IMG/VR virus record: IMGVR_UViG_3300035670_000153
Coordinates: 1 to 64,000 of that record
Direction: 5' to 3' (one strand)
DNA from: a virus
DNA: 64,000 bases
Shown here: positions 1 through 64,000 of the stretch, in pieces
Position numbering within the stretch: position 1 is the stretch's first letter
Layout: each line of letters begins with the position of its first letter
The notes under the pieces: model-generated
Databases searched by the model: none
Seen by the model: only the letters and a program-made list of their open reading frames with translations
Told to the model about the DNA's origin: nothing
Program-made: the position numbers and the translations under genes

Positions 1-83
1 TAATAATAAGATAATATGAGTCAAATTTTACCAAGAATTAATTAGTATAAATAAAAAAATAAGAATAAAAGGAGAAAAAAAAT

Positions 84-251
84 ATGAGTTTATCAAATGA
101 AGAAATTAAAGCATTACTATTATTTTTAGAAAGAACAGAATTGAAAGGTTCAGAAGCTAGAATTTTTACAATATTAATAGAAAAATTAGAAAAAATATAT
201 TTATCTCAAAATAATAATATACAACAAAATAATCAAAGGGAGGGCAAATAA
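84..251 (+). CDS. Small hypothetical protein (55 aa)
   Basis: An ATG preceded by GGAG opens a 55-codon frame ending in TAA. The product is helical and rich in Leu, Glu and Asn, with the pattern NEEIKALLLFLER, then G-EA, then leucines every three to four residues. The next gene has the same pattern, so the two look like diverged copies. It leads the plus-strand lysis cassette. No function recognised; a small structural or regulatory phage protein is possible. The gene is short, but its SD and tight spacing support it. Confidence 0.6.
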   Translation: MSLSNEEIKALLLFLERTELKGSEARIFTILIEKLEKIYLSQNNNIQQNNQREGK

Positions 252-252
252 A

Positions 253-405
253 ATGATAGGATTTTTGAACGAAGAAGCATTAGATTTATTAAAGTTTTTG
301 AAAAGAGTTCCAACTACAGGAGATGAAGCTTATCACATAGTTAATCTTATGGATAGGTTAAGAGATTATTTAACTGAACAAGGCGAAATTGATAAATTAG
401 AATAA
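253..405 (+). CDS. Small hypothetical protein (50 aa), paralogue of the preceding gene
   Basis: The ATG follows the upstream stop by one base, and the GGGAGGG SD lies inside the end of the upstream gene, so the two are translationally coupled. The 50-residue product shares NEE, LL-FL-R, G-EA and spaced leucines with its neighbour. No known domain recognised. It belongs to the same plus-strand transcript as the membrane and lysis genes. Confidence 0.6.
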   Translation: MIGFLNEEALDLLKFLKRVPTTGDEAYHIVNLMDRLRDYLTEQGEIDKLE

Positions 406-422
406 AAGTAAAGGGTGATTTT

Positions 423-698
423 ATGGAACAAAAAACAAAACCTAAAAAAAAAGGAAATGTATTTTCTAAATTAGTTATTTCTGCAATAGTATTATTAAAT
501 ACTACATTTACAATAGCTGTATTATACATATTTTTCAAAGTACAAAGTGAACCTGTTGTTATTATAGGTGCATGGTTTGCATTTACAACAGGAGAATTAT
601 GGATGTTAGCAGGAATAAGAAAAAATGAGAACAATTTAAAGAGTTTAATTAAAGAGAATAATAGTTTTATGACAGAGAATAATAAAGGAGATGAATAA
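423..698 (+). CDS. Small membrane protein, possible holin or holin-like
   Basis: 91 aa. A lysine-rich N-terminus is followed by a hydrophobic helix at about residues 14-38 and a second, weaker one at about 43-65, then a polar Asn/Glu/Lys tail. Two helices, a charged tail and a position directly upstream of the endolysin fit a holin or an accessory lysis membrane protein. A second holin candidate lies just after the endolysin, so which one makes the lethal lesion cannot be told. SD AAGGGTGA lies 6 nt before the ATG. Confidence 0.6.
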   Translation: MEQKTKPKKKGNVFSKLVISAIVLLNTTFTIAVLYIFFKVQSEPVVIIGAWFAFTTGELWMLAGIRKNENNLKSLIKENNSFMTENNKGDE

Positions 699-744
699 AA
701 TCATCTTCTATTTATTAATATAAAGAAAGGAATAAGGTGATAGT

Positions 745-1524
745 ATGAAAGTATTACAACAATTTTTACCTATTAATTTTCGTAAAGGAAGGACTTATAA
801 CGGTAAAACATATAAAATATTAGGTATATGTAATCATATATCTGTAGGATTAAGAGGTTCAGTAACAAGTTGGTTCAATAATCCTGCTTCTCAAGCATCA
901 TATCATTATTTTATATGTAAAAATGGAGATATAATTCAATTTGTAAGAGATGAAGATACTGCATGGAGTCAAGGAGGAATAAAAAAGCCAAGTTCTAAAT
1001 TGTATTTTGATAATGGAGAAGTTAATCCAAATAGATATTTATTATCAATATCACATGAAGTTATAAGTACAGAACCATTAACAGAAGCACAATATCAATC
1101 ATCATTATGGGTACACAAACAATTAATTGAAAAGTATAATATTCCTATAACAAGAGAATTTATTATAGGGCATTATGAATTAGATTCTGTAAATAGACCA
1201 AATGACCCACAAAAAGCTTTCCCATGGGATAGATTAATGCAAGATTTAAAATCATGGAAAAATGGAACAGTAACACCAATAATTGAAGTTAAAGTTAATC
1301 CAATAGCTAATACAGAAACAAAAGGAGGGATAAATAATATGTATAATGACAAAGATAAAATATCTGATTGGGCTTTAAGTAGAGTAGCAAGAGCAAAAGA
1401 GCTTGAGTTAATGTTAGGAGATAATTTAGGTAATTTTAATCCTAAAGGAACAGTAACAAGAGAAATGTTAGCTGTTGTTGCAGTTAATATATATGATAAA
1501 TTAATAGAGGATTTGAAAAAATAA
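745..1524 (+). CDS. Endolysin: N-acetylmuramoyl-L-alanine amidase with C-terminal S-layer-homology-type binding domain
   Basis: 259 aa. Residues about 20-170 are an Amidase_2/PGRP-type zinc amidase that would cut the lactyl-Ala bond of peptidoglycan: candidate zinc ligands are His31 and His143 (NHIS and GHYELD), followed by the typical PNDP-KAFPWDRL segment. A linker at about 172-203 leads to an SLH-like module (about 205-255) with GDNLGNFNP and TREML motifs, which would anchor the enzyme to secondary wall polymer. There is no signal peptide, so export depends on a holin. An in-frame Met199 has its own strong SD, so a binding-domain-only product is likely. Flanked by two small membrane proteins. 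SD AAGGTGA. Confidence 0.9.
   Translation: MKVLQQFLPINFRKGRTYNGKTYKILGICNHISVGLRGSVTSWFNNPASQASYHYFICKNGDIIQFVRDEDTAWSQGGIKKPSSKLYFDNGEVNPNRYLLSISHEVISTEPLTEAQYQSSLWVHKQLIEKYNIPITREFIIGHYELDSVNRPNDPQKAFPWDRLMQDLKSWKNGTVTPIIEVKVNPIANTETKGGINNMYNDKDKISDWALSRVARAKELELMLGDNLGNFNPKGTVTREMLAVVAVNIYDKLIEDLKK
1339..1524 (+). CDS. Internally initiated cell-wall-binding fragment of the endolysin
   Basis: Within the endolysin frame, AAAGGAGG lies about 10 nt before an in-frame ATG (codon 199). Initiation there gives a 61-residue protein holding only the SLH-type binding module. Internal starts that yield free binding domains, which then assemble with the full enzyme, are known for several Gram-positive phage endolysins. 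Here it is inferred from the SD alone; the SD codons Lys-Gly-Gly in the linker could in principle be chance. Confidence 0.6.
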   Translation: MYNDKDKISDWALSRVARAKELELMLGDNLGNFNPKGTVTREMLAVVAVNIYDKLIEDLKK

Positions 1525-1552
1525 TAGATATATGTTATGGGAGGATTTTATT

Positions 1553-1816
1553 ATGGGTAAAATTAATTGGAAACAAAAATTAACAAGTAGAAAATTTGCA
1601 ACAGCTTTAATTGGATTTATTACTGCAATATTGATAGCATTTAAAGTTCCTAATATGAATATTGAACAAGTTGTAGCTACAGTATCAGCTTTATTGGTTT
1701 TAGTAGCTTATATTATGGGTGAATCAACAATTGACGCTGAAAGAGTTAAAATGGAATATTTAAATAAAACTGAAAATATTGTTTTGAGTAATAATGTAGA
1801 AAAAGAAATTAAATAG
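1553..1816 (+). CDS. Putative holin (one to two transmembrane helices)
   Basis: 87 aa. A longer frame opens at 1532, but GGGAGG at 1539-1544 sits inside it and points to the ATG at 1553. The product starts with a basic NWKQKLTSRKF segment, then a hydrophobic helix at about residues 17-33 and a second at about 40-60, then a charged tail. This order, and its place right after the endolysin, match small phage holins. Last gene of the plus-strand cassette, followed by a strong terminator. Confidence 0.7.
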   Translation: MGKINWKQKLTSRKFATALIGFITAILIAFKVPNMNIEQVVATVSALLVLVAYIMGESTIDAERVKMEYLNKTENIVLSNNVEKEIK

Positions 1817-1941
1817 TAAAAATTACAGAAAATGTAAAAATAAAATGTAAAATATCGTAAGATTTAAGGTTATTAAAATTTTAAGATGTGTTTCTATATT
1901 ACTTCTAATTTTAATCGGATAATATATAACAATAAAAAACA

Positions 1942-1986
1942 AAAAAAGAGGGTATATGTTTAAATTTTCATATACCCTCTTTTTTA
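1942..1986. terminator. Bidirectional intrinsic terminator between convergent transcription units
   Basis: Perfect stem AGAGGGTATATG / CATATACCCTCT with an A-run on the left and a T-run on the right, so it works on both strands. It ends the plus-strand lysis cassette and the minus-strand operon that finishes at 2020. Confidence 0.9.
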
Positions 1987-2019
1987 CGTCATTTAGTTAT
2001 ATTTTTAATTAAATTTTAT

Positions 2020-2577
2020 TTATTGATTATCTTTATGAATAAAATCATCAATAAAAATTTCTACTGCTCTCTTATATGTATCTAAATCTCCATTATTATA
2101 AATAAAATAATTAAATCTATAATCATCTAATGCTATTTCAGATGCATGATTTTTTTGTATATCAGTTAAACCATTATCAAAATCATTTCTTTTTATTCTT
2201 ATTGTAGATGTTTTAAACCCATTTTGTTTCCATTTAGTATGTTCATTTTTAAATCTAAAATCTGGAATTAGTAGATAATCATAATCACTAAAAATACCTT
2301 TAGCTAATTCTATTGCAATATTTACCCATATATCTGTATTATTAGCTCTTCCAATTTCTGTACCTACTGTTTGCCACATAGTACGATTATATTCATCTCT
2401 CACAAATGAACAATCAAAATATTGATGACATACATATTTAACAAAATCTCCATAAGCTAAACGTTTAACTTTTAAATTTGGATATATTTTATTCATATAT
2501 GGGATAGCTATTTTAATAAATTCATCTTTCCCATGTTGTGCTTTAGCTGATAATAGTATTATTTTTGGTTTATTCAT
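2020..2577 (-). CDS. Deoxynucleoside monophosphate kinase-like protein
   Basis: 185 aa. Starts with a strand and a P-loop variant, LLSAKAQHGKDEF, of the G-x-x-x-x-GKD type used by T4 gp1-like dNMP kinases, followed by a WQTVGTEIGR motif and an IPDFRFKNE segment that resembles the substrate-binding part of that family. It would phosphorylate dNMPs for phage DNA synthesis, in keeping with the dUTPase and ribonucleotide reductase elsewhere in the window. SD GGAGG overlaps the end of the upstream gene. Last gene of its operon. Confidence 0.7.
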   Translation of the reverse strand: MNKPKIILLSAKAQHGKDEFIKIAIPYMNKIYPNLKVKRLAYGDFVKYVCHQYFDCSFVRDEYNRTMWQTVGTEIGRANNTDIWVNIAIELAKGIFSDYDYLLIPDFRFKNEHTKWKQNGFKTSTIRIKRNDFDNGLTDIQKNHASEIALDDYRFNYFIYNNGDLDTYKRAVEIFIDDFIHKDNQ

Positions 2578-2580
2578 AAA

Positions 2581-3177
2581 CTATTCCTCCAATCCTGTCA
2601 ATTGTTTAAACATTGGTAATGTTAAAGCCCATTTACAAAATTCTCTCCATTCAGGTAATTTATGATGTTTACGCTGTGGGCATATTGTTTTTAATTGACT
2701 ATAATTAGTTGTCATTCTTGCAGTTAATTGGAATCCTGACGGATTACTATATAATAATCTCAAGTAGTCTTTTTTATCTTTAGTTTCATTATATTTGTCT
2801 TTTAATTCTTCCATTATAATGATGATTCTTTCATCTACATATTCGTTATATTGGCTTCTTAAATCAAATTTGTTTATACAATGCATTGTTGACTGACTAG
2901 AAACAAAATCTATAAAGTGGTAACGTTCTAATTCTATCCAAGCTTTTAGTGTGAATGTTAAATCAAATTGGACTATTATTCCAATAAGATATTGAGAATG
3001 ACCAGAACCTACTTGGGTACTACCTAAATTAATTGCTCTGGTTAGATGTTTACTGGATAACTCCTTATCCTCTGAATTAATTAAATCTGTCATACTATCT
3101 GTATTTGTCCTTAAAGGATATCCACTTGCCACTATACTTTCTTCTAACCCATATATTTTTACATTATCAATCTTCAT
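2581..3177 (-). CDS. Conserved phage protein, distantly ThyX-like
   Basis: 198 aa, start set by CGGAGG 6 nt upstream. The C-terminal segment LTARMTTNYSQLKTI followed by QRKHHKLPEWREFCKW is typical of a group of phage proteins that I associate with flavin-dependent thymidylate synthase ThyX. The classic RHRxxSxNxxSxRY motif is not clear, so catalytic activity is doubtful. A role in dTMP or modified-nucleotide metabolism would fit the neighbouring dNMP kinase. This call is from memory of the family, not a search. Confidence 0.4.
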   Translation of the reverse strand: MKIDNVKIYGLEESIVASGYPLRTNTDSMTDLINSEDKELSSKHLTRAINLGSTQVGSGHSQYLIGIIVQFDLTFTLKAWIELERYHFIDFVSSQSTMHCINKFDLRSQYNEYVDERIIIIMEELKDKYNETKDKKDYLRLLYSNPSGFQLTARMTTNYSQLKTICPQRKHHKLPEWREFCKWALTLPMFKQLTGLEE

Positions 3178-3484
3178 TAATTACCTCCGTATCAGATGTG
3201 TTATTTATATTAGTATCATTATTTGTAGTAGTAGTATTACTATTGATATCTACAATCCAATCTTCTTTAACATTAATAATGTATCCATCTTCATGTTGTA
3301 TAGTATACCAATTATAAAATGATTTTTCTTTAGTGCGTTTGATTATGGTAAATTCTTTATTTTTATATTTAGTATATAATCCACTTCGATATAATACTGT
3401 TTGCCCAAGTGTATATTTAAAATCTGAATCTTGTGTTTGAGTTGATTTACCCATTTTTATAGGAGTTTTCCTTTTACTCGCCAT
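3167..3484 (-). CDS. Hypothetical protein with Thr/Asn-rich tail
   Basis: 105 aa from the ATG at 3484, which has TTGGAG at proper distance; a Met codon at 3499 lacks an SD. The core has short beta-type segments (GQTVLYRSG, KEFTIIKRT, YTIQHEDG) like a small SH3-like or Tudor-like barrel, then a low-complexity Asn/Thr tail. It overlaps the next gene by 11 bp. No function recognised. Confidence 0.5.
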   Translation of the reverse strand: MASKRKTPIKMGKSTQTQDSDFKYTLGQTVLYRSGLYTKYKNKEFTIIKRTKEKSFYNWYTIQHEDGYIINVKEDWIVDINSNTTTTNNDTNINNTSDTEVINED

Positions 3485-3528
3485 TAATCTTGACTCCAAT
3501 CTTTTTTATATTTAATATATTATTTTTA

Positions 3529-3810
3529 CTATATTTCTTGTATATCTACATTATTATCTAGTTCAATTTCTAATATCTTTAATACTTCGAGTAATGCATA
3601 AAAAGGATTATTACGTTCATTAATATGTATTTCACTTCTATATATTGCTCTGTTATTACCTAAAACAAATTCATCATATGATTTAGATACTCTAACATCT
3701 AAATACTTATCTTTATATCTTATTATCACATATTCATCTGTTTTTGTAATTACCTCCCACTTAAAACCAGTAGGAGGATGTTTACGTTTTATTGATTTTA
3801 TTTCAAACAT
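3529..3810 (-). CDS. Hypothetical protein (93 aa)
   Basis: SD AAAGG upstream of the ATG. Basic N-terminus, beta-rich middle (KWEVITKTDEYVIIRYKDK) and a helical, acidic C-terminus. No motif recognised. It lies in the operon running from 5330 to 2020. Confidence 0.5.
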   Translation of the reverse strand: MFEIKSIKRKHPPTGFKWEVITKTDEYVIIRYKDKYLDVRVSKSYDEFVLGNNRAIYRSEIHINERNNPFYALLEVLKILEIELDNNVDIQEI

Positions 3811-3836
3811 TTTTATATTTCCTTTCTTTTATATTC

Positions 3837-4211
3837 TTAATTTTTAAACTTCATCCAAATAATATTTTTATTTTTTCTACCGATAAAAGTTTTTTTTATA
3901 TTGTTTTGATTAAATCTATTACTATGATTAGTTATATTTTTATCATTATTAATTTTGCGATATATCAATATTGGAATTGCAATTATCAATCCTAATATAG
4001 ACATTCCAATATACCATCCTAAAGGTATTAATATAATAAACCAAGATAAATTTAATATATTAAATATTTTAGCAGTAGATAATATTATAGATAAAATAAT
4101 TATTTTTTTAAATCCTATCACATATTGTTTGCCATATTCTTTCATTTCTAATTGTGACATTCCCATTAATTCAACAGACTTAGTTTTATCTTCATGTTTA
4201 TGTTTTTTCAT
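3837..4211 (-). CDS. Small membrane protein
   Basis: 124 aa. A charged N-terminus (about 30 residues, Lys/Glu-rich) is followed by two hydrophobic helices at about 33-53 and 57-86, then a basic Asn-rich tail, so both ends are probably cytoplasmic. SD GGAGGATATA before the ATG. Function unknown; it precedes nothing but nucleotide-metabolism and small genes. Confidence 0.55.
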   Translation of the reverse strand: MKKHKHEDKTKSVELMGMSQLEMKEYGKQYVIGFKKIIILSIILSTAKIFNILNLSWFIILIPLGWYIGMSILGLIIAIPILIYRKINNDKNITNHSNRFNQNNIKKTFIGRKNKNIIWMKFKN

Positions 4212-4226
4212 TATATCCTCCTATAT

Positions 4227-4754
4227 TTAAATAATTTTGCTCATTATTTCATTTAAACTCACAGGTTCATAATTATTAACATCTACTCCTACATTATAAG
4301 CTTTACCAAGAAATTGATTTAATTCAGGTCTTGCATTATGTACATGCCCATATAAATGTATACTTCCATAATGTTTTGAGTCCCATACATAAAATGGGAA
4401 ATGTGATAGAATTAATTTTACTTTTTCTTGATTATATTGTGTTTTTAATACAAAATAATCTTTAATAAACTCAAAATGAGAGTGTAAGCTTTTATCTTTT
4501 GCCCATGAATCATGATTCCCTAAAATCATATATTTCCTACCATTTAAATTATGTAATATAGCATTTGTTAATATTGGTGTTGCAAAAGAAAAATCTCCTA
4601 AAATATATACTTGGTCATCTGATTTAACTTTTTTATTCCATGCTTTTATCATTGAATCATTCATGTCATATTTATCAATATATGGTCTATTACAAGATTG
4701 TATAATGTTTGTATGATAAAAATGATTATCTGATGTAAAAAATATTTTACTCAT
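4227..4754 (-). CDS. Calcineurin-like metallophosphoesterase
   Basis: 175 aa. All core motifs are visible in order: SDNHFYHTN (metal site 1), ILGDFSF, ILGNHDSW, LSHFPFYVWD and LYGHVHN. This is the small phosphodiesterase subgroup found in many large phages, often described as a nucleotidase or phosphodiesterase. The substrate cannot be read from sequence. SD AAAGGAT. A second, unrelated-looking metallophosphoesterase lies at 16248-16913. Confidence 0.85.
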   Translation of the reverse strand: MSKIFFTSDNHFYHTNIIQSCNRPYIDKYDMNDSMIKAWNKKVKSDDQVYILGDFSFATPILTNAILHNLNGRKYMILGNHDSWAKDKSLHSHFEFIKDYFVLKTQYNQEKVKLILSHFPFYVWDSKHYGSIHLYGHVHNARPELNQFLGKAYNVGVDVNNYEPVSLNEIMSKII

Positions 4755-4796
4755 TTTTTATCCTTTCTTTATATTTATTATTTTTATTATTATATA

Positions 4797-5330
4797 TTAT
4801 CTATACATGCCTTTAGTATATACATATGTTTGTATATGTGAATCATATTGTTTCTTGCTTATCTCTTGAATATTAATAAATCCTTTTACATTATTATACA
4901 TATTAAATATAATTGTAATATCAATTTCATTAGATGATGGATTAAAAATAATGTCATTATATTGAATATGTTCATCTGATAAGGAATCTATAATAGATAA
5001 ATTATTAAAACTACTATCCCATTTTCTTGATAAAATTTTATCTAATACATCATTTAAATTATAAGTTTTTTGTTTAAATAATGAAGTTAATTCTTTTATA
5101 AAATCATTATCTAATATAAAAACTTTATCATATAAAATAGCATCATAATCTGCTTCATTTAGACTATTACAATTACAATGAATATGAATTACTTTAACTT
5201 TTTCATCTTTATTCTGTGATGATGGATTAATCAATTTATTATCTTTCATTAAGCCTCTTAATTCCATTTCGTTAACTAGTTTTTTGTACTGTTCTAGTAA
5301 ATCATCTTGTTTAGGTCTTCTACTTATCAT
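4797..5330 (-). CDS. Hypothetical protein (177 aa)
   Basis: First gene after the promoter at 5379-5407. The N-terminus is charged and helical, and the middle has an HIHCNCNS segment with two Cys and two His. The rest alternates beta strands and loops. SD AAGGAG lies 11 nt before the ATG. No domain recognised. Confidence 0.5.
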   Translation of the reverse strand: MISRRPKQDDLLEQYKKLVNEMELRGLMKDNKLINPSSQNKDEKVKVIHIHCNCNSLNEADYDAILYDKVFILDNDFIKELTSLFKQKTYNLNDVLDKILSRKWDSSFNNLSIIDSLSDEHIQYNDIIFNPSSNEIDITIIFNMYNNVKGFINIQEISKKQYDSHIQTYVYTKGMYR

Positions 5331-5378
5331 TGCTTAACACACTCCTTATTTTTTATTTTATTTTTTAACCATAGATTA

Positions 5379-5407
5379 ATTATACTATACAAAAAAATAA
5401 AAGTCAA
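5379..5407 (-). promoter_or_regulatory. Sigma-A promoter TTGACT-17-TATAAT
   Basis: The -35 (5407-5402) and -10 (5384-5379) are 17 bp apart. It drives 5330 down to 2020. The -35 lies inside the 3' arm of the terminator hairpin of the previous operon. Confidence 0.85.
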
Positions 5408-5425
5408 TAGGTTAAATTGACTTTT
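5399..5425 (-). terminator. Intrinsic terminator overlapping the next promoter
   Basis: Arms AAAAGTCAAT and ATTGACTTTT, followed on the minus strand by a T-rich run. It ends the methyltransferase operon, and its 3' arm supplies the -35 box of the next operon. Confidence 0.75.
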
Positions 5426-5434
5426 ATGTTAATA

Positions 5435-5692
5435 TTAATATTTCAATATTTTTGAGTGATGGCAAATTATATCATTGCTTAATGGTGTTATGTATTCTGC
5501 ATAAATATGATAATTTGAAGTAGTTATCATTTTAATCCACGCTTTTTTACTAAAAGTCCTATTAATATTAGAATTTGAATTTGAATAAAATATATATTCA
5601 TTTATATAAGTTTCCCAATCTGTACATTCAATTTCTCTTTCTTGATGAAGTTCACCACTAGATTTAACACATTGATATTCTTTGATTATCAT
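5435..5692 (-). CDS. Hypothetical protein (85 aa)
   Basis: SD AGGAGG 8 nt before the ATG. Contains DWETYINEYIFYS and two isolated cysteines; the second half is beta-like. Last gene of the DNA-modification operon. No function recognised. Confidence 0.5.
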   Translation of the reverse strand: MIIKEYQCVKSSGELHQEREIECTDWETYINEYIFYSNSNSNINRTFSKKAWIKMITTSNYHIYAEYITPLSNDIICHHSKILKY

Positions 5693-5719
5693 TTTTTATT
5701 CCTCCTAATATTTTATTTA

Positions 5720-5905
5720 TTAAGTAAATGTCCAAAGTCCTTTATTACATTTATCACACCATACACCTACTTTATCATGTACTTGCCAAAATCTTATTTT
5801 ACTACCATTTGTACTAATATAAAATCCGTCATCATTATCAAACTTTTCATTTGGTTCTGATTTAAATTCAAATTCATATCCACATTGACATTTTATTGTA
5901 AACAT
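5720..5905 (-). CDS. Small zinc-ribbon protein
   Basis: 61 aa. It begins IKCQCGYEF and ends VWCDKCNKGLW, two CxC/CxxC knuckles about 40 residues apart that would bind one zinc. SD AAAGGAGG. Zinc ribbons of this size often act as nucleic-acid or protein adaptors. It follows the C5-methyltransferase in the same operon, but no direct link to modification can be shown. Confidence 0.55.
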   Translation of the reverse strand: MFTIKCQCGYEFEFKSEPNEKFDNDDGFYISTNGSKIRFWQVHDKVGVWCDKCNKGLWTFT

Positions 5906-5923
5906 ATTGTATTCCTCCTTTAT

Positions 5924-7108
5924 TTAATTATTATTATGGTAAAATAAGGTTTTAAATATTTCTTCAAGCATAGGGACTACTATACCTCTACCTGCTCTTT
6001 CATATAATTTACTATCAGCTAATCCTGCATTTTTTGCTTTGTAAAAATCTTCATCTGTATATCCCATTAACCTCCAACACTCTAATGGAGTTAATTTTCT
6101 GACTTTAAAATCACATAATATTTTTGGCTGTCTATTCCCTCCATTCATAGAGTTTAATGTAGGTGCAATACCTTTATTGCTGTATATTCTTGTATTACTA
6201 TGTATTTTATTATCTAAATTTCCAACTTGTATTAATTGTCTTCTCCTTTTTATAATAAAATTATCTACACTAGTTCCTTTATGATAATTAGCATCAATGC
6301 AATAACTAATATCTTGATGTGGTAAATTTTCTGTTATATGTTCATATCTATGTTTTGATATATAATATTTATTATCTACATTTAATTCTAATATATCTTG
6401 TAAGTTTATATCTATATTTTTACTTATTGGCATTTTAAAATCAATATCATGAGGTTTTAATATACTAATCATGATTACTCTTTCTCTGTTTTGTGGTACT
6501 CCAAAATTTTTACCATTTAAAACTTTCCAATAAGAATCATAACCTAAATCATCTAAAACTTTTATCCATTCTTTAAAATGTTCAATATGTCTTTTCCCTA
6601 CTAAGTTCTTAACATTCTCCATCATTAAATACTTTGGTTTCTTTTGAGTTATTATTCTTTCACATTCCCATAATAATGATGATTGAGTGCCACTATTTTT
6701 TTCTAATCCTGCTTGTTTACCTGCTACTGAAATTGATTTACAAGGATAAGAGTATGTAAATAAATCAAAACATGGTAATTCTTTTTCATTAATTAATCTT
6801 ATATCCCCATAATTTTTACTTCTTTTATGTGCTAAATATAATTTAATTAATTCTTTTTCACTCCTAGGTATTTCTGATTTACTAGTAGAAAAGTTATATG
6901 CAATATTTTTAGATTTTATTTCATTCAACATTTCTTCTTTAGATGGTATTGCAATATATTCTTCTTTATTATTATGTATAGCATCATATCCTATTAATGC
7001 ATTTTTATCAACTTCACTTATTCCAACAATTTCAAAATCAATTCCAATATTTCTAAGTGCCATTTCTTGACTTCCTACACCTGTAAAAGCTGTAAAAACT
7101 TTTAACAA
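5924..7108 (-). CDS. DNA cytosine-C5 methyltransferase with Arg in place of the conserved motif X Asn; candidate carboxymethyltransferase
   Basis: 394 aa from a TTG at 7108 (SD AGAGGTGA); a GTG at 7117 is too close to that SD. Motif I is FTAFTGVGSQE, the catalytic motif IV is YSYPCKSIS (nucleophile Cys123), ENV is MMENVKN and motif VIII is PQNRERV. The variable region (about 225-330) holds the target recognition domain. In motif X, family members read G-N-S-V/I, but here it is A-G-R-G-I (Arg374). That Asn lies near the methyl-donor pocket; in M.MpeI, changing it to Lys/Arg lets the enzyme use carboxy-SAM and make 5-carboxymethylcytosine. The adjacent upstream gene is a carboxy-SAM synthase homologue, so a natural carboxymethyltransferase is a strong inference. 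Ordinary methylation remains possible. Confidence 0.9.
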   Translation of the reverse strand: MLKVFTAFTGVGSQEMALRNIGIDFEIVGISEVDKNALIGYDAIHNNKEEYIAIPSKEEMLNEIKSKNIAYNFSTSKSEIPRSEKELIKLYLAHKRSKNYGDIRLINEKELPCFDLFTYSYPCKSISVAGKQAGLEKNSGTQSSLLWECERIITQKKPKYLMMENVKNLVGKRHIEHFKEWIKVLDDLGYDSYWKVLNGKNFGVPQNRERVIMISILKPHDIDFKMPISKNIDINLQDILELNVDNKYYISKHRYEHITENLPHQDISYCIDANYHKGTSVDNFIIKRRRQLIQVGNLDNKIHSNTRIYSNKGIAPTLNSMNGGNRQPKILCDFKVRKLTPLECWRLMGYTDEDFYKAKNAGLADSKLYERAGRGIVVPMLEEIFKTLFYHNNN

Positions 7109-7127
7109 ATAAATCACCTCTTTTTAT

Positions 7128-7856
7128 TTATTTTATAGCCATATATCCAACAAAATTCATCCATCTCCAAAAAATATCAATCTTTTTAAAACCTGATTGT
7201 TTTAGTAGGTCGATATTCCAATTAGATGTAACTGGAACTAAAACCCCTTCTAAAGATAATTTTTTCCTATATATTTCTTCTTGTGAATACCCATTTGATT
7301 TTTTAAATTCATAATATTCACTTATCATTAATTCGTTTAATTCATCACAATCTCCTAACACTTTTTCAACAAATAAAAACATGCCACCTTCAAACATCGA
7401 ATTATATATATTTTGTATTATTTTTTGTCTATATTCAATAGGTGTAAATTGTAAAGTCAATATAGATGTTATTAATTGATAATTATCTTTTGGGAAATCT
7501 GTTCTTAAATCTAAATTCAATATTTTTATTGAATTTAGATAATCATACTTATTAAGTCTTTCTAATGCTTTTTTTATCATTGGCTCACTTATATCTATGC
7601 CAGTATATCTTGCATTTTTCCCAAATTCTTTTACGAATCTCTCTAATGATAGACCATTTGAACATCCCAAATCTAATATAGATTTATTATTATTTTTTTT
7701 TAATGAACTACATCCTAATTTAAATATAAGATTTCTCATTTCAGTATACTGTGGAATAGAACGAATTAACATATCTTCAAATAATATAGCTACATTTTCA
7801 TTAAATTCCCATTTCCCATTTTTATTTTCAAAATTTAAATTGTTATTGTTATTCAA
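7128..7856 (-). CDS. cmoA-like: CmoA-like carboxy-S-adenosylmethionine synthase
   Basis: 242 aa from a TTG with AAAGGAGG 8 nt upstream. The sequence follows E. coli CmoA along its length: WEFNENVAILFEDMLIRSIP near the start, the SAM site ILDLGCSNG, LTLQFTP-EYRQ, and EFKKSNGYSQEEI near the end. CmoA converts SAM and prephenate to carboxy-SAM, normally used by CmoB on tRNA wobble uridines. No CmoB is seen here, and Gram-positive hosts usually make mo5U through TrmR instead. The gene lies 19 bp upstream of a C5-methyltransferase with an altered donor pocket, so its product probably feeds DNA modification. It could also be a methyltransferase of the same fold. Confidence 0.75.
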   Translation of the reverse strand: MNNNNNLNFENKNGKWEFNENVAILFEDMLIRSIPQYTEMRNLIFKLGCSSLKKNNNKSILDLGCSNGLSLERFVKEFGKNARYTGIDISEPMIKKALERLNKYDYLNSIKILNLDLRTDFPKDNYQLITSILTLQFTPIEYRQKIIQNIYNSMFEGGMFLFVEKVLGDCDELNELMISEYYEFKKSNGYSQEEIYRKKLSLEGVLVPVTSNWNIDLLKQSGFKKIDIFWRWMNFVGYMAIK

Positions 7857-7912
7857 TTAAATTTCCTCCTTTAGAATTTAATTTTATATTATAATTTCAT
7901 TATTATAAAAAT

Positions 7913-7941
7913 AAAAGGTAAGGGATTTACCCTCACCCTTT
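7913..7941 (-). terminator. Intrinsic terminator after the NAD salvage operon
   Basis: Minus-strand stem GGTGAGGG / CCCTTACC (one G-T pair) extended by A/T pairs and followed by a T-rich run. It separates nadV from the modification operon. The following -10-like TATAAT near 7890 has no good -35, so the promoter for 7856 is not clear. Confidence 0.7.
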
Positions 7942-7958
7942 ATTAATTGTATATTATA

Positions 7959-9680
7959 TTATTTCCCTAGATTTTTTCTAATTTCAGATAAATTTATTTC
8001 TCTTATAATTTTACCATCTATAAATACATCTGTCAAGACATTATCTGATTTACTATTTGATTCTTCTATTGTTAAGTTATCAATAGCTACTAAATCTCCT
8101 TTTTTATTTCTAACAACAGCTACTCTACCTGTTAAAGACTTTTTAAGTTTATCTGTATCAGTCACTGGGTCTTTGTATATATTGCGTTCTTCCCCATTAA
8201 TAACTACATGTGTTGATTTTAAAGCATACCCAAATGTATCACGGGTATTATATTGGTATGTAAAACTACCTATTCCAAACACCATATTTGTAGATGCAAA
8301 TCCTTTTTCTTTTAATCTACTACATATTATTTCACATCTTTCTAAAGTTATAGCATCACCATATATAGCTCCTATATGTGAATCTAATACCTTATACCCT
8401 TTTTCTGATATTGTTCCACCAAATATATCCCAAAGAATTTCTATTACACCTTTTTCTTCAAGGGTCAAAGTTGTTTCTTCACATGATGCAATAGATACTC
8501 CATCAATATAATAATATTGTTTATCATGTCTATTATATTCAATATCTATTTTTAATCTATAATATTTATCATTAAACTTAAAAATACCAGTATTCTCAGT
8601 ATATCCATGTTCCCCATGTGGAGTTTCATCACTAACTTCTTGTTCTAAAATCGATTTCATATATCTTTTAGCATCATCTAATGTCTTTACATATGTATCA
8701 GTTTCCATATCTACTATTTTAGCAGTTCCACAAATAATATCTTCTGGAATTCCACTATCAGGACGAATAACAACTTTCCCATCTCTTTGTAATATTTTAT
8801 TTTTTAATTTGCTTATTACATCAGTCAATACTTTCCATAAATCCCATGTATCACTTACAATTGATACAATGCCATTTGGGTGAACTTCTGTTATTAATCT
8901 TTTATATGACTCAAATTCATTTTCTCCATATGCACACATAACTGAATGTTCACTTGCTGGAACACTACAAGCAACCAATTCATTCTCAATATTAGCATTA
9001 TAATATTCTTCTAAAAATGATATTGCAGGGATTGTATCAGACCCTACAAAAGACAATAAATGACCTGCTCCACTACTTGATGCTGATTCTAGTGAACCCA
9101 TACCTCTCATGCTAAAATCATGACCTTGGAATGGTACAAATCCTGTATCTCCAATAGTTTCTATTGCATATTTATCCAAAATCTTCTTATATTGTAACGC
9201 AAGTGTAGCTGATGTACTAGGAATCCATAACTGACAAGACATAATTGTTTCAAGATAATTAGTTACCCAAAAAAATTCAGGTATTGTATTTTCAATAGTC
9301 AACATGGGTACTCTTAACGGAACTAATGTACCTTCTTCTATTGCTTTAATTTTTATAGGTAAATATCCTAATTTATGTAATGATATAATATGAGATGCAT
9401 CTGGCTCATTAACCCCTAATGCGTATTTAATTACTCTATTATATTCTTTAACTACTTCATTTATATCTCTATTAAAAAAATGTTCATTAAAATACTCAAT
9501 AAGATATTGTTTGATAAATGCTTGAAATCCAAATGCTACTACTTTATCTACTCCTTTAACTCTACTACCTCTAGGAGTCCAATTTGAATATACATATTCT
9601 GTACCTTCAGGATATTGTTTCAAATGAGAAACCTTATAAAAATCGCATAGTAATGTTGCTGGATAAATTGTTTTTGACAT
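7959..9680 (-). CDS. nadV: Nicotinamide phosphoribosyltransferase (NAMPT/NadV)
   Basis: 573 aa, above the usual 460-490, with an insertion in the middle. It converts nicotinamide and PRPP to NMN. Family landmarks: LCDFYKVSHLKQYP, SNWTPRGSR, GFQAFIKQY, FQGHDFSMRGMGS, the catalytic-His segment SVPASEHSVM and the PRPP-site RPDSG. Downstream of prs and an HAD phosphatase in one operon, so PRPP supply and NMN synthesis are coordinated. This would restore NAD+ drained by host defences or by the phage's own PARP, and supply its NAD-dependent ligase. No NMN adenylyltransferase was seen in the window, so the host enzyme or a gene outside may finish the path. Confidence 0.93.
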   Translation of the reverse strand: MSKTIYPATLLCDFYKVSHLKQYPEGTEYVYSNWTPRGSRVKGVDKVVAFGFQAFIKQYLIEYFNEHFFNRDINEVVKEYNRVIKYALGVNEPDASHIISLHKLGYLPIKIKAIEEGTLVPLRVPMLTIENTIPEFFWVTNYLETIMSCQLWIPSTSATLALQYKKILDKYAIETIGDTGFVPFQGHDFSMRGMGSLESASSSGAGHLLSFVGSDTIPAISFLEEYYNANIENELVACSVPASEHSVMCAYGENEFESYKRLITEVHPNGIVSIVSDTWDLWKVLTDVISKLKNKILQRDGKVVIRPDSGIPEDIICGTAKIVDMETDTYVKTLDDAKRYMKSILEQEVSDETPHGEHGYTENTGIFKFNDKYYRLKIDIEYNRHDKQYYYIDGVSIASCEETTLTLEEKGVIEILWDIFGGTISEKGYKVLDSHIGAIYGDAITLERCEIICSRLKEKGFASTNMVFGIGSFTYQYNTRDTFGYALKSTHVVINGEERNIYKDPVTDTDKLKKSLTGRVAVVRNKKGDLVAIDNLTIEESNSKSDNVLTDVFIDGKIIREINLSEIRKNLGK

Positions 9681-9697
9681 AATATTCCTCCTATAAT

Positions 9698-10099
9698 TTA
9701 TAATTTATCTTCCATTATTTTAACTGCGTCCAATAGAACACTATAAGCTGATTTTAAACCTGCTCTATCATCTAATAGTATATTGTAATAAACTTTTTTA
9801 CCTGTAAATTTTACAAAATCCATATTTTCGTTAATTCTATCAAATGGTATTTTATTGTCATATAAATAATCTTTAATTTTCATGTATTCATCTTCTCCAC
9901 AACATGTAAAAACTATAAAATGAGCACCAATATTATCGCATCTTTTTAATAATGCTATGATGTCTTCATATTTACGACCTTGTTTATGAAAATCATATAC
10001 TGTATCATCAAAATCATAAGCTATTATAATTTTACCATATTTTTCCCATTCTTTTACAAGTCTATTTACTTGATTTAATTCGTTTAAATAATAATCCAT
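9698..10099 (-). CDS. HAD-superfamily phosphatase
   Basis: 133 aa. Motif I is IAYDFDDTVYDF (nucleophile and acid Asp), followed by FIVFTCCG (motif II) and LLDDRAG (motif IV). It is short and lacks a cap, like phage 5'-nucleotidase or T4 Pseudomonas-type HAD proteins. Lying between prs and nadV, it might recycle pyrophosphate or nucleotide by-products of NAD+ salvage. SD AGAGG. Confidence 0.75.
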   Translation of the reverse strand: MDYYLNELNQVNRLVKEWEKYGKIIIAYDFDDTVYDFHKQGRKYEDIIALLKRCDNIGAHFIVFTCCGEDEYMKIKDYLYDNKIPFDRINENMDFVKFTGKKVYYNILLDDRAGLKSAYSVLLDAVKIMEDKL

Positions 10100-10108
10100 T
10101 AAATACCT

Positions 10109-10921
10109 CTAATCTAATTTTATTAATTTTTTATGTTCCCAATTATTCAATATGCTATCTGTAGTAAATATTTGAGATATTAAATCAGTTTTTAATAACT
10201 CCCCTTGATATATTGAATTTTCACAATGTGAAACGTACAAATATACATCATTAACACCTTGTTCTTTTAATTTCTCTGCTGACTTATAAAATGTAAATCC
10301 TTTTGAGCATAAATCATCAATAATCAATACATTTTTACCTTTAATATCTTCTGGTACATCTACTAATTCATATTCAATAATATCTCCTGTTTGTAAATCA
10401 CGTTTTTTATTACCATAGAAATATTTGGTGTTATTTGGTAATTTTAAAATTTCACTATACCTTTTACAAGCACCATTATCTGGGTAAAAAACATAATCAA
10501 TATCTTTGATACCAAAAATTGTCTTAATATATCTATTAAAATCTATTTCTACACATCTATCTAATAATGCAATAGATACATTTGAGTGAGGGTCTAATAC
10601 AGTAACTTTATTAAATTCTAATTTATTAATTAATTTACAAAAATATTTTAAAGTAAACATATAACCTTCTATTTTTCTATCCATTCTTGAATACGGTATG
10701 TATCTCATAATTAAATCAATTTTAGGATTGCTGAATGTGTCTTTTAAAAATTCTGTAGCCATAATTAATCTTGTAATATCCCCATCATAACTATATACAA
10801 AATTAATCATAAAATAATTATCTCTTACATTAAGTGCTTTTCGTAATTCATCTGTTTTAAATATTCTTTCGTTATTAGGAAAACAATCTAATCCTATCTC
10901 AACTCCATTTATTGAAACCAT
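10109..10921 (-). CDS. prs: Ribose-phosphate pyrophosphokinase-like protein (PRPP synthase)
   Basis: 270 aa, slightly shorter than cellular Prs (about 315). Landmarks: YIPYSRMDRK (ATP/ribose site; cellular Prs has PYARQDR), LDPHS, and the PRPP loop VLIIDDLCSKGFT. It makes PRPP from ribose 5-phosphate and ATP. It is first in the operon and feeds nadV downstream. SD AGGAGTGATA. Confidence 0.9.
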   Translation of the reverse strand: MVSINGVEIGLDCFPNNERIFKTDELRKALNVRDNYFMINFVYSYDGDITRLIMATEFLKDTFSNPKIDLIMRYIPYSRMDRKIEGYMFTLKYFCKLINKLEFNKVTVLDPHSNVSIALLDRCVEIDFNRYIKTIFGIKDIDYVFYPDNGACKRYSEILKLPNNTKYFYGNKKRDLQTGDIIEYELVDVPEDIKGKNVLIIDDLCSKGFTFYKSAEKLKEQGVNDVYLYVSHCENSIYQGELLKTDLISQIFTTDSILNNWEHKKLIKLD

Positions 10922-10958
10922 ATTATCACTCCTATTAATATATTTTGTATTACAATTA

Positions 10959-10987
10959 ATTTTAACACCTCCTACTTATAATGTCAA
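10959..10987 (-). promoter_or_regulatory. Sigma-A promoter TTGACA-17-TAAAAT for the NAD salvage operon
   Basis: The -35 is at 10987-10982 and the -10 at 10964-10959. The segment from spacer to -10 (AACACCTCCTACTT on the plus strand, 10964-10977) has an inverted copy at 11057-11070, so read-through RNA could form a long-range hairpin over the promoter. Confidence 0.85.
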
Positions 10988-11032
10988 GTATTATTTTTTA
11001 TTTACTATATTTTAAAAAATAATAAATTACCA

Positions 11033-11050
11033 TACGTCATTGAAAGACGT
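11033..11050 (-). terminator. Weak terminator-like hairpin
   Basis: Stem ACGTC / GACGT with a 7-nt loop, followed on the minus strand by an A/T-rich stretch with a T-run. It probably ends the operon whose last gene is at 11087. Confidence 0.4.
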
Positions 11051-11086
11051 TTAATTAAGTAGAAGGTGTTTTATATTATTGTTATT

Positions 11087-11644
11087 TTAATAATCAGATG
11101 GCAAGCTCCAAGACTCAACTAATCTTCTTGGTAGTTTTGATTGATGAACAGCAATTGTAGGTTCATAATACATAATTTCAGGTTTACCTGTTTCTTCATT
11201 AATTAACATTAGCCAAGTTGCACTAACACCATTTGATGTAAATAATCCATTTGGGTCAGCTTGTGGTAAAACATATGGATTTAATGCATCATATTCTCCA
11301 CCATCAACAAAATCTACTTTTTCAGGATTTGTATACTGTGTTGAATAGGGGAGTCCAAATCCCATACATCTACCTATATATACAAATTTTCCATTTAAAT
11401 TTTGACTATAAGCATAAGTTATTAATTTACTATTATCTCTTAATTCAAATATTTCTTTAGCCATTTTTTTCTCATAGAATTCTTTTATATCTGGCATTCC
11501 AATTTGATTGTTCATTTCGTTCATTATTTTCTTTGTAGTTTGTGCTTGTTGTACTTCTGAATCAACTGCAACTGTTGTTGTGCCATCACATCCAACTATA
11601 AATAATATTCCAATCACCATTACCAATAAAATTAATTTCTTCAT
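11087..11644 (-). CDS. Lipoprotein of unknown function
   Basis: 185 aa. MKKLILLVMVIGILFIVGC is a clear lipoprotein signal peptide with the lipobox IVGC, so the mature protein would be anchored outside the membrane by Cys19. The rest has no motif I recognise. Phage lipoproteins expressed with early genes are often superinfection-exclusion factors; that is a guess from type. SD AAGGAGG. Last gene of an operon rich in small membrane proteins. Confidence 0.75.
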   Translation of the reverse strand: MKKLILLVMVIGILFIVGCDGTTTVAVDSEVQQAQTTKKIMNEMNNQIGMPDIKEFYEKKMAKEIFELRDNSKLITYAYSQNLNGKFVYIGRCMGFGLPYSTQYTNPEKVDFVDGGEYDALNPYVLPQADPNGLFTSNGVSATWLMLINEETGKPEIMYYEPTIAVHQSKLPRRLVESWSLPSDY

Positions 11645-11656
11645 TATTATTCCTCC

Positions 11657-11992
11657 TTAGAATCCTCTTATTTGTATTAAAAATTGTTTTAAACCAGAAC
11701 TTTCAATATTACTACTATCAAAATTAGCAAATTTATCTCTTATTAAATTAGCAATTGCCATTTTTGCAACTTCATCGGTTTCCATTTCATATTCATACTT
11801 ATATTTACTTAAATCTGAAATCATACCCTCTATATAACTTTTATTCTCTTTGAATATCTCTCTTTGGATATTTGCTTTACGAACTCCAAAGAATTCATAA
11901 AATTTTAAATCCAATAATCCACTTCCAAACGCAATACCAATTAATAAAGCTATAATTAATATTGTAATTCCAATAATTTTCATAATATGCAT
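11657..11992 (-). CDS. Membrane-anchored small protein
   Basis: 111 aa. One hydrophobic helix at about residues 4-26, then a charged, helical domain with TDEVAKMAIANLIRDKF. N-terminal anchor with the bulk outside or inside not decided. SD AGGAG 8 nt before the ATG. It directly precedes the lipoprotein gene (12 bp gap). Confidence 0.6.
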   Translation of the reverse strand: MHIMKIIGITILIIALLIGIAFGSGLLDLKFYEFFGVRKANIQREIFKENKSYIEGMISDLSKYKYEYEMETDEVAKMAIANLIRDKFANFDSSNIESSGLKQFLIQIRGF

Positions 11993-12045
11993 TGTGTTTT
12001 CTCCTTTTTATTTTTGGTTTATTATATATTTTAAAAATCTAAATT

Positions 12046-12747
12046 TTATCTTCTAAATAATCTATTCAATAATCCATTATTATTTATTTTTTCTTCTTTA
12101 AAATTTTCTAAAAAAGAAGGAAATTCATTTAGCAAATCATTATATAATTCTTCATCTGACATATTTGATAAATCATTTACATTGAAAAAATCAGCATTAT
12201 CATTTATTCTCCCACTCATGTTATCTAATTTCTTTAAGAAATCAAATTCTTCACTTCCAATACCTATAAATTGCCAAAATATTTTTTGATTTGATGATTG
12301 TTTAAGTATGATTTCTGTTTCATGTTTATCTGTATTATCTCCGTCTGTAATAAAAATATTAAAAACAGGTATTGTAGTATTTTTATGTTGATTAAGAATT
12401 GCTTCAATTACAGGACTATAACTTGTCCCTCCCTTAACATATCCTGTATCTACAATTTTACTTTTAACATATCCTTCATAGTTATCAAGTTTTACTGGTT
12501 CTAATCTTGAATAATTATAATTGAAAATATACATATCTAATTCTTTATCATCATCAAACACACTTGCTAACGGATAAATACGTTCTACAACATCTTGCAT
12601 TTTACCACTTATATATCTGTTATGCATACTTCCAGAAACATCTAAAATTAAATTCACTTTTGCAATTATATTTGTTTCAGGTTTAAATTTTTTCTTTAGA
12701 CATATTTTTACTTTTTCTTCTCTTTCTTTGATTAAATTTATGCTCAT
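12046..12747 (-). CDS. von Willebrand factor A domain protein (TerY/TerF-like)
   Basis: 233 aa. Complete metal-ion-dependent adhesion site: LDVSGSM, then GGTSYSP and ITDGDNTD. The domain fills residues about 25-190, followed by an acidic helical tail. Related proteins are found in tellurium-resistance-type operons, where they scaffold stress complexes. Substrate unknown. It is distinct from the vWA domain of the TROVE protein at 57770. SD AAAAGGAG. Confidence 0.8.
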   Translation of the reverse strand: MSINLIKEREEKVKICLKKKFKPETNIIAKVNLILDVSGSMHNRYISGKMQDVVERIYPLASVFDDDKELDMYIFNYNYSRLEPVKLDNYEGYVKSKIVDTGYVKGGTSYSPVIEAILNQHKNTTIPVFNIFITDGDNTDKHETEIILKQSSNQKIFWQFIGIGSEEFDFLKKLDNMSGRINDNADFFNVNDLSNMSDEELYNDLLNEFPSFLENFKEEKINNNGLLNRLFRR

Positions 12748-12765
12748 TTTATCTTCTCCTTTTTA

Positions 12766-12954
12766 TTATTTCCTGCCTATTATTAATGCTGAAAAAGTTG
12801 TTGATACAACATATCCTGATGATGATGATGTTGAATATTGAATTTCTACATCACATCCTTTCTTTTGAAGTTCTACAATGTCGGTGTTTAATTTGCTTTG
12901 AAATTCTTTAATATCTATACTTGAAATTACACTTGTAGCATTTATTTGTTTCAA
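12766..12954 (-). CDS. Hypothetical protein (62 aa, TTG start)
   Basis: TTG start with AAAGGAG 8-9 nt upstream. Contains one Cys and a Ser-rich beta segment (YSTSSSSGYVVSTTFSALIIG). It precedes the vWA gene by 18 bp, so a joint role is possible, but no function is recognised. Confidence 0.5.
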   Translation of the reverse strand: MKQINATSVISSIDIKEFQSKLNTDIVELQKKGCDVEIQYSTSSSSGYVVSTTFSALIIGRK

Positions 12955-12969
12955 AATTAACCACTCCTT

Positions 12970-13146
12970 TTATTTATTATTTTCATTCAATCTATCAATT
13001 GCTTTTTCTAATTTATTCCATGCTTTTACTACCTCATCATTTTGTTTTTTATTAGCTAAATATTTTAATTGCACAGCGTTTTGTATTAATCTAATAATTT
13101 GAGTTAATATTAATATAGTAATCATAATTGTAAAATATATATTCAT
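12970..13146 (-). CDS. Small membrane protein (58 aa)
   Basis: ATG at 13146 with GGTGAG upstream, inside the end of the preceding gene. An N-terminal hydrophobic helix (residues 2-20) is followed by a charged helix, KKQNDEVVKAWNKLEKAIDRL. Looks like a membrane-anchored coiled-coil peptide. Confidence 0.5.
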   Translation of the reverse strand: MNIYFTIMITILILTQIIRLIQNAVQLKYLANKKQNDEVVKAWNKLEKAIDRLNENNK

Positions 13147-13152
13147 TTACTA

Positions 13153-13614
13153 TTACTCACCTTCTAATTCTAGTTTATTTTTTAAAATAGTTATTTGATT
13201 TTTTATAAAATCTATAAATTGTTCTCTAATTTCTGAGTTTAAAAAATCATAAACATTATCAGGTGTTTCAATCTTCATCCATTTCACTCTTTCTCCATTA
13301 TTATGATTATTTAAAAATTCCTCCATTTCTTTTAATGATTTTAATGAATAAAAATTTTCCTCAATTAATGTACGCTTATCAATCATATTTACCCTCTCTT
13401 CATTTAATATTTTCATTTGTTCATTTAATCTTTTGAATAATTCTAACCATTTGTCATCTTCTGCATAAAATAAGTTTTCTTTTTTCTCTCGTGCATATTT
13501 ATCAAATTCTCTACCAATTATGTAATATAGTTGACCAAATCTTAAATCTTGATTAGATTTCCAAAATGTATTTAGTTCTTTAATTATTGGGTCTATTCGA
13601 TTTATATCTCGCAT
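13153..13614 (-). CDS. Hypothetical protein (153 aa)
   Basis: Soluble, mostly helical, with many charged residues (DKYAREKKENLFYAEDDKWLELFKRLNEQMK). SD TGGAGG. No domain recognised. In the operon from 14854 to 11087. Confidence 0.5.
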   Translation of the reverse strand: MRDINRIDPIIKELNTFWKSNQDLRFGQLYYIIGREFDKYAREKKENLFYAEDDKWLELFKRLNEQMKILNEERVNMIDKRTLIEENFYSLKSLKEMEEFLNNHNNGERVKWMKIETPDNVYDFLNSEIREQFIDFIKNQITILKNKLELEGE

Positions 13615-13627
13615 AATTAACCTCCAA

Positions 13628-13774
13628 TTAATTTTTATTTATTGATTTATTTAATCTATTTATGATTATGCCTCCAATAACTAAATTAACACCCATATTT
13701 AACAAATCATAATCATTATTACTTAATCCAATAAAATTAAGTATGATACCTATCATAGTTAATATAGCTCCCAT
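13628..13774 (-). CDS. Small membrane protein (48 aa)
   Basis: ATG at 13774 with GGGGTG 8 nt upstream. Two hydrophobic segments (residues 2-16 and 29-39) around a polar NNDYDLLN turn. No function recognised. Its SD and tight packing support it as a gene. Confidence 0.5.
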   Translation of the reverse strand: MGAILTMIGIILNFIGLSNNDYDLLNMGVNLVIGGIIINRLNKSINKN

Positions 13775-13786
13775 ATAACACACCCC

Positions 13787-14047
13787 TTATATAAATTTTT
13801 TCAATATAGAATCAATTAATGCTATTATAAACACTATTATGAATACGCTTATAATTATTCCTGTAGATATCCATATTGGGCTTAATACCCACCACCATGA
13901 CCAATCAATATTATTAGTTAATTTTAATACTATAAATATTATTGTTAATAATCCTGATAGACTACTTTTATTATTATTGGTGTTAGTGTTAGTATTATTA
14001 GTATTATTTGGGGATTCTGTATTTGTATTATTTGTAATATTTTCCAT
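13787..14047 (-). CDS. Transmembrane protein similar to the phage 'Fragile-X-F' family
   Basis: 86 aa. A low-complexity Asn/Thr head (residues 1-28) is followed by LTIIFIVLKLTNNIDWSWWW and VLSPIWI, the hallmark of a small membrane family common in phages (often named transmembrane Fragile-X-F-associated), then a second hydrophobic helix. Function is not known for the family. Confidence 0.6.
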   Translation of the reverse strand: MENITNNTNTESPNNTNNTNTNTNNNKSSLSGLLTIIFIVLKLTNNIDWSWWWVLSPIWISTGIIISVFIIVFIIALIDSILKKFI

Positions 14048-14075
14048 GTGTCCTCCTTTACCTATATTATTTTTA

Positions 14076-14282
14076 TTATTGATAATTTTCTTCTAAATAT
14101 TTTTCATATTCTTTAATTAATAAATTATATATTTCAATATTATTTTTTACTATTTTAGTATATTTAGATTGTTCATATCCATTTTTTATTCTATTGTCAC
14201 TGATTTTATCTATTTTTATAAATTCACACAAATCAAATTTTAATATTGATATTGTTGTTATTATAATTGATTTAGGTATCAT
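14076..14282 (-). CDS. Hypothetical protein (68 aa)
   Basis: Start overlaps the upstream stop by 4 bp (ATGA type). Ile-rich head and a helical, Lys/Glu/Tyr-rich tail. No motif recognised. Confidence 0.4.
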   Translation of the reverse strand: MIPKSIIITTISILKFDLCEFIKIDKISDNRIKNGYEQSKYTKIVKNNIEIYNLLIKEYEKYLEENYQ

Positions 14283-14683
14283 TTTACACCATTACTTTCT
14301 AATTTAATACATTCAATATTTTTGATATCATAATAATTTGGTTCTAGATTGTGTTTTTTTATCCATCCATGAAATACTAAATTTAAAGCATTAGATAATT
14401 CTTTAACTTGTTCATCAGGTAAATCTAAAAGATAATCTTCTAATTCACATTCTCCTATTTCATCATTTACTTGATTATTAACATCTTCTAATATACTATC
14501 AACATCTATTGCATTTTCACTTAGTTCTCTATGTATTACAAATCCTATAAAGATATGTTTTATATCAGCATCATTATCTATGTAATATTCTTTACCTGCT
14601 CTTATAGCATCTATTTTTGTAGGATATACATCGCATACATTTTCCCAATAATCCTTATTATTACTAAACGTCCATCCATTCAT
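14279..14683 (-). CDS. Hypothetical acidic protein (134 aa)
   Basis: The N-terminus resembles small phage proteins that begin with a Trp-x-Phe and carry an AIRAGKEYY motif; the middle is strongly acidic. SD GGAG. No function recognised. Confidence 0.5.
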   Translation of the reverse strand: MNGWTFSNNKDYWENVCDVYPTKIDAIRAGKEYYIDNDADIKHIFIGFVIHRELSENAIDVDSILEDVNNQVNDEIGECELEDYLLDLPDEQVKELSNALNLVFHGWIKKHNLEPNYYDIKNIECIKLESNGVK

Positions 14684-14704
14684 ATTTATTCTCCATTCAG
14701 CATA

Positions 14705-14854
14705 TTATTTAACAGTATTATATACTACTATTGTCATTGCCATCATACAAATAATCATATATATAATTGCACTTTTATTTTTACCTTTTTCGGTTAACAC
14801 AGTTCCTATTCCTATGCATATAAAACAACTAATTAATAAAATCAAATCTAACAT
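14705..14854 (-). CDS. Small membrane protein (49 aa)
   Basis: ATG at 14854 with TTGGAG upstream. Two hydrophobic helices (residues 2-18 and 27-46) joined by a TEKGKNKS turn. First gene after the promoter at 14916-14944. Confidence 0.5.
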   Translation of the reverse strand: MLDLILLISCFICIGIGTVLTEKGKNKSAIIYMIICMMAMTIVVYNTVK

Positions 14855-14913
14855 TATATTTTCTCCAATCATTTTTTATATTTTCTCCAATCACTTGTTT
14901 GTTTTCTATAATT

Positions 14914-14982
14914 AAAGTATAAACTAAATCCAATCATTTGTCAATACATTAACTTAAATAATTTTTATTTAGTTTATACTTT
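14914..14982 (-). promoter_or_regulatory. Promoter TTGACA-17-TATACT inside a 16-bp inverted repeat
   Basis: The -35 is at 14944-14939 and the -10 at 14921-14916; the promoter drives 14854 to 11087. Perfect arms AAAGTATAAACTAAAT (14914-14929) and ATTTAGTTTATACTTT (14967-14982) enclose the -35, and one arm holds the -10. Only RNA coming from the upstream gene can form the full stem, so it may also end that operon. Confidence 0.8.
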
Positions 14983-14987
14983 TTGTT

Positions 14988-15200
14988 TTAATGTTTAATC
15001 TTTCTTTTTATCCATTTAATACTAATATCTCCAACACTATATGCGAATATTAATAATAGAACTAATGCAACACTTATTATTAATGTTGGTATAAACGATA
15101 TATTTAAAGCCAAGTAACCAATGCCCAAAGTTAAACTAACTAATATTGAAACTAAAATGATTCCCCATAAAATAGTTCCTATGCTACATAATAATTTCAT
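14988..15200 (-). CDS. Small membrane protein (70 aa)
   Basis: Two long hydrophobic helices (about 5-33 and 35-55) and a basic tail WIKRKIKH. ATGA overlap with the upstream gene. Last gene of its operon. Confidence 0.5.
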   Translation of the reverse strand: MKLLCSIGTILWGIILVSILVSLTLGIGYLALNISFIPTLIISVALVLLLIFAYSVGDISIKWIKRKIKH

Positions 15201-15568
15201 AAATCCTCTTTTTCATAATAACCTTTTATTACCCATTTACCTCGTAATTCATCTAATGTCATATTCTTAAAATTTCTATTATAAGTTTTATTTGTAACTA
15301 AAGAAATACAATCATCTTCATCTAATATGGTGTTAGAATATACATAAATAATTTCAGAAATATCAAATTCTTTTAATTTTTGTTTTGGTTTTATGATTTC
15401 CCATGTTTCATTTTTTAATTCTAAGAATATTAATACTTCATTATCTTCACACCAACGTATAGTATAAGATTCACCTGTTTTAGCAACATATACTTCTGCC
15501 CCTTTATTATTTTTAGCTTTCAATTTTTTATTATTAAGCAGTTCCTTTGCCATTTCTAATCTATTCAT
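15197..15568 (-). CDS. Hypothetical protein (123 aa)
   Basis: The ATG at 15568 is at a better distance from AAGGAG than the GTG at 15580. Lys-rich helix first, then a beta-rich part (AEVYVAKTGESYTIRWCEDN) like a small SH3-type fold. No function recognised. Confidence 0.5.
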   Translation of the reverse strand: MNRLEMAKELLNNKKLKAKNNKGAEVYVAKTGESYTIRWCEDNEVLIFLELKNETWEIIKPKQKLKEFDISEIIYVYSNTILDEDDCISLVTNKTYNRNFKNMTLDELRGKWVIKGYYEKEDL

Positions 15569-15576
15569 GTTATTAT

Positions 15577-15867
15577 TCACTCCTTATCATATGTTAATAT
15601 TATAAATAATTCTACCATATATTCCTCGTAATTAATTTTGCCTGTTAAATATTTACGTTGAACTTTGTCTGATTCTTCATTTGGTATGAACCCATTGCTT
15701 AAAAGGTCATAATTAAAATATTCTATAATTGTTTCTATTTCTTGATATGTAAATTTATTTAATTTTCTAATGTTATCAAATTCTACAAATCTAATATTGC
15801 TATGTATTTGTTGAATTATTTTAAATATTATAATCAGAACACATAAAACTAACATAAAAACTAACAA
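15577..15867 (-). CDS. Membrane-anchored hypothetical protein (96 aa)
   Basis: TTG start (TAGGT SD). N-terminal hydrophobic helix at residues 1-17, then a soluble helical domain. Overlaps the next gene by ATGA. No function recognised. Confidence 0.45.
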   Translation of the reverse strand: MLVFMLVLCVLIIIFKIIQQIHSNIRFVEFDNIRKLNKFTYQEIETIIEYFNYDLLSNGFIPNEESDKVQRKYLTGKINYEEYMVELFIILTYDKE

Positions 15868-15875
15868 TATATTAC

Positions 15876-16097
15876 CTACTTTCTATAAATAAAATTTTCT
15901 ACTATTTTGAATTCATTACAATATGTACCTGCTTTATTTCCTTTACATTTACCAATATCTTTTTGACAATATTCGCATTCTTCAAAATTCTGAGTGATAT
16001 TATATTCTCGATTTGTATTAGGATAAATAATAATTTCTCCATTTATTCTTTCAAAGTAATTCCTTATGGCAGTGTTTTTCTTTTCATTCATAACCAT
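15876..16097 (-). CDS. Small cysteine-rich protein (73 aa)
   Basis: SD AAGGAG. Four cysteines in CEYCQKDIGKC and a further YC give a small metal-binding pattern. First gene behind the promoter at 16163-16191. No function recognised. Confidence 0.5.
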   Translation of the reverse strand: MVMNEKKNTAIRNYFERINGEIIIYPNTNREYNITQNFEECEYCQKDIGKCKGNKAGTYCNEFKIVENFIYRK

Positions 16098-16162
16098 TTT
16101 TAATACACTCCTTTTTAGTTTTTAGTTTTTATTTTGGATTTATTTATTTACCTTACAATATA

Positions 16163-16238
16163 ATAATATACTAAATAAATTACAATGTCAATAGTTATTT
16201 TAAAATAATTATTATTTGTTATCTATTTAGTATATTAT
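16163..16238 (-). promoter_or_regulatory. Promoter TTGACA-17-TATTAT inside a 15-bp inverted repeat
   Basis: The -35 is at 16191-16186 and the -10 at 16168-16163; the promoter drives 16097 to 14988. Perfect arms ATAATATACTAAATA (16163-16177) and TATTTAGTATATTAT (16224-16238) have the -35 in the loop and the -10 in one arm, the same design as at 14914-14982. Confidence 0.8.
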
Positions 16239-16247
16239 TTTAATTTA

Positions 16248-16913
16248 TTATAATTCTATAATCCTATCATATAATACGGTATGTTTATCATCTATTCTTT
16301 TATCCATATGAAAATGACCAAAATACCAGTGTTTATAATTTAATCTACTTTCTAAATCATCAAAGAAAGTATTGAGCTTTTCATCTTGTGGAATGAATCC
16401 GAATAAATGAATTAAATTTGTTGTAGTTGTATGAGTTAATACATAATCAACTTTCCAATTATTATTATTTAAATTGAGTATAGCTTCATCATATTCTTTT
16501 TGATTAGGTAATTCATCTTCCCACCAACTAACATTTTTTACTCTATACTTTCTATCTATTGAATAAGCTCCACCCATTGTAAAAAATTTCTTATTTTCTA
16601 TGGTAAATATTTGACCTCTCATAAGATGATATATTGATTTTGATATTTTATGTATTTTACCACCATTCCAAAGATGTATTGGATATTTGTTTATTTCAGG
16701 CATTCGTTCATGATTCCCATCTACAAATAATGTTGTATAGGGTTGTTTATTTAAAAAAGATTGTATAAATTTATCATTTTTACCTTTATCCCATACCCCT
16801 CCAAAATCACCACATATAATTAGATAATCTTTTTTTGTTAATCCTTCTGTATTCAATTTATTTAACTTATCATAATCAATTACTCCATGTAAATCACCTG
16901 TAACAAATATCAT
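16248..16913 (-). CDS. Calcineurin-like metallophosphoesterase
   Basis: 221 aa. Motifs GDLHG, ICGDFGGVWD, DGNHE and a C-terminal GHFHMD. Resembles phage phosphoesterases of the serine/threonine phosphatase fold; substrate unknown. SD AAGGAG. Last gene of the operon started by the Thg1-like gene. Confidence 0.85.
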   Translation of the reverse strand: MIFVTGDLHGVIDYDKLNKLNTEGLTKKDYLIICGDFGGVWDKGKNDKFIQSFLNKQPYTTLFVDGNHERMPEINKYPIHLWNGGKIHKISKSIYHLMRGQIFTIENKKFFTMGGAYSIDRKYRVKNVSWWEDELPNQKEYDEAILNLNNNNWKVDYVLTHTTTTNLIHLFGFIPQDEKLNTFFDDLESRLNYKHWYFGHFHMDKRIDDKHTVLYDRIIEL

Positions 16914-16923
16914 ATTTATCTCC

Positions 16924-17559
16924 TTATTTTTTTAAAATAAAATTTAATTCTTCATCTGTCCATGCAGATTTTTGTGTTGTACCACTATATGATTTAGCAA
17001 ATTTATTATATATTAACATTTTAGATACAGATATTAATTCATTATCACTAGGTCTAATAAAACATACATCTGCTAAATATCTACCAAATTTATCAGTAGA
17101 TTTTATAGTGGTTACATATAATTCTCTATTTTTTAATATATCAGATAATACATTTTTTATATATAACCCTGTTTCTTTTTCTAGTTTATTTGTGGTTCTT
17201 GTTTCAGGTGTATCAATCCCTACTAATCTTACTCTTTGTATTATACTAATATCAAATCCTAAATCAATTGAAATATCTAGTGTATCTCCATCTATCATAT
17301 TAATTAGTTTTGCCTTATAATTATACAAATTTTTATCTATTTTAAATTCAATATTTGGAATTTCTTTATTGTCTTCATTAAACATAATTTTATTTTCATC
17401 TATATTATTCCATTGTTTTATTAAAGATTCTTTTGATGACAAGCCTCCTATTATAAATCCACATGACTTACATTGTAAAAAACTTTTTAAAATATCATCA
17501 GGATAATAATATGTGTAGATATTATCACTATTACATTTTTTACATGATTTAAGTTCCAT
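16924..17559 (-). CDS. Fusion of a Lar-type zinc ribbon and a staphylococcal-nuclease-like domain
   Basis: 211 aa. Residues about 5-50 form a CxxC...CxxCG zinc ribbon ending in SLIKQWN, the pattern of Lar-like restriction-alleviation ribbons. Residues about 75-205 are an SNase fold: MIDGDTLDI, RVRLVGIDTPETR and the third catalytic cluster DKFGRYLADV, so the metal ligands and both Arg are present and the nuclease should be active. There is no signal peptide, so it acts inside the cell, perhaps in host DNA/RNA breakdown. The fusion is unusual. SD AAGGAGG. Confidence 0.8.
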   Translation of the reverse strand: MELKSCKKCNSDNIYTYYYPDDILKSFLQCKSCGFIIGGLSSKESLIKQWNNIDENKIMFNEDNKEIPNIEFKIDKNLYNYKAKLINMIDGDTLDISIDLGFDISIIQRVRLVGIDTPETRTTNKLEKETGLYIKNVLSDILKNRELYVTTIKSTDKFGRYLADVCFIRPSDNELISVSKMLIYNKFAKSYSGTTQKSAWTDEELNFILKK

Positions 17560-17586
17560 ATAAAATACTCCTCCTTAATTTATTAA

Positions 17587-17850
17587 TTATTCTATGTTAA
17601 AATGTTTTTCAATATGAGAAGTCAATCTTTTTTTCATTTTACTTTTTACTTCTTTTTTAATTTCATCAATTATTTCTATATAAGATTCTTGTATTAAATC
17701 TTCTATATCTGATGGATTTACTAAATATCTATCATATCTTTCTAAGTCGTTTTTAAATTGTCCAATAATAATATTTTTCATTGCATTTTTTATATGATTT
17801 AAATCTTCACTTGTAAATATGGTTTTTATATCTCCAAAATTATTATTCAT
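17587..17850 (-). CDS. Hypothetical protein (87 aa)
   Basis: SD GGAGGAG. Helical, charged, with EDLIQESYIEIIDEIKKEVK. No domain recognised; co-transcribed with the Thg1-like and SNase genes. Confidence 0.5.
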   Translation of the reverse strand: MNNNFGDIKTIFTSEDLNHIKNAMKNIIIGQFKNDLERYDRYLVNPSDIEDLIQESYIEIIDEIKKEVKSKMKKRLTSHIEKHFNIE

Positions 17851-17864
17851 TTAGCTCCTCCATT

Positions 17865-18152
17865 TTAATAATATGTGCTTATTACTAATGTTTTAAATTC
17901 TTCTGACATATAAGTATCTGTCTTAGCAATAAACACATTATTCCCATTTTCATCACTATATCTAACATCATTATCAAATATCCTAAATAAATCATCTTTC
18001 CTTAAATCTTTAAAATTAATAATCTCCCATTTTTTACAATCCTTATTAAATAATTCATATCTTCTTCCTATAGATATTTTATTAATTTGTGGGAATTTAT
18101 GTTTACATTTTTCACACCATATACTCCTAATATTGGGATTACATTCACACAT
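17865..18152 (-). CDS. Small zinc-binding hypothetical protein (95 aa)
   Basis: The ATG at 18152 lies 9 nt after AAGGAGG; an ATG at 18158 is only 3 nt away and 18188 has no SD. Four cysteines at the N-terminus (MCECNPN and WCEKC) form a probable zinc knuckle, followed by a beta-rich domain. No function recognised. Confidence 0.5.
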   Translation of the reverse strand: MCECNPNIRSIWCEKCKHKFPQINKISIGRRYELFNKDCKKWEIINFKDLRKDDLFRIFDNDVRYSDENGNNVFIAKTDTYMSEEFKTLVISTYY

Positions 18153-18171
18153 AATCATATTCCTCCTTATT

Positions 18172-18978
18172 TTATAATAAACATTCAATGTACAATTTGT
18201 CTTGCGTAAATACAGGTATTTCTTTATCTATAATCCACTTAGAGCGAACTGTATCACCTTTATAATAGTTTCTTTTAATAATACAGCTTCCTCGTTTTTT
18301 ATAAGTTTCTACATCATTAAAATTAATCCCTTTTTCTATAAATAATTTATCTTGTAATTTATCACAAGATAATCCTTGTAATTGTTTGTGACTAAAATTG
18401 GCTTGTGCTAACATTTGGATTGAATTTCTTGTGGCATCTTGTTGTCTCCAAATGAAGTAGTTAGCTACCTCTTCTTTTGGTATAATAAATGCTCTGCTAT
18501 CAAACAATGCAGTTCCTATTTTCTTATAGTAAATATCAGCAAACTTTTTTATTTCAGGATTTATAAACTCGGAGTATTTTTCATCTACTCCTTTATTTTG
18601 ATAATCCCATACATTTAGTCCAAATGATTTGTTAAATCCCATAGTAGCTATACTTGCAGATACGCTTACCATTTTTTGAATATTTTTATTGAACCATGCA
18701 TCAGTCGTAATCGTGTCATCATCGGTAAATAAAAGAGAGATTTCATCTGATTGGACATACGCAATTTTACAGCCTTGTATTCTCTCACATAGCTCTTTAG
18801 CTGTTTCTTGCATTGTATTAATTAAAACTTCATCAAAAGGTTTTTGAAACCCTTTAGTAAAGGTATGGAATGCTTTTCCGTCAATTCTTATAATTACTGG
18901 AATTCTTCTTGTTAAAAATATTCTGCTTATATCTTCATATTTTTTCATTCTATCCCCTAAAGAATCATTTTTATTCAT
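18172..18978 (-). CDS. Thg1-like 3'-5' RNA polymerase (tRNA-His guanylyltransferase family)
   Basis: 268 aa. Family landmarks: MKKYED at the start, PVIIRIDGKAFHTFTKGF (first metal Asp), AYVQSDEISLLF (second metal Asp), and FDSRAF with WRQQDATRNSI. Thg1 and its bacterial/phage relatives (TLPs) add nucleotides in the 3'-5' direction, repairing 5'-truncated tRNAs on their own template. A target in this phage is at hand: the tRNA array at 59285-62276, where several 5' ends must be made by unusual processing. SD AGGAGGTG. First gene of its operon. Confidence 0.9.
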   Translation of the reverse strand: MNKNDSLGDRMKKYEDISRIFLTRRIPVIIRIDGKAFHTFTKGFQKPFDEVLINTMQETAKELCERIQGCKIAYVQSDEISLLFTDDDTITTDAWFNKNIQKMVSVSASIATMGFNKSFGLNVWDYQNKGVDEKYSEFINPEIKKFADIYYKKIGTALFDSRAFIIPKEEVANYFIWRQQDATRNSIQMLAQANFSHKQLQGLSCDKLQDKLFIEKGINFNDVETYKKRGSCIIKRNYYKGDTVRSKWIIDKEIPVFTQDKLYIECLL

Positions 18979-19028
18979 CGTATTTTTGCACCTCCTATTT
19001 TATATAAATTATTTTTTATTACAATATT

Positions 19029-19057
19029 ATATTAACACATAAATCCATAAAGGTCAA
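19029..19057 (-). promoter_or_regulatory. Promoter TTGACC-17-TAATAT for the Thg1-like operon
   Basis: -35 at 19057-19052, -10 at 19034-19029. Drives 18978 to 16248. Confidence 0.75.
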
Positions 19058-19092
19058 GTATAATAATATGAATTTATTATTAAAAAATTAAA

Positions 19093-19128
19093 AGCTATAG
19101 AGGTATTATTATAAATACCTTTATAGCT
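19093..19128 (-). terminator. Intrinsic terminator after the glycosyltransferase gene
   Basis: Stem AGCTATAAAGGTATT / AATACCTCTATAGCT (one mismatch), followed on the minus strand by TTTTAATTTTTT. Confidence 0.85.
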
Positions 19129-19151
19129 CTATCATTATTTTTATATTTTTA

Positions 19152-20474
19152 TTATGTATTTAATTCATAATGCTTCTTAATTACATTATGATATTTATTA
19201 TATAAATAAGATTTACTATCAAATGTATCAGTCTCTTGTGTATCAATAACAAACATATTATAATTGTTAACTTTGTAATCACGTACAATGCCATCTTTTA
19301 ATATAAGTTGTTGTTTAAATACTTGATAGTTGACTTGATGATGCCATCTATTAAATTTCCAAACAACTTTAGCAACATCAGGATGCATATCTTCTAACAT
19401 CTTTGATTTAGGATAAGTTCCTTCATGAGAATAAAATTCTTCTGTATTACCTCCTTCTATTTTTTGAGTAGTGCATTTACCCGCTAGAAAAGCATTGAAT
19501 TGGACTGTACACCATCCATCTTTTAATGCTCTAATACTTAAATCAGTATCTTCATTATACCTACCTCTCCATCTATAAGGGATATCATTTCTTATCAATA
19601 AAAAAGAATATATTCGTGTATTTAAAACGAATGCAGGTGTTTTGTCAGACATTTTACAAAACATAGAATAGTTTAATCCTGCTATTGCTAAATTTTCATA
19701 CCTATCCACAAAATCTTCACATGCAGAGAATATAGCTCCTGTTCTACATTTTTGTTTCATATTATTATTCATATAATGGAATCCTTCTAACGCATTATCA
19801 TCAAATACCCAATGCCATTCATGTCCATTAAGTATTGAATGCTCCCAACAAAAATTTCTAGCAGCTCCTGGACCGCATGACTTTGAATTACCTAAATCAT
19901 CAAAAGTATCATAATCATCTTTATATTTCATATCAAGCTCTAGAATTGTGGCATATTTATTTTGCACATTCTCTTGATACTTATTAAAATCAGATGGTTC
20001 TACAACTACAAAATGTTTAACTTCCATTTGTGATAAGTATCTAGATGTGTAACACTTATTACTCCTACCTTTACTAACTATATATATCGGATATCTATTT
20101 TCATTATAATTTCCAAGAACTCTTAATGAAGAATGTTTACCTGCTATAAGTTTAGGATACCAAACACTAGTTGTCTTTTCAGATATGTTTTGGTCAAATA
20201 TTTCTTGAGCTAACTGTAAATCTTCTGAGTTAAATATAAAATTAATTTTAGCATACGGTTCTTGTTTGTTAGAGATATATTCTGGCATATTAAACCATTC
20301 TTTTTGCCATTGTTCTTTTGATACCTTTTTATTTAAAGTCCTTTTTTTTTCTTTAAACTCATGGGTATGGATATTAAATTCTGTCATACTCGAGTTTAGC
20401 ATAATATTATTCCGTTTGGAAAACTCATTCAAATCATTTTCATTTTCAAATCTACAAATAATAATATTTCTCAT
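19152..20474 (-). CDS. TET-associated glycosyltransferase-type (TAGT) DNA base glycosyltransferase
   Basis: 440 aa; the ATG at 20474 lies 8 nt after AAAGGA, while 20483 overlaps that SD. The central GT-A domain (about 125-330) has RYPIYIVSKGRS, HFVVVEP, KSCGPGAARNFCWEHS, HEWHWVFDDN (DDN metal motif) and RYNEDTDLS. These are landmarks of TAGT enzymes, which put sugars on 5-hydroxymethylcytosine made by phage TET/JBP oxygenases. No TET is seen here, so the acceptor may be another modified base, such as the product of the methyltransferase at 5924. Monocistronic, with its own promoter and terminator. Confidence 0.8.
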   Translation of the reverse strand: MRNIIICRFENENDLNEFSKRNNIMLNSSMTEFNIHTHEFKEKKRTLNKKVSKEQWQKEWFNMPEYISNKQEPYAKINFIFNSEDLQLAQEIFDQNISEKTTSVWYPKLIAGKHSSLRVLGNYNENRYPIYIVSKGRSNKCYTSRYLSQMEVKHFVVVEPSDFNKYQENVQNKYATILELDMKYKDDYDTFDDLGNSKSCGPGAARNFCWEHSILNGHEWHWVFDDNALEGFHYMNNNMKQKCRTGAIFSACEDFVDRYENLAIAGLNYSMFCKMSDKTPAFVLNTRIYSFLLIRNDIPYRWRGRYNEDTDLSIRALKDGWCTVQFNAFLAGKCTTQKIEGGNTEEFYSHEGTYPKSKMLEDMHPDVAKVVWKFNRWHHQVNYQVFKQQLILKDGIVRDYKVNNYNMFVIDTQETDTFDSKSYLYNKYHNVIKKHYELNT

Positions 20475-20513
20475 AAGACACATCCTTTTTTTTATTTTTT
20501 TAATCTTAATACT

Positions 20514-20562
20514 ATAATAACCTATAAAAATAAAAAAGTCAAGTTTTATACTTAACTTTTTT
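20514..20562 (-). promoter_or_regulatory. Promoter TTGACT-17-TATTAT overlapping a terminator hairpin
   Basis: -35 at 20542-20537, -10 at 20519-20514; drives the glycosyltransferase. The hairpin AAAAAGTTAAG / CTTGACTTTTT (20533-20562) with a following T-run ends the previous operon, and its 3' arm contains the -35. Confidence 0.8.
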
Positions 20563-20571
20563 ATTTATTTT

Positions 20572-20793
20572 TTATTTTTTAATTTTAAAAAATTTATTAG
20601 CATCAATTTCACTAAGACATATGATTAGGAAAAATAATGGGGTTATAATATTAACAAATGGTATGAAAAAACAAATATGTAATATTTTTGTATCACTATA
20701 TGATTCAGATTTTAAAATTGCAAATCTAGTCATAAAATAACTTATTATATAACTTAATACTATAATTGAAATCACAATTTTTAATAGATTCAT
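20572..20793 (-). CDS. Small membrane protein (73 aa)
   Basis: Two hydrophobic helices (about 3-24 and 38-62) and a basic end KFFKIKK. SD AAGGAGG. Last gene of the operon from 22958. Confidence 0.5.
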   Translation of the reverse strand: MNLLKIVISIIVLSYIISYFMTRFAILKSESYSDTKILHICFFIPFVNIITPLFFLIICLSEIDANKFFKIKK

Positions 20794-20810
20794 GTTATAT
20801 CCTCCTTATA

Positions 20811-20999
20811 TTATTTATTTAATAATTTTTCATAATACACAATTATCATAGTTATTCCATTTGAGATTAAAATTGCCATAATTGTATCAACTTTACGTTC
20901 TGTGATAGTTTTATCGATAATTAATTCTATAAATTGCCATATAAAAGTTATAGATTGATAAACCATATAATAAATTATAAAATATGCAATAAATTTCAT
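20811..20999 (-). CDS. Small membrane protein (62 aa)
   Basis: Two hydrophobic helices around a charged DKTITERKVD turn; both ends likely on the same side. SD AGGAG. No function recognised. Confidence 0.5.
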   Translation of the reverse strand: MKFIAYFIIYYMVYQSITFIWQFIELIIDKTITERKVDTIMAILISNGITMIIVYYEKLLNK

Positions 21000-21002
21000 A
21001 GA

Positions 21003-21257
21003 CTATTCTCCTTTAATGACAAGAGTTTGAGGTATATAATTATATGAGAGGTTCTTTCCTTTTAATTCAGGATATAAATTGTAAATCATATCCCACGCTT
21101 TTCTTTCTATATTAATTGATTGTTTGAGTGCTTTTATTGTTTTCTTATAGCTACCAAATAAACTGTCTTTAAATCTTTCAGCTGATATTCTAAACGCATA
21201 ACTTTCTTTAAACAAATCTTTTATATCTTGTGGTAATGCATAATCTTTTTTACACAT
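21003..21257 (-). CDS. Hypothetical protein (84 aa)
   Basis: SD AAGGAG. Helical, with SYAFRISAERFKDSLFGSYKK and a beta end; similar in style to small phage proteins of unknown role. No motif recognised. Confidence 0.45.
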   Translation of the reverse strand: MCKKDYALPQDIKDLFKESYAFRISAERFKDSLFGSYKKTIKALKQSINIERKAWDMIYNLYPELKGKNLSYNYIPQTLVIKGE

Positions 21258-21322
21258 TAATTATTTCTCCTTTATTATTTATTATTATAAATAACAATTT
21301 TATTTTTAAATTTTAAAAACTT

Positions 21323-21607
21323 TTATTTTTCTTCTAATTCTACATTGACCCCAGCGAATGTGAATCCTTTTCCTGAGTTCACCATAAATTCAGAAAAAAC
21401 ATCTAACCAAATTATGCCATAATGGATTACTCCATCTTTAGTATCATTAATAATACTTTTTTGAATTATACCTATAGGTTTACCTTGATTCATTATTGGT
21501 TTATTGCATGAATCTTTACATATTTTTAATAGAAACTCTTCATCAAGTACTACGGTGTTTTGGATTTTAAAAAATTCAGGTATTTCTACTTTTATAGTTT
21601 TTCTCAT
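21323..21607 (-). CDS. Hypothetical beta-rich protein (94 aa)
   Basis: SD AAGGAGG. KVEIPEFFKIQNTVVLDEEF and KPIGIIQKSI with alternating strands. Two cysteines. No function recognised. Confidence 0.45.
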   Translation of the reverse strand: MRKTIKVEIPEFFKIQNTVVLDEEFLLKICKDSCNKPIMNQGKPIGIIQKSIINDTKDGVIHYGIIWLDVFSEFMVNSGKGFTFAGVNVELEEK

Positions 21608-21629
21608 GACTCCTCCTTATTTTATTTTT

Positions 21630-21878
21630 TTATCTTTTCGTTATGCTAATACTTCTAATATCTTTTAATAAATCAATCGCATTATTGTATTTAAAATATC
21701 CCCTTAACCCACACCACGATAAACTATTATCTGAATACAAAATGAAATTATTATCATCTGAATTATTGTTTTGTTTTATAAGAGTTCGAATATTAAAATT
21801 TAGACTTCTTGATTTATAGTAAAGAAAATCATATTCCTCTGATTCTTGGTTTACAATTTCTACTTTATATTTCCACAT
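21630..21878 (-). CDS. Hypothetical protein (82 aa)
   Basis: SD TAGGAG. WKYKVEIVNQESEEYDFLYY start; mixed alpha/beta. No function recognised. Confidence 0.45.
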   Translation of the reverse strand: MWKYKVEIVNQESEEYDFLYYKSRSLNFNIRTLIKQNNNSDDNNFILYSDNSLSWCGLRGYFKYNNAIDLLKDIRSISITKR

Positions 21879-21916
21879 ACTATATATTCTCCTATTTGTT
21901 TTTATTCTTTATTTAA

Positions 21917-22168
21917 TTATTCAAAAATATCATCCATGACATAAATAGTATTTTGTGTAATTACTCGGACACCATAATCATCTTCATCAATTTCTTTTAT
22001 TATACTCGTTGTCAATACTTTTCCATTTTCACAATTAAAAACCATTCGACCACCTATTTCTAAATTGCATTCTAATTCACCAACCCTACCAATTAAGGAA
22101 GGATAGAAATCATCTACTCTATTTTCCCCTTTCAAATCTGTTACACTTGAGATTATTAATTTACTCAT
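21917..22168 (-). CDS. Hypothetical beta-barrel-like protein (83 aa)
   Basis: SD AGGAGG. Short strands separated by Gly/Asp turns (IGRVGELECNLEIGGRMVF) suggest a small SH3-like barrel. No function recognised. Confidence 0.45.
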   Translation of the reverse strand: MSKLIISSVTDLKGENRVDDFYPSLIGRVGELECNLEIGGRMVFNCENGKVLTTSIIKEIDEDDYGVRVITQNTIYVMDDIFE

Positions 22169-22187
22169 AAATTATTCCTCCTTTTCA

Positions 22188-22211
22188 CGATAAAAGAAAC
22201 CTTTTATCTTA
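22188..22211 (-). other. Leader hairpin GATAAAAG-loop-CTTTTATC
   Basis: Eight-bp inverted repeat with a short loop, in the 80-bp gap between two small genes just before the SD. It may protect or pause the transcript. There is no T-run, so it is not a clear terminator. Confidence 0.35.
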
Positions 22212-22248
22212 CTATTATAATCTTTGCTACCCTTGATAAATAACAATT

Positions 22249-22440
22249 TTAAAAAGTACCAGTTGTAAAAAATTTAATTAAAGTATCACTACTGCTATAA
22301 GTTTTTTCTTTAGTAGCTTCACTCTTTCTATATTCTTCAACCCTTTCTTTATCATAATGGCAACATGTCTCGCATGGATGATTCCCATATTCTTTTGATG
22401 AACAGTTGTTATAATCATATTTAATTGGACATTTATTCAT
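22249..22440 (-). CDS. Small cysteine-rich protein (63 aa)
   Basis: Six cysteines in the first 27 residues (KCPIKYDYNNC, HPCETCCHY) plus His give a probable zinc-binding head; the tail is polar. SD AAGGAGG. No function recognised. Confidence 0.5.
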   Translation of the reverse strand: MNKCPIKYDYNNCSSKEYGNHPCETCCHYDKERVEEYRKSEATKEKTYSSSDTLIKFFTTGTF

Positions 22441-22456
22441 GTTTCCTCCTTATAAG

Positions 22457-22705
22457 TTATTCCTTAACTATATAATAACCAACAATAATTCTACCGACTT
22501 TATAATTATCTATATTTAACTCTTCTGCATCACACACATCTTCTATACCTTTTTCTGCTTCTTGTATACTCTTAAACTTTAAAAATGGTATATCACTATT
22601 TATTAGATTAATACTATGACCATTGCATTCTAGTATTAAATTATTACGCTTATCAATGATAACAATGTACTCTATTTTTTTAGCAAATTCATCTAAAATA
22701 TTCAT
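22457..22705 (-). CDS. Hypothetical protein (82 aa)
   Basis: SD GAGG. Mixed alpha/beta with an acidic middle (EAEKGIEDVCDAEELNIDN). No function recognised. Confidence 0.45.
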   Translation of the reverse strand: MNILDEFAKKIEYIVIIDKRNNLILECNGHSINLINSDIPFLKFKSIQEAEKGIEDVCDAEELNIDNYKVGRIIVGYYIVKE

Positions 22706-22736
22706 AATTTACCTCAATTTAAAAATTTTTTTTTAT

Positions 22737-22958
22737 TTACAACTCTTGTATTTTTTTGAAATAATATTTTAAATCTTTATTTTCACTATTATTTACCTCG
22801 ACATTTAATATTCCTGTTTTTAAATATCCTTTACTTAATTCACATTGTTGTTGGATATCTCTAATCATCATAATTGTTCTCTGTGATATTTCTTCTTCGG
22901 TCTTACACTTTTCAAATATATCAGAAATAATACTCATAAATTCATATCTGTCTGCCAT
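22737..22958 (-). CDS. Hypothetical protein (73 aa)
   Basis: The ATG at 22958 is at normal distance from AAAGGAG; the one at 22964 is too close. Helical, with CKTEEEISQRTIMMIRDIQQQ. First gene after the promoter at 23052-23080 and the leader hairpin at 23003-23036. Confidence 0.5.
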   Translation of the reverse strand: MADRYEFMSIISDIFEKCKTEEEISQRTIMMIRDIQQQCELSKGYLKTGILNVEVNNSENKDLKYYFKKIQEL

Positions 22959-23002
22959 ATTCATTCTCCTTTTTATAATTTATTTGACCACTATTTAATA
23001 TT

Positions 23003-23036
23003 TTTAGGTGAAAAGTATTTTAACCTCTCACCTAAA
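23003..23036 (-). other. 5' leader hairpin
   Basis: Arms TTTAGGTGA and TCACCTAAA (9 bp, 16-nt loop) lie between the promoter at 23052-23080 and the first gene. No strong T-run follows on the minus strand, so an mRNA-stabilising or protein-binding leader is more likely than a terminator. Confidence 0.45.
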
Positions 23037-23051
23037 TTTAACATCATATTA

Positions 23052-23080
23052 ATAATAACACATACTCAATTCATTGTCAA
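23052..23080 (-). promoter_or_regulatory. Promoter TTGACA-17-TATTAT
   Basis: -35 at 23080-23075, -10 at 23057-23052. Drives nine small genes from 22958 to 20572. The -35 sits in a short dyad ATTGT-TG-ACAAT. Confidence 0.85.
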
Positions 23081-23111
23081 CAATATTATTCAATTTATTA
23101 TTTACTATCCA

Positions 23112-23522
23112 CTACTTCAATAAATCAGCAATTTCATCAATCTCTAATTCGGTTTTCTTTTCCTCAGATAGCAACTTTTCTAATTTACTTTCCATAGCTT
23201 TTAACTTATTTTCTTCTTCCTTATTAAATAACACTTCTAGTTTATTATTTATATCATCAATCCAATCAATAATATTGTACCCGTTATAATTCAAATCATT
23301 TAAAACTCCTAATTCTTCTGCTGACTTTTTATACACATTAAGTATAACTAAATGTTCAATTAAATCTCTCTTACTCAATACATTAATATTTGATACTTGT
23401 TCCTTTAATGGCAATATACAATTTGTAATAGGTATAAACCTCTTCAACTTACCAATTTTTTCTTTCTTTTCTGCAATTTGCTTTCTCATTTCTAATATTC
23501 TTTCATCGTTTTTATTTGTCAT
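23112..23522 (-). CDS. Coiled-coil hypothetical protein (136 aa)
   Basis: The ATG at 23522 follows AGAGGA and overlaps the upstream stop; 23567 lies inside the upstream gene without an SD. Charged heptad-like segments at about 5-30 and 95-130 (NKEEENKLKAMESKLEKLL). No function recognised. Confidence 0.55.
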   Translation of the reverse strand: MTNKNDERILEMRKQIAEKKEKIGKLKRFIPITNCILPLKEQVSNINVLSKRDLIEHLVILNVYKKSAEELGVLNDLNYNGYNIIDWIDDINNKLEVLFNKEEENKLKAMESKLEKLLSEEKKTELEIDEIADLLK

Positions 23523-23523
23523 A

Positions 23524-24600
23524 TTAATACATCCTCTCATATAATTTATTATTTTGTAAATATACATTTTTATAAATAGGTTTTACATATTCAAATATTT
23601 CTTCTAAAGTTGTGTTTTCTAAAACTTTTATCCCAAAAACATCTCGTTTATTATTACAATCTTTTAAGTAATATTTTTTATTTTCAATTGCCCAATATCT
23701 ACACACTTCGTATTTATCCTCGTCTTTATTAAATATATAAGTCCAACTTCTATCTGCTATGTGTGCTAAAAAATCATCATAAGTATAATTAATTATTTCA
23801 TTTTTACTATAGTCAATTGGTGAATATTGCTTTTTACCTTCCATTAGCTCAAATAACTCAGCATAATCTTCACAACATTCTGATGTATCAATTCCTATGA
23901 ATTTTTTAGATAGTGAATTTAAACAATCAATTTCTATTTTAATATTATCACTATAACTACTTTTATATTTTCTTGCAAAGAAATGTCTTTTACCTTTTTG
24001 TTCTATTTTATTATAAGCACCTGTATTCCAATTCATATCACCATATTCCCAATAATCAAATCTACCCATATAAACCCATTTCTCATTATTTTTATTTAAA
24101 TAAGTATATCCTAAATTTAAATCTTTTGCCTTAATGTATTCATTATTATGCACAATGGTATTATATTCTTGAATTTCTTTATAGTCTTGAGAGTCAACTG
24201 GTATTAGAATTAAATCTTTACCATCCCATCCATAAACAAATTCACCTTCTAAACCTTTCCCTTTTATTGAGCTTGTATTTTCTAATATATATAATAAATT
24301 CTCAATATTTATTTCAAACTCAAAATCCCTAGGGTCATATACTCTAACATATGTTTGCCTATGATTCCATCCTGTATTATATCCTCCTGCTTTCTTATTA
24401 AGTACAAATCCAGATGTAGGTTCATTAATAAATTCTTTTGGTTCAATTTCTTCATCTCTCCAACCATTCCAAGATGTTTCTTTACGTAATTTATTTTTTT
24501 CATCAAAATATGTAATGTATGCTAATTTCTTGGTATATGTATCAGAACGTTTTTGAAACCCTACTTTAATTCTTTTAGGTAGAAATATACTGCTTTTCAA
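23524..24600 (-). CDS. Conserved phage-type hypothetical protein (358 aa)
   Basis: SD AAGGAGG. Rich in aromatic residues, with repeated short beta segments (WRDEEIEPKEF, WVYMGRFDYWEYGDM, RHFFARKY). No signal peptide or membrane segment. I recall similar proteins in large Firmicutes phages without a known role. The largest gene of its operon. Confidence 0.6.
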   Translation of the reverse strand: MKSSIFLPKRIKVGFQKRSDTYTKKLAYITYFDEKNKLRKETSWNGWRDEEIEPKEFINEPTSGFVLNKKAGGYNTGWNHRQTYVRVYDPRDFEFEINIENLLYILENTSSIKGKGLEGEFVYGWDGKDLILIPVDSQDYKEIQEYNTIVHNNEYIKAKDLNLGYTYLNKNNEKWVYMGRFDYWEYGDMNWNTGAYNKIEQKGKRHFFARKYKSSYSDNIKIEIDCLNSLSKKFIGIDTSECCEDYAELFELMEGKKQYSPIDYSKNEIINYTYDDFLAHIADRSWTYIFNKDEDKYEVCRYWAIENKKYYLKDCNNKRDVFGIKVLENTTLEEIFEYVKPIYKNVYLQNNKLYERMY

Positions 24601-24642
24601 ATTAATATCCTCCTTTAAATTTATTATGATGAAGTCAAATTT

Positions 24643-25038
24643 TTATTTAATGTTGTTCTTATCATCAATACTATGTATTTCAAATACCAAATCATATTTA
24701 TTACAACAACTTAATTCACAACTTATACGCATATTAATTAAAGTAGCTTTCATTGTTCTTTCTAAGATAGATTCTTCTCCTGTAGTTATATCATGGATGA
24801 TATGATTACAATTAATATTAAAATCAATCACATTATTTCTATTCATTATAAAATTAATAAAATCTAAATCTACTAATAGAGCATGTTTTAATATGAGAAA
24901 TGTCTTTATTTTAGATTTGACTAATATATCTTTCATAATAGCATTTAATGGGACAATAAAACCTTTTGCCACACCTATTCCACATAATTGATAATTGCCA
25001 ACATCTATAATCACATAATCTTTACTTATATTTTTCAT
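24643..25038 (-). CDS. Hypothetical protein (131 aa)
   Basis: SD AAGGAGG. Alpha/beta with several cysteines (ISCELSCC), no clear motif spacing. No function recognised. Confidence 0.5.
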   Translation of the reverse strand: MKNISKDYVIIDVGNYQLCGIGVAKGFIVPLNAIMKDILVKSKIKTFLILKHALLVDLDFINFIMNRNNVIDFNINCNHIIHDITTGEESILERTMKATLINMRISCELSCCNKYDLVFEIHSIDDKNNIK

Positions 25039-25060
25039 ATTTACCTCCTTAGTTTTACTA

Positions 25061-25258
25061 TTATTCCACCTTCACACCACATATAGGGCAAAAATTAACT
25101 TTAAATTTCTCACCATGTTCTAAACAACATTTATCATCTTCATCTACTAATCTGATATAACCTCTGTCAAATAAAACCTGCATTTTGATTTCAGTAGTTA
25201 TATAACTATTTGATATATCAAATGTTTTTTCAATTAAAACTTTATCACATAGACACAT
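25061..25258 (-). CDS. Small zinc-ribbon-like protein (65 aa)
   Basis: The ATG at 25258 is correctly spaced from GGAGGG; the longer frame to 25270 contains that SD. Begins MCLCDK and ends NFCPICG, with CC-x-EHG between, giving a likely zinc-binding fold. Confidence 0.5.
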   Translation of the reverse strand: MCLCDKVLIEKTFDISNSYITTEIKMQVLFDRGYIRLVDEDDKCCLEHGEKFKVNFCPICGVKVE

Positions 25259-25272
25259 AATTCCCTCCATTA

Positions 25273-25503
25273 TTAATATAATTTATCATACAATTCTTCT
25301 AAATCTTTTTTTATATCATCAATTAAAGCTAACCCTTTAATATCTTTTAATTTATATAATATATCTGCAATATCACTTTCTATATTAACTATAGCCTCTT
25401 TAGCTTCAATAGCAGGAATAAATTCTTTATTATCATCATTATCTTTAATATTTAACCCTAATACAACACTATTATCAATATTTTTCCTATAGCTTATATT
25501 CAT
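25273..25503 (-). CDS. Hypothetical protein (76 aa)
   Basis: SD TGAGG. Helical second half (AIVNIESDIADILYKLKDI) with acidic tail; may be a small coiled coil. No function recognised. Confidence 0.45.
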   Translation of the reverse strand: MNISYRKNIDNSVVLGLNIKDNDDNKEFIPAIEAKEAIVNIESDIADILYKLKDIKGLALIDDIKKDLEELYDKLY

Positions 25504-25524
25504 AGTTTCCTCATTTCATAATGT

Positions 25525-25776
25525 TTATTTTTGATATTTAATCTTTACCCTTAATTTTTCTAATTTATCAAGTCTATCTATAACTTCGATTAGCCACTCA
25601 TTTTTTAATTCATTCGCAAATTGTTTCAATATATCTCTATCTGTTGATACAAAGAAACAATCATTATAATAAAATATATTTGGTTTCACTTCTTTATATC
25701 CAATAGCTAATTTATTCTTACTTGGCTTAATAGTTAATTCTAAAGTTTCTTTATTATGATATAATTCATAATGCAT
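25525..25776 (-). CDS. Hypothetical protein (83 aa)
   Basis: SD GGAGG. Beta-rich first half and a helical, basic tail (WLIEVIDRLDKLEKLRVK). No function recognised. Confidence 0.45.
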   Translation of the reverse strand: MHYELYHNKETLELTIKPSKNKLAIGYKEVKPNIFYYNDCFFVSTDRDILKQFANELKNEWLIEVIDRLDKLEKLRVKIKYQK

Positions 25777-25857
25777 CTTTATTCCTCCATTAATTCAATT
25801 TTATATTTTAAATATTGCTTTTATAACCATTAAGATTACTGAATATTTTAGTTAATG

Positions 25858-26226
25858 TTAATCTGATATAATATTAAATTTCTTTATACAATTTTCACAT
25901 ACATATGTGTTATATATAGTTTTATAAACAGATAAAACAATTCCTGCACATTCATTACATCTAATTTTTTTAACACATATAGATTTTTTGTTTTTAAAGT
26001 TTTCTATTTCTGCTCGTAATCTAATATTTTCCTTTTCTAATTCATCAAGCTCATTATTAATACTAATATCATCTACTATATCAAATATTCCTTTATTATG
26101 CCACATTATACTACCATCTTTATCCATCAATGCATATGTATTATCTGATTCACCCCATATATTATAACTTATATTATGCCTTAAATAATTGCTAGTGTAA
26201 CTTGTTTTTAATTTTACTCTCTTCAT
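25858..26226 (-). CDS. Coiled-coil plus zinc-finger protein (122 aa)
   Basis: Residues about 60-85 form a charged helix (NELDELEKENIRLRAEIE); residues about 92-117 carry RCNECAG and YVCENC, a four-Cys zinc ribbon. The start is beta-rich. SD AAGGAG. A dimeric nucleic-acid-binding adaptor is possible. Confidence 0.55.
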   Translation of the reverse strand: MKRVKLKTSYTSNYLRHNISYNIWGESDNTYALMDKDGSIMWHNKGIFDIVDDISINNELDELEKENIRLRAEIENFKNKKSICVKKIRCNECAGIVLSVYKTIYNTYVCENCIKKFNIISD

Positions 26227-26429
26227 ATTATTCTCCTTCTAATTAATTTATTTCTTTTTTCATTTATTTCCTCACTTTTTTTAATAGCATGTAAAACTAA
26301 TAAAATTACCCCACTAGAGCCCCATATTATTCTAAAAAAATTATTATCCATTCCCATAATCAGAGTTCCAGTTGAGCTAATTGCACATATTCCCAATAAT
26401 ATAGTATATAATATTATAAACCTCCTCAT
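26223..26429 (-). CDS. Small membrane protein (68 aa)
   Basis: Two hydrophobic helices (about 3-26 and 30-50) and a basic tail NKLIRRRII. AGGAGG lies inside codons 2-3, so the true start may be a few codons later at a non-ATG codon. First gene after the promoter at 26455-26483. Confidence 0.45.
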   Translation of the reverse strand: MRRFIILYTILLGICAISSTGTLIMGMDNNFFRIIWGSSGVILLVLHAIKKSEEINEKRNKLIRRRII

Positions 26430-26454
26430 TAAATTGATTTTTTAACTCATATTA

Positions 26455-26500
26455 ATATTATCATATTTAAATTTAAAAGTCAATATTTAAATTGACTTTT
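26455..26500 (-). promoter_or_regulatory. Promoter TTGACT-17-TAATAT overlapping a hairpin
   Basis: -35 at 26483-26478, -10 at 26460-26455 with TGA just before it (extended -10). Hairpin AAAAGTCAAT / ATTGACTTTT (26475-26500) resembles the one at 5399-5425; its 3' arm on the minus strand holds the -35. Confidence 0.75.
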
Positions 26501-26511
26501 AAATTTATTAT

Positions 26512-26715
26512 TTATATTTCATATTTTTTTCTGATTGTTTCTGTAAATTCTATGACTGTAACTTTTATATCTGTAACTTTAAATGCAGACTTTAATTCAG
26601 CAAGTTTTTTTAACATTTCTGATTCATCATCAAATATTAAATTTTCATTCCTTCTACGTGTACTACCTATATAACCTTTAAACCATTCGATGCAATATTT
26701 TTTAATCACATTCAA
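26512..26715 (-). CDS. Hypothetical protein (67 aa, TTG start)
   Basis: TTG start with GGGTGAT upstream. Basic N-terminus and a helical SEMLKKLAELKSAF segment. Last gene of the operon from 28318. No function recognised. Confidence 0.4.
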   Translation of the reverse strand: MNVIKKYCIEWFKGYIGSTRRRNENLIFDDESEMLKKLAELKSAFKVTDIKVTVIEFTETIRKKYEI

Positions 26716-26743
26716 TCAAATCACCCATTAAATTTTTTAAATA

Positions 26744-27307
26744 TTATTCTGTATCTATTCCTAGTCTTGGTAAATCTAATTTATCAATAATTTGTTTAGT
26801 ATCTAACAATTTAAACCCATCTTTATTATATAATACTTTTGCTATTAAAATTCTCTCTTTAACTTTTAAATTAGATACTCTAGCAAAAGAGTGAATCTTA
26901 TTATTTATTTCTATTTCAGATTTAAAACCTGATACACCATTCCTATCTTTATAATTATGTACTAAAATTTGATAAATCCCATATTTCATTTTATCTTTAG
27001 ATGTCCATGTAATGTTTTCTACTGCAACCCCTTCGGGTCTTAGAACATCTATATCTAGATAACCAGTAGTATTACTATTTTTAAAATCAAAATATATCAA
27101 GTTTCCGTCAGGCTCTATGCAATGTAAATCATAATCATTTAAATCTTCTAAATTATCATTCCATTGTATAGACATCCTCATAGTACCTTCTACATTACCT
27201 CCAACGTTAGCTACATTAGATTTAATATCTGTACTAATATTATTTGGATGATTAAATAATTTTAATATTAAAATAACACTAAATATTATAATTACTACTA
27301 CAGCAAT
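26744..27307 (-). CDS. DUF2135/YfaP-like domain protein, in frame with the upstream gene across a single TGA
   Basis: The visible ATG (27181) gives 145 aa that start inside a domain: SIQWNDNLEDLNDYDLHCIEP, then GYLDIDVL, ENITWTS and GIYQILVHNY, a pattern of YfaP/DUF2135 beta-sandwich proteins. Between 27182 and 27307 the same frame has 42 sense codons, encoding a transmembrane helix (AVVVIIIFSVILILKLF) and a linker. The frame is continuous with the gene ending at 27308, interrupted only by its TGA. So this is either the C-terminal part of a 524-residue read-through product, a gene with an unusual start (ATT next to the TGA), or a recent nonsense split. Confidence 0.6.
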   Translation of the reverse strand: MAVVVIIIFSVILILKLFNHPNNISTDIKSNVANVGGNVEGTMRMSIQWNDNLEDLNDYDLHCIEPDGNLIYFDFKNSNTTGYLDIDVLRPEGVAVENITWTSKDKMKYGIYQILVHNYKDRNGVSGFKSEIEINNKIHSFARVSNLKVKERILIAKVLYNKDGFKLLDTKQIIDKLDLPRLGIDTE

Positions 27308-28318
27308 TCATGCAATAGGATTACCTTTTTCACTTATAGATTTCAATTTACGTTTTCTCTTTAAAATAGTTAATAACATGATAATTGGAACTAAGTCTAA
27401 AAATACTGCATAAACTATTTGTATTACTAATATTACAGAAGCAAGTTTATATCCTTTCATTGATGCAATGTTTTTTGATATTCCTATAAATCCTCTATTT
27501 GGTAATCTTAATTCTACCTCAGATGTAATGTTAGATGCATTATTATTTGTAATATCTGATATTTCAGAAACTTTAACCTCTTTATTAGAAATACTATTTA
27601 ATGAAATATTATTTAGTTCAGCTATCCTTAAATCAGCTTCATTTATTTTAGTATTAAGGTCATTGATATCTTTATTAATTCTTTTTGTTTCTAAAGTTAC
27701 CCACCAAGCACCTTTACTAGAATCAATATTCAATGAGTCATCCATTAGTTTCTTTAGTTGAGCATTATAAGTAATTTTACTACTATTTAAACTTGCTAAT
27801 TCATTTGCTGTTATAGTATTTACCTGAGAACTACTATCGTCAATTCTTCTTATAGACTCCTCTTTAATGGTATTTGTATTTGTTTCAGTTTTTACAGTGG
27901 AAGCTTCAATTATGTTGTTAACCATATTATATTGGAAACTTAAAGTGCAAAAAATACTAAGTATAAACAAACATGTAGCCATTATATATCTTTTATTTTC
28001 TAAAAAAACCATTGTACTAATTTGTAACACAAGTGCAGTAATTACAGCCATAACCTTTTCACTAAACGTAGTTGTAATTGTTAAAGCTAATACAACAGAA
28101 TACCAACAACTAGCTATTAATCCTCCATACATTAGTCCAAAATAAAGATACATTCTCGCTTTAGCTACCCTATAAAACTCTAGAAATCTTAAAAGTTTTA
28201 CATTAGTAATTTTGATATTGTCCAGATTATTATCCTCTGCATCAAAATTTGATACTTCATGAATTGCTTTTACTTTCAACTTCTTATTGTTTAATTCTTG
28301 ATTTGTATTACTTGACAT
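27308..28318 (-). CDS. Multi-pass membrane protein with extracytoplasmic coiled coil
   Basis: 336 aa. Basic/polar N-terminus, about four hydrophobic helices at roughly 57-130, a long charged and Ser/Asn-rich stalk (about 135-275, with NDLNTKINEADLRIAELNN), then a further helix at about 290-320 and a basic end. The stop is TGA, after which the same frame stays open for another 187 codons encoding one more membrane helix and a YfaP-like domain. SD GGAGGGA. Behind the promoter at 28374-28403. Function unknown; a membrane signalling or exclusion protein is possible. Confidence 0.65.
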   Translation of the reverse strand: MSSNTNQELNNKKLKVKAIHEVSNFDAEDNNLDNIKITNVKLLRFLEFYRVAKARMYLYFGLMYGGLIASCWYSVVLALTITTTFSEKVMAVITALVLQISTMVFLENKRYIMATCLFILSIFCTLSFQYNMVNNIIEASTVKTETNTNTIKEESIRRIDDSSSQVNTITANELASLNSSKITYNAQLKKLMDDSLNIDSSKGAWWVTLETKRINKDINDLNTKINEADLRIAELNNISLNSISNKEVKVSEISDITNNNASNITSEVELRLPNRGFIGISKNIASMKGYKLASVILVIQIVYAVFLDLVPIIMLLTILKRKRKLKSISEKGNPIA

Positions 28319-28373
28319 TTAAATCCCTCCTTTAAAATATGTGTTTATATGATTTATTTACCCTACACTTAAA

Positions 28374-28403
28374 AGTATAAACTAAATTTATCCATTTGTC
28401 AAT
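28374..28403 (-). promoter_or_regulatory. Promoter TTGACA-18-TATACT
   Basis: -35 at 28403-28398, -10 at 28379-28374. Closely similar over about 65 bp to the promoter region at 14914-14966, suggesting a duplicated promoter cassette. Confidence 0.75.
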
Positions 28404-28440
28404 GCATTAATTTAAATAATTTTTAATATAATATTTATTA

Positions 28441-28475
28441 TAAAAATTAGGATGGAAAATTAATTCCATCCTAAT
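28441..28475 (-). terminator. Intrinsic terminator after the glucanase gene
   Basis: Perfect stem ATTAGGATGG / CCATCCTAAT with a 10-nt loop, followed on the minus strand by TTTTTAT. Confidence 0.92.
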
Positions 28476-28487
28476 CATATATATTAT

Positions 28488-30364
28488 TTATTTTATTGTA
28501 TCTATTGCTTTTACTAGTTCATTCCATGCATTTATTAAGTTTTGTTTTTGTGTACTATCTATAGAATTAACAATTTGAACTATACTTTTAACTAAATTGA
28601 ATAATTGTGGTGATAATACCTCGTTTTCACTTACTACTGGTACTTCCTCATTTATTATTGGAGTTTCTATAAATTCATGCCCCATTAATTCTATTTCGTA
28701 CATTCTTACATGACCATCGTTATCAGTTTCCCATCTTACTTTACTTGTAGTTATTTCTTTGAAAATATCTATAGGAGTTGCATTTTTATTTTCTGTTACT
28801 TCTAAATGAGTTATCCAGTTAGCACCATCAAAGTATTTTAATTTATATTGATTAGGGCTTGATTATATCCATCAAATCCAAAATAAGTTCTCATTTCGCT
28901 AATAGTATATAATCCACCTAAATCAATTTCTATAAAATGTTGGTCTGATGTGCTTGCTGAAACCCATCTTCCTATATTGGATTTATTATCTCCATTTACT
29001 GCATTTTCGCCTATATATCCTGCATGTACTGAATCTACGATAACACTCTTTCCTTTTGCCACATTTATTTTATCTGAAATCACAGAAGGTTCTATTGGTT
29101 TTACTTCTACCAATTCTTCTAATCGTATATCATCAAAATATATAATATGTGAACCACCACCAATGTCATTTCCCATTAATCCACTATAGAATAACAATCT
29201 TGCTTGTGTATCACTTACTGTTGCAGTAAAGTCCATTATATATTCATTTGTTTGTAATCCAAAATCTAATGCACTATACAAAAATATCTTACTCCATCCT
29301 GCATTAGGTCTATCGATGACAGGTCTAATATGTTTTATGATTTTATTTGACCTAGCTTTGAAAGTTAATCTATATTTTTTATCTTTTTCTATATTTATAG
29401 GATTAATATATTTTATTGATTGCAGGTGTTGTTCATATACATCTTGAGTTATCTCTACAACTAATTCTCCATTTAATATAATAGGTTCTTTTATGCCATT
29501 TCTACCATCTAATTCCCACATTTTATTTATTGTATCAGAAAAATCTCCATTTTTAATAATATTAATTCCACTTGGTTTTAATTCTATTGAAGGTAATACA
29601 TCATTTTGTTCTATTATTGGCATATCATATGTGTCTTGAGCATATACACGAACATAATCTATAACCATTTGTCCTTGTTCATTATTTGATAATGGTAATT
29701 TATTCCCAATAAAATTTCCACCAACTGCTAAATTTATAATGATATAAAAATTTTTATCAAATGGAGCAGGGAACTTTTGTTTCTCTTGACCTGTAATTCC
29801 ATAAGTGCTCCAATTATTAGTTTTTCCCATTAAAACATCATCACAATACCAACGTATTTCCGTAGGAGTCCACTCAACAGCATATATATGATAATCTGAG
29901 TTTAGTCCCCCATTTGGTAAATATACAGAGCCTGTACTTGATAGTTGATGTTGATTATTTAATCCAGTATAATGAATTGTTCCTACGTATCTATCTAAAT
30001 CTCCACCTGTTTCCATAATATCTATTTCTCCAGATGAAGACCAATTCCCATATTCATTTGTCTCTGGCATAAGCCAAAAAGCAGACCAATAACCTTGTCC
30101 TACTGGTAATTTTGCTCTCATTTCAAATCTTCCATATGTTTGAGAAAACTTTCCTTTTGATTCTATTGCCCCTGACACATACGGTTTATTATCAGGATTA
30201 CTTTTCTTTTCTGCTTTTAACGTAAGTTCTCCATTAGATACAATTACATTTTCACTTGAATAATAAGATTGTTCATTATTACTATATTGACTTTTATGTA
30301 AAGACCATTTACTACTATCTAATAAACCACCTTCGAATTCATCACTCCATGTTAATTTCCACAT
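28488..30364 (-). pseudogene. GH16 endo-beta-glucanase with carbohydrate-binding domains, broken by a one-base frameshift
   Basis: The frame 30364-28838 (508 aa) starts with a GH16 catalytic domain (about 5-245): SDEFEGG, the retaining catalytic motif GEIDIMETGG, and GYWSAFWLMPE. It is followed by a CBM4/9-type beta-sandwich (about 270-415) and the start of a discoidin (F5/8C) domain. That domain breaks off at GYNQA, but continues in the -1 frame through to the end at 28488 (NQYKLKYFDGANW, DGHVRMYEIELMG), with no stop. Adding one C to the CCC run near 28850 would restore a single 625-residue protein. This is a frameshift mutation, a sequence error or a slippage site. Intact, it would degrade beta-1,3(4)-glucans, perhaps host capsule. 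Confidence 0.8.
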
Positions 30365-30408
30365 AAAACACTCCCCTTTATTAATTAATTATAAAATACC
30401 TATTTGTA

Positions 30409-30612
30409 CTATTCTTTAATTTCTTCTTCAATTTCTTCTTTAACTTCTTCTTCTTTTAGAACAACATCTAAATTCCTACTCATAAACCATTTATATGCAT
30501 TAATATCAAAACAGATTGCTTTAAAATTAATTAATTCTCCTTGTGCTTCATTATATCTTGCACAATCTTGTTTCTTTTTGCAATCTTCATTTTTACATTT
30601 TGATACCCACAT
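30409..30612 (-). CDS. Small Cys-rich acidic protein (67 aa)
   Basis: KCKNEDCKKKQDCARYNEA carries three Cys near the N-terminus, and a fourth is at about residue 34. The tail is a run of Glu/Lys (EEEVKEEIEEEIKE). SD AAAGGAGG. It precedes the glucanase in the same operon. No function recognised. Confidence 0.5.
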   Translation of the reverse strand: MWVSKCKNEDCKKKQDCARYNEAQGELINFKAICFDINAYKWFMSRNLDVVLKEEEVKEEIEEEIKE

Positions 30613-30642
30613 TTTTTATATGCCTCCTTTCCATATATGTAT

Positions 30643-30671
30643 ATGTTACTATTTTCACTTGATATTGTCAA
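30643..30671 (-). promoter_or_regulatory. Promoter TTGACA-17-TAACAT
   Basis: -35 at 30671-30666, -10 at 30648-30643. Drives 30612 and the glucanase. Follows the terminator of the dUTPase operon. Confidence 0.75.
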
Positions 30672-30693
30672 GTGTCCATTTGATATTTATAAT

Positions 30694-30735
30694 AAAATAT
30701 TAGACTATAGTGTAACAACTATAATCTAATATTTT
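30694..30735 (-). terminator. Intrinsic terminator after the dUTPase gene
   Basis: Long stem AAAATATTAGATTATAGT / ACTATAGTCTAATATTTT with one mismatch and a short loop. A/T-rich but long. Confidence 0.8.
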
Positions 30736-30746
30736 ATATTATTACT

Positions 30747-31250
30747 CTATTTACCTGAACTACCTAACATACCAAAATTTCTTTCTGATTCAAATTTTAA
30801 TAAATCTTCATAACTTTTTTCTTCAACTTTAACTTTAGGTACAGGTAATAGTAATGCTTGAGCAATTCCTTTATCATATCTATAAATAATATAATCATCT
30901 TCTAGAGATGATAATGTGCTTTCATTTGTTTCTTTAGTTATAACAATTGGTTTTGTATTCCCGTTATAAAGAGCTATAAACCATTGTTTCCTAAATCCAC
31001 TATCAATTACACCTGCTGATTTTTTCATGCTTTTAATTGCACTGCTTCCTCTTTCTTCAATAAGGAACATATATTCATGATGAAATGCAGAAGCAATACC
31101 TGTAGGAACTAATGTAGTTTCATGTGGAGGTAATATCATATATTCTTCATCAAAACAAGCATAAATATCATATCCTCCATCTTCTTCTCTTTTACTAGGT
31201 ATTTTAGCATCAGGTCTTACTTTTGCAAAATAAATTATATCTTTAATCAC
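30747..31250 (-). CDS. dut: dUTP diphosphatase (trimeric dUTPase)
   Basis: 167 aa from a GTG with AAAGGAGG upstream. Motif 1 EDGGYDIYA, motif 2 ERGSSA, motif 3 GVIDSGFRKQW with the catalytic Asp, and a shortened Gly-rich motif 5 at the C-terminus (RNFGMLGSSGK). It removes dUTP and yields dUMP, matching the ribonucleotide reductase directly upstream. An insertion of about 15 residues lies before motif 4. Confidence 0.92.
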   Translation of the reverse strand: MIKDIIYFAKVRPDAKIPSKREEDGGYDIYACFDEEYMILPPHETTLVPTGIASAFHHEYMFLIEERGSSAIKSMKKSAGVIDSGFRKQWFIALYNGNTKPIVITKETNESTLSSLEDDYIIYRYDKGIAQALLLPVPKVKVEEKSYEDLLKFESERNFGMLGSSGK

Positions 31251-31286
31251 TTTATTTCCTCCTTTATATTTTTTGATTTATTTTAA

Positions 31287-33743
31287 TTAAAACTGAATAT
31301 CACAAGCTCCACCAGAACAAGCAGTAGCTCCCATTGTATCAACATCGGTATATTCTTTCTTACCTAATTCAGTTGCCCAATCTATATTTTTTAATGTTTT
31401 TTGTATCTTCCACATTTTATGTAAATTATATACATCCTTCAAACAATTGGCACATTCATCTTTAGATTTGAAATTTATAGAAAACTTATTAAATCTTCTA
31501 ACAAAATCTCTCTTTAATAAGTCACATCTTTCATCTGTTAATTTTTCCCCATATCCCAACGCAGTATTACAAGCGTTCCATAGGTCATTATTAAATGCAT
31601 TGAACCCAGCTTCTATTAATGCAGATGTAAACAATGCAACTTCACCATATTTACTTACAATTTCTTCATGAGTTAATATTTCTGTAAATGGGGCTTGTGG
31701 ATATGCTTTATCCCCAAAAGATGACAATAGTGATACACCACATAAATACTTCCTATTTTCATATATGTATTTAGTAACTTCTTCCCAATTATCTACTGTT
31801 ATGGTATTACTTACATTATCCCTTAATCTATGGTCAGTACATAGGTCTATATTAGTTCCTTCTTCTATCCATACTTGTTGTGCTTTCTTAACATATTCTA
31901 ACTGTTTAATTCCGAGTAAGTCTTTTTTAAATATAGATGTTTCAATAGGTGTGATAGGAAATGCTACTACTATATCTCGCTCTCTATTCCAAACAGACTC
32001 TTGGCACATGGCTGGATTTGTTTTTTGCAATAATTGTGCAACTTCACTATCTTTACTAAGTTGGACATGTCTTAAATATGATGGAGAGTGTTCCCCATGA
32101 ACTCCAGATGCACATTCCAACAATACAGATGAATTACCTGATGGTTTTATAACAGTACATCTAGCTGATGGATTAATTCCAATCATTTTTGCTACTATTT
32201 TATTCCAATGTTTTACTATTTTAGCTCCTTCACCCATTATTTCATCGTCAAATATAATTTGAGGATTATTCATCATACCTGTAATTCCTACTCCAATTAA
32301 AGCTTCTTTTTCAACTATTTCTATTGTAGCATCTTTAAAGAACTTAAAATCTGTGTATCCTGCTTGTAGTGTACCTAATATAGATGCCATTTTACATTGA
32401 TTAAAGAATACTTCTTTAGATATCGATTTAGAACCATTTATCTCTGTAAGATTACATAACTGGAATCCACTTCTCCCATCAATAGTTCTTGGTAGAAATC
32501 CAACCTCCACACACGGGTTATATGTAAAATCTTCACTATCTGTCCATAAGAATCCTGGTTCTCCATAATCCTTAACTGATTCCATTATTTTTTGAAATTC
32601 TTCAAAAGTAGTTTCATCTCTTAATAAAACTGCACTATTATTACTTCTACCTCTTTGTGGGTTCTCGATAAACCAATTACCTGTTTTAGCATTTATCATT
32701 TCTTCATCATCTTTTGAAAATAAACATATAGTTGCACTACGCCTTACCCCACCAGAAATTACAGCATCTGCTATATGCATACAAATATCATAAGCAACAA
32801 TTGGTCTTAATTTATTTTGCCCTTTTTTTAATTCATTTTCAATTAATAGCTCGATAGTATCTAATGCTTTACGTAACGGTTCGCTCCCAGGAGCACGAAA
32901 GCCTCCACTAATAAAACTTCCCTTTGGTCTAATATTTGACAAATCAAAATATACTTTTCTCCCAGCATATTCAGGATATACTTGGTTATCTTCAAAATAA
33001 GATGATAATAAAACATCTATTGTATTTGCCCATCCCGCAATTGAATCTGGTACTATATATGTCTTAGCTGATTTATTTCTTTTTGATATATTTGGTAACT
33101 TAGCTATATGTTTTCTAACTACGCTGAATCCAACTCCTGCACCTGCTAATAACAAGTAAAAATATCCACCAAAGAAATCAGGTCTATCACAATAAGAAGA
33201 AGCACAATTATAGAGCTTTGCGTGAGATTTTAATAATTGTTCGCCTCCGAATTGTAAAGCTCTCTGTGCTCCTAGAAATAATTTATTTTTATATGCTAAT
33301 GTTACTTCTTCTACTAATTTCTGTAATTCCAAATTATCTTTTAATTTATCTTTGTAGAATTCTTTATGCATATCCATTACTCTATCTACTGATTCATCCC
33401 AAGTTTCATATCTACCTTTTAATTCGTCGTATCTAGCATATGCCTCATAAAACTTTGTATCACTCATTAATTTTCTTGCATCTATTCTATTTGGTTTAAT
33501 TTCTATATGTACTATTTTAGACTTCGAAAACTCTTTAAAATAATTAATATTATTCAATATATTATCATAAAAAAATAATTCCTCGTTACACTTAACTACT
33601 GGGACTGAACGAATACCAATACTTCTCATTTCAGTAATATCTTGATTTATTTTATAGTTTATACCTTCTAAATCAAATTTCTTTTTTACAACCTCACAAT
33701 TTGGACATGTTGAAGTTGAGTATAAAATTATTTCATCACTCAT
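31287..33743 (-). CDS. nrdJ: Class II (adenosylcobalamin-dependent) ribonucleotide reductase with N-terminal glutaredoxin-like domain
   Basis: 818 aa; ATG 33743 follows GGGAG, while 33773 contains that SD. Residues 1-75 are thioredoxin-fold, with TCPNC active site and SVPVV cis-Pro loop. The rest follows the monomeric NrdJ type: NCASSYC, YLLLAGAGVGFSV, GGVRRSAT, the NPCVE motif, FQLCNLTE with the radical Cys and catalytic Glu, PSGNSS, and a C-terminal redox pair CSGGAC. No NrdB-like radical subunit is needed. The fused glutaredoxin may reduce the C-terminal cysteines directly. Co-transcribed with dut. B12 dependence fits an anaerobic host. Confidence 0.9.
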   Translation of the reverse strand: MSDEIILYSTSTCPNCEVVKKKFDLEGINYKINQDITEMRSIGIRSVPVVKCNEELFFYDNILNNINYFKEFSKSKIVHIEIKPNRIDARKLMSDTKFYEAYARYDELKGRYETWDESVDRVMDMHKEFYKDKLKDNLELQKLVEEVTLAYKNKLFLGAQRALQFGGEQLLKSHAKLYNCASSYCDRPDFFGGYFYLLLAGAGVGFSVVRKHIAKLPNISKRNKSAKTYIVPDSIAGWANTIDVLLSSYFEDNQVYPEYAGRKVYFDLSNIRPKGSFISGGFRAPGSEPLRKALDTIELLIENELKKGQNKLRPIVAYDICMHIADAVISGGVRRSATICLFSKDDEEMINAKTGNWFIENPQRGRSNNSAVLLRDETTFEEFQKIMESVKDYGEPGFLWTDSEDFTYNPCVEVGFLPRTIDGRSGFQLCNLTEINGSKSISKEVFFNQCKMASILGTLQAGYTDFKFFKDATIEIVEKEALIGVGITGMMNNPQIIFDDEIMGEGAKIVKHWNKIVAKMIGINPSARCTVIKPSGNSSVLLECASGVHGEHSPSYLRHVQLSKDSEVAQLLQKTNPAMCQESVWNRERDIVVAFPITPIETSIFKKDLLGIKQLEYVKKAQQVWIEEGTNIDLCTDHRLRDNVSNTITVDNWEEVTKYIYENRKYLCGVSLLSSFGDKAYPQAPFTEILTHEEIVSKYGEVALFTSALIEAGFNAFNNDLWNACNTALGYGEKLTDERCDLLKRDFVRRFNKFSINFKSKDECANCLKDVYNLHKMWKIQKTLKNIDWATELGKKEYTDVDTMGATACSGGACDIQF

Positions 33744-33800
33744 AAGCACTCTCCCTTTTTCTATATAAAACATAGGTTTTAAAAATCTGTTTTTTCTATT

Positions 33801-34019
33801 TTAATGCAATGAAATCCTAATTTCATCTGCATCTCTATTTACTAATACTTTACTGAAACTATCCTCGTCGCAAAAACTACATTTTATATACGTTTCTGCT
33901 ATTTTTTCATTGCCAACGTGCGTTCTTTTACCTGTTTTTTTATCATAAATTAATAATCTACTCATAGTTGTAAACTCTTTGAATACAGCTTTATTACCAC
34001 ATCCTGTACATATATACAT
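33801..34019 (-). CDS. Small zinc-ribbon protein (72 aa)
   Basis: The ATG at 34019 is 8 nt after AGGAAG; the upstream GTG is too close. YICTGCGNKA and IKCSFCDED form a CxxC...CxxC zinc ribbon. It sits just upstream of the reductase gene. No function recognised. Confidence 0.55.
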   Translation of the reverse strand: MYICTGCGNKAVFKEFTTMSRLLIYDKKTGKRTHVGNEKIAETYIKCSFCDEDSFSKVLVNRDADEIRISLH

Positions 34020-34031
34020 AATTATCACTTC

Positions 34032-34205
34032 CTATTCATAGATTTTTTCTACAACCCATTCATCATAGAAACAAACAATTGTAGCTTCTGTCCCTTCTAA
34101 TAAAAAACTTATTACACAACTTTCATAATCTTCTTCTAATATGTAACCATCATATTTATTTATGGGATTATTAATTTTTTGAAATATGATTTTTTGTTGA
34201 TACAT
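34032..34205 (-). CDS. Hypothetical protein (57 aa)
   Basis: A longer frame to 34298 would start inside the promoter, so the ATG at 34205, with AAAGGTGAT upstream, is chosen. Acidic, beta-rich (GYILEEDYESCVISFLLEG). First gene of the reductase operon, after a long leader. Confidence 0.5.
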   Translation of the reverse strand: MYQQKIIFQKINNPINKYDGYILEEDYESCVISFLLEGTEATIVCFYDEWVVEKIYE

Positions 34206-34259
34206 AATATCACCTTTATCCTTTCTTATATTTTTATCACCACCATTCCAATAAAATTT

Positions 34260-34306
34260 GTGGTATAATGTATGGTATTTTATTAACCACATAATCATTA
34301 TACCAC
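34260..34306 (-). promoter_or_regulatory. Dyad symmetry over the -10 and early leader of the reductase operon
   Basis: Perfect 11-bp arms GTGGTATAATG (34260-34270) and CATTATACCAC (34296-34306), with more partial pairing inside. The right arm covers the -10 of the promoter at 34297-34325. Could be an operator or a 5' hairpin. Confidence 0.55.
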
Positions 34307-34325
34307 TTTTATTTTTTTATGTCAA
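34297..34325 (-). promoter_or_regulatory. Consensus promoter TTGACA-17-TATAAT for the ribonucleotide reductase operon
   Basis: -35 at 34325-34320, -10 at 34302-34297. Drives 34205, 34019, nrdJ and dut. Confidence 0.9.
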
Positions 34326-34372
34326 GTAGTGTTATATCAAGGCTAAAAGGCTAATTTTGTATATTGCCATAA

Positions 34373-34897
34373 TTAAATCTCTTTACAAAATAAAATACAT
34401 ATATTTTTTATTTCGAAAACATTATCAAATATAGATGATTCAAAAAAATCATATTCTATATTAATTGATATTAAATATTTTTTATCATCAAATATAAATT
34501 GACCACTTGTATAAGTAAGTCCTAACGTTGGTAGTGTTTCTTCTATAAGCATTTCTAACATAATATCTTTACATTCATCTAATGATTTAATATCAAGTTC
34601 GTCACAATCAAAATTATATATTACATCATCTTCATAACCAGAACTATAATTACAAATACCATCACAATCATATTCATCATCATTATCTTCTGATTCTTCA
34701 TTATCACTACAATTACACATATCACATAACCATTTACTATGTCTATCAATATCATCAATATTATATTTTACTTTTTCTTCTTCTGATATCATATTTTCTT
34801 TTAATACTTGTTCTTGTTTTACACGTTCTATATTCGTATTTTCTACTACCTTTGATAATATATTGTATAATTTTTTTTTATCTTCTTCACTAAACAT
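34373..34897 (-). CDS. Hypothetical acidic protein (174 aa)
   Basis: Strongly acidic middle (CDMCNCSDNEESEDNDDEYDC) with several cysteines; flanked by a helical head and a beta-rich end. SD GGAGG. No function recognised; the charge would suit a nucleic-acid mimic or a metal binder. Confidence 0.5.
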   Translation of the reverse strand: MFSEEDKKKLYNILSKVVENTNIERVKQEQVLKENMISEEEKVKYNIDDIDRHSKWLCDMCNCSDNEESEDNDDEYDCDGICNYSSGYEDDVIYNFDCDELDIKSLDECKDIMLEMLIEETLPTLGLTYTSGQFIFDDKKYLISINIEYDFFESSIFDNVFEIKNICILFCKEI

Positions 34898-34950
34898 ATA
34901 AATCCTCCAAAATGCTATTAATATAATTTATAATATAAAGATTATATAAA

Positions 34951-35145
34951 CTATGTAATTGTAAGTTTATATAAAAACAAATCTTCTGAAATAATTTCCC
35001 AATAATCTAGTTTACACCATATACCCATTGGATTTATTCCATCATAAAACCAAAATTCTCCAATCTCTCCATCTGGAATATCAATCCATTTTAATATTCC
35101 ATTTCTTAATTCACCATTTTTACCTCTTATAGATGTTATTTTCAC
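34951..35145 (-). CDS. Hypothetical protein (64 aa, GTG start)
   Basis: The GTG at 35145 has the best distance to AAAGGTGG; two earlier GTG codons overlap that SD. Trp-rich, beta-type (GILKWIDIPDGEIGEFWFYD). Possibly coupled to the small upstream frame 35151-35219. Confidence 0.45.
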   Translation of the reverse strand: MKITSIRGKNGELRNGILKWIDIPDGEIGEFWFYDGINPMGIWCKLDYWEIISEDLFLYKLTIT

Positions 35146-35150
35146 AGCAT

Positions 35151-35219
35151 TCACCACCTTTCAATTAAGGATATGTTAACATGGCTCAATACAAATATCA
35201 ATATATATTTCATTGACAT
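35151..35219 (-). CDS. Possible leader peptide (22 aa)
   Basis: ATG at 35219 with AAAGGA 9 nt upstream; 22 hydrophobic codons ending in TGA, which overlaps the start region of the next gene. Size, SD and overlap suggest a coupled leader peptide; chance is not excluded. Confidence 0.3.
   Translation of the reverse strand: MSMKYILIFVLSHVNISLIERW
35173..35201 (-). promoter_or_regulatory. Weak promoter candidate TTGATA-17-TAACAT
   Basis: Correct spacing but poorer boxes, and it lies within the small frame 35151-35219. It would serve 35145 and 34897. Confidence 0.35.
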
Positions 35220-35274
35220 GATAACTCATCCTTTCAAAACTATTTATTCAAAATAAAGTTTTATGTATAATATT

Positions 35275-35709
35275 TTAATTATCTTTACTAAACCAATTTT
35301 TTACACATTCAATACATATTTTTTTAATGTTTTCAATAGGAACATCTTCTCCTTTATTAAAGCTATCTTCTTCTATTTGTTCAGCTAAACATTTTTTATT
35401 ATTTAACATTGGAGTACAAATATTATAATCAATATCTAAATTAGATATAAATTTAGCCATATTATCAATTAATTTATCCTTATCTTTACTAATCTTTCTA
35501 GCTTGTTTTATATCATCTATATACCCAAGTAAGTCTTTTGAATATGTAATGTCTTTTTCATTAACTTTAAACATAGCACAGTAGTAAAAATATGGTGTTC
35601 TTGTGTTAAATTTATATTTATTATCAATAATTAACTCACATTCTAAATTATCCTCATTAAAATGTTTACAGTTAGCACAACATTTTATATGTAACATATT
35701 TTTTATCAT
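35275..35709 (-). CDS. Cysteine-rich hypothetical protein (144 aa)
   Basis: N-terminal CCANCKHFNEDNLECEL and a later YYCAMF give a four-Cys cluster of the type seen in small phage zinc proteins; the C-terminus has another pair (CLAEQ, ICIECVKNWF). SD AAGGAG. No function recognised. Confidence 0.5.
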   Translation of the reverse strand: MIKNMLHIKCCANCKHFNEDNLECELIIDNKYKFNTRTPYFYYCAMFKVNEKDITYSKDLLGYIDDIKQARKISKDKDKLIDNMAKFISNLDIDYNICTPMLNNKKCLAEQIEEDSFNKGEDVPIENIKKICIECVKNWFSKDN

Positions 35710-35732
35710 ATTTGTTCTCCTTAAATTTATTA

Positions 35733-36479
35733 TTATATAAATATTTTATTACACAATCCACCTTTACGATGAATAGATTGTTGGTGTTGGTCTGGAAATC
35801 TTGCAGGATGTAAATTATACCATACTGGTCTTCCTCCATATGATAATTCATTTAAATGGTGTGCATCAAAACGCTGACCTTTACATCTTATTATTTTACC
35901 ATTTTTACTATATAAATCATCCTTATAAGTTCCCCATTTATTGCCTGTTTCATGTTGCCATTCTTCTATTAAATCTGCCCTCATTTTACTAAACTCTTGT
36001 CTTGCTATTTTATTTTGTTCAGATGTTTGTTTTGTGTATCTATGAGATTCAATATCCTCTTGTAAAAGTTTTCTTTGTTTATAACTAATATCTACTCCAG
36101 TTATTTTTTCTACATCAGATAAATAGTCTTTAAATCTTCCATCAAACTTAATATAATACTTATCTAAATTTTTATTCCTATTATTTATAAAATTGCTATC
36201 GTCTCCATCTTTTTTACGTTTTTTTTTACTACTTTCAAATCTAAAACTATCTCCAACAGTCCTATTTCTTTTTTTAAATATTTCTCTTATGCTATCTTTT
36301 TTATAAATATATTGTTTATTATCTTTACTTCTAGTATTATATTTTTTACGTCTAGCTATTTCTTTTTGTAAATCTTTTTCTTTAATTAATTCATTTGACT
36401 TCATTCTTCTTTTAAATATAGGCATTGTAATTTGTTGTGTTTTTTGTACTATTTTATTTAAATTGTTGAATAAATTCAT
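35733..36479 (-). CDS. HNH-type nuclease with toxin-like C-terminal domain
   Basis: 248 aa. Very basic, Lys/Arg-rich N-terminal half (about 20-100), a helical middle, and a C-terminal domain with RFDAHHLNELSYGG, then PVWYNLHPARFPDQHQ and SIHRKGG. This HH...N...H pattern is the one found at the end of bacterial polymorphic toxins of the LXG/colicin-like HNH group. There is no secretion signal or visible immunity gene. It may degrade host DNA, or be a homing-type nuclease. Own consensus promoter. Confidence 0.75.
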   Translation of the reverse strand: MNLFNNLNKIVQKTQQITMPIFKRRMKSNELIKEKDLQKEIARRKKYNTRSKDNKQYIYKKDSIREIFKKRNRTVGDSFRFESSKKKRKKDGDDSNFINNRNKNLDKYYIKFDGRFKDYLSDVEKITGVDISYKQRKLLQEDIESHRYTKQTSEQNKIARQEFSKMRADLIEEWQHETGNKWGTYKDDLYSKNGKIIRCKGQRFDAHHLNELSYGGRPVWYNLHPARFPDQHQQSIHRKGGLCNKIFI

Positions 36480-36518
36480 TTATTATCCTCTCTTTCTATT
36501 TATATCTTTTTCAATATT

Positions 36519-36547
36519 ATTATATTACTAAATAATTAATTTGTCAA
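36519..36547 (-). promoter_or_regulatory. Consensus promoter TTGACA-17-TATAAT
   Basis: -35 at 36547-36542, -10 at 36524-36519. Drives the HNH nuclease gene and those after it. Confidence 0.9.
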
Positions 36548-36590
36548 ATCAATTATTTAATTTATTTAATACGATTTATATAACACATAA

Positions 36591-36624
36591 TATATAGAGT
36601 AAATTTTTAAATCTACTCTATATA
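36591..36624 (-). terminator. Intrinsic terminator after the RecD2-like helicase
   Basis: Stem TATATAGAGTA / TACTCTATATA with a 12-nt loop, A/T-rich flanks. Confidence 0.75.
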
Positions 36625-36637
36625 TTTATTATATTGG

Positions 36638-38890
36638 TTATTTCATTTCATTTATTAATTCAGGTAAAAATGTATTTTTAATAGGTGTTTTTGTTTCAGA
36701 TATAGCATATCTTATAGCCTTGTTTTCTCCACATAATACACAATATTTCTTAGCTCTTGTTATAGCTGTATATAGTAACTCACAAGATAAAAGTGTATAA
36801 GCAGAATAATCAACACCTACTATAACAGTATTCCACTCAGCCCCTTGAGATTTATGAACACTTATAGCATAAGCTAATTGGATATATTTCCATGAACCTT
36901 TAGAAACAATAACTTTACCAATTGTATCAAAATCTATTACCATTAATTTTTCTGCTTGATTAATTTTTATAATTATTCCCATAGTACCATTAAATACAGC
37001 AGTTGTAATTCCTTGTGTATTAACTAATTCATAGTCATTTTGAATATTAATAACTTTATCCCCTTCTCTTAATTCATAACTTTTATCTTTACTAACTTCT
37101 ACCGTTACAAATGAAGAACTATTAGGATTATATATTTGTTGAAGTTTATTATTGATGTTGAAAGTAGATATATTTCCCCTCTCTTTTAATGGAACAATAA
37201 TCTGTATATCTAAAATATTATTTACTCTTTTTAGATGCTTATTAAATTGTTTAATTAAATATAAATCACTTTCATCATTATTAGAATAAATATCTAATTC
37301 TAAATCTTGTAATTCTCCTAGAATAGTATTCCCTTCATATCCTTTATTAAATATTTGTTCTTGTTTTCTGATTTTTATTGATTCCATTACTATTTTACTT
37401 TTTTGTGCTTGTCGATGTATTATTGTAAGTGTTACACTAGGAATAATATTTGTTGTTAATAAATCATGAAATACATTACATGTACCTATTGAACTTAATT
37501 GTCCTGCATCTCCTAATATTATTAATTTTGCTCCTGTAGGTATAGCACACAGTAAATCATAGAATAAATCTCCACCTATCATCGATGCTTCATCTATAAT
37601 AATAACATCGTTTTCTAATGGTGTATTAGAATTATATGTAAATGTACCATCTTTAGTAGCTCCAAGTAATCTATGAATAGTATATCCATCATATCCTGTA
37701 ATTTCTTTTAGCCTATTTGCTGCTTTACCAGATAAAGCTGTTTGTGCAAAATTATTACTATTTAATACTGCAAGTATTAACTTGACCACAGAACTTTTAC
37801 CAGTTCCTCCGTATCCTGTAATACATATTACATTATTTTCTAATGCTTTTTTTAATCCATTAATTTGTTCATCTGTATATTTAATATCATATTTATTTTC
37901 TTCTATTTCGACTATTTTTCCCCAATCATCATAATTATTATTAACTTTTGCTTTTTGTAATCTTATTATTTCTTTTAATATATTTGTTTCTAAATTTCTT
38001 AATTTCATTAATCCTAATCTACTCTTATCATCTGCCAACCATAATTGTTTATTTAAAACCATATCTTTAATAACATTTCCAATAACAAATCTATCTACTG
38101 TCCCAATGGTTTTTTCTAAATTAAACAGTAAATCTCTCACTAATATCCATGAATTTCCATTATAAGCTTCTTCATTAAGATAGTTCATAATGTATGCCTT
38201 TATTCTAATATCAGATGATAAGGATATACCACTATTAATCGCATAAGTATCTGCTTTTTTAAATCCTATTCCATTAATATCTTGACAAAGAATATAAGGA
38301 TTTTTTTTAAATGCTTTAACTAGTAAATCAGGGGATTTATAATAATCAACCATTTTTGCTATCATTTCTTGTGATACTCCTATTTCACCTAATTCAATTA
38401 ATGCAGTAGAATAATCTATATTTTTTTTAAACTGTTTAACCATTTTTATTGCTGTGGTTACACCTATTCCTTTAACAAGTTGTAATGTTTGAATATCTCC
38501 TTCTTGTATAACTTTAAATGGATTAGGTAATGCATTGTATAAATTATCAATTTGTAAAGGTGTTAAGATATATTCTAAATATTTTTTTTGTTTCTCTTCT
38601 GTACTAACATCTACATCTTGACTTATAAACATTAATTCGTATTGAATTCCCCATTTATCATCATTAATCTGTTTAGCTGTTATATTATATTCGTATGCCT
38701 TATTCATAGTAGGCATCTTACCTTTAATGCAAAATGAATTATATTTATCAACGATTGGATTTGAATATATATCATCTACAATCATATCTTTAGGAATAAC
38801 TGTAACTATACCAAAATCATCTTTATGATATTTAACCCAATATATTCCTACTTTACCTTTTATCAATATAGGATTATTTTTTTCTGACAT
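36638..38890 (-). CDS. RecD2-like superfamily 1B helicase
   Basis: 750 aa. N-terminal OB-like and helix-hairpin-helix region (about 100-200, with VKGIGVTTAIKMVKQF), then Walker A GYGGTGKSSV (about 360), AIHRLLG-type motif, Walker B DVIIIDEASM, and a C-terminal UvrD_C_2 block with VHKSQGAEWNTVIV and LLYTAITRAKK. This order is that of RecD2/TraA 5'-3' DNA helicases. Likely serves phage recombination or fork processing. Own promoter, terminator before the HNH operon. Confidence 0.88.
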   Translation of the reverse strand: MSEKNNPILIKGKVGIYWVKYHKDDFGIVTVIPKDMIVDDIYSNPIVDKYNSFCIKGKMPTMNKAYEYNITAKQINDDKWGIQYELMFISQDVDVSTEEKQKKYLEYILTPLQIDNLYNALPNPFKVIQEGDIQTLQLVKGIGVTTAIKMVKQFKKNIDYSTALIELGEIGVSQEMIAKMVDYYKSPDLLVKAFKKNPYILCQDINGIGFKKADTYAINSGISLSSDIRIKAYIMNYLNEEAYNGNSWILVRDLLFNLEKTIGTVDRFVIGNVIKDMVLNKQLWLADDKSRLGLMKLRNLETNILKEIIRLQKAKVNNNYDDWGKIVEIEENKYDIKYTDEQINGLKKALENNVICITGYGGTGKSSVVKLILAVLNSNNFAQTALSGKAANRLKEITGYDGYTIHRLLGATKDGTFTYNSNTPLENDVIIIDEASMIGGDLFYDLLCAIPTGAKLIILGDAGQLSSIGTCNVFHDLLTTNIIPSVTLTIIHRQAQKSKIVMESIKIRKQEQIFNKGYEGNTILGELQDLELDIYSNNDESDLYLIKQFNKHLKRVNNILDIQIIVPLKERGNISTFNINNKLQQIYNPNSSSFVTVEVSKDKSYELREGDKVINIQNDYELVNTQGITTAVFNGTMGIIIKINQAEKLMVIDFDTIGKVIVSKGSWKYIQLAYAISVHKSQGAEWNTVIVGVDYSAYTLLSCELLYTAITRAKKYCVLCGENKAIRYAISETKTPIKNTFLPELINEMK

Positions 38891-38913
38891 GCTATCACAC
38901 CTTTCTATGAAAT

Positions 38914-38957
38914 AAAATCCTCTAATATATTATATTATAATTAGAGGATTTTGTCAA
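38914..38957 (-). promoter_or_regulatory. Consensus promoter TTGACA-17-TATAAT within a 13-bp inverted repeat
   Basis: -35 at 38957-38952, -10 at 38934-38929. Arms AAAATCCTCTAAT (38914-38926) and ATTAGAGGATTTT (38940-38952) flank the -10; the expected start falls within the downstream arm, so only read-through from the polymerase gene forms the hairpin. Confidence 0.88.
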
Positions 38958-38963
38958 TAATTA

Positions 38964-41900
38964 TTATCCGAATCTAAGAACTACATATTCTTTTAATACA
39001 TTTTCTTTTTCATCTATTGTTTCATATTTACCATCTATACGTTTTACTTTATTTTCTTCATATATTTTAGGTATTTTTAATATATCAAATAATCCAAATA
39101 TATATTTTTTATCTTGCCAAATATGACCATCTTTAATCCTAGCATATGTTAAAGTCCCATCATTGATTTTATATAATTCTATAAAAGGTTTATTTTTATC
39201 TTGTTTAAAAGCTAATTTAGATACTATATAATAATCATCTGCTAGAGTTTTTTCTTTAAGTTTAATATAACCAATATATTCATTTTCTAAAAATGCTTGT
39301 TCTGATAAAGGTAATTTTTCATCTTTAATATCTTTACATAATTCATTAAGCAATTCTCTTGATTGAATATCTTTAAATGTTTTATCCGTTGATTTTGAAT
39401 ATTTATTTAATAATATCATCATCTTATCATCATTTTCATATTTAGATTTTTTTATGGTTTTAGCTGTATAGAATATGTCAAATAACTCTATTATTTTTAA
39501 TAATTTTTTATTTTTACCAAACGCTTCAAAGTAATTTATTTCTGTTAATATTTTTAGTTGTCTTTTATCTAAACAAGTCTTTTCATTTATATCAATTAAT
39601 AAATCTATAAAAGTATTATAACTATTGATTGATAAAGCATATAGGTCTTCTGCACATTGTTGATTCATAAATTTAATAGATAACATAGATTCATTAATAG
39701 ATTTTAAAGATGATACTGCTGTAAATCCTCTATTGTCATTACCAAATTTTAAATCTCCTAATTTAATACTAAATGCTACACCCATTTCTTGTTTGAATTT
39801 AGATACTTTATTTTTATTGCCTTTTTGAGAGTAATATTCTAACATAACCTCATAAAACTCTAATGGGTAATTAGATTTTAGATAGGCACAGAAAACTGAA
39901 TCTAAAGCATAACAGTATGCATGCGATGCGTTGAACCCGTACTGCGATGCATCTTCTATAATCTGCCAAACCTTTTTACTCATTTCTGTTGCATTATAAA
40001 AATCTATTCCATCATCATTTATTATCTTTTCTCTAAATCCATCTAAAAATCTTTCTTGTAACGGTTTTACTATTTTAGGCTTTTTCTTTGAAATTGCTTT
40101 TATAATACTATATGTTTCATCTTTTGGAAATCCTGCATAAGCTAATGTTGCCATCATTTGTTCTTGATATAAAACAAATGACATAGGTAATTCTTCTGTT
40201 TGTAATATTTTATCAAATGATGGGATACCATATTCAAATGGCTCTCTTGATTCAAATATATTATACATACTCTTAAAACTTGGTCTAATAGCTGCAATAA
40301 ATGCTGTTAACTCAGATATATTACTTGGTTTATATCTCATTGATTTTTTTGTTGTAGATTCTTTCTCAACTTGATTTACTCCCATAGTATGTCCATCTGC
40401 ATAAACATTCCAAGTTTTTTTATCAGTTTTTATAATTTGCATTATTTCATTAACTGTATGATGCTTAATTCCTATTCTATTATATACTTTAGCAATAAGT
40501 AAAGTAACATCTGTTTTTAATAAATCATTTTTAAGGAATTTATAATCTTCTGCGATAGCACCATCTATAACAGTTACAATTACTTCTTTTTTACTTGTTT
40601 CGCTTTTAATTTTCATTAATCCTAGTTCAGATTTAATATCTCCTGAGTACAGTAAATAGCCACATGGATGAATACTTTTTGATGCTATTATACCTTTATA
40701 TTTTTTAGATTCCTCATATATGTCTTTATATTTAACATCTACATAATCATAAACATCAACTAAATCTTTTTCATCATCATCTGTATATAATAAAGCTTTT
40801 TGATATTTATCAAGTTGTTTAGTTACTTCATTAGCTACTTCAAATGATATATTTTGTGATTTTGCATAAAGTTTAAATGCAGATGAATCCTTAAAAGTTC
40901 CCCATGCTATCATAGGATAAACATGTTCTGTTCCAAGTATGTTTTTTTGGGCATCTACAAAAATATCTATTGTTCCTATATTATGGTCTATATCAGGTAA
41001 TGAACCTGTTTGTAATATACGAGATTCAGACATAAATCTTTCAGGATATAATCTAACAGGAGATGTTAATCTATCTGTATTGCTAAATCCTAATAGTGTA
41101 TTAGTTAAAAAACTAGCACCAGAACCCCTGCCACTTTTAGTTATAATCCCTCCATTTTTAATACCTTCTTTAATAATTTGATAATTCAATAAAAAATAAT
41201 CAGCCATCTTTGTATTTATTACAATACGAGCTTCTTCTTTGATTGCTTCTTTATAATTATTATGTTCTTCTAAAGGAATAGTTTCTCCAAATTCATTCCA
41301 TGATTCAATTAACAAGCTTTTATAAATATCATCTTTTTCTTTCTGTGTTTTATTAGGATATATTGTCGGCAATTTAATGTTCTTACTAAATTCAATATCT
41401 TCAAACTCTAGTAATAAATTTGTATTTTTCATAGCTCTTAAAATTTCTATTTCAGATAAAACACCTTGTTCTTTAAATCTATTAAAAGCTGTTTCTCCAT
41501 TAGGATAATCTAAAAACCATCCTTCTTCATCTTCATATCTTACACCTTTAGCCTCTAATACGTCTAATCTTCCTTGAGCATCATTTGGGTATATATAATG
41601 ACTATCACATCCCATAATAATGTCTATACCTTTTTTATGGCTTAATTCTATAATACGTTTATTAATTTCTTTTTGTTTTGTAGTATTGTGATATTGTACT
41701 TCTAAAAAGAAATTTTCTTTGAAATGATTATGTAATTTATTTATTATTTCTTCGATATTTTCATAATAAAAAAATGTTAAACATGCACTAGTAATCATTA
41801 CGTTTTTAGGATTAATACTTAATAATAAATCTAAATCTAATCTTGGCTTGTAATAATAACCATCGATATTTGCGTCTGACAAAATACGATTGATATCTTT

Positions 41901-42200
41901 ACGTCCATTTTCATTTTTTGCTAAAATACACATATGAGAATTAGTTCTGTCTTTTTCAAATCTATCTATAACCCAATATGCTTCAACTCCAAAAATAAAT
42001 TTCAAATTATACTTTTTAGCATACTCATAAACTTCATAGTATCTCCCTTGGAAACCATGTTCCATACTGCAAATTGTTTTATGTCCTAATTCAACGGCTC
42101 TTTTTGCATATTCTTCATTTGTAGTAGCTGAATCAGGAGTAAATACATTAGAATAATGAGAATGTCTATGATAGTTTTGAAATATTAAGTCTTTTTGCAT
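38964..42200 (-). CDS. dnaE: DNA polymerase III alpha subunit, DnaE-type
   Basis: 1078 aa. N-terminal PHP domain (NYHRHSHYSN, SMEHG, GCDSHY), then the C-family polymerase palm with GRGSGAS and the metal pair in SLPDIDHN. A later NASHAYCYALDSVFCAYLKS segment is the fingers region. No exonuclease insertion as in PolC, so it is the DnaE form, close to usual length. It would be the phage replicative polymerase; primase, DnaB-type helicase, SSB and ligase are close by. Own promoter, with a leader hairpin. SD AAAGGAG. Confidence 0.93.
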   Translation of the reverse strand: MQKDLIFQNYHRHSHYSNVFTPDSATTNEEYAKRAVELGHKTICSMEHGFQGRYYEVYEYAKKYNLKFIFGVEAYWVIDRFEKDRTNSHMCILAKNENGRKDINRILSDANIDGYYYKPRLDLDLLLSINPKNVMITSACLTFFYYENIEEIINKLHNHFKENFFLEVQYHNTTKQKEINKRIIELSHKKGIDIIMGCDSHYIYPNDAQGRLDVLEAKGVRYEDEEGWFLDYPNGETAFNRFKEQGVLSEIEILRAMKNTNLLLEFEDIEFSKNIKLPTIYPNKTQKEKDDIYKSLLIESWNEFGETIPLEEHNNYKEAIKEEARIVINTKMADYFLLNYQIIKEGIKNGGIITKSGRGSGASFLTNTLLGFSNTDRLTSPVRLYPERFMSESRILQTGSLPDIDHNIGTIDIFVDAQKNILGTEHVYPMIAWGTFKDSSAFKLYAKSQNISFEVANEVTKQLDKYQKALLYTDDDEKDLVDVYDYVDVKYKDIYEESKKYKGIIASKSIHPCGYLLYSGDIKSELGLMKIKSETSKKEVIVTVIDGAIAEDYKFLKNDLLKTDVTLLIAKVYNRIGIKHHTVNEIMQIIKTDKKTWNVYADGHTMGVNQVEKESTTKKSMRYKPSNISELTAFIAAIRPSFKSMYNIFESREPFEYGIPSFDKILQTEELPMSFVLYQEQMMATLAYAGFPKDETYSIIKAISKKKPKIVKPLQERFLDGFREKIINDDGIDFYNATEMSKKVWQIIEDASQYGFNASHAYCYALDSVFCAYLKSNYPLEFYEVMLEYYSQKGNKNKVSKFKQEMGVAFSIKLGDLKFGNDNRGFTAVSSLKSINESMLSIKFMNQQCAEDLYALSINSYNTFIDLLIDINEKTCLDKRQLKILTEINYFEAFGKNKKLLKIIELFDIFYTAKTIKKSKYENDDKMMILLNKYSKSTDKTFKDIQSRELLNELCKDIKDEKLPLSEQAFLENEYIGYIKLKEKTLADDYYIVSKLAFKQDKNKPFIELYKINDGTLTYARIKDGHIWQDKKYIFGLFDILKIPKIYEENKVKRIDGKYETIDEKENVLKEYVVLRFG

Positions 42201-42224
42201 TATAATCTCCTTTCTAAAATAAAA

Positions 42225-42249
42225 AAGTTGATAAATATATTATCAACTT
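42225..42249 (-). terminator. Terminator hairpin in the dnaE promoter-leader
   Basis: Perfect 10-bp stem AAGTTGATAA / TTATCAACTT, loop of 5, then TTTTTTATTTT on the minus strand. It lies directly downstream of the -10 at 42256-42251, so the likely transcription start is inside the 5' arm. Confidence 0.85.
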
Positions 42250-42250
42250 A

Positions 42251-42279
42251 ATTATATCATTTACTTTTTACTTTGTCAA
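42251..42279 (-). promoter_or_regulatory. Consensus promoter TTGACA-17-TATAAT for dnaE
   Basis: -35 at 42279-42274, -10 at 42256-42251, with TGA before the -10 (extended). Confidence 0.92.
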
Positions 42280-42295
42280 AGAGTAATTTATATTA

Positions 42296-43489
42296 TTATA
42301 ATAACCCCAATGTTTCCAAAATACTTTCATCATTATCTTCTTCATCTTTATAATTATTAATAGATTGATTTTTATTATTACCATTAAAAAATTTCTGAGA
42401 ATCTAAAAATTTCTTATAACATTTACATTGAATAGGTCTATATCCACATATATTACTACAAAAGAAGAAATCTTTTTCTAATACTTCTCTTTCCCATATC
42501 TTATTTTTTTCATCTTCATTTATAGCTTGTTCTGTAAGTTTTTCTTTTTTATAAATTTCAATAATTTTATCATTTAACTCTTCTTCAAGGTTTGATGTTA
42601 TTTCTTTAGATAATGGTATGTAAATATAACAATCAGATACAATATATTTTTGTTTTATATCATCAGGAAATGAATTCAAATTATTATCTTCAATAGCTTT
42701 ATCTAACATTTGTTCTATTTCAAATTCACTATATTGTTTGCTATCTTTTAAATTCATTCTTAAAGGACTTTTAATTTTAGCTACCCATGACCATCTTTCG
42801 GAATTAGTAGTTTTTTCTTTTCCATTTTTTTGGATATAAGTTATTGAATTATATTTTAAAAAATTCCATCTGATTTTTATATTTTCTAATGGAATTCCTT
42901 TTTGATTTAATCCTAAAGCATATAATATTAATTGTCTACCTTCTTTTTCAATTTTTGCACCTGTATAAATTGTACTACTTTTATAATCGGTTATTATATA
43001 ATCATTTTCATTTTTGTGTATAGCATCTATATATCCTTGAAAGTAGTTATTCCCTACTTTAATCATAATATGTTGTTCACATAATACTTTTTTTTGTACT
43101 GGTATATGATTAGAAAAAAAATGACGCATACAAGTAAAATATTTATCTTCTATATTTTGATTACGTTCTTTATTATTTTTATCAAATTTTTTTTCATCCA
43201 TTACCATTGTTAAAATACACATTTCAGATTCTGTTATCATATCTTCATATGTTATAATGCCTTTATAGAATTTTTCTAAAATATCGTGAAATTGTCCTCC
43301 TAAAATAGAATATATATTTGTATCTAATTCTTTAATGTTTCTAATATATTTTAAGTAATAAGAATAAGAGCAATTAATGTAGCAATTAACCCTTGAAAAA
43401 CTCCATATCCTAGATACGTTATATTTCTTTTTTAAATCCTCCAAACTAGTTTTATATGATTCTTGATTTGATACATTTTTTTTATCCAT
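42296..43489 (-). CDS. PD-(D/E)XK nuclease of the RecB/Cas4/AddB type with probable Fe-S cluster
   Basis: 397 aa. SFSRVNCYINCSYSYYLKYIR at the start is typical of this class; GGQFHDILEKFY follows. The catalytic core is YIDAIHKNENDYIITDYKSS with Asp and the D-x-K pair. One Cys near the N-terminus plus CSNICGYRPIQCKC near the end give the four ligands of an Fe-S cluster as in AddB/Cas4. Likely a single-strand exonuclease in recombination or replication. Last gene of the primase-helicase operon. Confidence 0.82.
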   Translation of the reverse strand: MDKKNVSNQESYKTSLEDLKKKYNVSRIWSFSRVNCYINCSYSYYLKYIRNIKELDTNIYSILGGQFHDILEKFYKGIITYEDMITESEMCILTMVMDEKKFDKNNKERNQNIEDKYFTCMRHFFSNHIPVQKKVLCEQHIMIKVGNNYFQGYIDAIHKNENDYIITDYKSSTIYTGAKIEKEGRQLILYALGLNQKGIPLENIKIRWNFLKYNSITYIQKNGKEKTTNSERWSWVAKIKSPLRMNLKDSKQYSEFEIEQMLDKAIEDNNLNSFPDDIKQKYIVSDCYIYIPLSKEITSNLEEELNDKIIEIYKKEKLTEQAINEDEKNKIWEREVLEKDFFFCSNICGYRPIQCKCYKKFLDSQKFFNGNNKNQSINNYKDEEDNDESILETLGLL

Positions 43490-43516
43490 AAATCACCTAT
43501 TTCCTATTATTATAAT

Positions 43517-44533
43517 TCATTTAACTTTTACTTTATATTTATATAAATAATCAAATACTTTCTTTTTATTATCTACAGGACTCATCTTTGATTTTAATAA
43601 ATCATATTTATTAATTATGTAACTTACATTACGCATTATTTTAAACTTATTACATGTTTCAATAACATATTCTTCTGTAATATCTTCATCGAATGCTATG
43701 CATATATCAACATCAAGACTTATTAATATATTAACTTGTTCAATAGATATATCATGTCCTAATATAGCTACAGCATTATTATATTTCCATGTAGCCATTT
43801 TTAAAACTGATTTTTCAGATTCAAAGACGATTACTTCTCCTGCTTTTTGTATGTCATGATAGTTTTCTTGTAAGCCATATACATTTAATGTTTTAGGAAA
43901 TGGTATAATAGCATTATATTTTGGTATTCCTAAAATTTCATAATCTTTTAATGTTGTTCTTCCTTTACATCCAATAAAATCATTATCTCCACCACTCCAA
44001 TACCGTTGAGGGATTGTTATTCTACTACTATAAGGGCAATATCCTAGTTTAAATTTTTCTTGTATATCTTGAGGTATTCCTTCTCTAAACCACCATATAT
44101 TAGGTTTATTAATAAATTTATCTAATATTTTTTCATCATATATCTTTAAATCTATATTATTGTTGTTATACTGAGGACATGATACTTTTTTAAATATCTC
44201 TAATATATCTATTTTATTTTCTTTTTGTTTAGATAATATCTCATATTTTAAACCTAACAATTTATGTAATGCTTTTATAGCATGTATAAAACTTAATCCT
44301 TTTAATTCCATTATTAAAGTAATAATATCTCCAGAATATGTTTTTGATTCAGTATATACATTTATTTTCAATGAATCTTTTTTAATTGATATAGCTGTAG
44401 TATTTCTTTTATTAGGCATTCCTGCTCTATATTCATTCGGATATGTTTTTATTGAATGACATTGTAGAGCATCTAATATTTTTGGTACTAAATTATTTGA
44501 TGATATGTATTGTTTTAAATCTAATGCATCCAT
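43517..44533 (-). CDS. DNA primase, DnaG/TOPRIM type
   Basis: 338 aa from ATG 44533 (AAAGGA upstream). The N-terminal part (about 1-100) resembles the CHC2 zinc-binding region but lacks the usual Cys set, with SGDIITLIMELKGLSFIHAI as in other phage primases. The TOPRIM core shows VIVFESEKS (Glu) and DICIAFDEDI (Asp-x-Asp). It would make RNA primers with the DnaB-type helicase encoded next door. Confidence 0.82.
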   Translation of the reverse strand: MDALDLKQYISSNNLVPKILDALQCHSIKTYPNEYRAGMPNKRNTTAISIKKDSLKINVYTESKTYSGDIITLIMELKGLSFIHAIKALHKLLGLKYEILSKQKENKIDILEIFKKVSCPQYNNNNIDLKIYDEKILDKFINKPNIWWFREGIPQDIQEKFKLGYCPYSSRITIPQRYWSGGDNDFIGCKGRTTLKDYEILGIPKYNAIIPFPKTLNVYGLQENYHDIQKAGEVIVFESEKSVLKMATWKYNNAVAILGHDISIEQVNILISLDVDICIAFDEDITEEYVIETCNKFKIMRNVSYIINKYDLLKSKMSPVDNKKKVFDYLYKYKVKVK

Positions 44534-44563
44534 TAAAAACACATCCTTTATAATTATTTAAAA

Positions 44564-46012
44564 TTAATAATCTTCTGGAACATTAGTTATTCCAATTTCT
44601 TGATATATATTTCTGGCTAGATTTACTTCTACAACAATTTGGAACATATGTGACTCACCTTCTCGATTCTTATCAATGAATAATACTATGTAAGTTTTAT
44701 TTGGGTCTAATATAACAGGTATTTTTGATTTATTTCTAGAACCTTCTAATCTATATACCTTTAATTCCTTTTTCCCTTCTTGTTTTTCATCGTCTCTAAC
44801 ATGACGCATTAATATAACTGTAGAACAAACATCTGTAACATTCTTTGACATACCAATATTATCTTGTGTTAGATATCTACTCCCTGCTTTATCTTTTTTT
44901 AATTGTAATGTACACCATAAATGAACATTTTTATTTGCAGGTTTTACAGTATCATACAACTTTCTCATATCGTGCATCATTTCTTCCCATGTTTGTTTCT
45001 GAGATGGTGTATCTCCTGCTTTAAATGTATCTAATATAAAATATTTTACACCAAGAGAAGCATATTTGCAAATAATTTTTTGCATAATTCCAACATTATA
45101 TGTAGATAAAGGTATAATTGTAATATTTCTATTATCCTTTTTAGCTTCTAACCAATCAGCAGCTTCATGTAACCATTTTTTTTCTTCGTCTGAAAATTGA
45201 CCTTGACGTAATCTTTTTTTGTTAAATTTATAACCCATTTCATTATTAACAACCCAAGTCAACATTTCTTTTCTTAATTTTTTTTCATCTTGTTCATTAA
45301 TAACCATTATACACTGTTCGTTTTGTTCTATTATCGAAGATAAAAGTATTTGTAATGTTATTGTTGTCTTACCTGTACCACTTGAAGCACCTAACAATGT
45401 TACATTACCAAGTATATTTCCTCCTACTAAATCATTTAATAGTGGAGCTCTTAAAGGCAATCCTATATCTGCCCCTTTATCACAATCATCAATCAAGGCA
45501 TGTAATCCTTCACATAAATTATGACTTTTAATAGATGTTTCATTATTGATAAATACATCATTCAGTTTGGCAGTGTAAAAATTATATATATCATCACTAC
45601 TCATATCTTTTAATGTATCAAAGTGTTCATTAATACGGAATACATTTTCAGCAAGCTTTAGCATTGAATTCAGTTTATTTAATTCTAATATATACCCTTC
45701 TAAATTAGCTAAGTTAATATATTTTGTAGTAGCATTAATTGATTCAAATCCACCTGTTAATTTATATTGTTTTTCCATTTCTGGGTTTTTCATTATAAAA
45801 AACCCAATAGTTTCTCTATCTAAAACAGGTTTTTTTTCTTGAATAACAATTGTTTTTGCAATATTAAAATAAAATTTCCATATATCAGAATGAAAATCAT
45901 CAATATTTAAATTACTATATTCATATAAAGCCTCAGTATTTTTATAAATGCATGCTACAATATTTGCTTCACATGGTAATTTCATATCTTTAATTCTTTG
46001 AATTAAGCCCAT
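44564..46012 (-). CDS. dnaB: Replicative DNA helicase, DnaB-like
   Basis: 482 aa. N-terminal helical domain (about 1-130), linker, then the RecA-type motor: LLNDLVGGNILGNVTLLGASSGTGKTT (Walker A, about 205-215), VINEQDEKK, a FILDTFKAG Walker B, and a terminal block with GSRNKS and LVRH-like arginine-finger segments. Hexameric 5'-3' helicase. In an operon with primase and nuclease. Confidence 0.88.
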   Translation of the reverse strand: MGLIQRIKDMKLPCEANIVACIYKNTEALYEYSNLNIDDFHSDIWKFYFNIAKTIVIQEKKPVLDRETIGFFIMKNPEMEKQYKLTGGFESINATTKYINLANLEGYILELNKLNSMLKLAENVFRINEHFDTLKDMSSDDIYNFYTAKLNDVFINNETSIKSHNLCEGLHALIDDCDKGADIGLPLRAPLLNDLVGGNILGNVTLLGASSGTGKTTITLQILLSSIIEQNEQCIMVINEQDEKKLRKEMLTWVVNNEMGYKFNKKRLRQGQFSDEEKKWLHEAADWLEAKKDNRNITIIPLSTYNVGIMQKIICKYASLGVKYFILDTFKAGDTPSQKQTWEEMMHDMRKLYDTVKPANKNVHLWCTLQLKKDKAGSRYLTQDNIGMSKNVTDVCSTVILMRHVRDDEKQEGKKELKVYRLEGSRNKSKIPVILDPNKTYIVLFIDKNREGESHMFQIVVEVNLARNIYQEIGITNVPEDY

Positions 46013-46036
46013 AATAATATCTCCTTTTATTTTAAT

Positions 46037-46651
46037 TTACCATATATCTTTTAATGTTTTTGCTACTTTATTTTCAGTTTTATTTTGTTGTGTGGTATCT
46101 ATTATATCTTTTTTATCATCATGTTTAGTATCTGTATTTACATTATAACTAAAATCATCTAAATCTAAATTATTAATTTTTGATTCTGATTGTTTAACTC
46201 TTTCTAATCTTAATACAGTATCATTTAAATTTTTTTCGATAATAACCATTATAGTATTAAATTTATGCATTTCATCTTGAAACGTTTTATCCCCTATCAT
46301 ATTTAATATTTCAATCTTCTTTGCCATAAAAGTATATAATATAGATTTATAGCTATACTTAGCATTTTTATCTAATTTAGAACTTATAACAAAATTACCA
46401 TCTTTTAATCCTTTTAACCTTAATACCATAAACCTATTCAAACTCATGATAGATGTATATTGCATTATTTCTTTTCTAACATACTCATATAACTCTATCC
46501 ACTCTTTATTTTCAGATTCATTATTGAGTTTTATATCATAGCAATTCATATGATATTTTAGATTTTTATAAATCACATATTCTTTTGTAAGTTCTCCACA
46601 TATTTTACATTTAGATGCTCTAGTTGATTTTTTTACTACTACATCTTCCAT
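46037..46651 (-). CDS. Zinc-finger hypothetical protein in the primase-helicase operon
   Basis: 204 aa. KCKICGELTKEYVIYK and YHMNCYD give a C2HC zinc motif at about residues 15-45; the rest is helical with an acidic, Asp/Asn-rich segment and a basic end (KTLKDIW). First gene of the replication operon, so perhaps a helicase loader or RNA/DNA-binding factor; this is inferred from place only. Confidence 0.55.
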   Translation of the reverse strand: MEDVVVKKSTRASKCKICGELTKEYVIYKNLKYHMNCYDIKLNNESENKEWIELYEYVRKEIMQYTSIMSLNRFMVLRLKGLKDGNFVISSKLDKNAKYSYKSILYTFMAKKIEILNMIGDKTFQDEMHKFNTIMVIIEKNLNDTVLRLERVKQSESKINNLDLDDFSYNVNTDTKHDDKKDIIDTTQQNKTENKVAKTLKDIW

Positions 46652-46690
46652 TATATCACCTCGTCTTATAATATTTTATTCTCTATTAAT

Positions 46691-46719
46691 ATTATAATGG
46701 ATTACATTAAAAAATGCAA
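46691..46719 (-). promoter_or_regulatory. Promoter TTGCAT-17-TATAAT for the primase-helicase operon
   Basis: -35 at 46719-46714, -10 at 46696-46691. Overlaps an imperfect inverted repeat (ATAATGGGTTGCAT / ATGTAATCCATTAT) that covers both boxes and probably ends the Sak4-like transcript. Confidence 0.78.
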
Positions 46720-46738
46720 CCCATTATTATAAAAAATA

Positions 46739-47857
46739 TTATATTATAGCATTCATTAATTGTCTTGCTGTTTCAATATCATTAAAATCTATAGGACTTT
46801 TTATTCCTAATTCTGCTACTTTATCAAGTAATGGTTTTAATGATTCTTTGTTCCCTACATTGCTTTTAGCAAATTCCTTTATTTTAATCTTAATATCTTC
46901 TATTTCTTTAAGATTGTTTGTTTTAGATAATTCTTTATTCATTTTATCATTTTTCTCATTTTCTTGTTGTTTCTGTATATCTTCCATTTGTTCTATGTTT
47001 CCTGTTTTTTCATATTCAGATTTAATTGCATCTTTGATAGCGTTAATTAATTCATCTGCATCTAAATTTATTTCCTCAATTATATTTGCAAATCTACTTC
47101 CACTATCTAAAGCCATATTATCATCCCTAAACTTGATTTTTCTACTTTCATTAGTAACTTTATTAACTGTTATATCTTTTTTAGTTACAATATTTTTTTT
47201 ACCAGTTTTTTCAGTAATAATAGTTCTATCATAATAAGCTAATCCAATAAAATGCATTTTCTTTTTTAATAAGTTAAAATATATTTTTTCTACATCAGAT
47301 GTTAAAGTTTGATAAGTTGTTCCACTTGCTATATCCGTTATATCTCTATTTTTAACGTGACCAATAATAATAGTTGATATACCAATCTTTTTTAAACGTG
47401 TAATAACTTCAAACATTAAATCAAATGCTTTAGCTTGCCCTTTTTGGAATCCACCTTCGGTAGCGTTAATAGAATCTGCTTTTTTATCTATGTTATTTCT
47501 ATTCCATTTTCTAATTACTTCGTTTTCTGCTAACTTTATCCATCCATCATATGTGTCAACAACAATAGTTTTTAAATCTTTATAATCAGTTGTTCTATTA
47601 TCTTCTATATCATCAAGGATATCTTGTAACTCTCCCCATTCATCTATATCTTCTGCTACAATCCCATTGATAGCATCAGCTCCTGCTTCTCCTGCCATTT
47701 CAAGGAACATATATCCTTCGTCTCCGACTAATTTTTCCAAAAATTCTTTAACTACTGTAGTCTTCCCGATTTTCGATTCTCCTAAAATGCATATATTATA
47801 TGCTAAAGGGTCAATTTTTACAACATTCTTTTTACCGTATTTACGACTTGTTGACAT
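46739..47857 (-). CDS. Sak4-like RecA-family ATPase (single-strand annealing/recombination)
   Basis: 372 aa. Walker A GESKIGKTTV at about 31, Walker B IVVDTYDGW at about 105, TEGGFQKGQ, and IIIGHVKNR. This set is seen in phage AAA proteins of the Sak4/UvsX-like group, which pair single strands with the help of an SSB. The C-terminal third is a Lys/Glu-rich coil. Downstream of the SSB-like gene, which strengthens the call. Confidence 0.8.
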   Translation of the reverse strand: MSTSRKYGKKNVVKIDPLAYNICILGESKIGKTTVVKEFLEKLVGDEGYMFLEMAGEAGADAINGIVAEDIDEWGELQDILDDIEDNRTTDYKDLKTIVVDTYDGWIKLAENEVIRKWNRNNIDKKADSINATEGGFQKGQAKAFDLMFEVITRLKKIGISTIIIGHVKNRDITDIASGTTYQTLTSDVEKIYFNLLKKKMHFIGLAYYDRTIITEKTGKKNIVTKKDITVNKVTNESRKIKFRDDNMALDSGSRFANIIEEINLDADELINAIKDAIKSEYEKTGNIEQMEDIQKQQENEKNDKMNKELSKTNNLKEIEDIKIKIKEFAKSNVGNKESLKPLLDKVAELGIKSPIDFNDIETARQLMNAII

Positions 47858-47882
47858 TTCACACTCTCCTTAAAATATTTTT

Positions 47883-47915
47883 AAAATAAATAGGGCATTG
47901 TACCCTATTTATTTT
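47883..47915 (-). terminator. Strong hairpin between the SSB-like and Sak4-like genes
   Basis: Perfect 13-bp stem AAAATAAATAGGG / CCCTATTTATTTT, 7-nt loop, followed by A/T-rich leader and the next SD. No clear new promoter follows, so it may lower, not stop, expression of the Sak4-like gene. Confidence 0.75.
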
Positions 47916-47948
47916 AATGTATATTAATTTTTATATGAGCTTATATTA

Positions 47949-49217
47949 TTAATCTAAATTATTTAACCAATCATCACTATCATTTTCTGATGTTGTATTA
48001 TTATCTTCATCTGAATTTTCTTTTTTTAATTCTACTTTCTTTGGTACATCTAAGACTAAAGCATCTTCTGAGTATTTACCTTCAAAGAATAATGGTTTTG
48101 ATGTAGATGTTCCATCATCATTATTTTTTACCTCAATATATGGTTTAGTAATTACTAATTTTAAAACTCTATCACCTTTTACTACTAATTTCTTCATTAT
48201 TTCTTCTTTACTATAAAGTCCTAAATCAATTAATTCTTGCATATCATCAGGAATATCTTTTTCATCAATTTTCCCTACAGGAGCACCTTCTATAATATCT
48301 CCTTCAACCGTTAATTCATTAACATCTTTTCTAACTTTGAAGAATTTAGTTAAGAATTTTTTAATTAACTCATTGCTCATTTTTTCTGTTGATTCATTAA
48401 TATAAAAATTTACATTATAAGGAATCATTTTTTTAATTTCTACTTCATTTAATTCTTTACAATAATCAATAACTCTAGCATCAATTATGTACTGTCTTGA
48501 TTCTTTATCTAATTCTTTAACACTGTCTCTATCAAGTAACAATGTTTGTGTAAATGTAGCTTTTTTAGCAGGTAATTCTCCTTTGTCATTAAACCTAGCT
48601 AAATAAATACTTGTGATATCTTTTTTAATTTGGGTATTACCTTTATAAAAACCATATTTCAATTGACCACCCACATGAATTAACATGTTATCTTTTAAAT
48701 GTGTTTTTGTATACGCAATAGCATCATACCAACTTAAAAACCTTTTCTTAATCATTTTTACTTGTTTTTCTACTAGAACATCTTCAACCTCAGATGTACC
48801 ATCTTCATTTAAAATTTCTTGTTTAGCAACAACAACATAAACACCATCATCTGTTAATTTAAATGTTTCATTATCAGCCAATATACTTTTATCAGGCTCT
48901 AATTCAATGGTAACAAATTTTAAATTACTAACATCTTTATGCATTTTCTCATCATTTCTATCTTGCCAATCAATTTCCCATTTATTTTTGCTATCTGTAC
49001 CTGAGAATACTTTTATAGGATTATCTTTATTTGTAAAGAATCCACCCATAGCACCAGCATAAATGATATTTGTATCTGATGTTTTTACTCCGATGTTTAA
49101 ATTAGAATATTTGTATCCTGTCTTTTGTGATAATTCATCAATCTTAAAAGTATAATCAGACACCTTTACATTTCCTGTTAATGAAAAATATGATTTTTCT
49201 TTTTTTAATTCTGCCAT
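47949..49217 (-). CDS. Putative single-stranded DNA-binding protein
   Basis: 422 aa from ATG 49217 (GGAGG 6 nt upstream; a TTG two codons earlier is too close). Beta-rich head (YFSLTGNVKVSDYTFKIDEL), long mixed middle, and a very acidic C-terminus ending DSDDWLNNLD, the sort of tail by which SSBs recruit partners. Position before a Sak4-like ATPase and close to ligase and polymerase supports an SSB role. It is larger than bacterial SSB, so a phage-specific type. Not proven by a motif. Confidence 0.6.
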   Translation of the reverse strand: MAELKKEKSYFSLTGNVKVSDYTFKIDELSQKTGYKYSNLNIGVKTSDTNIIYAGAMGGFFTNKDNPIKVFSGTDSKNKWEIDWQDRNDEKMHKDVSNLKFVTIELEPDKSILADNETFKLTDDGVYVVVAKQEILNEDGTSEVEDVLVEKQVKMIKKRFLSWYDAIAYTKTHLKDNMLIHVGGQLKYGFYKGNTQIKKDITSIYLARFNDKGELPAKKATFTQTLLLDRDSVKELDKESRQYIIDARVIDYCKELNEVEIKKMIPYNVNFYINESTEKMSNELIKKFLTKFFKVRKDVNELTVEGDIIEGAPVGKIDEKDIPDDMQELIDLGLYSKEEIMKKLVVKGDRVLKLVITKPYIEVKNNDDGTSTSKPLFFEGKYSEDALVLDVPKKVELKKENSDEDNNTTSENDSDDWLNNLD

Positions 49218-49259
49218 AGTCAACCTCCGTTATAATATTTTTTATTTTATTACATATAT

Positions 49260-49336
49260 ATAATATCATACTCTAATGTTGTTGTCAAATATTATTATTA
49301 AATATTTTTTAAATAAATTTAAAACATTAGAGTATG
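49260..49336 (-). promoter_or_regulatory. Promoter TTGACA-17-TATTAT inside a 14-bp inverted repeat
   Basis: -35 at 49288-49283, -10 at 49265-49260 with TGA before it. Arms CATACTCTAATGTT (49268-49281) and AACATTAGAGTATG (49323-49336); the -35 lies in the loop and the spacer in one arm. Confidence 0.82.
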
Positions 49337-49409
49337 ATTATAAAAATTAAAAATCTATATAAACAATTGATTTAACAATTGATGAATCGGATATTTAAAT
49401 TTAATATTT

Positions 49410-51404
49410 TTATTCATTTATCATATTAAATAATTCATCTAATCCAATAACTTTTACATTTAATTGATTAGCTTTTTCTAATTTACTCCCTGCTTTTTCC
49501 CCTGCAATAAGATAATTTGTTTTTTTAGAAACAGAACTTACAGGAACTCCACCATTATCCTCAATCATTTGAGAGATTTGCTCTCTTTTATAATCACCGA
49601 ATGTACCTGTAACACAAAAAGTTAGTTCTTTCAATCTATGTAAAGATGACTGTGATAATGGGGATTGTTCCATATCTATATTTAAATAACTTAATACATC
49701 TAAAAATGCATTATAGTTATGAGTTGTATTAAACCAATCTTTTAATGAATTACTCATAGCACTTCCAAAATCTTCTAACTTAGTAAAATCAAAATTGTTT
49801 TTAAAAATATCCTCTAAAAATATAGATATATTGTTTTTATAATATTTAGCAATTGTCTTAGATGCAGACTTTCCAATTAGAGGAATACTCATTGAATATA
49901 TTAATCTATGCATTTCTGTATTTTTTGCTTGTTCAATTGATTCGATAAGTTTATTATACGACTTTTTACCAAATCCGTCAAGTGCAATTATTTCTATTTC
50001 TTTATCTTTTTTATTTAATTTAAATAAATCACTGTATGTATTTATTATATCATACTTTATAAATTTGTCAAGTGTTGATTCACTTAATCCATCAATGTTC
50101 ATTGCAGACTTAGACGTAAAGTGTGATAATTTCTTTAATATTTTTCCTGAACACATATCATTAGTACATATTAACACTTCTGTATCATTGTCTTTAGTTA
50201 TTTTAGTATCACTATTACAACTCGGACATTGTTTAATAATTTCCATATTATTAGATTGTGTCAGATTATTAATTATCTGAGGAATAATCATATTAGCTTT
50301 AATAACTTCAACTTCGTCTCCAATACCTATTTTTAATTCTTTTAAAATACTAATATTATGCAAACTAGCTCTTCCTACTGTAGTTCCATCAATTTCAATA
50401 TCATCAAATATAGCTACGGGAGTAATTTGTGTCTTCCCTACACTCCATTCAATAGCTTTAATAGTAGATGTTACACTTTCATCCTTAAATTTAAATGCTA
50501 ATGATGCTAGAGGATGATGTGAAGTATATCCTAAACTTTCACTATACTGTCTACTATCAAAAGTAAATACAATACCATCAATTGGCATTTTTAAATCTTC
50601 TGATATATTTTTTAAAGTAGTAATATAATGATTTAAAGTAACTACATCAGTAAGCGTAGATGATGTACAAGGAGATATAGAAAATCCATATGTTATAAGT
50701 GTTTGTAAATTCTCTAATTTTGAATCAAATATAGTATTTTCTTCATTTTTTGGTAATCTCATTTCAAAAGCATAGAATTTAATAAATCTTTCTGCACAAA
50801 CTTTACTATCCAATTGTCTTACAGAACCCGAAACAAGGTTTCTAGGATGTTTATACTGTGATTCTGTAGGAAGTTTAGAATTAATATATTCAAAGTCATT
50901 TAAATGTATTATAGCCTCTCCTACGACTTCTAATTTATATTTGTATGGTATTTTCAATGGAATATTTTTAAACACTTTAGCATTATGTGTGATATCTTCT
51001 CCTATTGACCCATCCCCTCTTGTAGATGCTCTTTTTAATTCCCCATTATTATATTCTAATTTAACTGTTAATCCATCCATTTTACTCATTACAACATATT
51101 TTTTATTATTTAAAAATTTTGAAACGATTGCAACATCTTTAGTTTTATCAAGAGACAAAAGTCTTATGTCATGTGAAACTTTGTTTAAATCACTCATAAC
51201 TACATATCCAACTTCTTTTGTAGGTGAATTTGATAAAACAATATCATATTTATATTCTAATTCAGTTAATTTATCATATAATGCATCATATTCTTTATCA
51301 GATATAATACTTTTATTATTATTATAGTACTCATGTCTATAGTAGTTTAATTGTTTCACTAAATCATGTATTTCTTTTATTGGAATATCTAGATTATCTC
51401 TCAT
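49410..51404 (-). CDS. ligA: NAD+-dependent DNA ligase
   Basis: 664 aa, normal length. Ia domain with Tyr/Asp-rich start (LNYYRHEYYNNNKSIISDKEYDALYD), adenylation motif SKMDGLTVKL (Lys nucleophile), ASTRGDGSIGEDIT, OB fold, four-Cys zinc finger (CPSCNSDTK...CTNDMC), helix-hairpin-helix repeats and a C-terminal BRCT domain (FCVTGTFGDYKREQI). Uses NAD+, which ties it to the NadV/Prs salvage genes. Same operon as the PARP. Confidence 0.95.
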   Translation of the reverse strand: MRDNLDIPIKEIHDLVKQLNYYRHEYYNNNKSIISDKEYDALYDKLTELEYKYDIVLSNSPTKEVGYVVMSDLNKVSHDIRLLSLDKTKDVAIVSKFLNNKKYVVMSKMDGLTVKLEYNNGELKRASTRGDGSIGEDITHNAKVFKNIPLKIPYKYKLEVVGEAIIHLNDFEYINSKLPTESQYKHPRNLVSGSVRQLDSKVCAERFIKFYAFEMRLPKNEENTIFDSKLENLQTLITYGFSISPCTSSTLTDVVTLNHYITTLKNISEDLKMPIDGIVFTFDSRQYSESLGYTSHHPLASLAFKFKDESVTSTIKAIEWSVGKTQITPVAIFDDIEIDGTTVGRASLHNISILKELKIGIGDEVEVIKANMIIPQIINNLTQSNNMEIIKQCPSCNSDTKITKDNDTEVLICTNDMCSGKILKKLSHFTSKSAMNIDGLSESTLDKFIKYDIINTYSDLFKLNKKDKEIEIIALDGFGKKSYNKLIESIEQAKNTEMHRLIYSMSIPLIGKSASKTIAKYYKNNISIFLEDIFKNNFDFTKLEDFGSAMSNSLKDWFNTTHNYNAFLDVLSYLNIDMEQSPLSQSSLHRLKELTFCVTGTFGDYKREQISQMIEDNGGVPVSSVSKKTNYLIAGEKAGSKLEKANQLNVKVIGLDELFNMINE

Positions 51405-51417
51405 TATTATACCATCC

Positions 51418-51990
51418 TTATTTAATTAATTTTTTTAATTCTTTTTGTAATGATTTAATTTTTGCTCTAGTATAAGCAATTTTAATTCCAGTAGTTTTAT
51501 TATATTCATCATCTTTACAACATTTTGCAATACCTTTAGAACCATCATCTAATATTACTATAGTTGCATTTTTACTATGAATTACTTTTTGTGTTCTTTC
51601 AGGAATAGAAAATGCTCCTTTTTTTAATTCTCCTGTAGTATTACTATGTTCTGTGAATGATACATAATATTTATTATATGTAAATATTTTTACTTCATCT
51701 TGAAATTTATTTTTTACTTCATCTTCTAATTTCATTTCTAATTTACATTCACTATCTATTACAAACATTTTCGATGTCCATCTCCACCTTTGATTGTCTT
51801 CTTCTAAATAATAAATATCATCTTCATCTGCCCAATCAATTCCATACTCAGCATGACAAATAGTTACAAGTTTACCTTTTAAATTTAATTTATCCATATC
51901 TGATATATATGAATCATTACCATATGATTCACCTACAATTAAATCTTCTCTTACTTGAACCTTATCTCCAACTTTTAATTTTTTATACAT
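51418..51990 (-). CDS. Hypothetical protein between PARP and ligase genes (190 aa)
   Basis: SD GGAGG. N-terminal SH3/KOW-like part (KLKVGDKVQVREDLIVGE; WADEDDIYYLEED), C-terminal half with GKSAT-like strands and a basic helical end (RAKIKSLQKELKKLIK). Some phage proteins of this layout bind nucleic acid; no function can be assigned. Confidence 0.5.
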   Translation of the reverse strand: MYKKLKVGDKVQVREDLIVGESYGNDSYISDMDKLNLKGKLVTICHAEYGIDWADEDDIYYLEEDNQRWRWTSKMFVIDSECKLEMKLEDEVKNKFQDEVKIFTYNKYYVSFTEHSNTTGELKKGAFSIPERTQKVIHSKNATIVILDDGSKGIAKCCKDDEYNKTTGIKIAYTRAKIKSLQKELKKLIK

Positions 51991-52003
51991 ATAAATCCTC
52001 CTT

Positions 52004-53206
52004 TTAAATAATTTCTATTAAATATTTTACAGTACAAGCTTCTTCTTTGTATACAACAATTTCATCTTTTCTTAACATTCCAGTTCCACCATGAGCATGT
52101 AAACAATTTGCTCCTTTACATGCACTTTGCAGTATATTTTGATTGAAATTATAATATTTACTATCAAAACTATAAACATCATATGCTTTTCCATAAGCAG
52201 TCTCCATCAATAACATAAATCCTGTATGTTCAGACCCATGTGACCATCTTGAACCTGATACGCTTGTGTATCCTCTTGATTTATCAAAATCATTAGATAA
52301 ATAAATCCCGCTGCCAAACATCTTACCCGTAATTACTGCATTTGGTCTTAATACAAGACCAGAATTTAAAATACTCCAAACATTTTCTGACCTAGTACCA
52401 TGGAAAAACAAATCTGTTTTTAATATGTTTTCACTTTTTAAGTAATCATTATATTTATTTTGAGTTTTTTTATTTGTAATCTTCCATCCTTGTTTAAATT
52501 TATCTTGCATAGAACCCATTTTTGATTTTATTGCTTTTATATCTTTATCATTTAACTCTTCAAATTCTATTCCTAAAGCTTCTAATATTGTTTGATTTTT
52601 TGTAACAACATCATCATCATTATTGTTGTTATCTTCAATTTTATTTTGTTTTACTTGACCTTCCATAATATCTAGTAAATCTTGTTCTCGATTTATTATA
52701 GATATGTAGTCATCTTTTGATTCTGCTAAATAATCTACTACTTTTTTCATTTTTCTTGGAATAGTTTTAAATAATTGCAACAATACTTCATTGAATTTGT
52801 TACATTCATTTTCATTTCCAAGATTATAAAGTAAAGTCTGAGCTTCATCAACCATTAATTGTGTAACTTTATCAGATGATATGGTATAATTATCTTTTAC
52901 GGTTTGTCTAGCTATTGCTTGTAATCTCTCAACTATTTTTGAAATATTAGGATTATCTAATGATAAATATTCATTTTTCTTTTTTATAATAGGTACTTCT
53001 ATTAATCTTGTCTGGTCAACATATCCCTTTTTTATTTTGCTATTCAAAGTAGAATGCCATTTACCCATTGGATATGTTTTTGATTGATATGATGTATTTC
53101 CTATCCTACCATATTGGACTTCAAATGTAGAACCTAATTCAATCATTTTATAATACTTATTATTATTTGCATCTGCCTCTACCTTAACAAGATAAACTGT
53201 TTTCAT
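52004..53206 (-). CDS. Poly(ADP-ribose) polymerase-like protein with WGR domain
   Basis: 400 aa. Residues about 1-75 form a WGR domain (YKMIELGSTFEVQYGRIG), a helical regulatory-like region follows (about 90-170), and the catalytic domain fills about 250-400. The H-Y-E triad is present: LFHGTRS, GSGIYLSND and KDEIVVY. The WGR-PARP layout matches DNA-break-dependent eukaryotic and bacterial PARPs, so it should consume NAD+ to modify proteins or nucleic acid. First gene of an operon that ends with NAD-dependent ligase; NAD+ salvage genes are elsewhere in the window. Confidence 0.92.
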   Translation of the reverse strand: MKTVYLVKVEADANNNKYYKMIELGSTFEVQYGRIGNTSYQSKTYPMGKWHSTLNSKIKKGYVDQTRLIEVPIIKKKNEYLSLDNPNISKIVERLQAIARQTVKDNYTISSDKVTQLMVDEAQTLLYNLGNENECNKFNEVLLQLFKTIPRKMKKVVDYLAESKDDYISIINREQDLLDIMEGQVKQNKIEDNNNNDDDVVTKNQTILEALGIEFEELNDKDIKAIKSKMGSMQDKFKQGWKITNKKTQNKYNDYLKSENILKTDLFFHGTRSENVWSILNSGLVLRPNAVITGKMFGSGIYLSNDFDKSRGYTSVSGSRWSHGSEHTGFMLLMETAYGKAYDVYSFDSKYYNFNQNILQSACKGANCLHAHGGTGMLRKDEIVVYKEEACTVKYLIEII

Positions 53207-53235
53207 ATAATCACCCTTTCATTTAATCTATTATT

Positions 53236-53264
53236 AGTATAACTAATATTTTTTTTATTGTCAA
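53236..53264 (-). promoter_or_regulatory. Promoter TTGACA-17-TATACT for the PARP-ligase operon
   Basis: -35 at 53264-53259, -10 at 53241-53236. Confidence 0.85.
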
Positions 53265-53292
53265 TAATATAATTAAAATAAATTAAAATATT

Positions 53293-54261
53293 TCAATGAG
53301 CGTATTTATCAGCTTCATGCACCATCATTAATTCATTATAAAAATCTTCACCAACTAAATTAATTAATTTTTGTTTTGATTTTTCTGTATTTGTATTATG
53401 TAGTCTCATATGAAATTTTATTAATTGACTAATATGTAAAATTTGAAGTATATTATTTTGGTAATTCTCATAGTCATATTCAGGAATTAGTTTTGATATC
53501 ATTTCTAAGAATATTAATATCCCATCATAAGCTGATACATTTTCATGGTTATAAAAATGTGCTATATCAGTTGTTTCTCCTTTATGATTTATAAATGTTT
53601 TAGTAAATTCTTTTCCAATATCATGTAGGAATGTTGCAAATACAACATCATAATTAACTCCATGTTTTTGAATAATATAATCTTTAGCTTTACGACAGTG
53701 TTGCCCTACTGTTAATGTATGATAAGGAGAATCTTGATTTATAATATCTAGTCTTTCAAATATTTTATCAATACTATATTTTTTTAAATCATTTATTTCA
53801 TATTTAATATCAATTTTATCCCAACCTTCAAAATAATAAGGCACATCAAAATTTAAATACATTCTTTTAATAACATCTACAGGAACATTTCTATCTCTAT
53901 TTTTATTTTGTTCTAAACATTTGTCATATGGAGTAAGAATTAAAACAGCAATTTTTTCACAGTCAATATTATTAATCTGTCTTAGGAATTCCATTCTCCT
54001 TTTACTTGATATGTTTGTAGCATCATATACTACATTATTTCCATTTAATAAGTTTGATTTAATTCTATCATGAACAATTTGAAATACATACCATTGATTA
54101 CTTTGGTCATTTATATCTCCTAATACTTCTTCTCTAATTGAGTCTGATGAAACTATGATAGCATTATGTGTCTTTGCTATCTCTTGTGAATGATAAGATT
54201 TTCCACTAGCAGGTAATCCTATCATAAAAAATAATTTTGGTCTTAAATTTAATTTACTCAT
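53293..54261 (-). CDS. Polynucleotide kinase-like P-loop protein fused to an HD phosphohydrolase
   Basis: 322 aa from ATG 54261; an upstream Met codon lies before the promoter -10. N-terminal kinase: FFMIGLPASGKSYHS (Walker A), SSDSIREE, VVYDATNIS, as in T4 Pnkp-type 5'-OH polynucleotide kinases. C-terminal HD domain: HTLTVGQHC, FLHDIGKE, and HFYNHENVS. Such fusions are found in RNA repair operons, healing 5' ends before ligation. Next to Rnl5-type ligase and RlaP, so a role in RNA end repair or tRNA processing is likely. Confidence 0.85.
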   Translation of the reverse strand: MSKLNLRPKLFFMIGLPASGKSYHSQEIAKTHNAIIVSSDSIREEVLGDINDQSNQWYVFQIVHDRIKSNLLNGNNVVYDATNISSKRRMEFLRQINNIDCEKIAVLILTPYDKCLEQNKNRDRNVPVDVIKRMYLNFDVPYYFEGWDKIDIKYEINDLKKYSIDKIFERLDIINQDSPYHTLTVGQHCRKAKDYIIQKHGVNYDVVFATFLHDIGKEFTKTFINHKGETTDIAHFYNHENVSAYDGILIFLEMISKLIPEYDYENYQNNILQILHISQLIKFHMRLHNTNTEKSKQKLINLVGEDFYNELMMVHEADKYAH

Positions 54262-54302
54262 AACATCATCTTCTTTCTTTTTTATTTTTATGTCGTAAAT
54301 AT

Positions 54303-54362
54303 ATAATATCATATATTATTTACAATGTCAAGAGTTCTGTGAAAATTGATTACAGAACTCTT
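54303..54362 (-). promoter_or_regulatory. Promoter TTGACA-17-TATTAT overlapping an 11-bp inverted repeat
   Basis: -35 at 54331-54326, -10 at 54308-54303. Hairpin arms AAGAGTTCTGT (54330-54340) and ACAGAACTCTT (54352-54362); the stem ends in the -35 and has no T-run after it. Confidence 0.82.
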
Positions 54363-54367
54363 TATCA

Positions 54368-54805
54368 TTAATTAACTTTATTAAATTCAACATTAAAATA
54401 TTCTTGTACTTCTTTTTTAGCATCTTTAAAGCATTTAATATAATATTTTAAATCACTAACTTCTTTTTCTTTCAACTTCATATCTCTAATTAGTTGAATT
54501 ACAACTCGAAACATAGAACCATCATCTTTATAACCAAACCATCCATTATGTATCCATTCCTCTGTTCCATCTGTATATTTAACTAATTTTTGCAGTGACC
54601 TACAACCATCGCTTTTAGTTACAAACCTAATAAAATTATTAATTATAGTAATCTGTTCACTATTATCTAATGGTTCACGTTTTTCTTTTCTTATTTTTTT
54701 TGTAGATGTTTCAGAATCAGAATCCTCTTCAAAATCGTTTTCATTTTCTAACTCAACATCTAAATCTAACTCTAATTCATCTGTAATTAAGCTATTTTTT
54801 GACAT
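54368..54805 (-). CDS. Hypothetical protein in the RNA ligase operon (145 aa)
   Basis: ATG 54805 is 9 nt after GGAGG. Very acidic N-terminus (about 10-35), then basic KKIRKEKREP, then a helical domain with IIRDMKLKEKEVSDLKYY. No function recognised; last gene after the RNA ligase. Confidence 0.5.
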   Translation of the reverse strand: MSKNSLITDELELDLDVELENENDFEEDSDSETSTKKIRKEKREPLDNSEQITIINNFIRFVTKSDGCRSLQKLVKYTDGTEEWIHNGWFGYKDDGSMFRVVIQLIRDMKLKEKEVSDLKYYIKCFKDAKKEVQEYFNVEFNKVN

Positions 54806-54845
54806 AATGCACAACCTCCAATTATTTTATTTTAATATTATTATA

Positions 54846-56168
54846 TTATTCATCTTGAACGCTTTGTGCTTCTTCAATATCTAATACATCATCGGATTTA
54901 ATTATACCTTCTAAAACCTTAAATGTAAAGTTTTTATTTTTTAATGCAGTAAATTTTTCTCTGTTTTCAATTCTTACCACAATACCTTCTCTGATATGAG
55001 ATTTACCAATTGGGTCTACTCCATCAGTATATTTATTTACTCTTTGCATTAAATCTTCTTGAGTAGTATATATAAATTTTTCAAATACAGGAACATGTTC
55101 AATTCCCATTTGTTCACATCTCATTTGTGTTAATTCTGTAGGATATTCTACTACAATTCCATCTTCATTTGTCATAGTCATTCTATATACAAATACCTTA
55201 TTTTCTCCAACATTACATCTATATGTAAACCTAGTAGTTTCACCATATTGTTTAATAAATTCTTTATCTTTTGTTTTACTATTATTGCATTCAGGCATAA
55301 TTAATTGATTACTTTCTGTATATCCTACAATTTCTCCATAAACTGTCTCTCCTTTATGTAATTTACCTAGGAAAAAATTATGCCATTGTTCTCTGAATTT
55401 ATTTGTCCCATAAAATCCACCATCAAATGTATTCAATATGACTCTTCTTGAACCTGAAACATAATCCCATTCTTGTGTAGATTTAAATTTTACACCTAAA
55501 ATATAAAGCAAATTTAAAATGAATCTAGGTAATTTACTATTCCATTTAGATTGAGTAATTTTAAATGCTCTACTTTCTCTTAAACTTGTTCCATGCATTT
55601 TTAGAGATATAGTACAAATATCACCTTCTTTAAATTTAGCCATATTATAAGCTAATTGTTCAGTGTCTCTGTGTTCTGAAAAATAAGGAAATTTATTTTT
55701 TAAACTTATTTTCTTAGAATTACTTACTTTCATTCCTGTATTTTTTGAACCATTTATATGATTTGTTTGAGGAATATACTTATTACAAATTTCTACCCCA
55801 TTTAGGATTGAAATTGTGTCACCTTCTTTTAAAGTACCAACATCGGTAAAACTATGTAAACTATTGACATTTAACAATAAGCCATCTGATTTTTCACCTC
55901 TTAATTTTACTGATGAAACATGTCTTTTGTTTGGGTCTAAATATCCACCAATTTCATTCCCTTGTTCATCTTTCTTACGCAACAAATTATTTGCCTCACA
56001 AAAACCCATATTTAATCTTCCATCTGTTGGGAAATATACCATCATATCTCCAATTTTTACATCTAATCCAACTATAGTATCATTTCCAAATACTGTTGCT
56101 ACTTGTAATCTATCTGCATTAGAATGTTTTCTTAACTCTTTTATTCTTACAATATATCCACAATACAT
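54846..56168 (-). CDS. RNA ligase of the Rnl5/DraRnl type
   Basis: 440 aa. N-terminal OB-like domain (about 1-130), then the nucleotidyltransferase core: motif I ISLKMHGTSLR (Lys nucleophile), EWDYVSGSRR, VYGEIVGYT (motif III), REGIVVRIE (motif IV) and FTFKVLE (motif V). This order with an N-terminal OB domain is that of Deinococcus DRB0094-like ligases, which seal nicks with a 3'-OH RNA end. Start overlaps the stop of the RlaP gene, so the two are coupled. Likely role: RNA/tRNA repair or joining. Confidence 0.88.
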   Translation of the reverse strand: MYCGYIVRIKELRKHSNADRLQVATVFGNDTIVGLDVKIGDMMVYFPTDGRLNMGFCEANNLLRKKDEQGNEIGGYLDPNKRHVSSVKLRGEKSDGLLLNVNSLHSFTDVGTLKEGDTISILNGVEICNKYIPQTNHINGSKNTGMKVSNSKKISLKNKFPYFSEHRDTEQLAYNMAKFKEGDICTISLKMHGTSLRESRAFKITQSKWNSKLPRFILNLLYILGVKFKSTQEWDYVSGSRRVILNTFDGGFYGTNKFREQWHNFFLGKLHKGETVYGEIVGYTESNQLIMPECNNSKTKDKEFIKQYGETTRFTYRCNVGENKVFVYRMTMTNEDGIVVEYPTELTQMRCEQMGIEHVPVFEKFIYTTQEDLMQRVNKYTDGVDPIGKSHIREGIVVRIENREKFTALKNKNFTFKVLEGIIKSDDVLDIEEAQSVQDE

Positions 56169-57217
56169 TATACAATACCTGCTTTCTTTAATATATTTTT
56201 ATTTATTTCAATTACTAATTCATTTATTTTATTTTCATCTGGTTTTAATGGTAATTCAGTATGTTTAATAGAAAATTTTAAATCTTTTTCTGCTTTATCA
56301 ATCATATTAAAAATTTCTGAATAATCTTTATTATTATCTTTATTAATTACATAATCTCCATTCCTTAATGCCATCATAAACTCATGTTCATGTGCTCTAT
56401 TTGTAATAACTCCTTTACCTTCTAATATTTCTTTCCCCATTCTCATAAGTCTTATAATATGCATTACATGCTTATTTAAATGGATATCATCTTTCTTATT
56501 GTTTCTATGATTAAGAGAATCATAATCTTTAATAACATTTTTCCATTCAGATAATATAGATAATAAATCTCTTAATGGATAATGTTTAAGATTTAAATTT
56601 AAAAATATTTCTTCATCAAAATCTGTTTTGTTTGATTTATCAAGAAATAAGTTAATATCTTTCCCATCAAAGCAATGATAATTACGTTCTATATGTTCTC
56701 TTTGATGATTTATACTGTCTAATATGTGTTTCTCTTTTTCTTTTTGAGGATATGAGTCACGTGCTAAAGCATTTTGTAATCTTCTTAATTGAGCTGTAGC
56801 ATATCCACAAAAGGAATGTATTGCTCTTTGAGATAAAAATAAATTGATATTATCTCTTAATATTTTACCTTCATTACTTAATACAAAAATATCTTCTTCT
56901 CTAGTTCCAAATATTTCTAGTACATTGGGATTGCAATTCAATAAAAGATTAATAATTTGTTTAAAATAATAAATAGTAGTATCTGTTTTAGTTTCTACAA
57001 ATGGCTTATCTGTATTATTCATAGTCAGTAAATCATAATAACTATTATGTGCAACTCCTCTAATATCAATATCACTATTTTCATTATTTAATCCATAAGC
57101 ATATGAACCACCTAATGTAAGTATCATTAAATTATCTTTAAATTTATCTTTTAAAAAATCATAATCATTACTTGTATAAATTGTTTTTTGTATCTTTTTT
57201 GAATAATTATTTCCCAT
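56168..57217 (-). CDS. RlaP-like nucleotidyltransferase (RNA-repair-associated pol-beta family)
   Basis: 349 aa from ATG 57217, 6 nt after GGGGAG; earlier Met codons lie within the upstream gene. The pol-beta motif is LTLGGSYAYGLNNENSDIDIRG, with the paired Asp. NYHCFDGKDIN, HYPLRDLL and KHVMHIIRLMRMGKEIL follow as in the RlaP family, which is linked to RNA ligases. It probably adds nucleotides to RNA ends; this could include CCA or missing bases. Confidence 0.82.
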   Translation of the reverse strand: MGNNYSKKIQKTIYTSNDYDFLKDKFKDNLMILTLGGSYAYGLNNENSDIDIRGVAHNSYYDLLTMNNTDKPFVETKTDTTIYYFKQIINLLLNCNPNVLEIFGTREEDIFVLSNEGKILRDNINLFLSQRAIHSFCGYATAQLRRLQNALARDSYPQKEKEKHILDSINHQREHIERNYHCFDGKDINLFLDKSNKTDFDEEIFLNLNLKHYPLRDLLSILSEWKNVIKDYDSLNHRNNKKDDIHLNKHVMHIIRLMRMGKEILEGKGVITNRAHEHEFMMALRNGDYVINKDNNKDYSEIFNMIDKAEKDLKFSIKHTELPLKPDENKINELVIEINKNILKKAGIV

Positions 57218-57611
57218 ATTCATCTCCCCATATATTTTTAATATTATGTTTCGATTTTTTATCTGCTTTTTTTTCATGGTCTTTTTTTATTTTTTCTATT
57301 TTATTTTGCAGTTTATTATAATTTTTAATAATGAATCCATCTTTTTCTTCTTCATCTAAAAATATAATTTTTTCTAATTGTAATATTTCACCTTCTAAAA
57401 ATCTTGCGTTGATTATAATTCTATTAATTTCCTCTTTTAAAGTTTCAGTTTGTAATATTGAAACTTTGTCCTGTGTTTCTAACATACAATTATATTGTAT
57501 ATTATATTGTCTGCTAGTATCACGTAGTAAAAGACTCAATTCGTTCATTTCATCCATTAAACTTTCAAGCTTTAAATCATTTTCACTTTTTAAAAAATTC
57601 AATATCTTCAT
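57207..57611 (-). CDS. Coiled-coil protein at the head of the RNA repair operon (134 aa)
   Basis: SD AAAGGAGG. Almost fully helical, heptad-like (LESLMDEMNELSLLLRDTSRQ; NKIEKIKKDHEKKADKK), with a basic end. First gene of the operon with RlaP and RNA ligase. Might be an oligomerising scaffold; no domain recognised. Confidence 0.55.
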   Translation of the reverse strand: MKILNFLKSENDLKLESLMDEMNELSLLLRDTSRQYNIQYNCMLETQDKVSILQTETLKEEINRIIINARFLEGEILQLEKIIFLDEEEKDGFIIKNYNKLQNKIEKIKKDHEKKADKKSKHNIKNIWGDEYGK

Positions 57612-57657
57612 AACAATTCCTCCTTTAAATTTGGTTTATATTTTATATTTCTATTTA

Positions 57658-57686
57658 ATATTAACATATAAGTTTTACTCTGTCAA
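57658..57686 (-). promoter_or_regulatory. Promoter TTGACA-17-TAATAT for the RNA repair operon
   Basis: -35 at 57686-57681, -10 at 57663-57658. Confidence 0.85.
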
Positions 57687-57697
57687 TAGAAAAAATA

Positions 57698-57741
57698 AAA
57701 ATAAGTTAAACTAATTTTTATAATTAATTTAACTTATTTTT
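57698..57741 (-). terminator. Intrinsic terminator after the TROVE gene
   Basis: Stem AAATAAGTTAAA / TTTAACTTATTT with a long A/T loop, then TTATTTTTT on the minus strand. Confidence 0.85.
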
Positions 57742-57769
57742 TATATTAAAAACATATTATAGGCAATAT

Positions 57770-59245
57770 TTAAAAATAGTAATTTTCTATTTTCTTAACT
57801 AATGTATCAGTTCCATTTTCTGCTAAATGAATAAAATCAAAAATCTTTTCTGACCATCCTGCTATTATATTTGTATGATGTCCTTTAAATTGTTGTGTTC
57901 CATATCCCATTAAATCAACAGCATGAATCCAAACATTATTATTTATTTTATTTCTATATTCATTTGCAATTTTTTGACAAGGTACTTTATTATTATTATA
58001 CCATGATGATACTCTATCCATATCCCATCCTGAATTAATTTCATTATCAGATAATACAATAATTCTATCTACCTGTATATTATTATTAATTAAATATCTG
58101 AATGGTAATGTTATATCTGTTCCTCCACCATCAATTCTCATTCTTTCAGCATTTGATATAATTCCATTTGTGCTTGGCATAGTAACGTTTCTAATATTTG
58201 TATCAAAAGTAACTAATATTGTATCTTCACAAACATAATTACCCATAGACATTAATAGTGTTGCTATTTCTGAACATTTAATTGTACTCTTATTACTTAT
58301 TGCACTCGACATAGAGCCTGATACATCACAAGCAATTAAAGTTTTACCTTTAAGTGTTTGTACGTTTTGAGTACTTAATTTTATAGCTTCTTCTAAAATA
58401 TTATAAACCTTAGATGAACCTAGATTTTCTTGTTGCAATGTTTTATATGCTGAAAAATATCTGAAAGGTAACTGCTTATTGTTAAGAACAGCATCTCTAT
58501 TTGATAAAAAATCGTAAACCATATCAATATTATTAGGATTTGCTTTTATGATGTTTCTTAAATTTCTAAGCATTGCCATATATCCAACTTTTTTACTTGC
58601 TATTAATCCTTCCCATACTTCTTTTGTATTACCTTTTGCAGATAATTCTGTTTCCCAAGTATAAGGTGTTTCTAATTTATCTTCTAATAATCTTTTAAAC
58701 ATATCATTTTGAACTTCTGTTTTTGCTTTAGGATGTGTTAAACAAACTAAATCTTTAAGTTTTATATCTTTACTTTGGCTATTATATTTTTGTAATTGAT
58801 ACTCATTAAATGTAAGTAATCTATCAGCTAATCCCTTTTTAACAGAGTTTGGGATTGGTTTACCATAAGTATTAATTATATATGATAGTATTTCTGTCAT
58901 ATCATCTACTCTTTCAATTACATTGTTAATAGTTTTTCTTGTAAAAGGTTTTCCATTAACATGATTAGCTAACTCTCCAACTAAAACGTGAGATATACTA
59001 CGTAAATGCATTTCTTTTCTTGCAAACAATGCTAAATTAGCAATGAATTCTGGTTCTTTATTTAATACATTACGAATATTTTCAACTATTTCATTTGAAT
59101 TATCACCATAAAACTTTGATTCATTAAATAATGATGTAAGAACTTGTGTAACTAATTTTTCTTTATCAGACATTGTAAAAGCTTTAACACCTGATTTGTT
59201 TTCAGTAATTGAATTATCACTTGCATTTTTATTAAACTTTGACAT
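57770..59245 (-). CDS. Ro60/TROVE-domain RNA-binding protein with vWA domain
   Basis: 491 aa. Residues about 20-290 are the helical TROVE ring (LFARKEMHLRSISHVLVGEL, RYFSAYKTL), and about 300-490 a vWA domain with an intact MIDAS (IACDVSGSMSS, DGGGTDITLPF, VLSDNEI). Ro proteins bind misfolded RNAs in the ring and Y RNAs on the surface, and work with nucleases in RNA quality control. Bacterial Ro genes often lie next to RNA repair genes and Y RNA genes, as here. Transcribed from the promoter at 59413-59441 together with tRNA-Ser(GCT). SD GGAGG. Confidence 0.93.
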   Translation of the reverse strand: MSKFNKNASDNSITENKSGVKAFTMSDKEKLVTQVLTSLFNESKFYGDNSNEIVENIRNVLNKEPEFIANLALFARKEMHLRSISHVLVGELANHVNGKPFTRKTINNVIERVDDMTEILSYIINTYGKPIPNSVKKGLADRLLTFNEYQLQKYNSQSKDIKLKDLVCLTHPKAKTEVQNDMFKRLLEDKLETPYTWETELSAKGNTKEVWEGLIASKKVGYMAMLRNLRNIIKANPNNIDMVYDFLSNRDAVLNNKQLPFRYFSAYKTLQQENLGSSKVYNILEEAIKLSTQNVQTLKGKTLIACDVSGSMSSAISNKSTIKCSEIATLLMSMGNYVCEDTILVTFDTNIRNVTMPSTNGIISNAERMRIDGGGTDITLPFRYLINNNIQVDRIIVLSDNEINSGWDMDRVSSWYNNNKVPCQKIANEYRNKINNNVWIHAVDLMGYGTQQFKGHHTNIIAGWSEKIFDFIHLAENGTDTLVKKIENYYF

Positions 59246-59284
59246 AGGGGAAAACCTCCTGTTTATTATTTATTTTTATTTCTA

Positions 59285-59377
59285 TGGCAGGAAGTAAGGG
59301 ATTCGAACCCTTGCATCATAAAAATGACCTAATGCTTTAGCAAAGCATCCTCTTTAGCCATACTTGAGTAACTTCCT
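59285..59377 (-). tRNA. tRNA-Ser(GCT)
   Basis: Acceptor AGGAAGT / ACTTCCT, anticodon stem ATGCT / AGCAT with loop TTGCTAA, long variable arm, T-loop TTCGAAT, CCA encoded. It lies between a promoter and the TROVE gene, so it is probably the 5' part of the Ro transcript. Confidence 0.93.
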
Positions 59378-59412
59378 ATAAATATTGTCTATCTGATTGT
59401 AATCTCAATATA

Positions 59413-59441
59413 ATATTATTATATAACTTTATAGTTGTCAA
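59413..59441 (-). promoter_or_regulatory. Promoter TTGACA-17-TAATAT inside the tRNA array
   Basis: -35 at 59441-59436, -10 at 59418-59413. Lies between the two tRNA-Ser genes and reads into tRNA-Ser(GCT) and the TROVE gene. Confidence 0.82.
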
Positions 59442-59475
59442 TACTTAAATAAAAATAATATTTAATATTAATAAT

Positions 59476-59567
59476 TGGCGGTGAGAGTAGGATTTGAACC
59501 TACGGAGGGCGAAAGCCCCCTCCAGTTTTCAAGACTGGTGCTATAAGCCATACTCTGCCACCCCACC
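59476..59567 (-). tRNA. tRNA-Ser(TGA)
   Basis: Acceptor GGTGGGG / TCTCACC with two G-T pairs, anticodon stem CCAGT / ACTGG with loop CTTGAAA, GC-rich long variable arm, T-loop TTCAAAT, CCA encoded. Confidence 0.93.
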
Positions 59568-59748
59568 GTGATTATGGTCTCTCCCATCGTCACCTTTATA
59601 AAACTATTTCTAGTATTGGACAGTAAAGGTCTTGCCCTATGCAAACGCTAGAATCGCCCCTAGCTCTTAATAATACCTACATCGAGCAAAGGATTCTTCA
59701 ATCATTTTATAATATTGAGTAGTGTAAAGTGATTGGTATTTAGAAAGA
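59568..59748 (-). ncRNA. Candidate structured RNA between tRNA-Tyr and tRNA-Ser(TGA)
   Basis: About 180 nt without a gene, clearly richer in G+C than its surroundings. Hand folding on the minus strand gives AATACC / GGTATT closing a domain with CAATCA / TGATTG, GCTAG-loop-CTAGC, TTGC-ATAGG-GCAA, and ACCTTTA / TAAAGGT holding ACTA-GAAA-TAGT with a GNRA loop. It is flanked by tRNAs and lies upstream of the Ro gene, so a Y-RNA-like partner is one idea; a processing signal is another. No known family recognised. Confidence 0.55.
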
Positions 59749-59832
59749 TGGTGGGTAGAGATAGATTTGAACTATCGTAGCAATTGCAATGGATTTACAG
59801 TCCATCTCCTTTAACCACTCGGACACCTACCC
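59749..59832 (-). tRNA. tRNA-Tyr(GTA)
   Basis: Acceptor GGGTAGG / TCTACCC, anticodon stem ATGGA / TCCAT with loop CTGTAAA, long variable arm, CCA encoded. Confidence 0.93.
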
Positions 59833-59837
59833 ATATT

Positions 59838-59909
59838 TGTGAATAAGAGGACTCGAACCTCTATCTAACAACTTGAATCGTTAACTTTGACCAATTAAGT
59901 TATATTCAC
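59838..59909 (-). tRNA. tRNA of unclear identity with an abnormal anticodon loop
   Basis: Acceptor GTGAATA / TATTCAC, D-stem ACTT / AAGT and T-arm AGAGG / CCTCT are sound, and CCA is not encoded. The anticodon arm does not give 5 bp plus 7 nt: AACGA / TTGTT leaves a 6-nt loop TTCAAG, and TAACG / TGTTA an 8-nt loop. The anticodon could be CAA or TCA (which would read UGA). Either a degenerate gene or a recoding tRNA. Confidence 0.7.
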
Positions 59910-59941
59910 ATAGTTAAAATATCATTTACTTTTATTACTAA

Positions 59942-60015
59942 TGGAGAGTAATATAGGAATTGAACCTATGAATGTGGAGTTGCAGTCCACCACCATACCA
60001 CTTGGTTAATTACTC
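59942..60015 (-). tRNA. tRNA-Cys(GCA)
   Basis: Acceptor GAGTAAT / ATTACTC, anticodon stem GTGGA / TCCAC with loop CTGCAAC, T-loop TTCAATT, CCA encoded. Begins 4 nt after RNA element copy 8. Confidence 0.93.
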
Positions 60016-60019
60016 ATAT

Positions 60020-60153
60020 TTATTAAAAGAAAAACGACATCAGTATTTTTTGTTATCCTGCCATTAGACGAATTCATAAATTATGAATAATAGGACTCGA
60101 ACCTAATATCTACACCTTGGAATGGAGTAACTGATATCTACACTTTTTAATAA
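60020..60153 (-). ncRNA. tRNA-linked RNA element, copy 8 (carries permuted tRNA-Gly)
   Basis: Outer stem TTATTAAAA / TTTTAATAA (9 bp), then GUGUA, 8-bp helix GATATCAG / CTGATGTC, UUACUCC, and GUUUUUC on the 3' side. The outer stem begins at the base right after the CCA of tRNA-Pro. The loop of the 8-bp helix is replaced by a circularly permuted tRNA-Gly gene. Confidence 0.8.
60051..60125 (-). tRNA. Circularly permuted tRNA-Gly(TCC)
   Basis: The 3' half (60125-60082) comes first, then a 3-nt linker, then the 5' half (60078-60051). Joining the outer ends gives a complete tRNA: acceptor TATGAAT / ATTCATA (7/7), D-arm GTCT / GGAT, anticodon stem ACACC / GGTGT (5/5) with loop ATTCCAA, T-loop TTCGAGT. 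The junction falls in the 5' strand of the anticodon stem (ACA joined to CC). CCA not encoded. Confidence 0.85.
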
Positions 60154-60229
60154 TGGTCTACTCATCAGGACTCGAACCTGAAACCTCATCACCCCAAATG
60201 ACGAATTCTACCAATTGAAATATGAGTAG
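60154..60229 (-). tRNA. tRNA-Pro(TGG)
   Basis: Acceptor CTACTCA / TGAGTAG, anticodon stem CGTCA / TGATG with loop TTTGGGG, T-loop TTCGAGT, CCA encoded. Its CCA touches RNA element copy 8. Confidence 0.9.
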
Positions 60230-60239
60230 ATATTTTTTT

Positions 60240-60332
60240 GTTTTAGAGAAAATCAATATTTGTATTTTTATTTTATCACGCTAGAAACGTGACTATTATG
60301 TAAGAAGTAACAAATATTTACACTTCTAAAAC
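60240..60332 (-). ncRNA. tRNA-linked RNA element, copy 7
   Basis: Outer stem GTTTTAGA / TCTAAAAC, GUGUA, helix AATATTTG / CAAATATT, UUACUUC and GAUUUUC. The interior of about 40 nt holds a hairpin TCACG-TTTCTAG-CGTGA that looks like an anticodon arm (TCT) but no further tRNA parts. Confidence 0.75.
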
Positions 60333-60375
60333 AAATTGTTATTAATAATTAATCTCTTTATCATAAATATATTTT

Positions 60376-60469
60376 ATTATTTAGAGAAAATCTATATTTG
60401 TATGTAAACCCTCGTCTGAGAGTATCTTATATCGGAAAGAAGTAACAAATATATACACTTCTAAATAAT
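60376..60469 (-). ncRNA. tRNA-linked RNA element, copy 6
   Basis: Outer stem ATTATTTAGA / TCTAAATAAT, GUGUA, helix TATATTTG / CAAATATA, UUACUUC and GAUUUUC. Interior of about 37 nt with a small hairpin CTC-TCAGAC-GAG; no tRNA. Confidence 0.75.
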
Positions 60470-60489
60470 AAATATACTTACTTCAATAA

Positions 60490-60529
60490 AAATTGTAAGG
60501 TTTAATTTAATAGAATTAAACGGCAATTT
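60490..60529 (-). terminator. Terminator-like hairpin within the tRNA array
   Basis: Minus-strand stems AAATTG / CAATTT and GTTTAATT / AATTAAAC followed by TTTTTATTG, between element copies 5 and 6. Could be a processing hairpin instead. Confidence 0.4.
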
Positions 60530-60544
60530 AATCCTAAATAATTT

Positions 60545-60618
60545 TACTTGAGAAAATCAAATAAAGTATTTATTTTCACCAAAAGAAAGAAGTAACTTTA
60601 TTTTACACTGCAAGTATA
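60545..60618 (-). ncRNA. tRNA-linked RNA element, copy 5
   Basis: Outer stem TACTTG / CAAGTA, GUGUA, helix AAATAAAG / CTTTATTT, UUACUUC and GAUUUUC. Interior of 22 nt with hairpin TTTC-TTTTGGT-GAAA. It starts three bases after the CCA of tRNA-Gln. Confidence 0.75.
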
Positions 60619-60619
60619 A

Positions 60620-60695
60620 TGGCTGGAAGACAAGGATTCGAACCTCGATTATCTGAGTCAAAGTCAGATGTCATAACCAATTAGACCATCTTCCA
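60620..60695 (-). tRNA. tRNA-Gln(TTG)
   Basis: Acceptor TGGAAGA / TCTTCCA, anticodon stem TCTGA / TCAGA with loop CTTTGAC, T-loop TTCGAAT, CCA encoded. Confidence 0.93.
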
Positions 60696-60781
60696 TTATT
60701 GGAATATATTTTGTAAAAGAATTAAATCCATTTACGCATATATTATAAGTATAATTCTTTATAAAAATAATTTTAATTTTA

Positions 60782-64000: not shown

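What the first reader, a model, noticed from the sequence alone, without database searches (positions are those of the whole stretch)
5924..7856. Carboxy-SAM synthase beside a C5-methyltransferase with an altered donor pocket: natural 5-carboxymethylcytosine?
Seen: a CmoA-like protein (RSIP, LDLGCSNG, LTLQF, SNGYS blocks) is encoded 19 bp upstream of a C5-methyltransferase whose motif X reads AGRGI, where the family has GNS (Arg374 for Asn). Known: CmoA makes carboxy-SAM, and replacing this Asn by Lys/Arg in M.MpeI lets it transfer carboxymethyl groups to cytosine. Inference: the phage makes carboxy-SAM for DNA, not tRNA, and carries 5-carboxymethylcytosine or a derivative. No CmoB is in the window, and Gram-positive hosts usually lack this route. 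It would be a natural counterpart of an engineered reaction.
Basis: partly seen in the sequence, partly recalled or inferred. Interest (0 to 1): 0.95.

Follow-up and report, generated by a model that had tools for sequence, protein, structure and literature searches.

The report
Phage carboxymethyl-DNA pair, separately evolved
A phage that probably infects a Gram-positive bacterium carries, side by side, a gene to make the rare helper molecule carboxy-SAM and a DNA-marking enzyme whose pocket is reshaped to use it, so it probably puts carboxymethyl groups on its cytosines; this chemistry was published in another phage in December 2025, but here it appears to have arisen separately in a different enzyme lineage.

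Summary
A CmoA homologue (7128-7856, minus) lies 19 bp upstream of a C5-methyltransferase (5924-7108, minus, TTG start) whose motif X has Arg at the M.MpeI N374 position.

The inferred chemistry is no longer new. Yang et al. (Nat Commun, Dec 2025, PMC12783734) showed natural 5-carboxymethylcytosine made by CmoA plus CmoX in Synechococcus phage S-B43.

The window enzyme fails their CmoX signature (SPPC) and nests among Asn-type, M.MpeI-like methyltransferases (AU test p=0.024 against one clade with CmoX). The carboxymethyltransferase pocket therefore appears to have arisen independently. Two other viral contigs carry this Arg type. All three have CmoA next door, against 0 of about 118 Asn-type loci and 0 of 30 whole Asn-type records. 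The three Arg enzymes pair with at least two distinct CmoA subtypes.

Caveats: CmoA has Lys for the conserved Arg199; no CmoY ligase was found in the 72 kb held; nothing is biochemically tested.

Verdict: very probably a Cx-SAM-dependent DNA cytosine carboxymethylation cassette; a new variant of a known kind.

The parts
7128..7856 (-). CmoA homologue, predicted carboxy-SAM (Cx-SAM) synthase, 242 aa, TTG start
   Evidence: PDB CmoA hits; TIGR00740 best model, below its cut-off; fold top hit 4gek; conserved Y39, D62, G64, S66, D89, D117, F137, E164, K198
7260..7262 (-). Codon AAA for Lys at the E. coli CmoA Arg199 position (the residue that salt-bridges the Cx-SAM carboxylate)
   Evidence: role of Arg199 from PMC3663124
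5924..7108 (-). C5-cytosine MTase homologue, predicted DNA cytosine carboxymethyltransferase (ORF open to GTG at 7117; likely start TTG at 7108, 394 aa)
   Evidence: PF00145; M.MpeI 4dkj by sequence and fold
6737..6742 (-). Catalytic Cys (6740-6742) followed by Lys (6737-6739), the M.HhaI Q82 / M.MpeI Q136 position
   Evidence: PCK in all three Arg-type enzymes, PCQ in 66 of 68 readable Asn-type relatives
5987..5989 (-). Codon AGA for the donor-pocket Arg of motif X (Arg374 from TTG start, Arg377 from GTG start; M.MpeI N374, M.HhaI N304, SpCmoX Arg350)
   Evidence: SpCmoX R350 from PMC12783734
7109..7127 (-). 19-bp intergenic stretch with AGGTGA ribosome-binding site; the two genes are probably co-transcribed
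   Evidence: sequence

Best explanation
The two genes form a DNA-modification cassette. CmoA converts SAM plus prephenate to Cx-SAM. The adjacent C5-MTase forms the usual covalent cytosine adduct through its catalytic Cys, but takes Cx-SAM instead of SAM: Arg374 of motif X, probably helped by the Lys after the catalytic Cys, binds the donor carboxylate. It installs 5-carboxymethylcytosine at an unknown short target in phage DNA, most likely as protection against host nucleases. This enzyme acquired the pocket independently of the published CmoX (SpCmoX) lineage, from an Asn-type, M.MpeI-like phage MTase. Shown here: the genes, residues, linkage and phylogeny. Inferred: donor use, product and biological role.
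For: (1) Genes and folds verified. (2) Arg at the M.MpeI N374 / M.HhaI N304 position, the position at which SpCmoX has Arg350 contacting the Cx-SAM carboxylate (PMC12783734) and at which M.MpeI N374K was engineered to use Cx-SAM. (3) The Gln after the catalytic Cys is replaced by Lys; Q82 and N304 of M.HhaI are the motif IV and X residues changed to admit bulkier SAM analogues (PMC10666283), and published-type CmoX also lack this Gln (S, K, A, C). (4) Linkage: the Arg form of motif X occurs in viral contigs only in L002 and L038 besides the window, all three with CmoA next door; of about 118 Asn-form MTase loci 0 have CmoA nearby and 0 of 30 of their whole records do; the Lys form has 0 hits. 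(5) The Arg-type MTase pairs with diverged CmoA: R199/E203-type in L038 and window (K199), X199/R203-type in L002. (6) In L002 a CmoY-like Asn_synthase ligase lies between cmoA and the MTase, the same cmoA-cmoY-cmoX order as S-B43. (7) No CmoB in the window virus, L038, L002 or S-B43 records. (8) Independent origin: tree nests the Arg type in the Asn type; one clade with SPPC CmoX rejected, AU p=0.024.
Against: CmoA has Lys at the otherwise conserved Arg199 (80 of 80 nearest viral CmoA have Arg), though SpCmoA is active with Glu at this position and Arg one helical turn later. TIGR00740 score is under its curated cut-off, as expected for a divergent phage protein but not proof. No activity, structure with ligand, or nucleoside analysis exists for this pair. 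The three Arg-type MTases are one clade, so the linkage counts are not independent events. AU p=0.024 is moderate, with long branches in play. The contig is a fragment, so absent genes may lie outside it.
Confidence: 0.8

Rival explanations
1. The cassette makes 5cxmC only as an intermediate: the carboxylate is capped by an amide or other ligase not recognised here or lying outside the held contig, as glycine is by CmoY in phage S-B43.
For: L002, with a 65-67% identical MTase, has a CmoY-like Asn_synthase gene between cmoA and the MTase. In S-B43 virion DNA only the glycine amide was found. The window encodes a TAGT glycosyltransferase at 19152-20483 of unknown target.
Against: No CmoY homologue or Asn_synthase domain in the 72 kb held, nor in the 59 kb of L038. 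TAGT enzymes are associated with hydroxylated bases and no TET/JBP match was found (whose control was silent).
Confidence: 0.3
2. CmoA serves tRNA wobble modification (cmo5U) of phage or host tRNAs through a host CmoB, and the neighbouring MTase is an ordinary 5mC enzyme.
For: The window carries tRNA-Ser(tga) and tRNA-Pro(tgg), anticodons of the cmo5U class. Phage CmoA genes are annotated as tRNA methyltransferases.
Against: No CmoB in the record. Host is probably Bacillota (closest DNA polymerases from Geobacillus, Psychrobacillus, Clostridioides and Lactococcus phages; SLH domain on the endolysin), where 5-methoxyuridine, not cmo5U, is the major form (abstract of PMC10516636). It does not explain the Arg/Lys donor pocket or the 3/3 versus 0/118 linkage.
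Confidence: 0.07
3. The pair is decayed or altered: the K199 CmoA is a poor Cx-SAM synthase, or the MTase has turned to another charged SAM analogue or lost activity.
For: Arg199 binds the carboxylate in E. coli CmoA (PMC3663124) and is Arg in 80 of 80 nearest viral CmoA; window has Lys.
Against: Both reading frames are intact, with good ribosome-binding sites and all the catalytic motifs. Lys keeps the charge, and engineered N374K shows that Lys can serve for Cx-SAM use in an MTase. SpCmoA works without Arg199.
Confidence: 0.08

Closest known systems
CmoA/CmoX/CmoY system of Synechococcus phage S-B43 (PMC12783734; SpCmoX PDB 8YF3)
   Same: cmoA beside a C5-MTase-fold enzyme with Arg at the motif X donor-pocket position and no Gln after the catalytic Cys; no CmoB
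   Different: Window MTase has SYPC not SPPC, belongs to another clade (AU p=0.024), has no CmoY in the held contig, and lies in a phage of a probable Bacillota host; SpCmoX matches it only at E 3.8e-5
M.MpeI and its engineered N374K carboxymethyltransferase variant
   Same: Closest solved structure; the Arg lies exactly at N374
   Different: Natural, Arg not Lys, with a second change (Lys for Gln136) and its own Cx-SAM supply
Bacterial CmoA (E. coli 4gek/4iwn)
   Same: Fold and nearly all cofactor-binding residues
   Different: 28-29% identity, Lys for Arg199, no CmoB partner, linked to a DNA MTase
Engineered M.HhaI Q82A/N304A (mTAG labelling; PMC10666283)
   Same: The same two pocket positions are changed
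   Different: There shortened to admit bulky neutral groups; here replaced by two cations

Membership tests
CmoA (Cx-SAM synthase) | Best match to CmoA among solved structures by sequence and fold | tested here: met
CmoA (Cx-SAM synthase) | TIGR00740 score over its curated cut-off | tested here: not met
   159.9 bits against 193.3, though the best of all NCBIfam models; the claim is therefore 'CmoA homologue', not 'certified CmoA'
CmoA (Cx-SAM synthase) | Arg199 or a replacement cation for the carboxylate | tested here: inconclusive
   Lys at 199, Glu at 203; charge kept, function unknown
CmoA (Cx-SAM synthase) | Prephenate-dependent Cx-SAM synthesis | not testable with these tools
   needs an enzyme assay
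C5-cytosine DNA methyltransferase (PF00145) | Motifs I, IV (PC), VI (ENV), VIII and X in order, with the fold | tested here: met
Published CmoX family (PMC12783734) | SPPC motif | tested here: not met
   TYSYPC in window, TYSFPC in L002, TYSYPC in L038
Published CmoX family (PMC12783734) | Arg equivalent to R350 in motif X | tested here: met
Published CmoX family (PMC12783734) | Groups with SpCmoX in a tree | tested here: not met
   nests in the Asn type; joint clade rejected, p=0.024
Published CmoX family (PMC12783734) | Genomic association with cmoA | tested here: met
   also L002 and L038
Published CmoX family (PMC12783734) | Transfers carboxymethyl from Cx-SAM to DNA cytosine | not testable with these tools
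   needs an assay

The most novel reading that the evidence does not exclude
DNA cytosine carboxymethyltransferases evolved at least twice. In this M.MpeI-like lineage two cations (Arg in motif X, Lys after the catalytic Cys) make the pocket, and in phages such as this one, without CmoY, free anionic 5-carboxymethylcytosine is the final DNA base.
Probability: 0.4. Interest if true: 0.65.

Novelty: new variant of a known kind. Interest (0 to 1): 0.55.

Why it matters
If true, nature made the N374-to-cation switch, known from an engineered enzyme, in a second lineage on the M.MpeI-like scaffold itself. That turns the motif X and post-Cys residues into a general signature for Cx-SAM use, shows that published counts based on SPPC miss enzymes, extends carboxymethyl DNA to phages of probable Gram-positive hosts, and offers a ready enzyme of a new lineage and unknown target for placing chemical handles in DNA.

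Tried and rejected
Single-sequence CmoA scan of viral contigs found nothing; scan with two MTase sequences returned only L002. Arg-form motif in genome contigs gave 14 hits, none in a C5-MTase, so no chromosomal or named-host case. Lys-form motif X: none. Asn_synthase/CmoY search of the window virus and L038: none. CmoB: none. TET/JBP: none, but the control was silent, so uninformative. CpG depletion of the window (0.40 observed/expected, GpC 1.08) was considered as a hint to target specificity and dropped, since AT-rich genomes vary in this anyway. SpCmoX (8YF3) is not among the 50 listed fold matches of the MTase; the tool warns that absence means nothing. Models could not be read in the script box, so no pocket distances were measured. 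The idea that CmoA always implies a C5-MTase partner was rejected: 66 of 80 near CmoA loci lack one within the DNA held, and 12 of 12 whole records tested lack one.

Full report
What is there. The window is part of a 72,172-bp IMG/VR virus contig, about 25% G+C, most genes on the minus strand. At 7128-7856 (minus) is a 242-aa CmoA homologue and, 19 bp downstream, a C5-cytosine MTase. The MTase frame is open to a GTG at 7117, but that GTG lies inside the ribosome-binding site AGGTGA of a TTG at 7108, the likelier start; only with that start are the 19-bp gap and the residue number 374 right. CmoA identity rests on sequence (1im8, 4gek, 4iwn), the best NCBIfam model although under its cut-off, a PHROG family and a confident model whose closest solved structure is E. 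coli CmoA. The MTase matches PF00145 at 7.6e-66, and M.MpeI is its nearest solved relative by sequence and fold.

The pocket. In the alignment with M.MpeI the Arg of AGRGI stands at N374. In SpCmoX of Synechococcus phage S-B43 the same position is Arg350, which touches the Cx-SAM carboxylate in the crystal, and the engineered M.MpeI N374K accepts Cx-SAM (PMC12783734). The family has Gln (66 of 68 readable Asn-type phage relatives), and M.HhaI Q82 and N304, in motifs IV and X, are the positions changed to admit larger SAM analogues (PMC10666283). The published-type CmoX examined here also lack that Gln (S, K, A or C).

Comparative test. Both Arg contigs encode an MTase 65-68% identical to the window's, and both have CmoA next door: L038 as a direct overlap, L002 as cmoA, a CmoY-like ligase, then the MTase, the gene order of S-B43. 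Counting the window, 3 of 3 Arg-type loci have CmoA, against 0 of about 118 Asn-type loci in the DNA held and 0 of 30 whole Asn-type records up to 345 kb. The naive probabilities are 3e-6 and 2e-4. They overstate the case because the three Arg MTases are one clade, but their CmoA partners are not: L002's belongs to the subtype with Arg at position 203 shared with Staphylococcus phages and SpCmoA, while those of the window and L038 are of the E. coli subtype; the window's CmoA groups with that of L189, which sits beside a different MTase lineage. Partner exchange with the function retained argues for a real functional link.

Independent origin. In a tree of 59 MTases (quick search) the Arg type is a small supported clade inside the Asn type, together with MTases that have no CmoA, while the SPPC CmoX form their own clade. 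Forcing Arg type and SPPC CmoX into one clade lowers the log-likelihood by 41 and is rejected at AU p=0.024. The window enzyme also lacks the SPPC motif by which the 5,615 published CmoX were selected. So it works like CmoX but is not a member of that family as defined; the likeness is best read as convergence.

Weak points. The window CmoA has Lys (AAA, 7260-7262) where E. coli CmoA has Arg199, the residue that salt-bridges the carboxylate (PMC3663124); all 80 nearest viral CmoA have Arg. Charge is kept, and SpCmoA is a fast Cx-SAM synthase with Glu there and Arg at 203, so this is a caution rather than a refutation. No CmoY-like ligase is in the held 72 kb, or in L038's 59 kb, so free 5cxmC is possible, but the contig is incomplete. 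No CmoB was found. The phage carries tRNA-Ser(tga) and tRNA-Pro(tgg), so a tRNA role is conceivable, but it would need a host CmoB and would leave the altered MTase unexplained. The closest DNA polymerases come from phages of Bacillota and the endolysin carries an SLH domain, both pointing to a Gram-positive host.

Standing. The idea in the finding is right in kind and was reached from sequence alone, but natural 5cxmC was published in December 2025. What remains new is a second, apparently independent origin of the carboxymethyltransferase pocket, in M.MpeI-like enzymes, with a two-residue signature and promiscuous pairing with CmoA. All biochemical steps are inferred.

Noticed in passing
L207:3991-5505 and L225:3957-5474 (with L207:5971-6690 = cmoA): Most of the viral CmoA nearest to the window's (66 of 80 loci) have no C5-MTase nearby, and 12 of 12 whole records tested have none at all. 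Upstream of cmoA lies instead a ~505-aa protein with a ParB-like N-terminus and an unannotated C-terminal part with a Rossmann-MTase-like motif (LDFGAGHLTETF). It is a candidate Cx-SAM user with an unknown target.
   Followed up: partly
L027:5980-8498 and L029:5983-7682 (Staphylococcus phages vB-SscS-F1 and PhiSepi-HH3): cmoA adjacent or near to C5-MTases whose motif X is VGGVI, one residue shorter and without the Arg; vB-SscS-F1 also has a CmoY-like gene between them. A further CmoA-linked lineage that breaks the Arg rule.
   Followed up: partly
L189:5962-7714: CmoA closest to the window's (about 54% identity) overlapping a C5-MTase with TPVCK in motif IV and CSGVP in motif X, another CmoA-linked lineage without the motif X Arg.
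   Followed up: partly
CmoA alignment, E. coli positions 199 and 203 (window CmoA codons near 7260-7262): Two CmoA subtypes: R199/E203 and X199/R203, as if the carboxylate-binding Arg moved one helical turn; the active SpCmoA is of the second subtype, and the window protein is K199/E203.
   Followed up: partly
19152-20483 (-): TET-associated glycosyltransferase (TAGT, PF20691) in the same phage with no TET/JBP found; its DNA target is unclear.
   Followed up: partly
52004-53206 (-): Phage-encoded PARP with WGR and PARP catalytic domains.
   Followed up: no
57770-59245 (-): Ro60-like TROVE/vWA protein next to a tRNA array (59285-62276); Thg1 (18172-18978), RlaP (56168-57277) and an RNA ligase (54846-56168) suggest an RNA-repair set.
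   Followed up: no
7959-10921 (-): NAD salvage genes (NAMPT-like, PRPP synthetase) directly upstream of cmoA.
   Followed up: no
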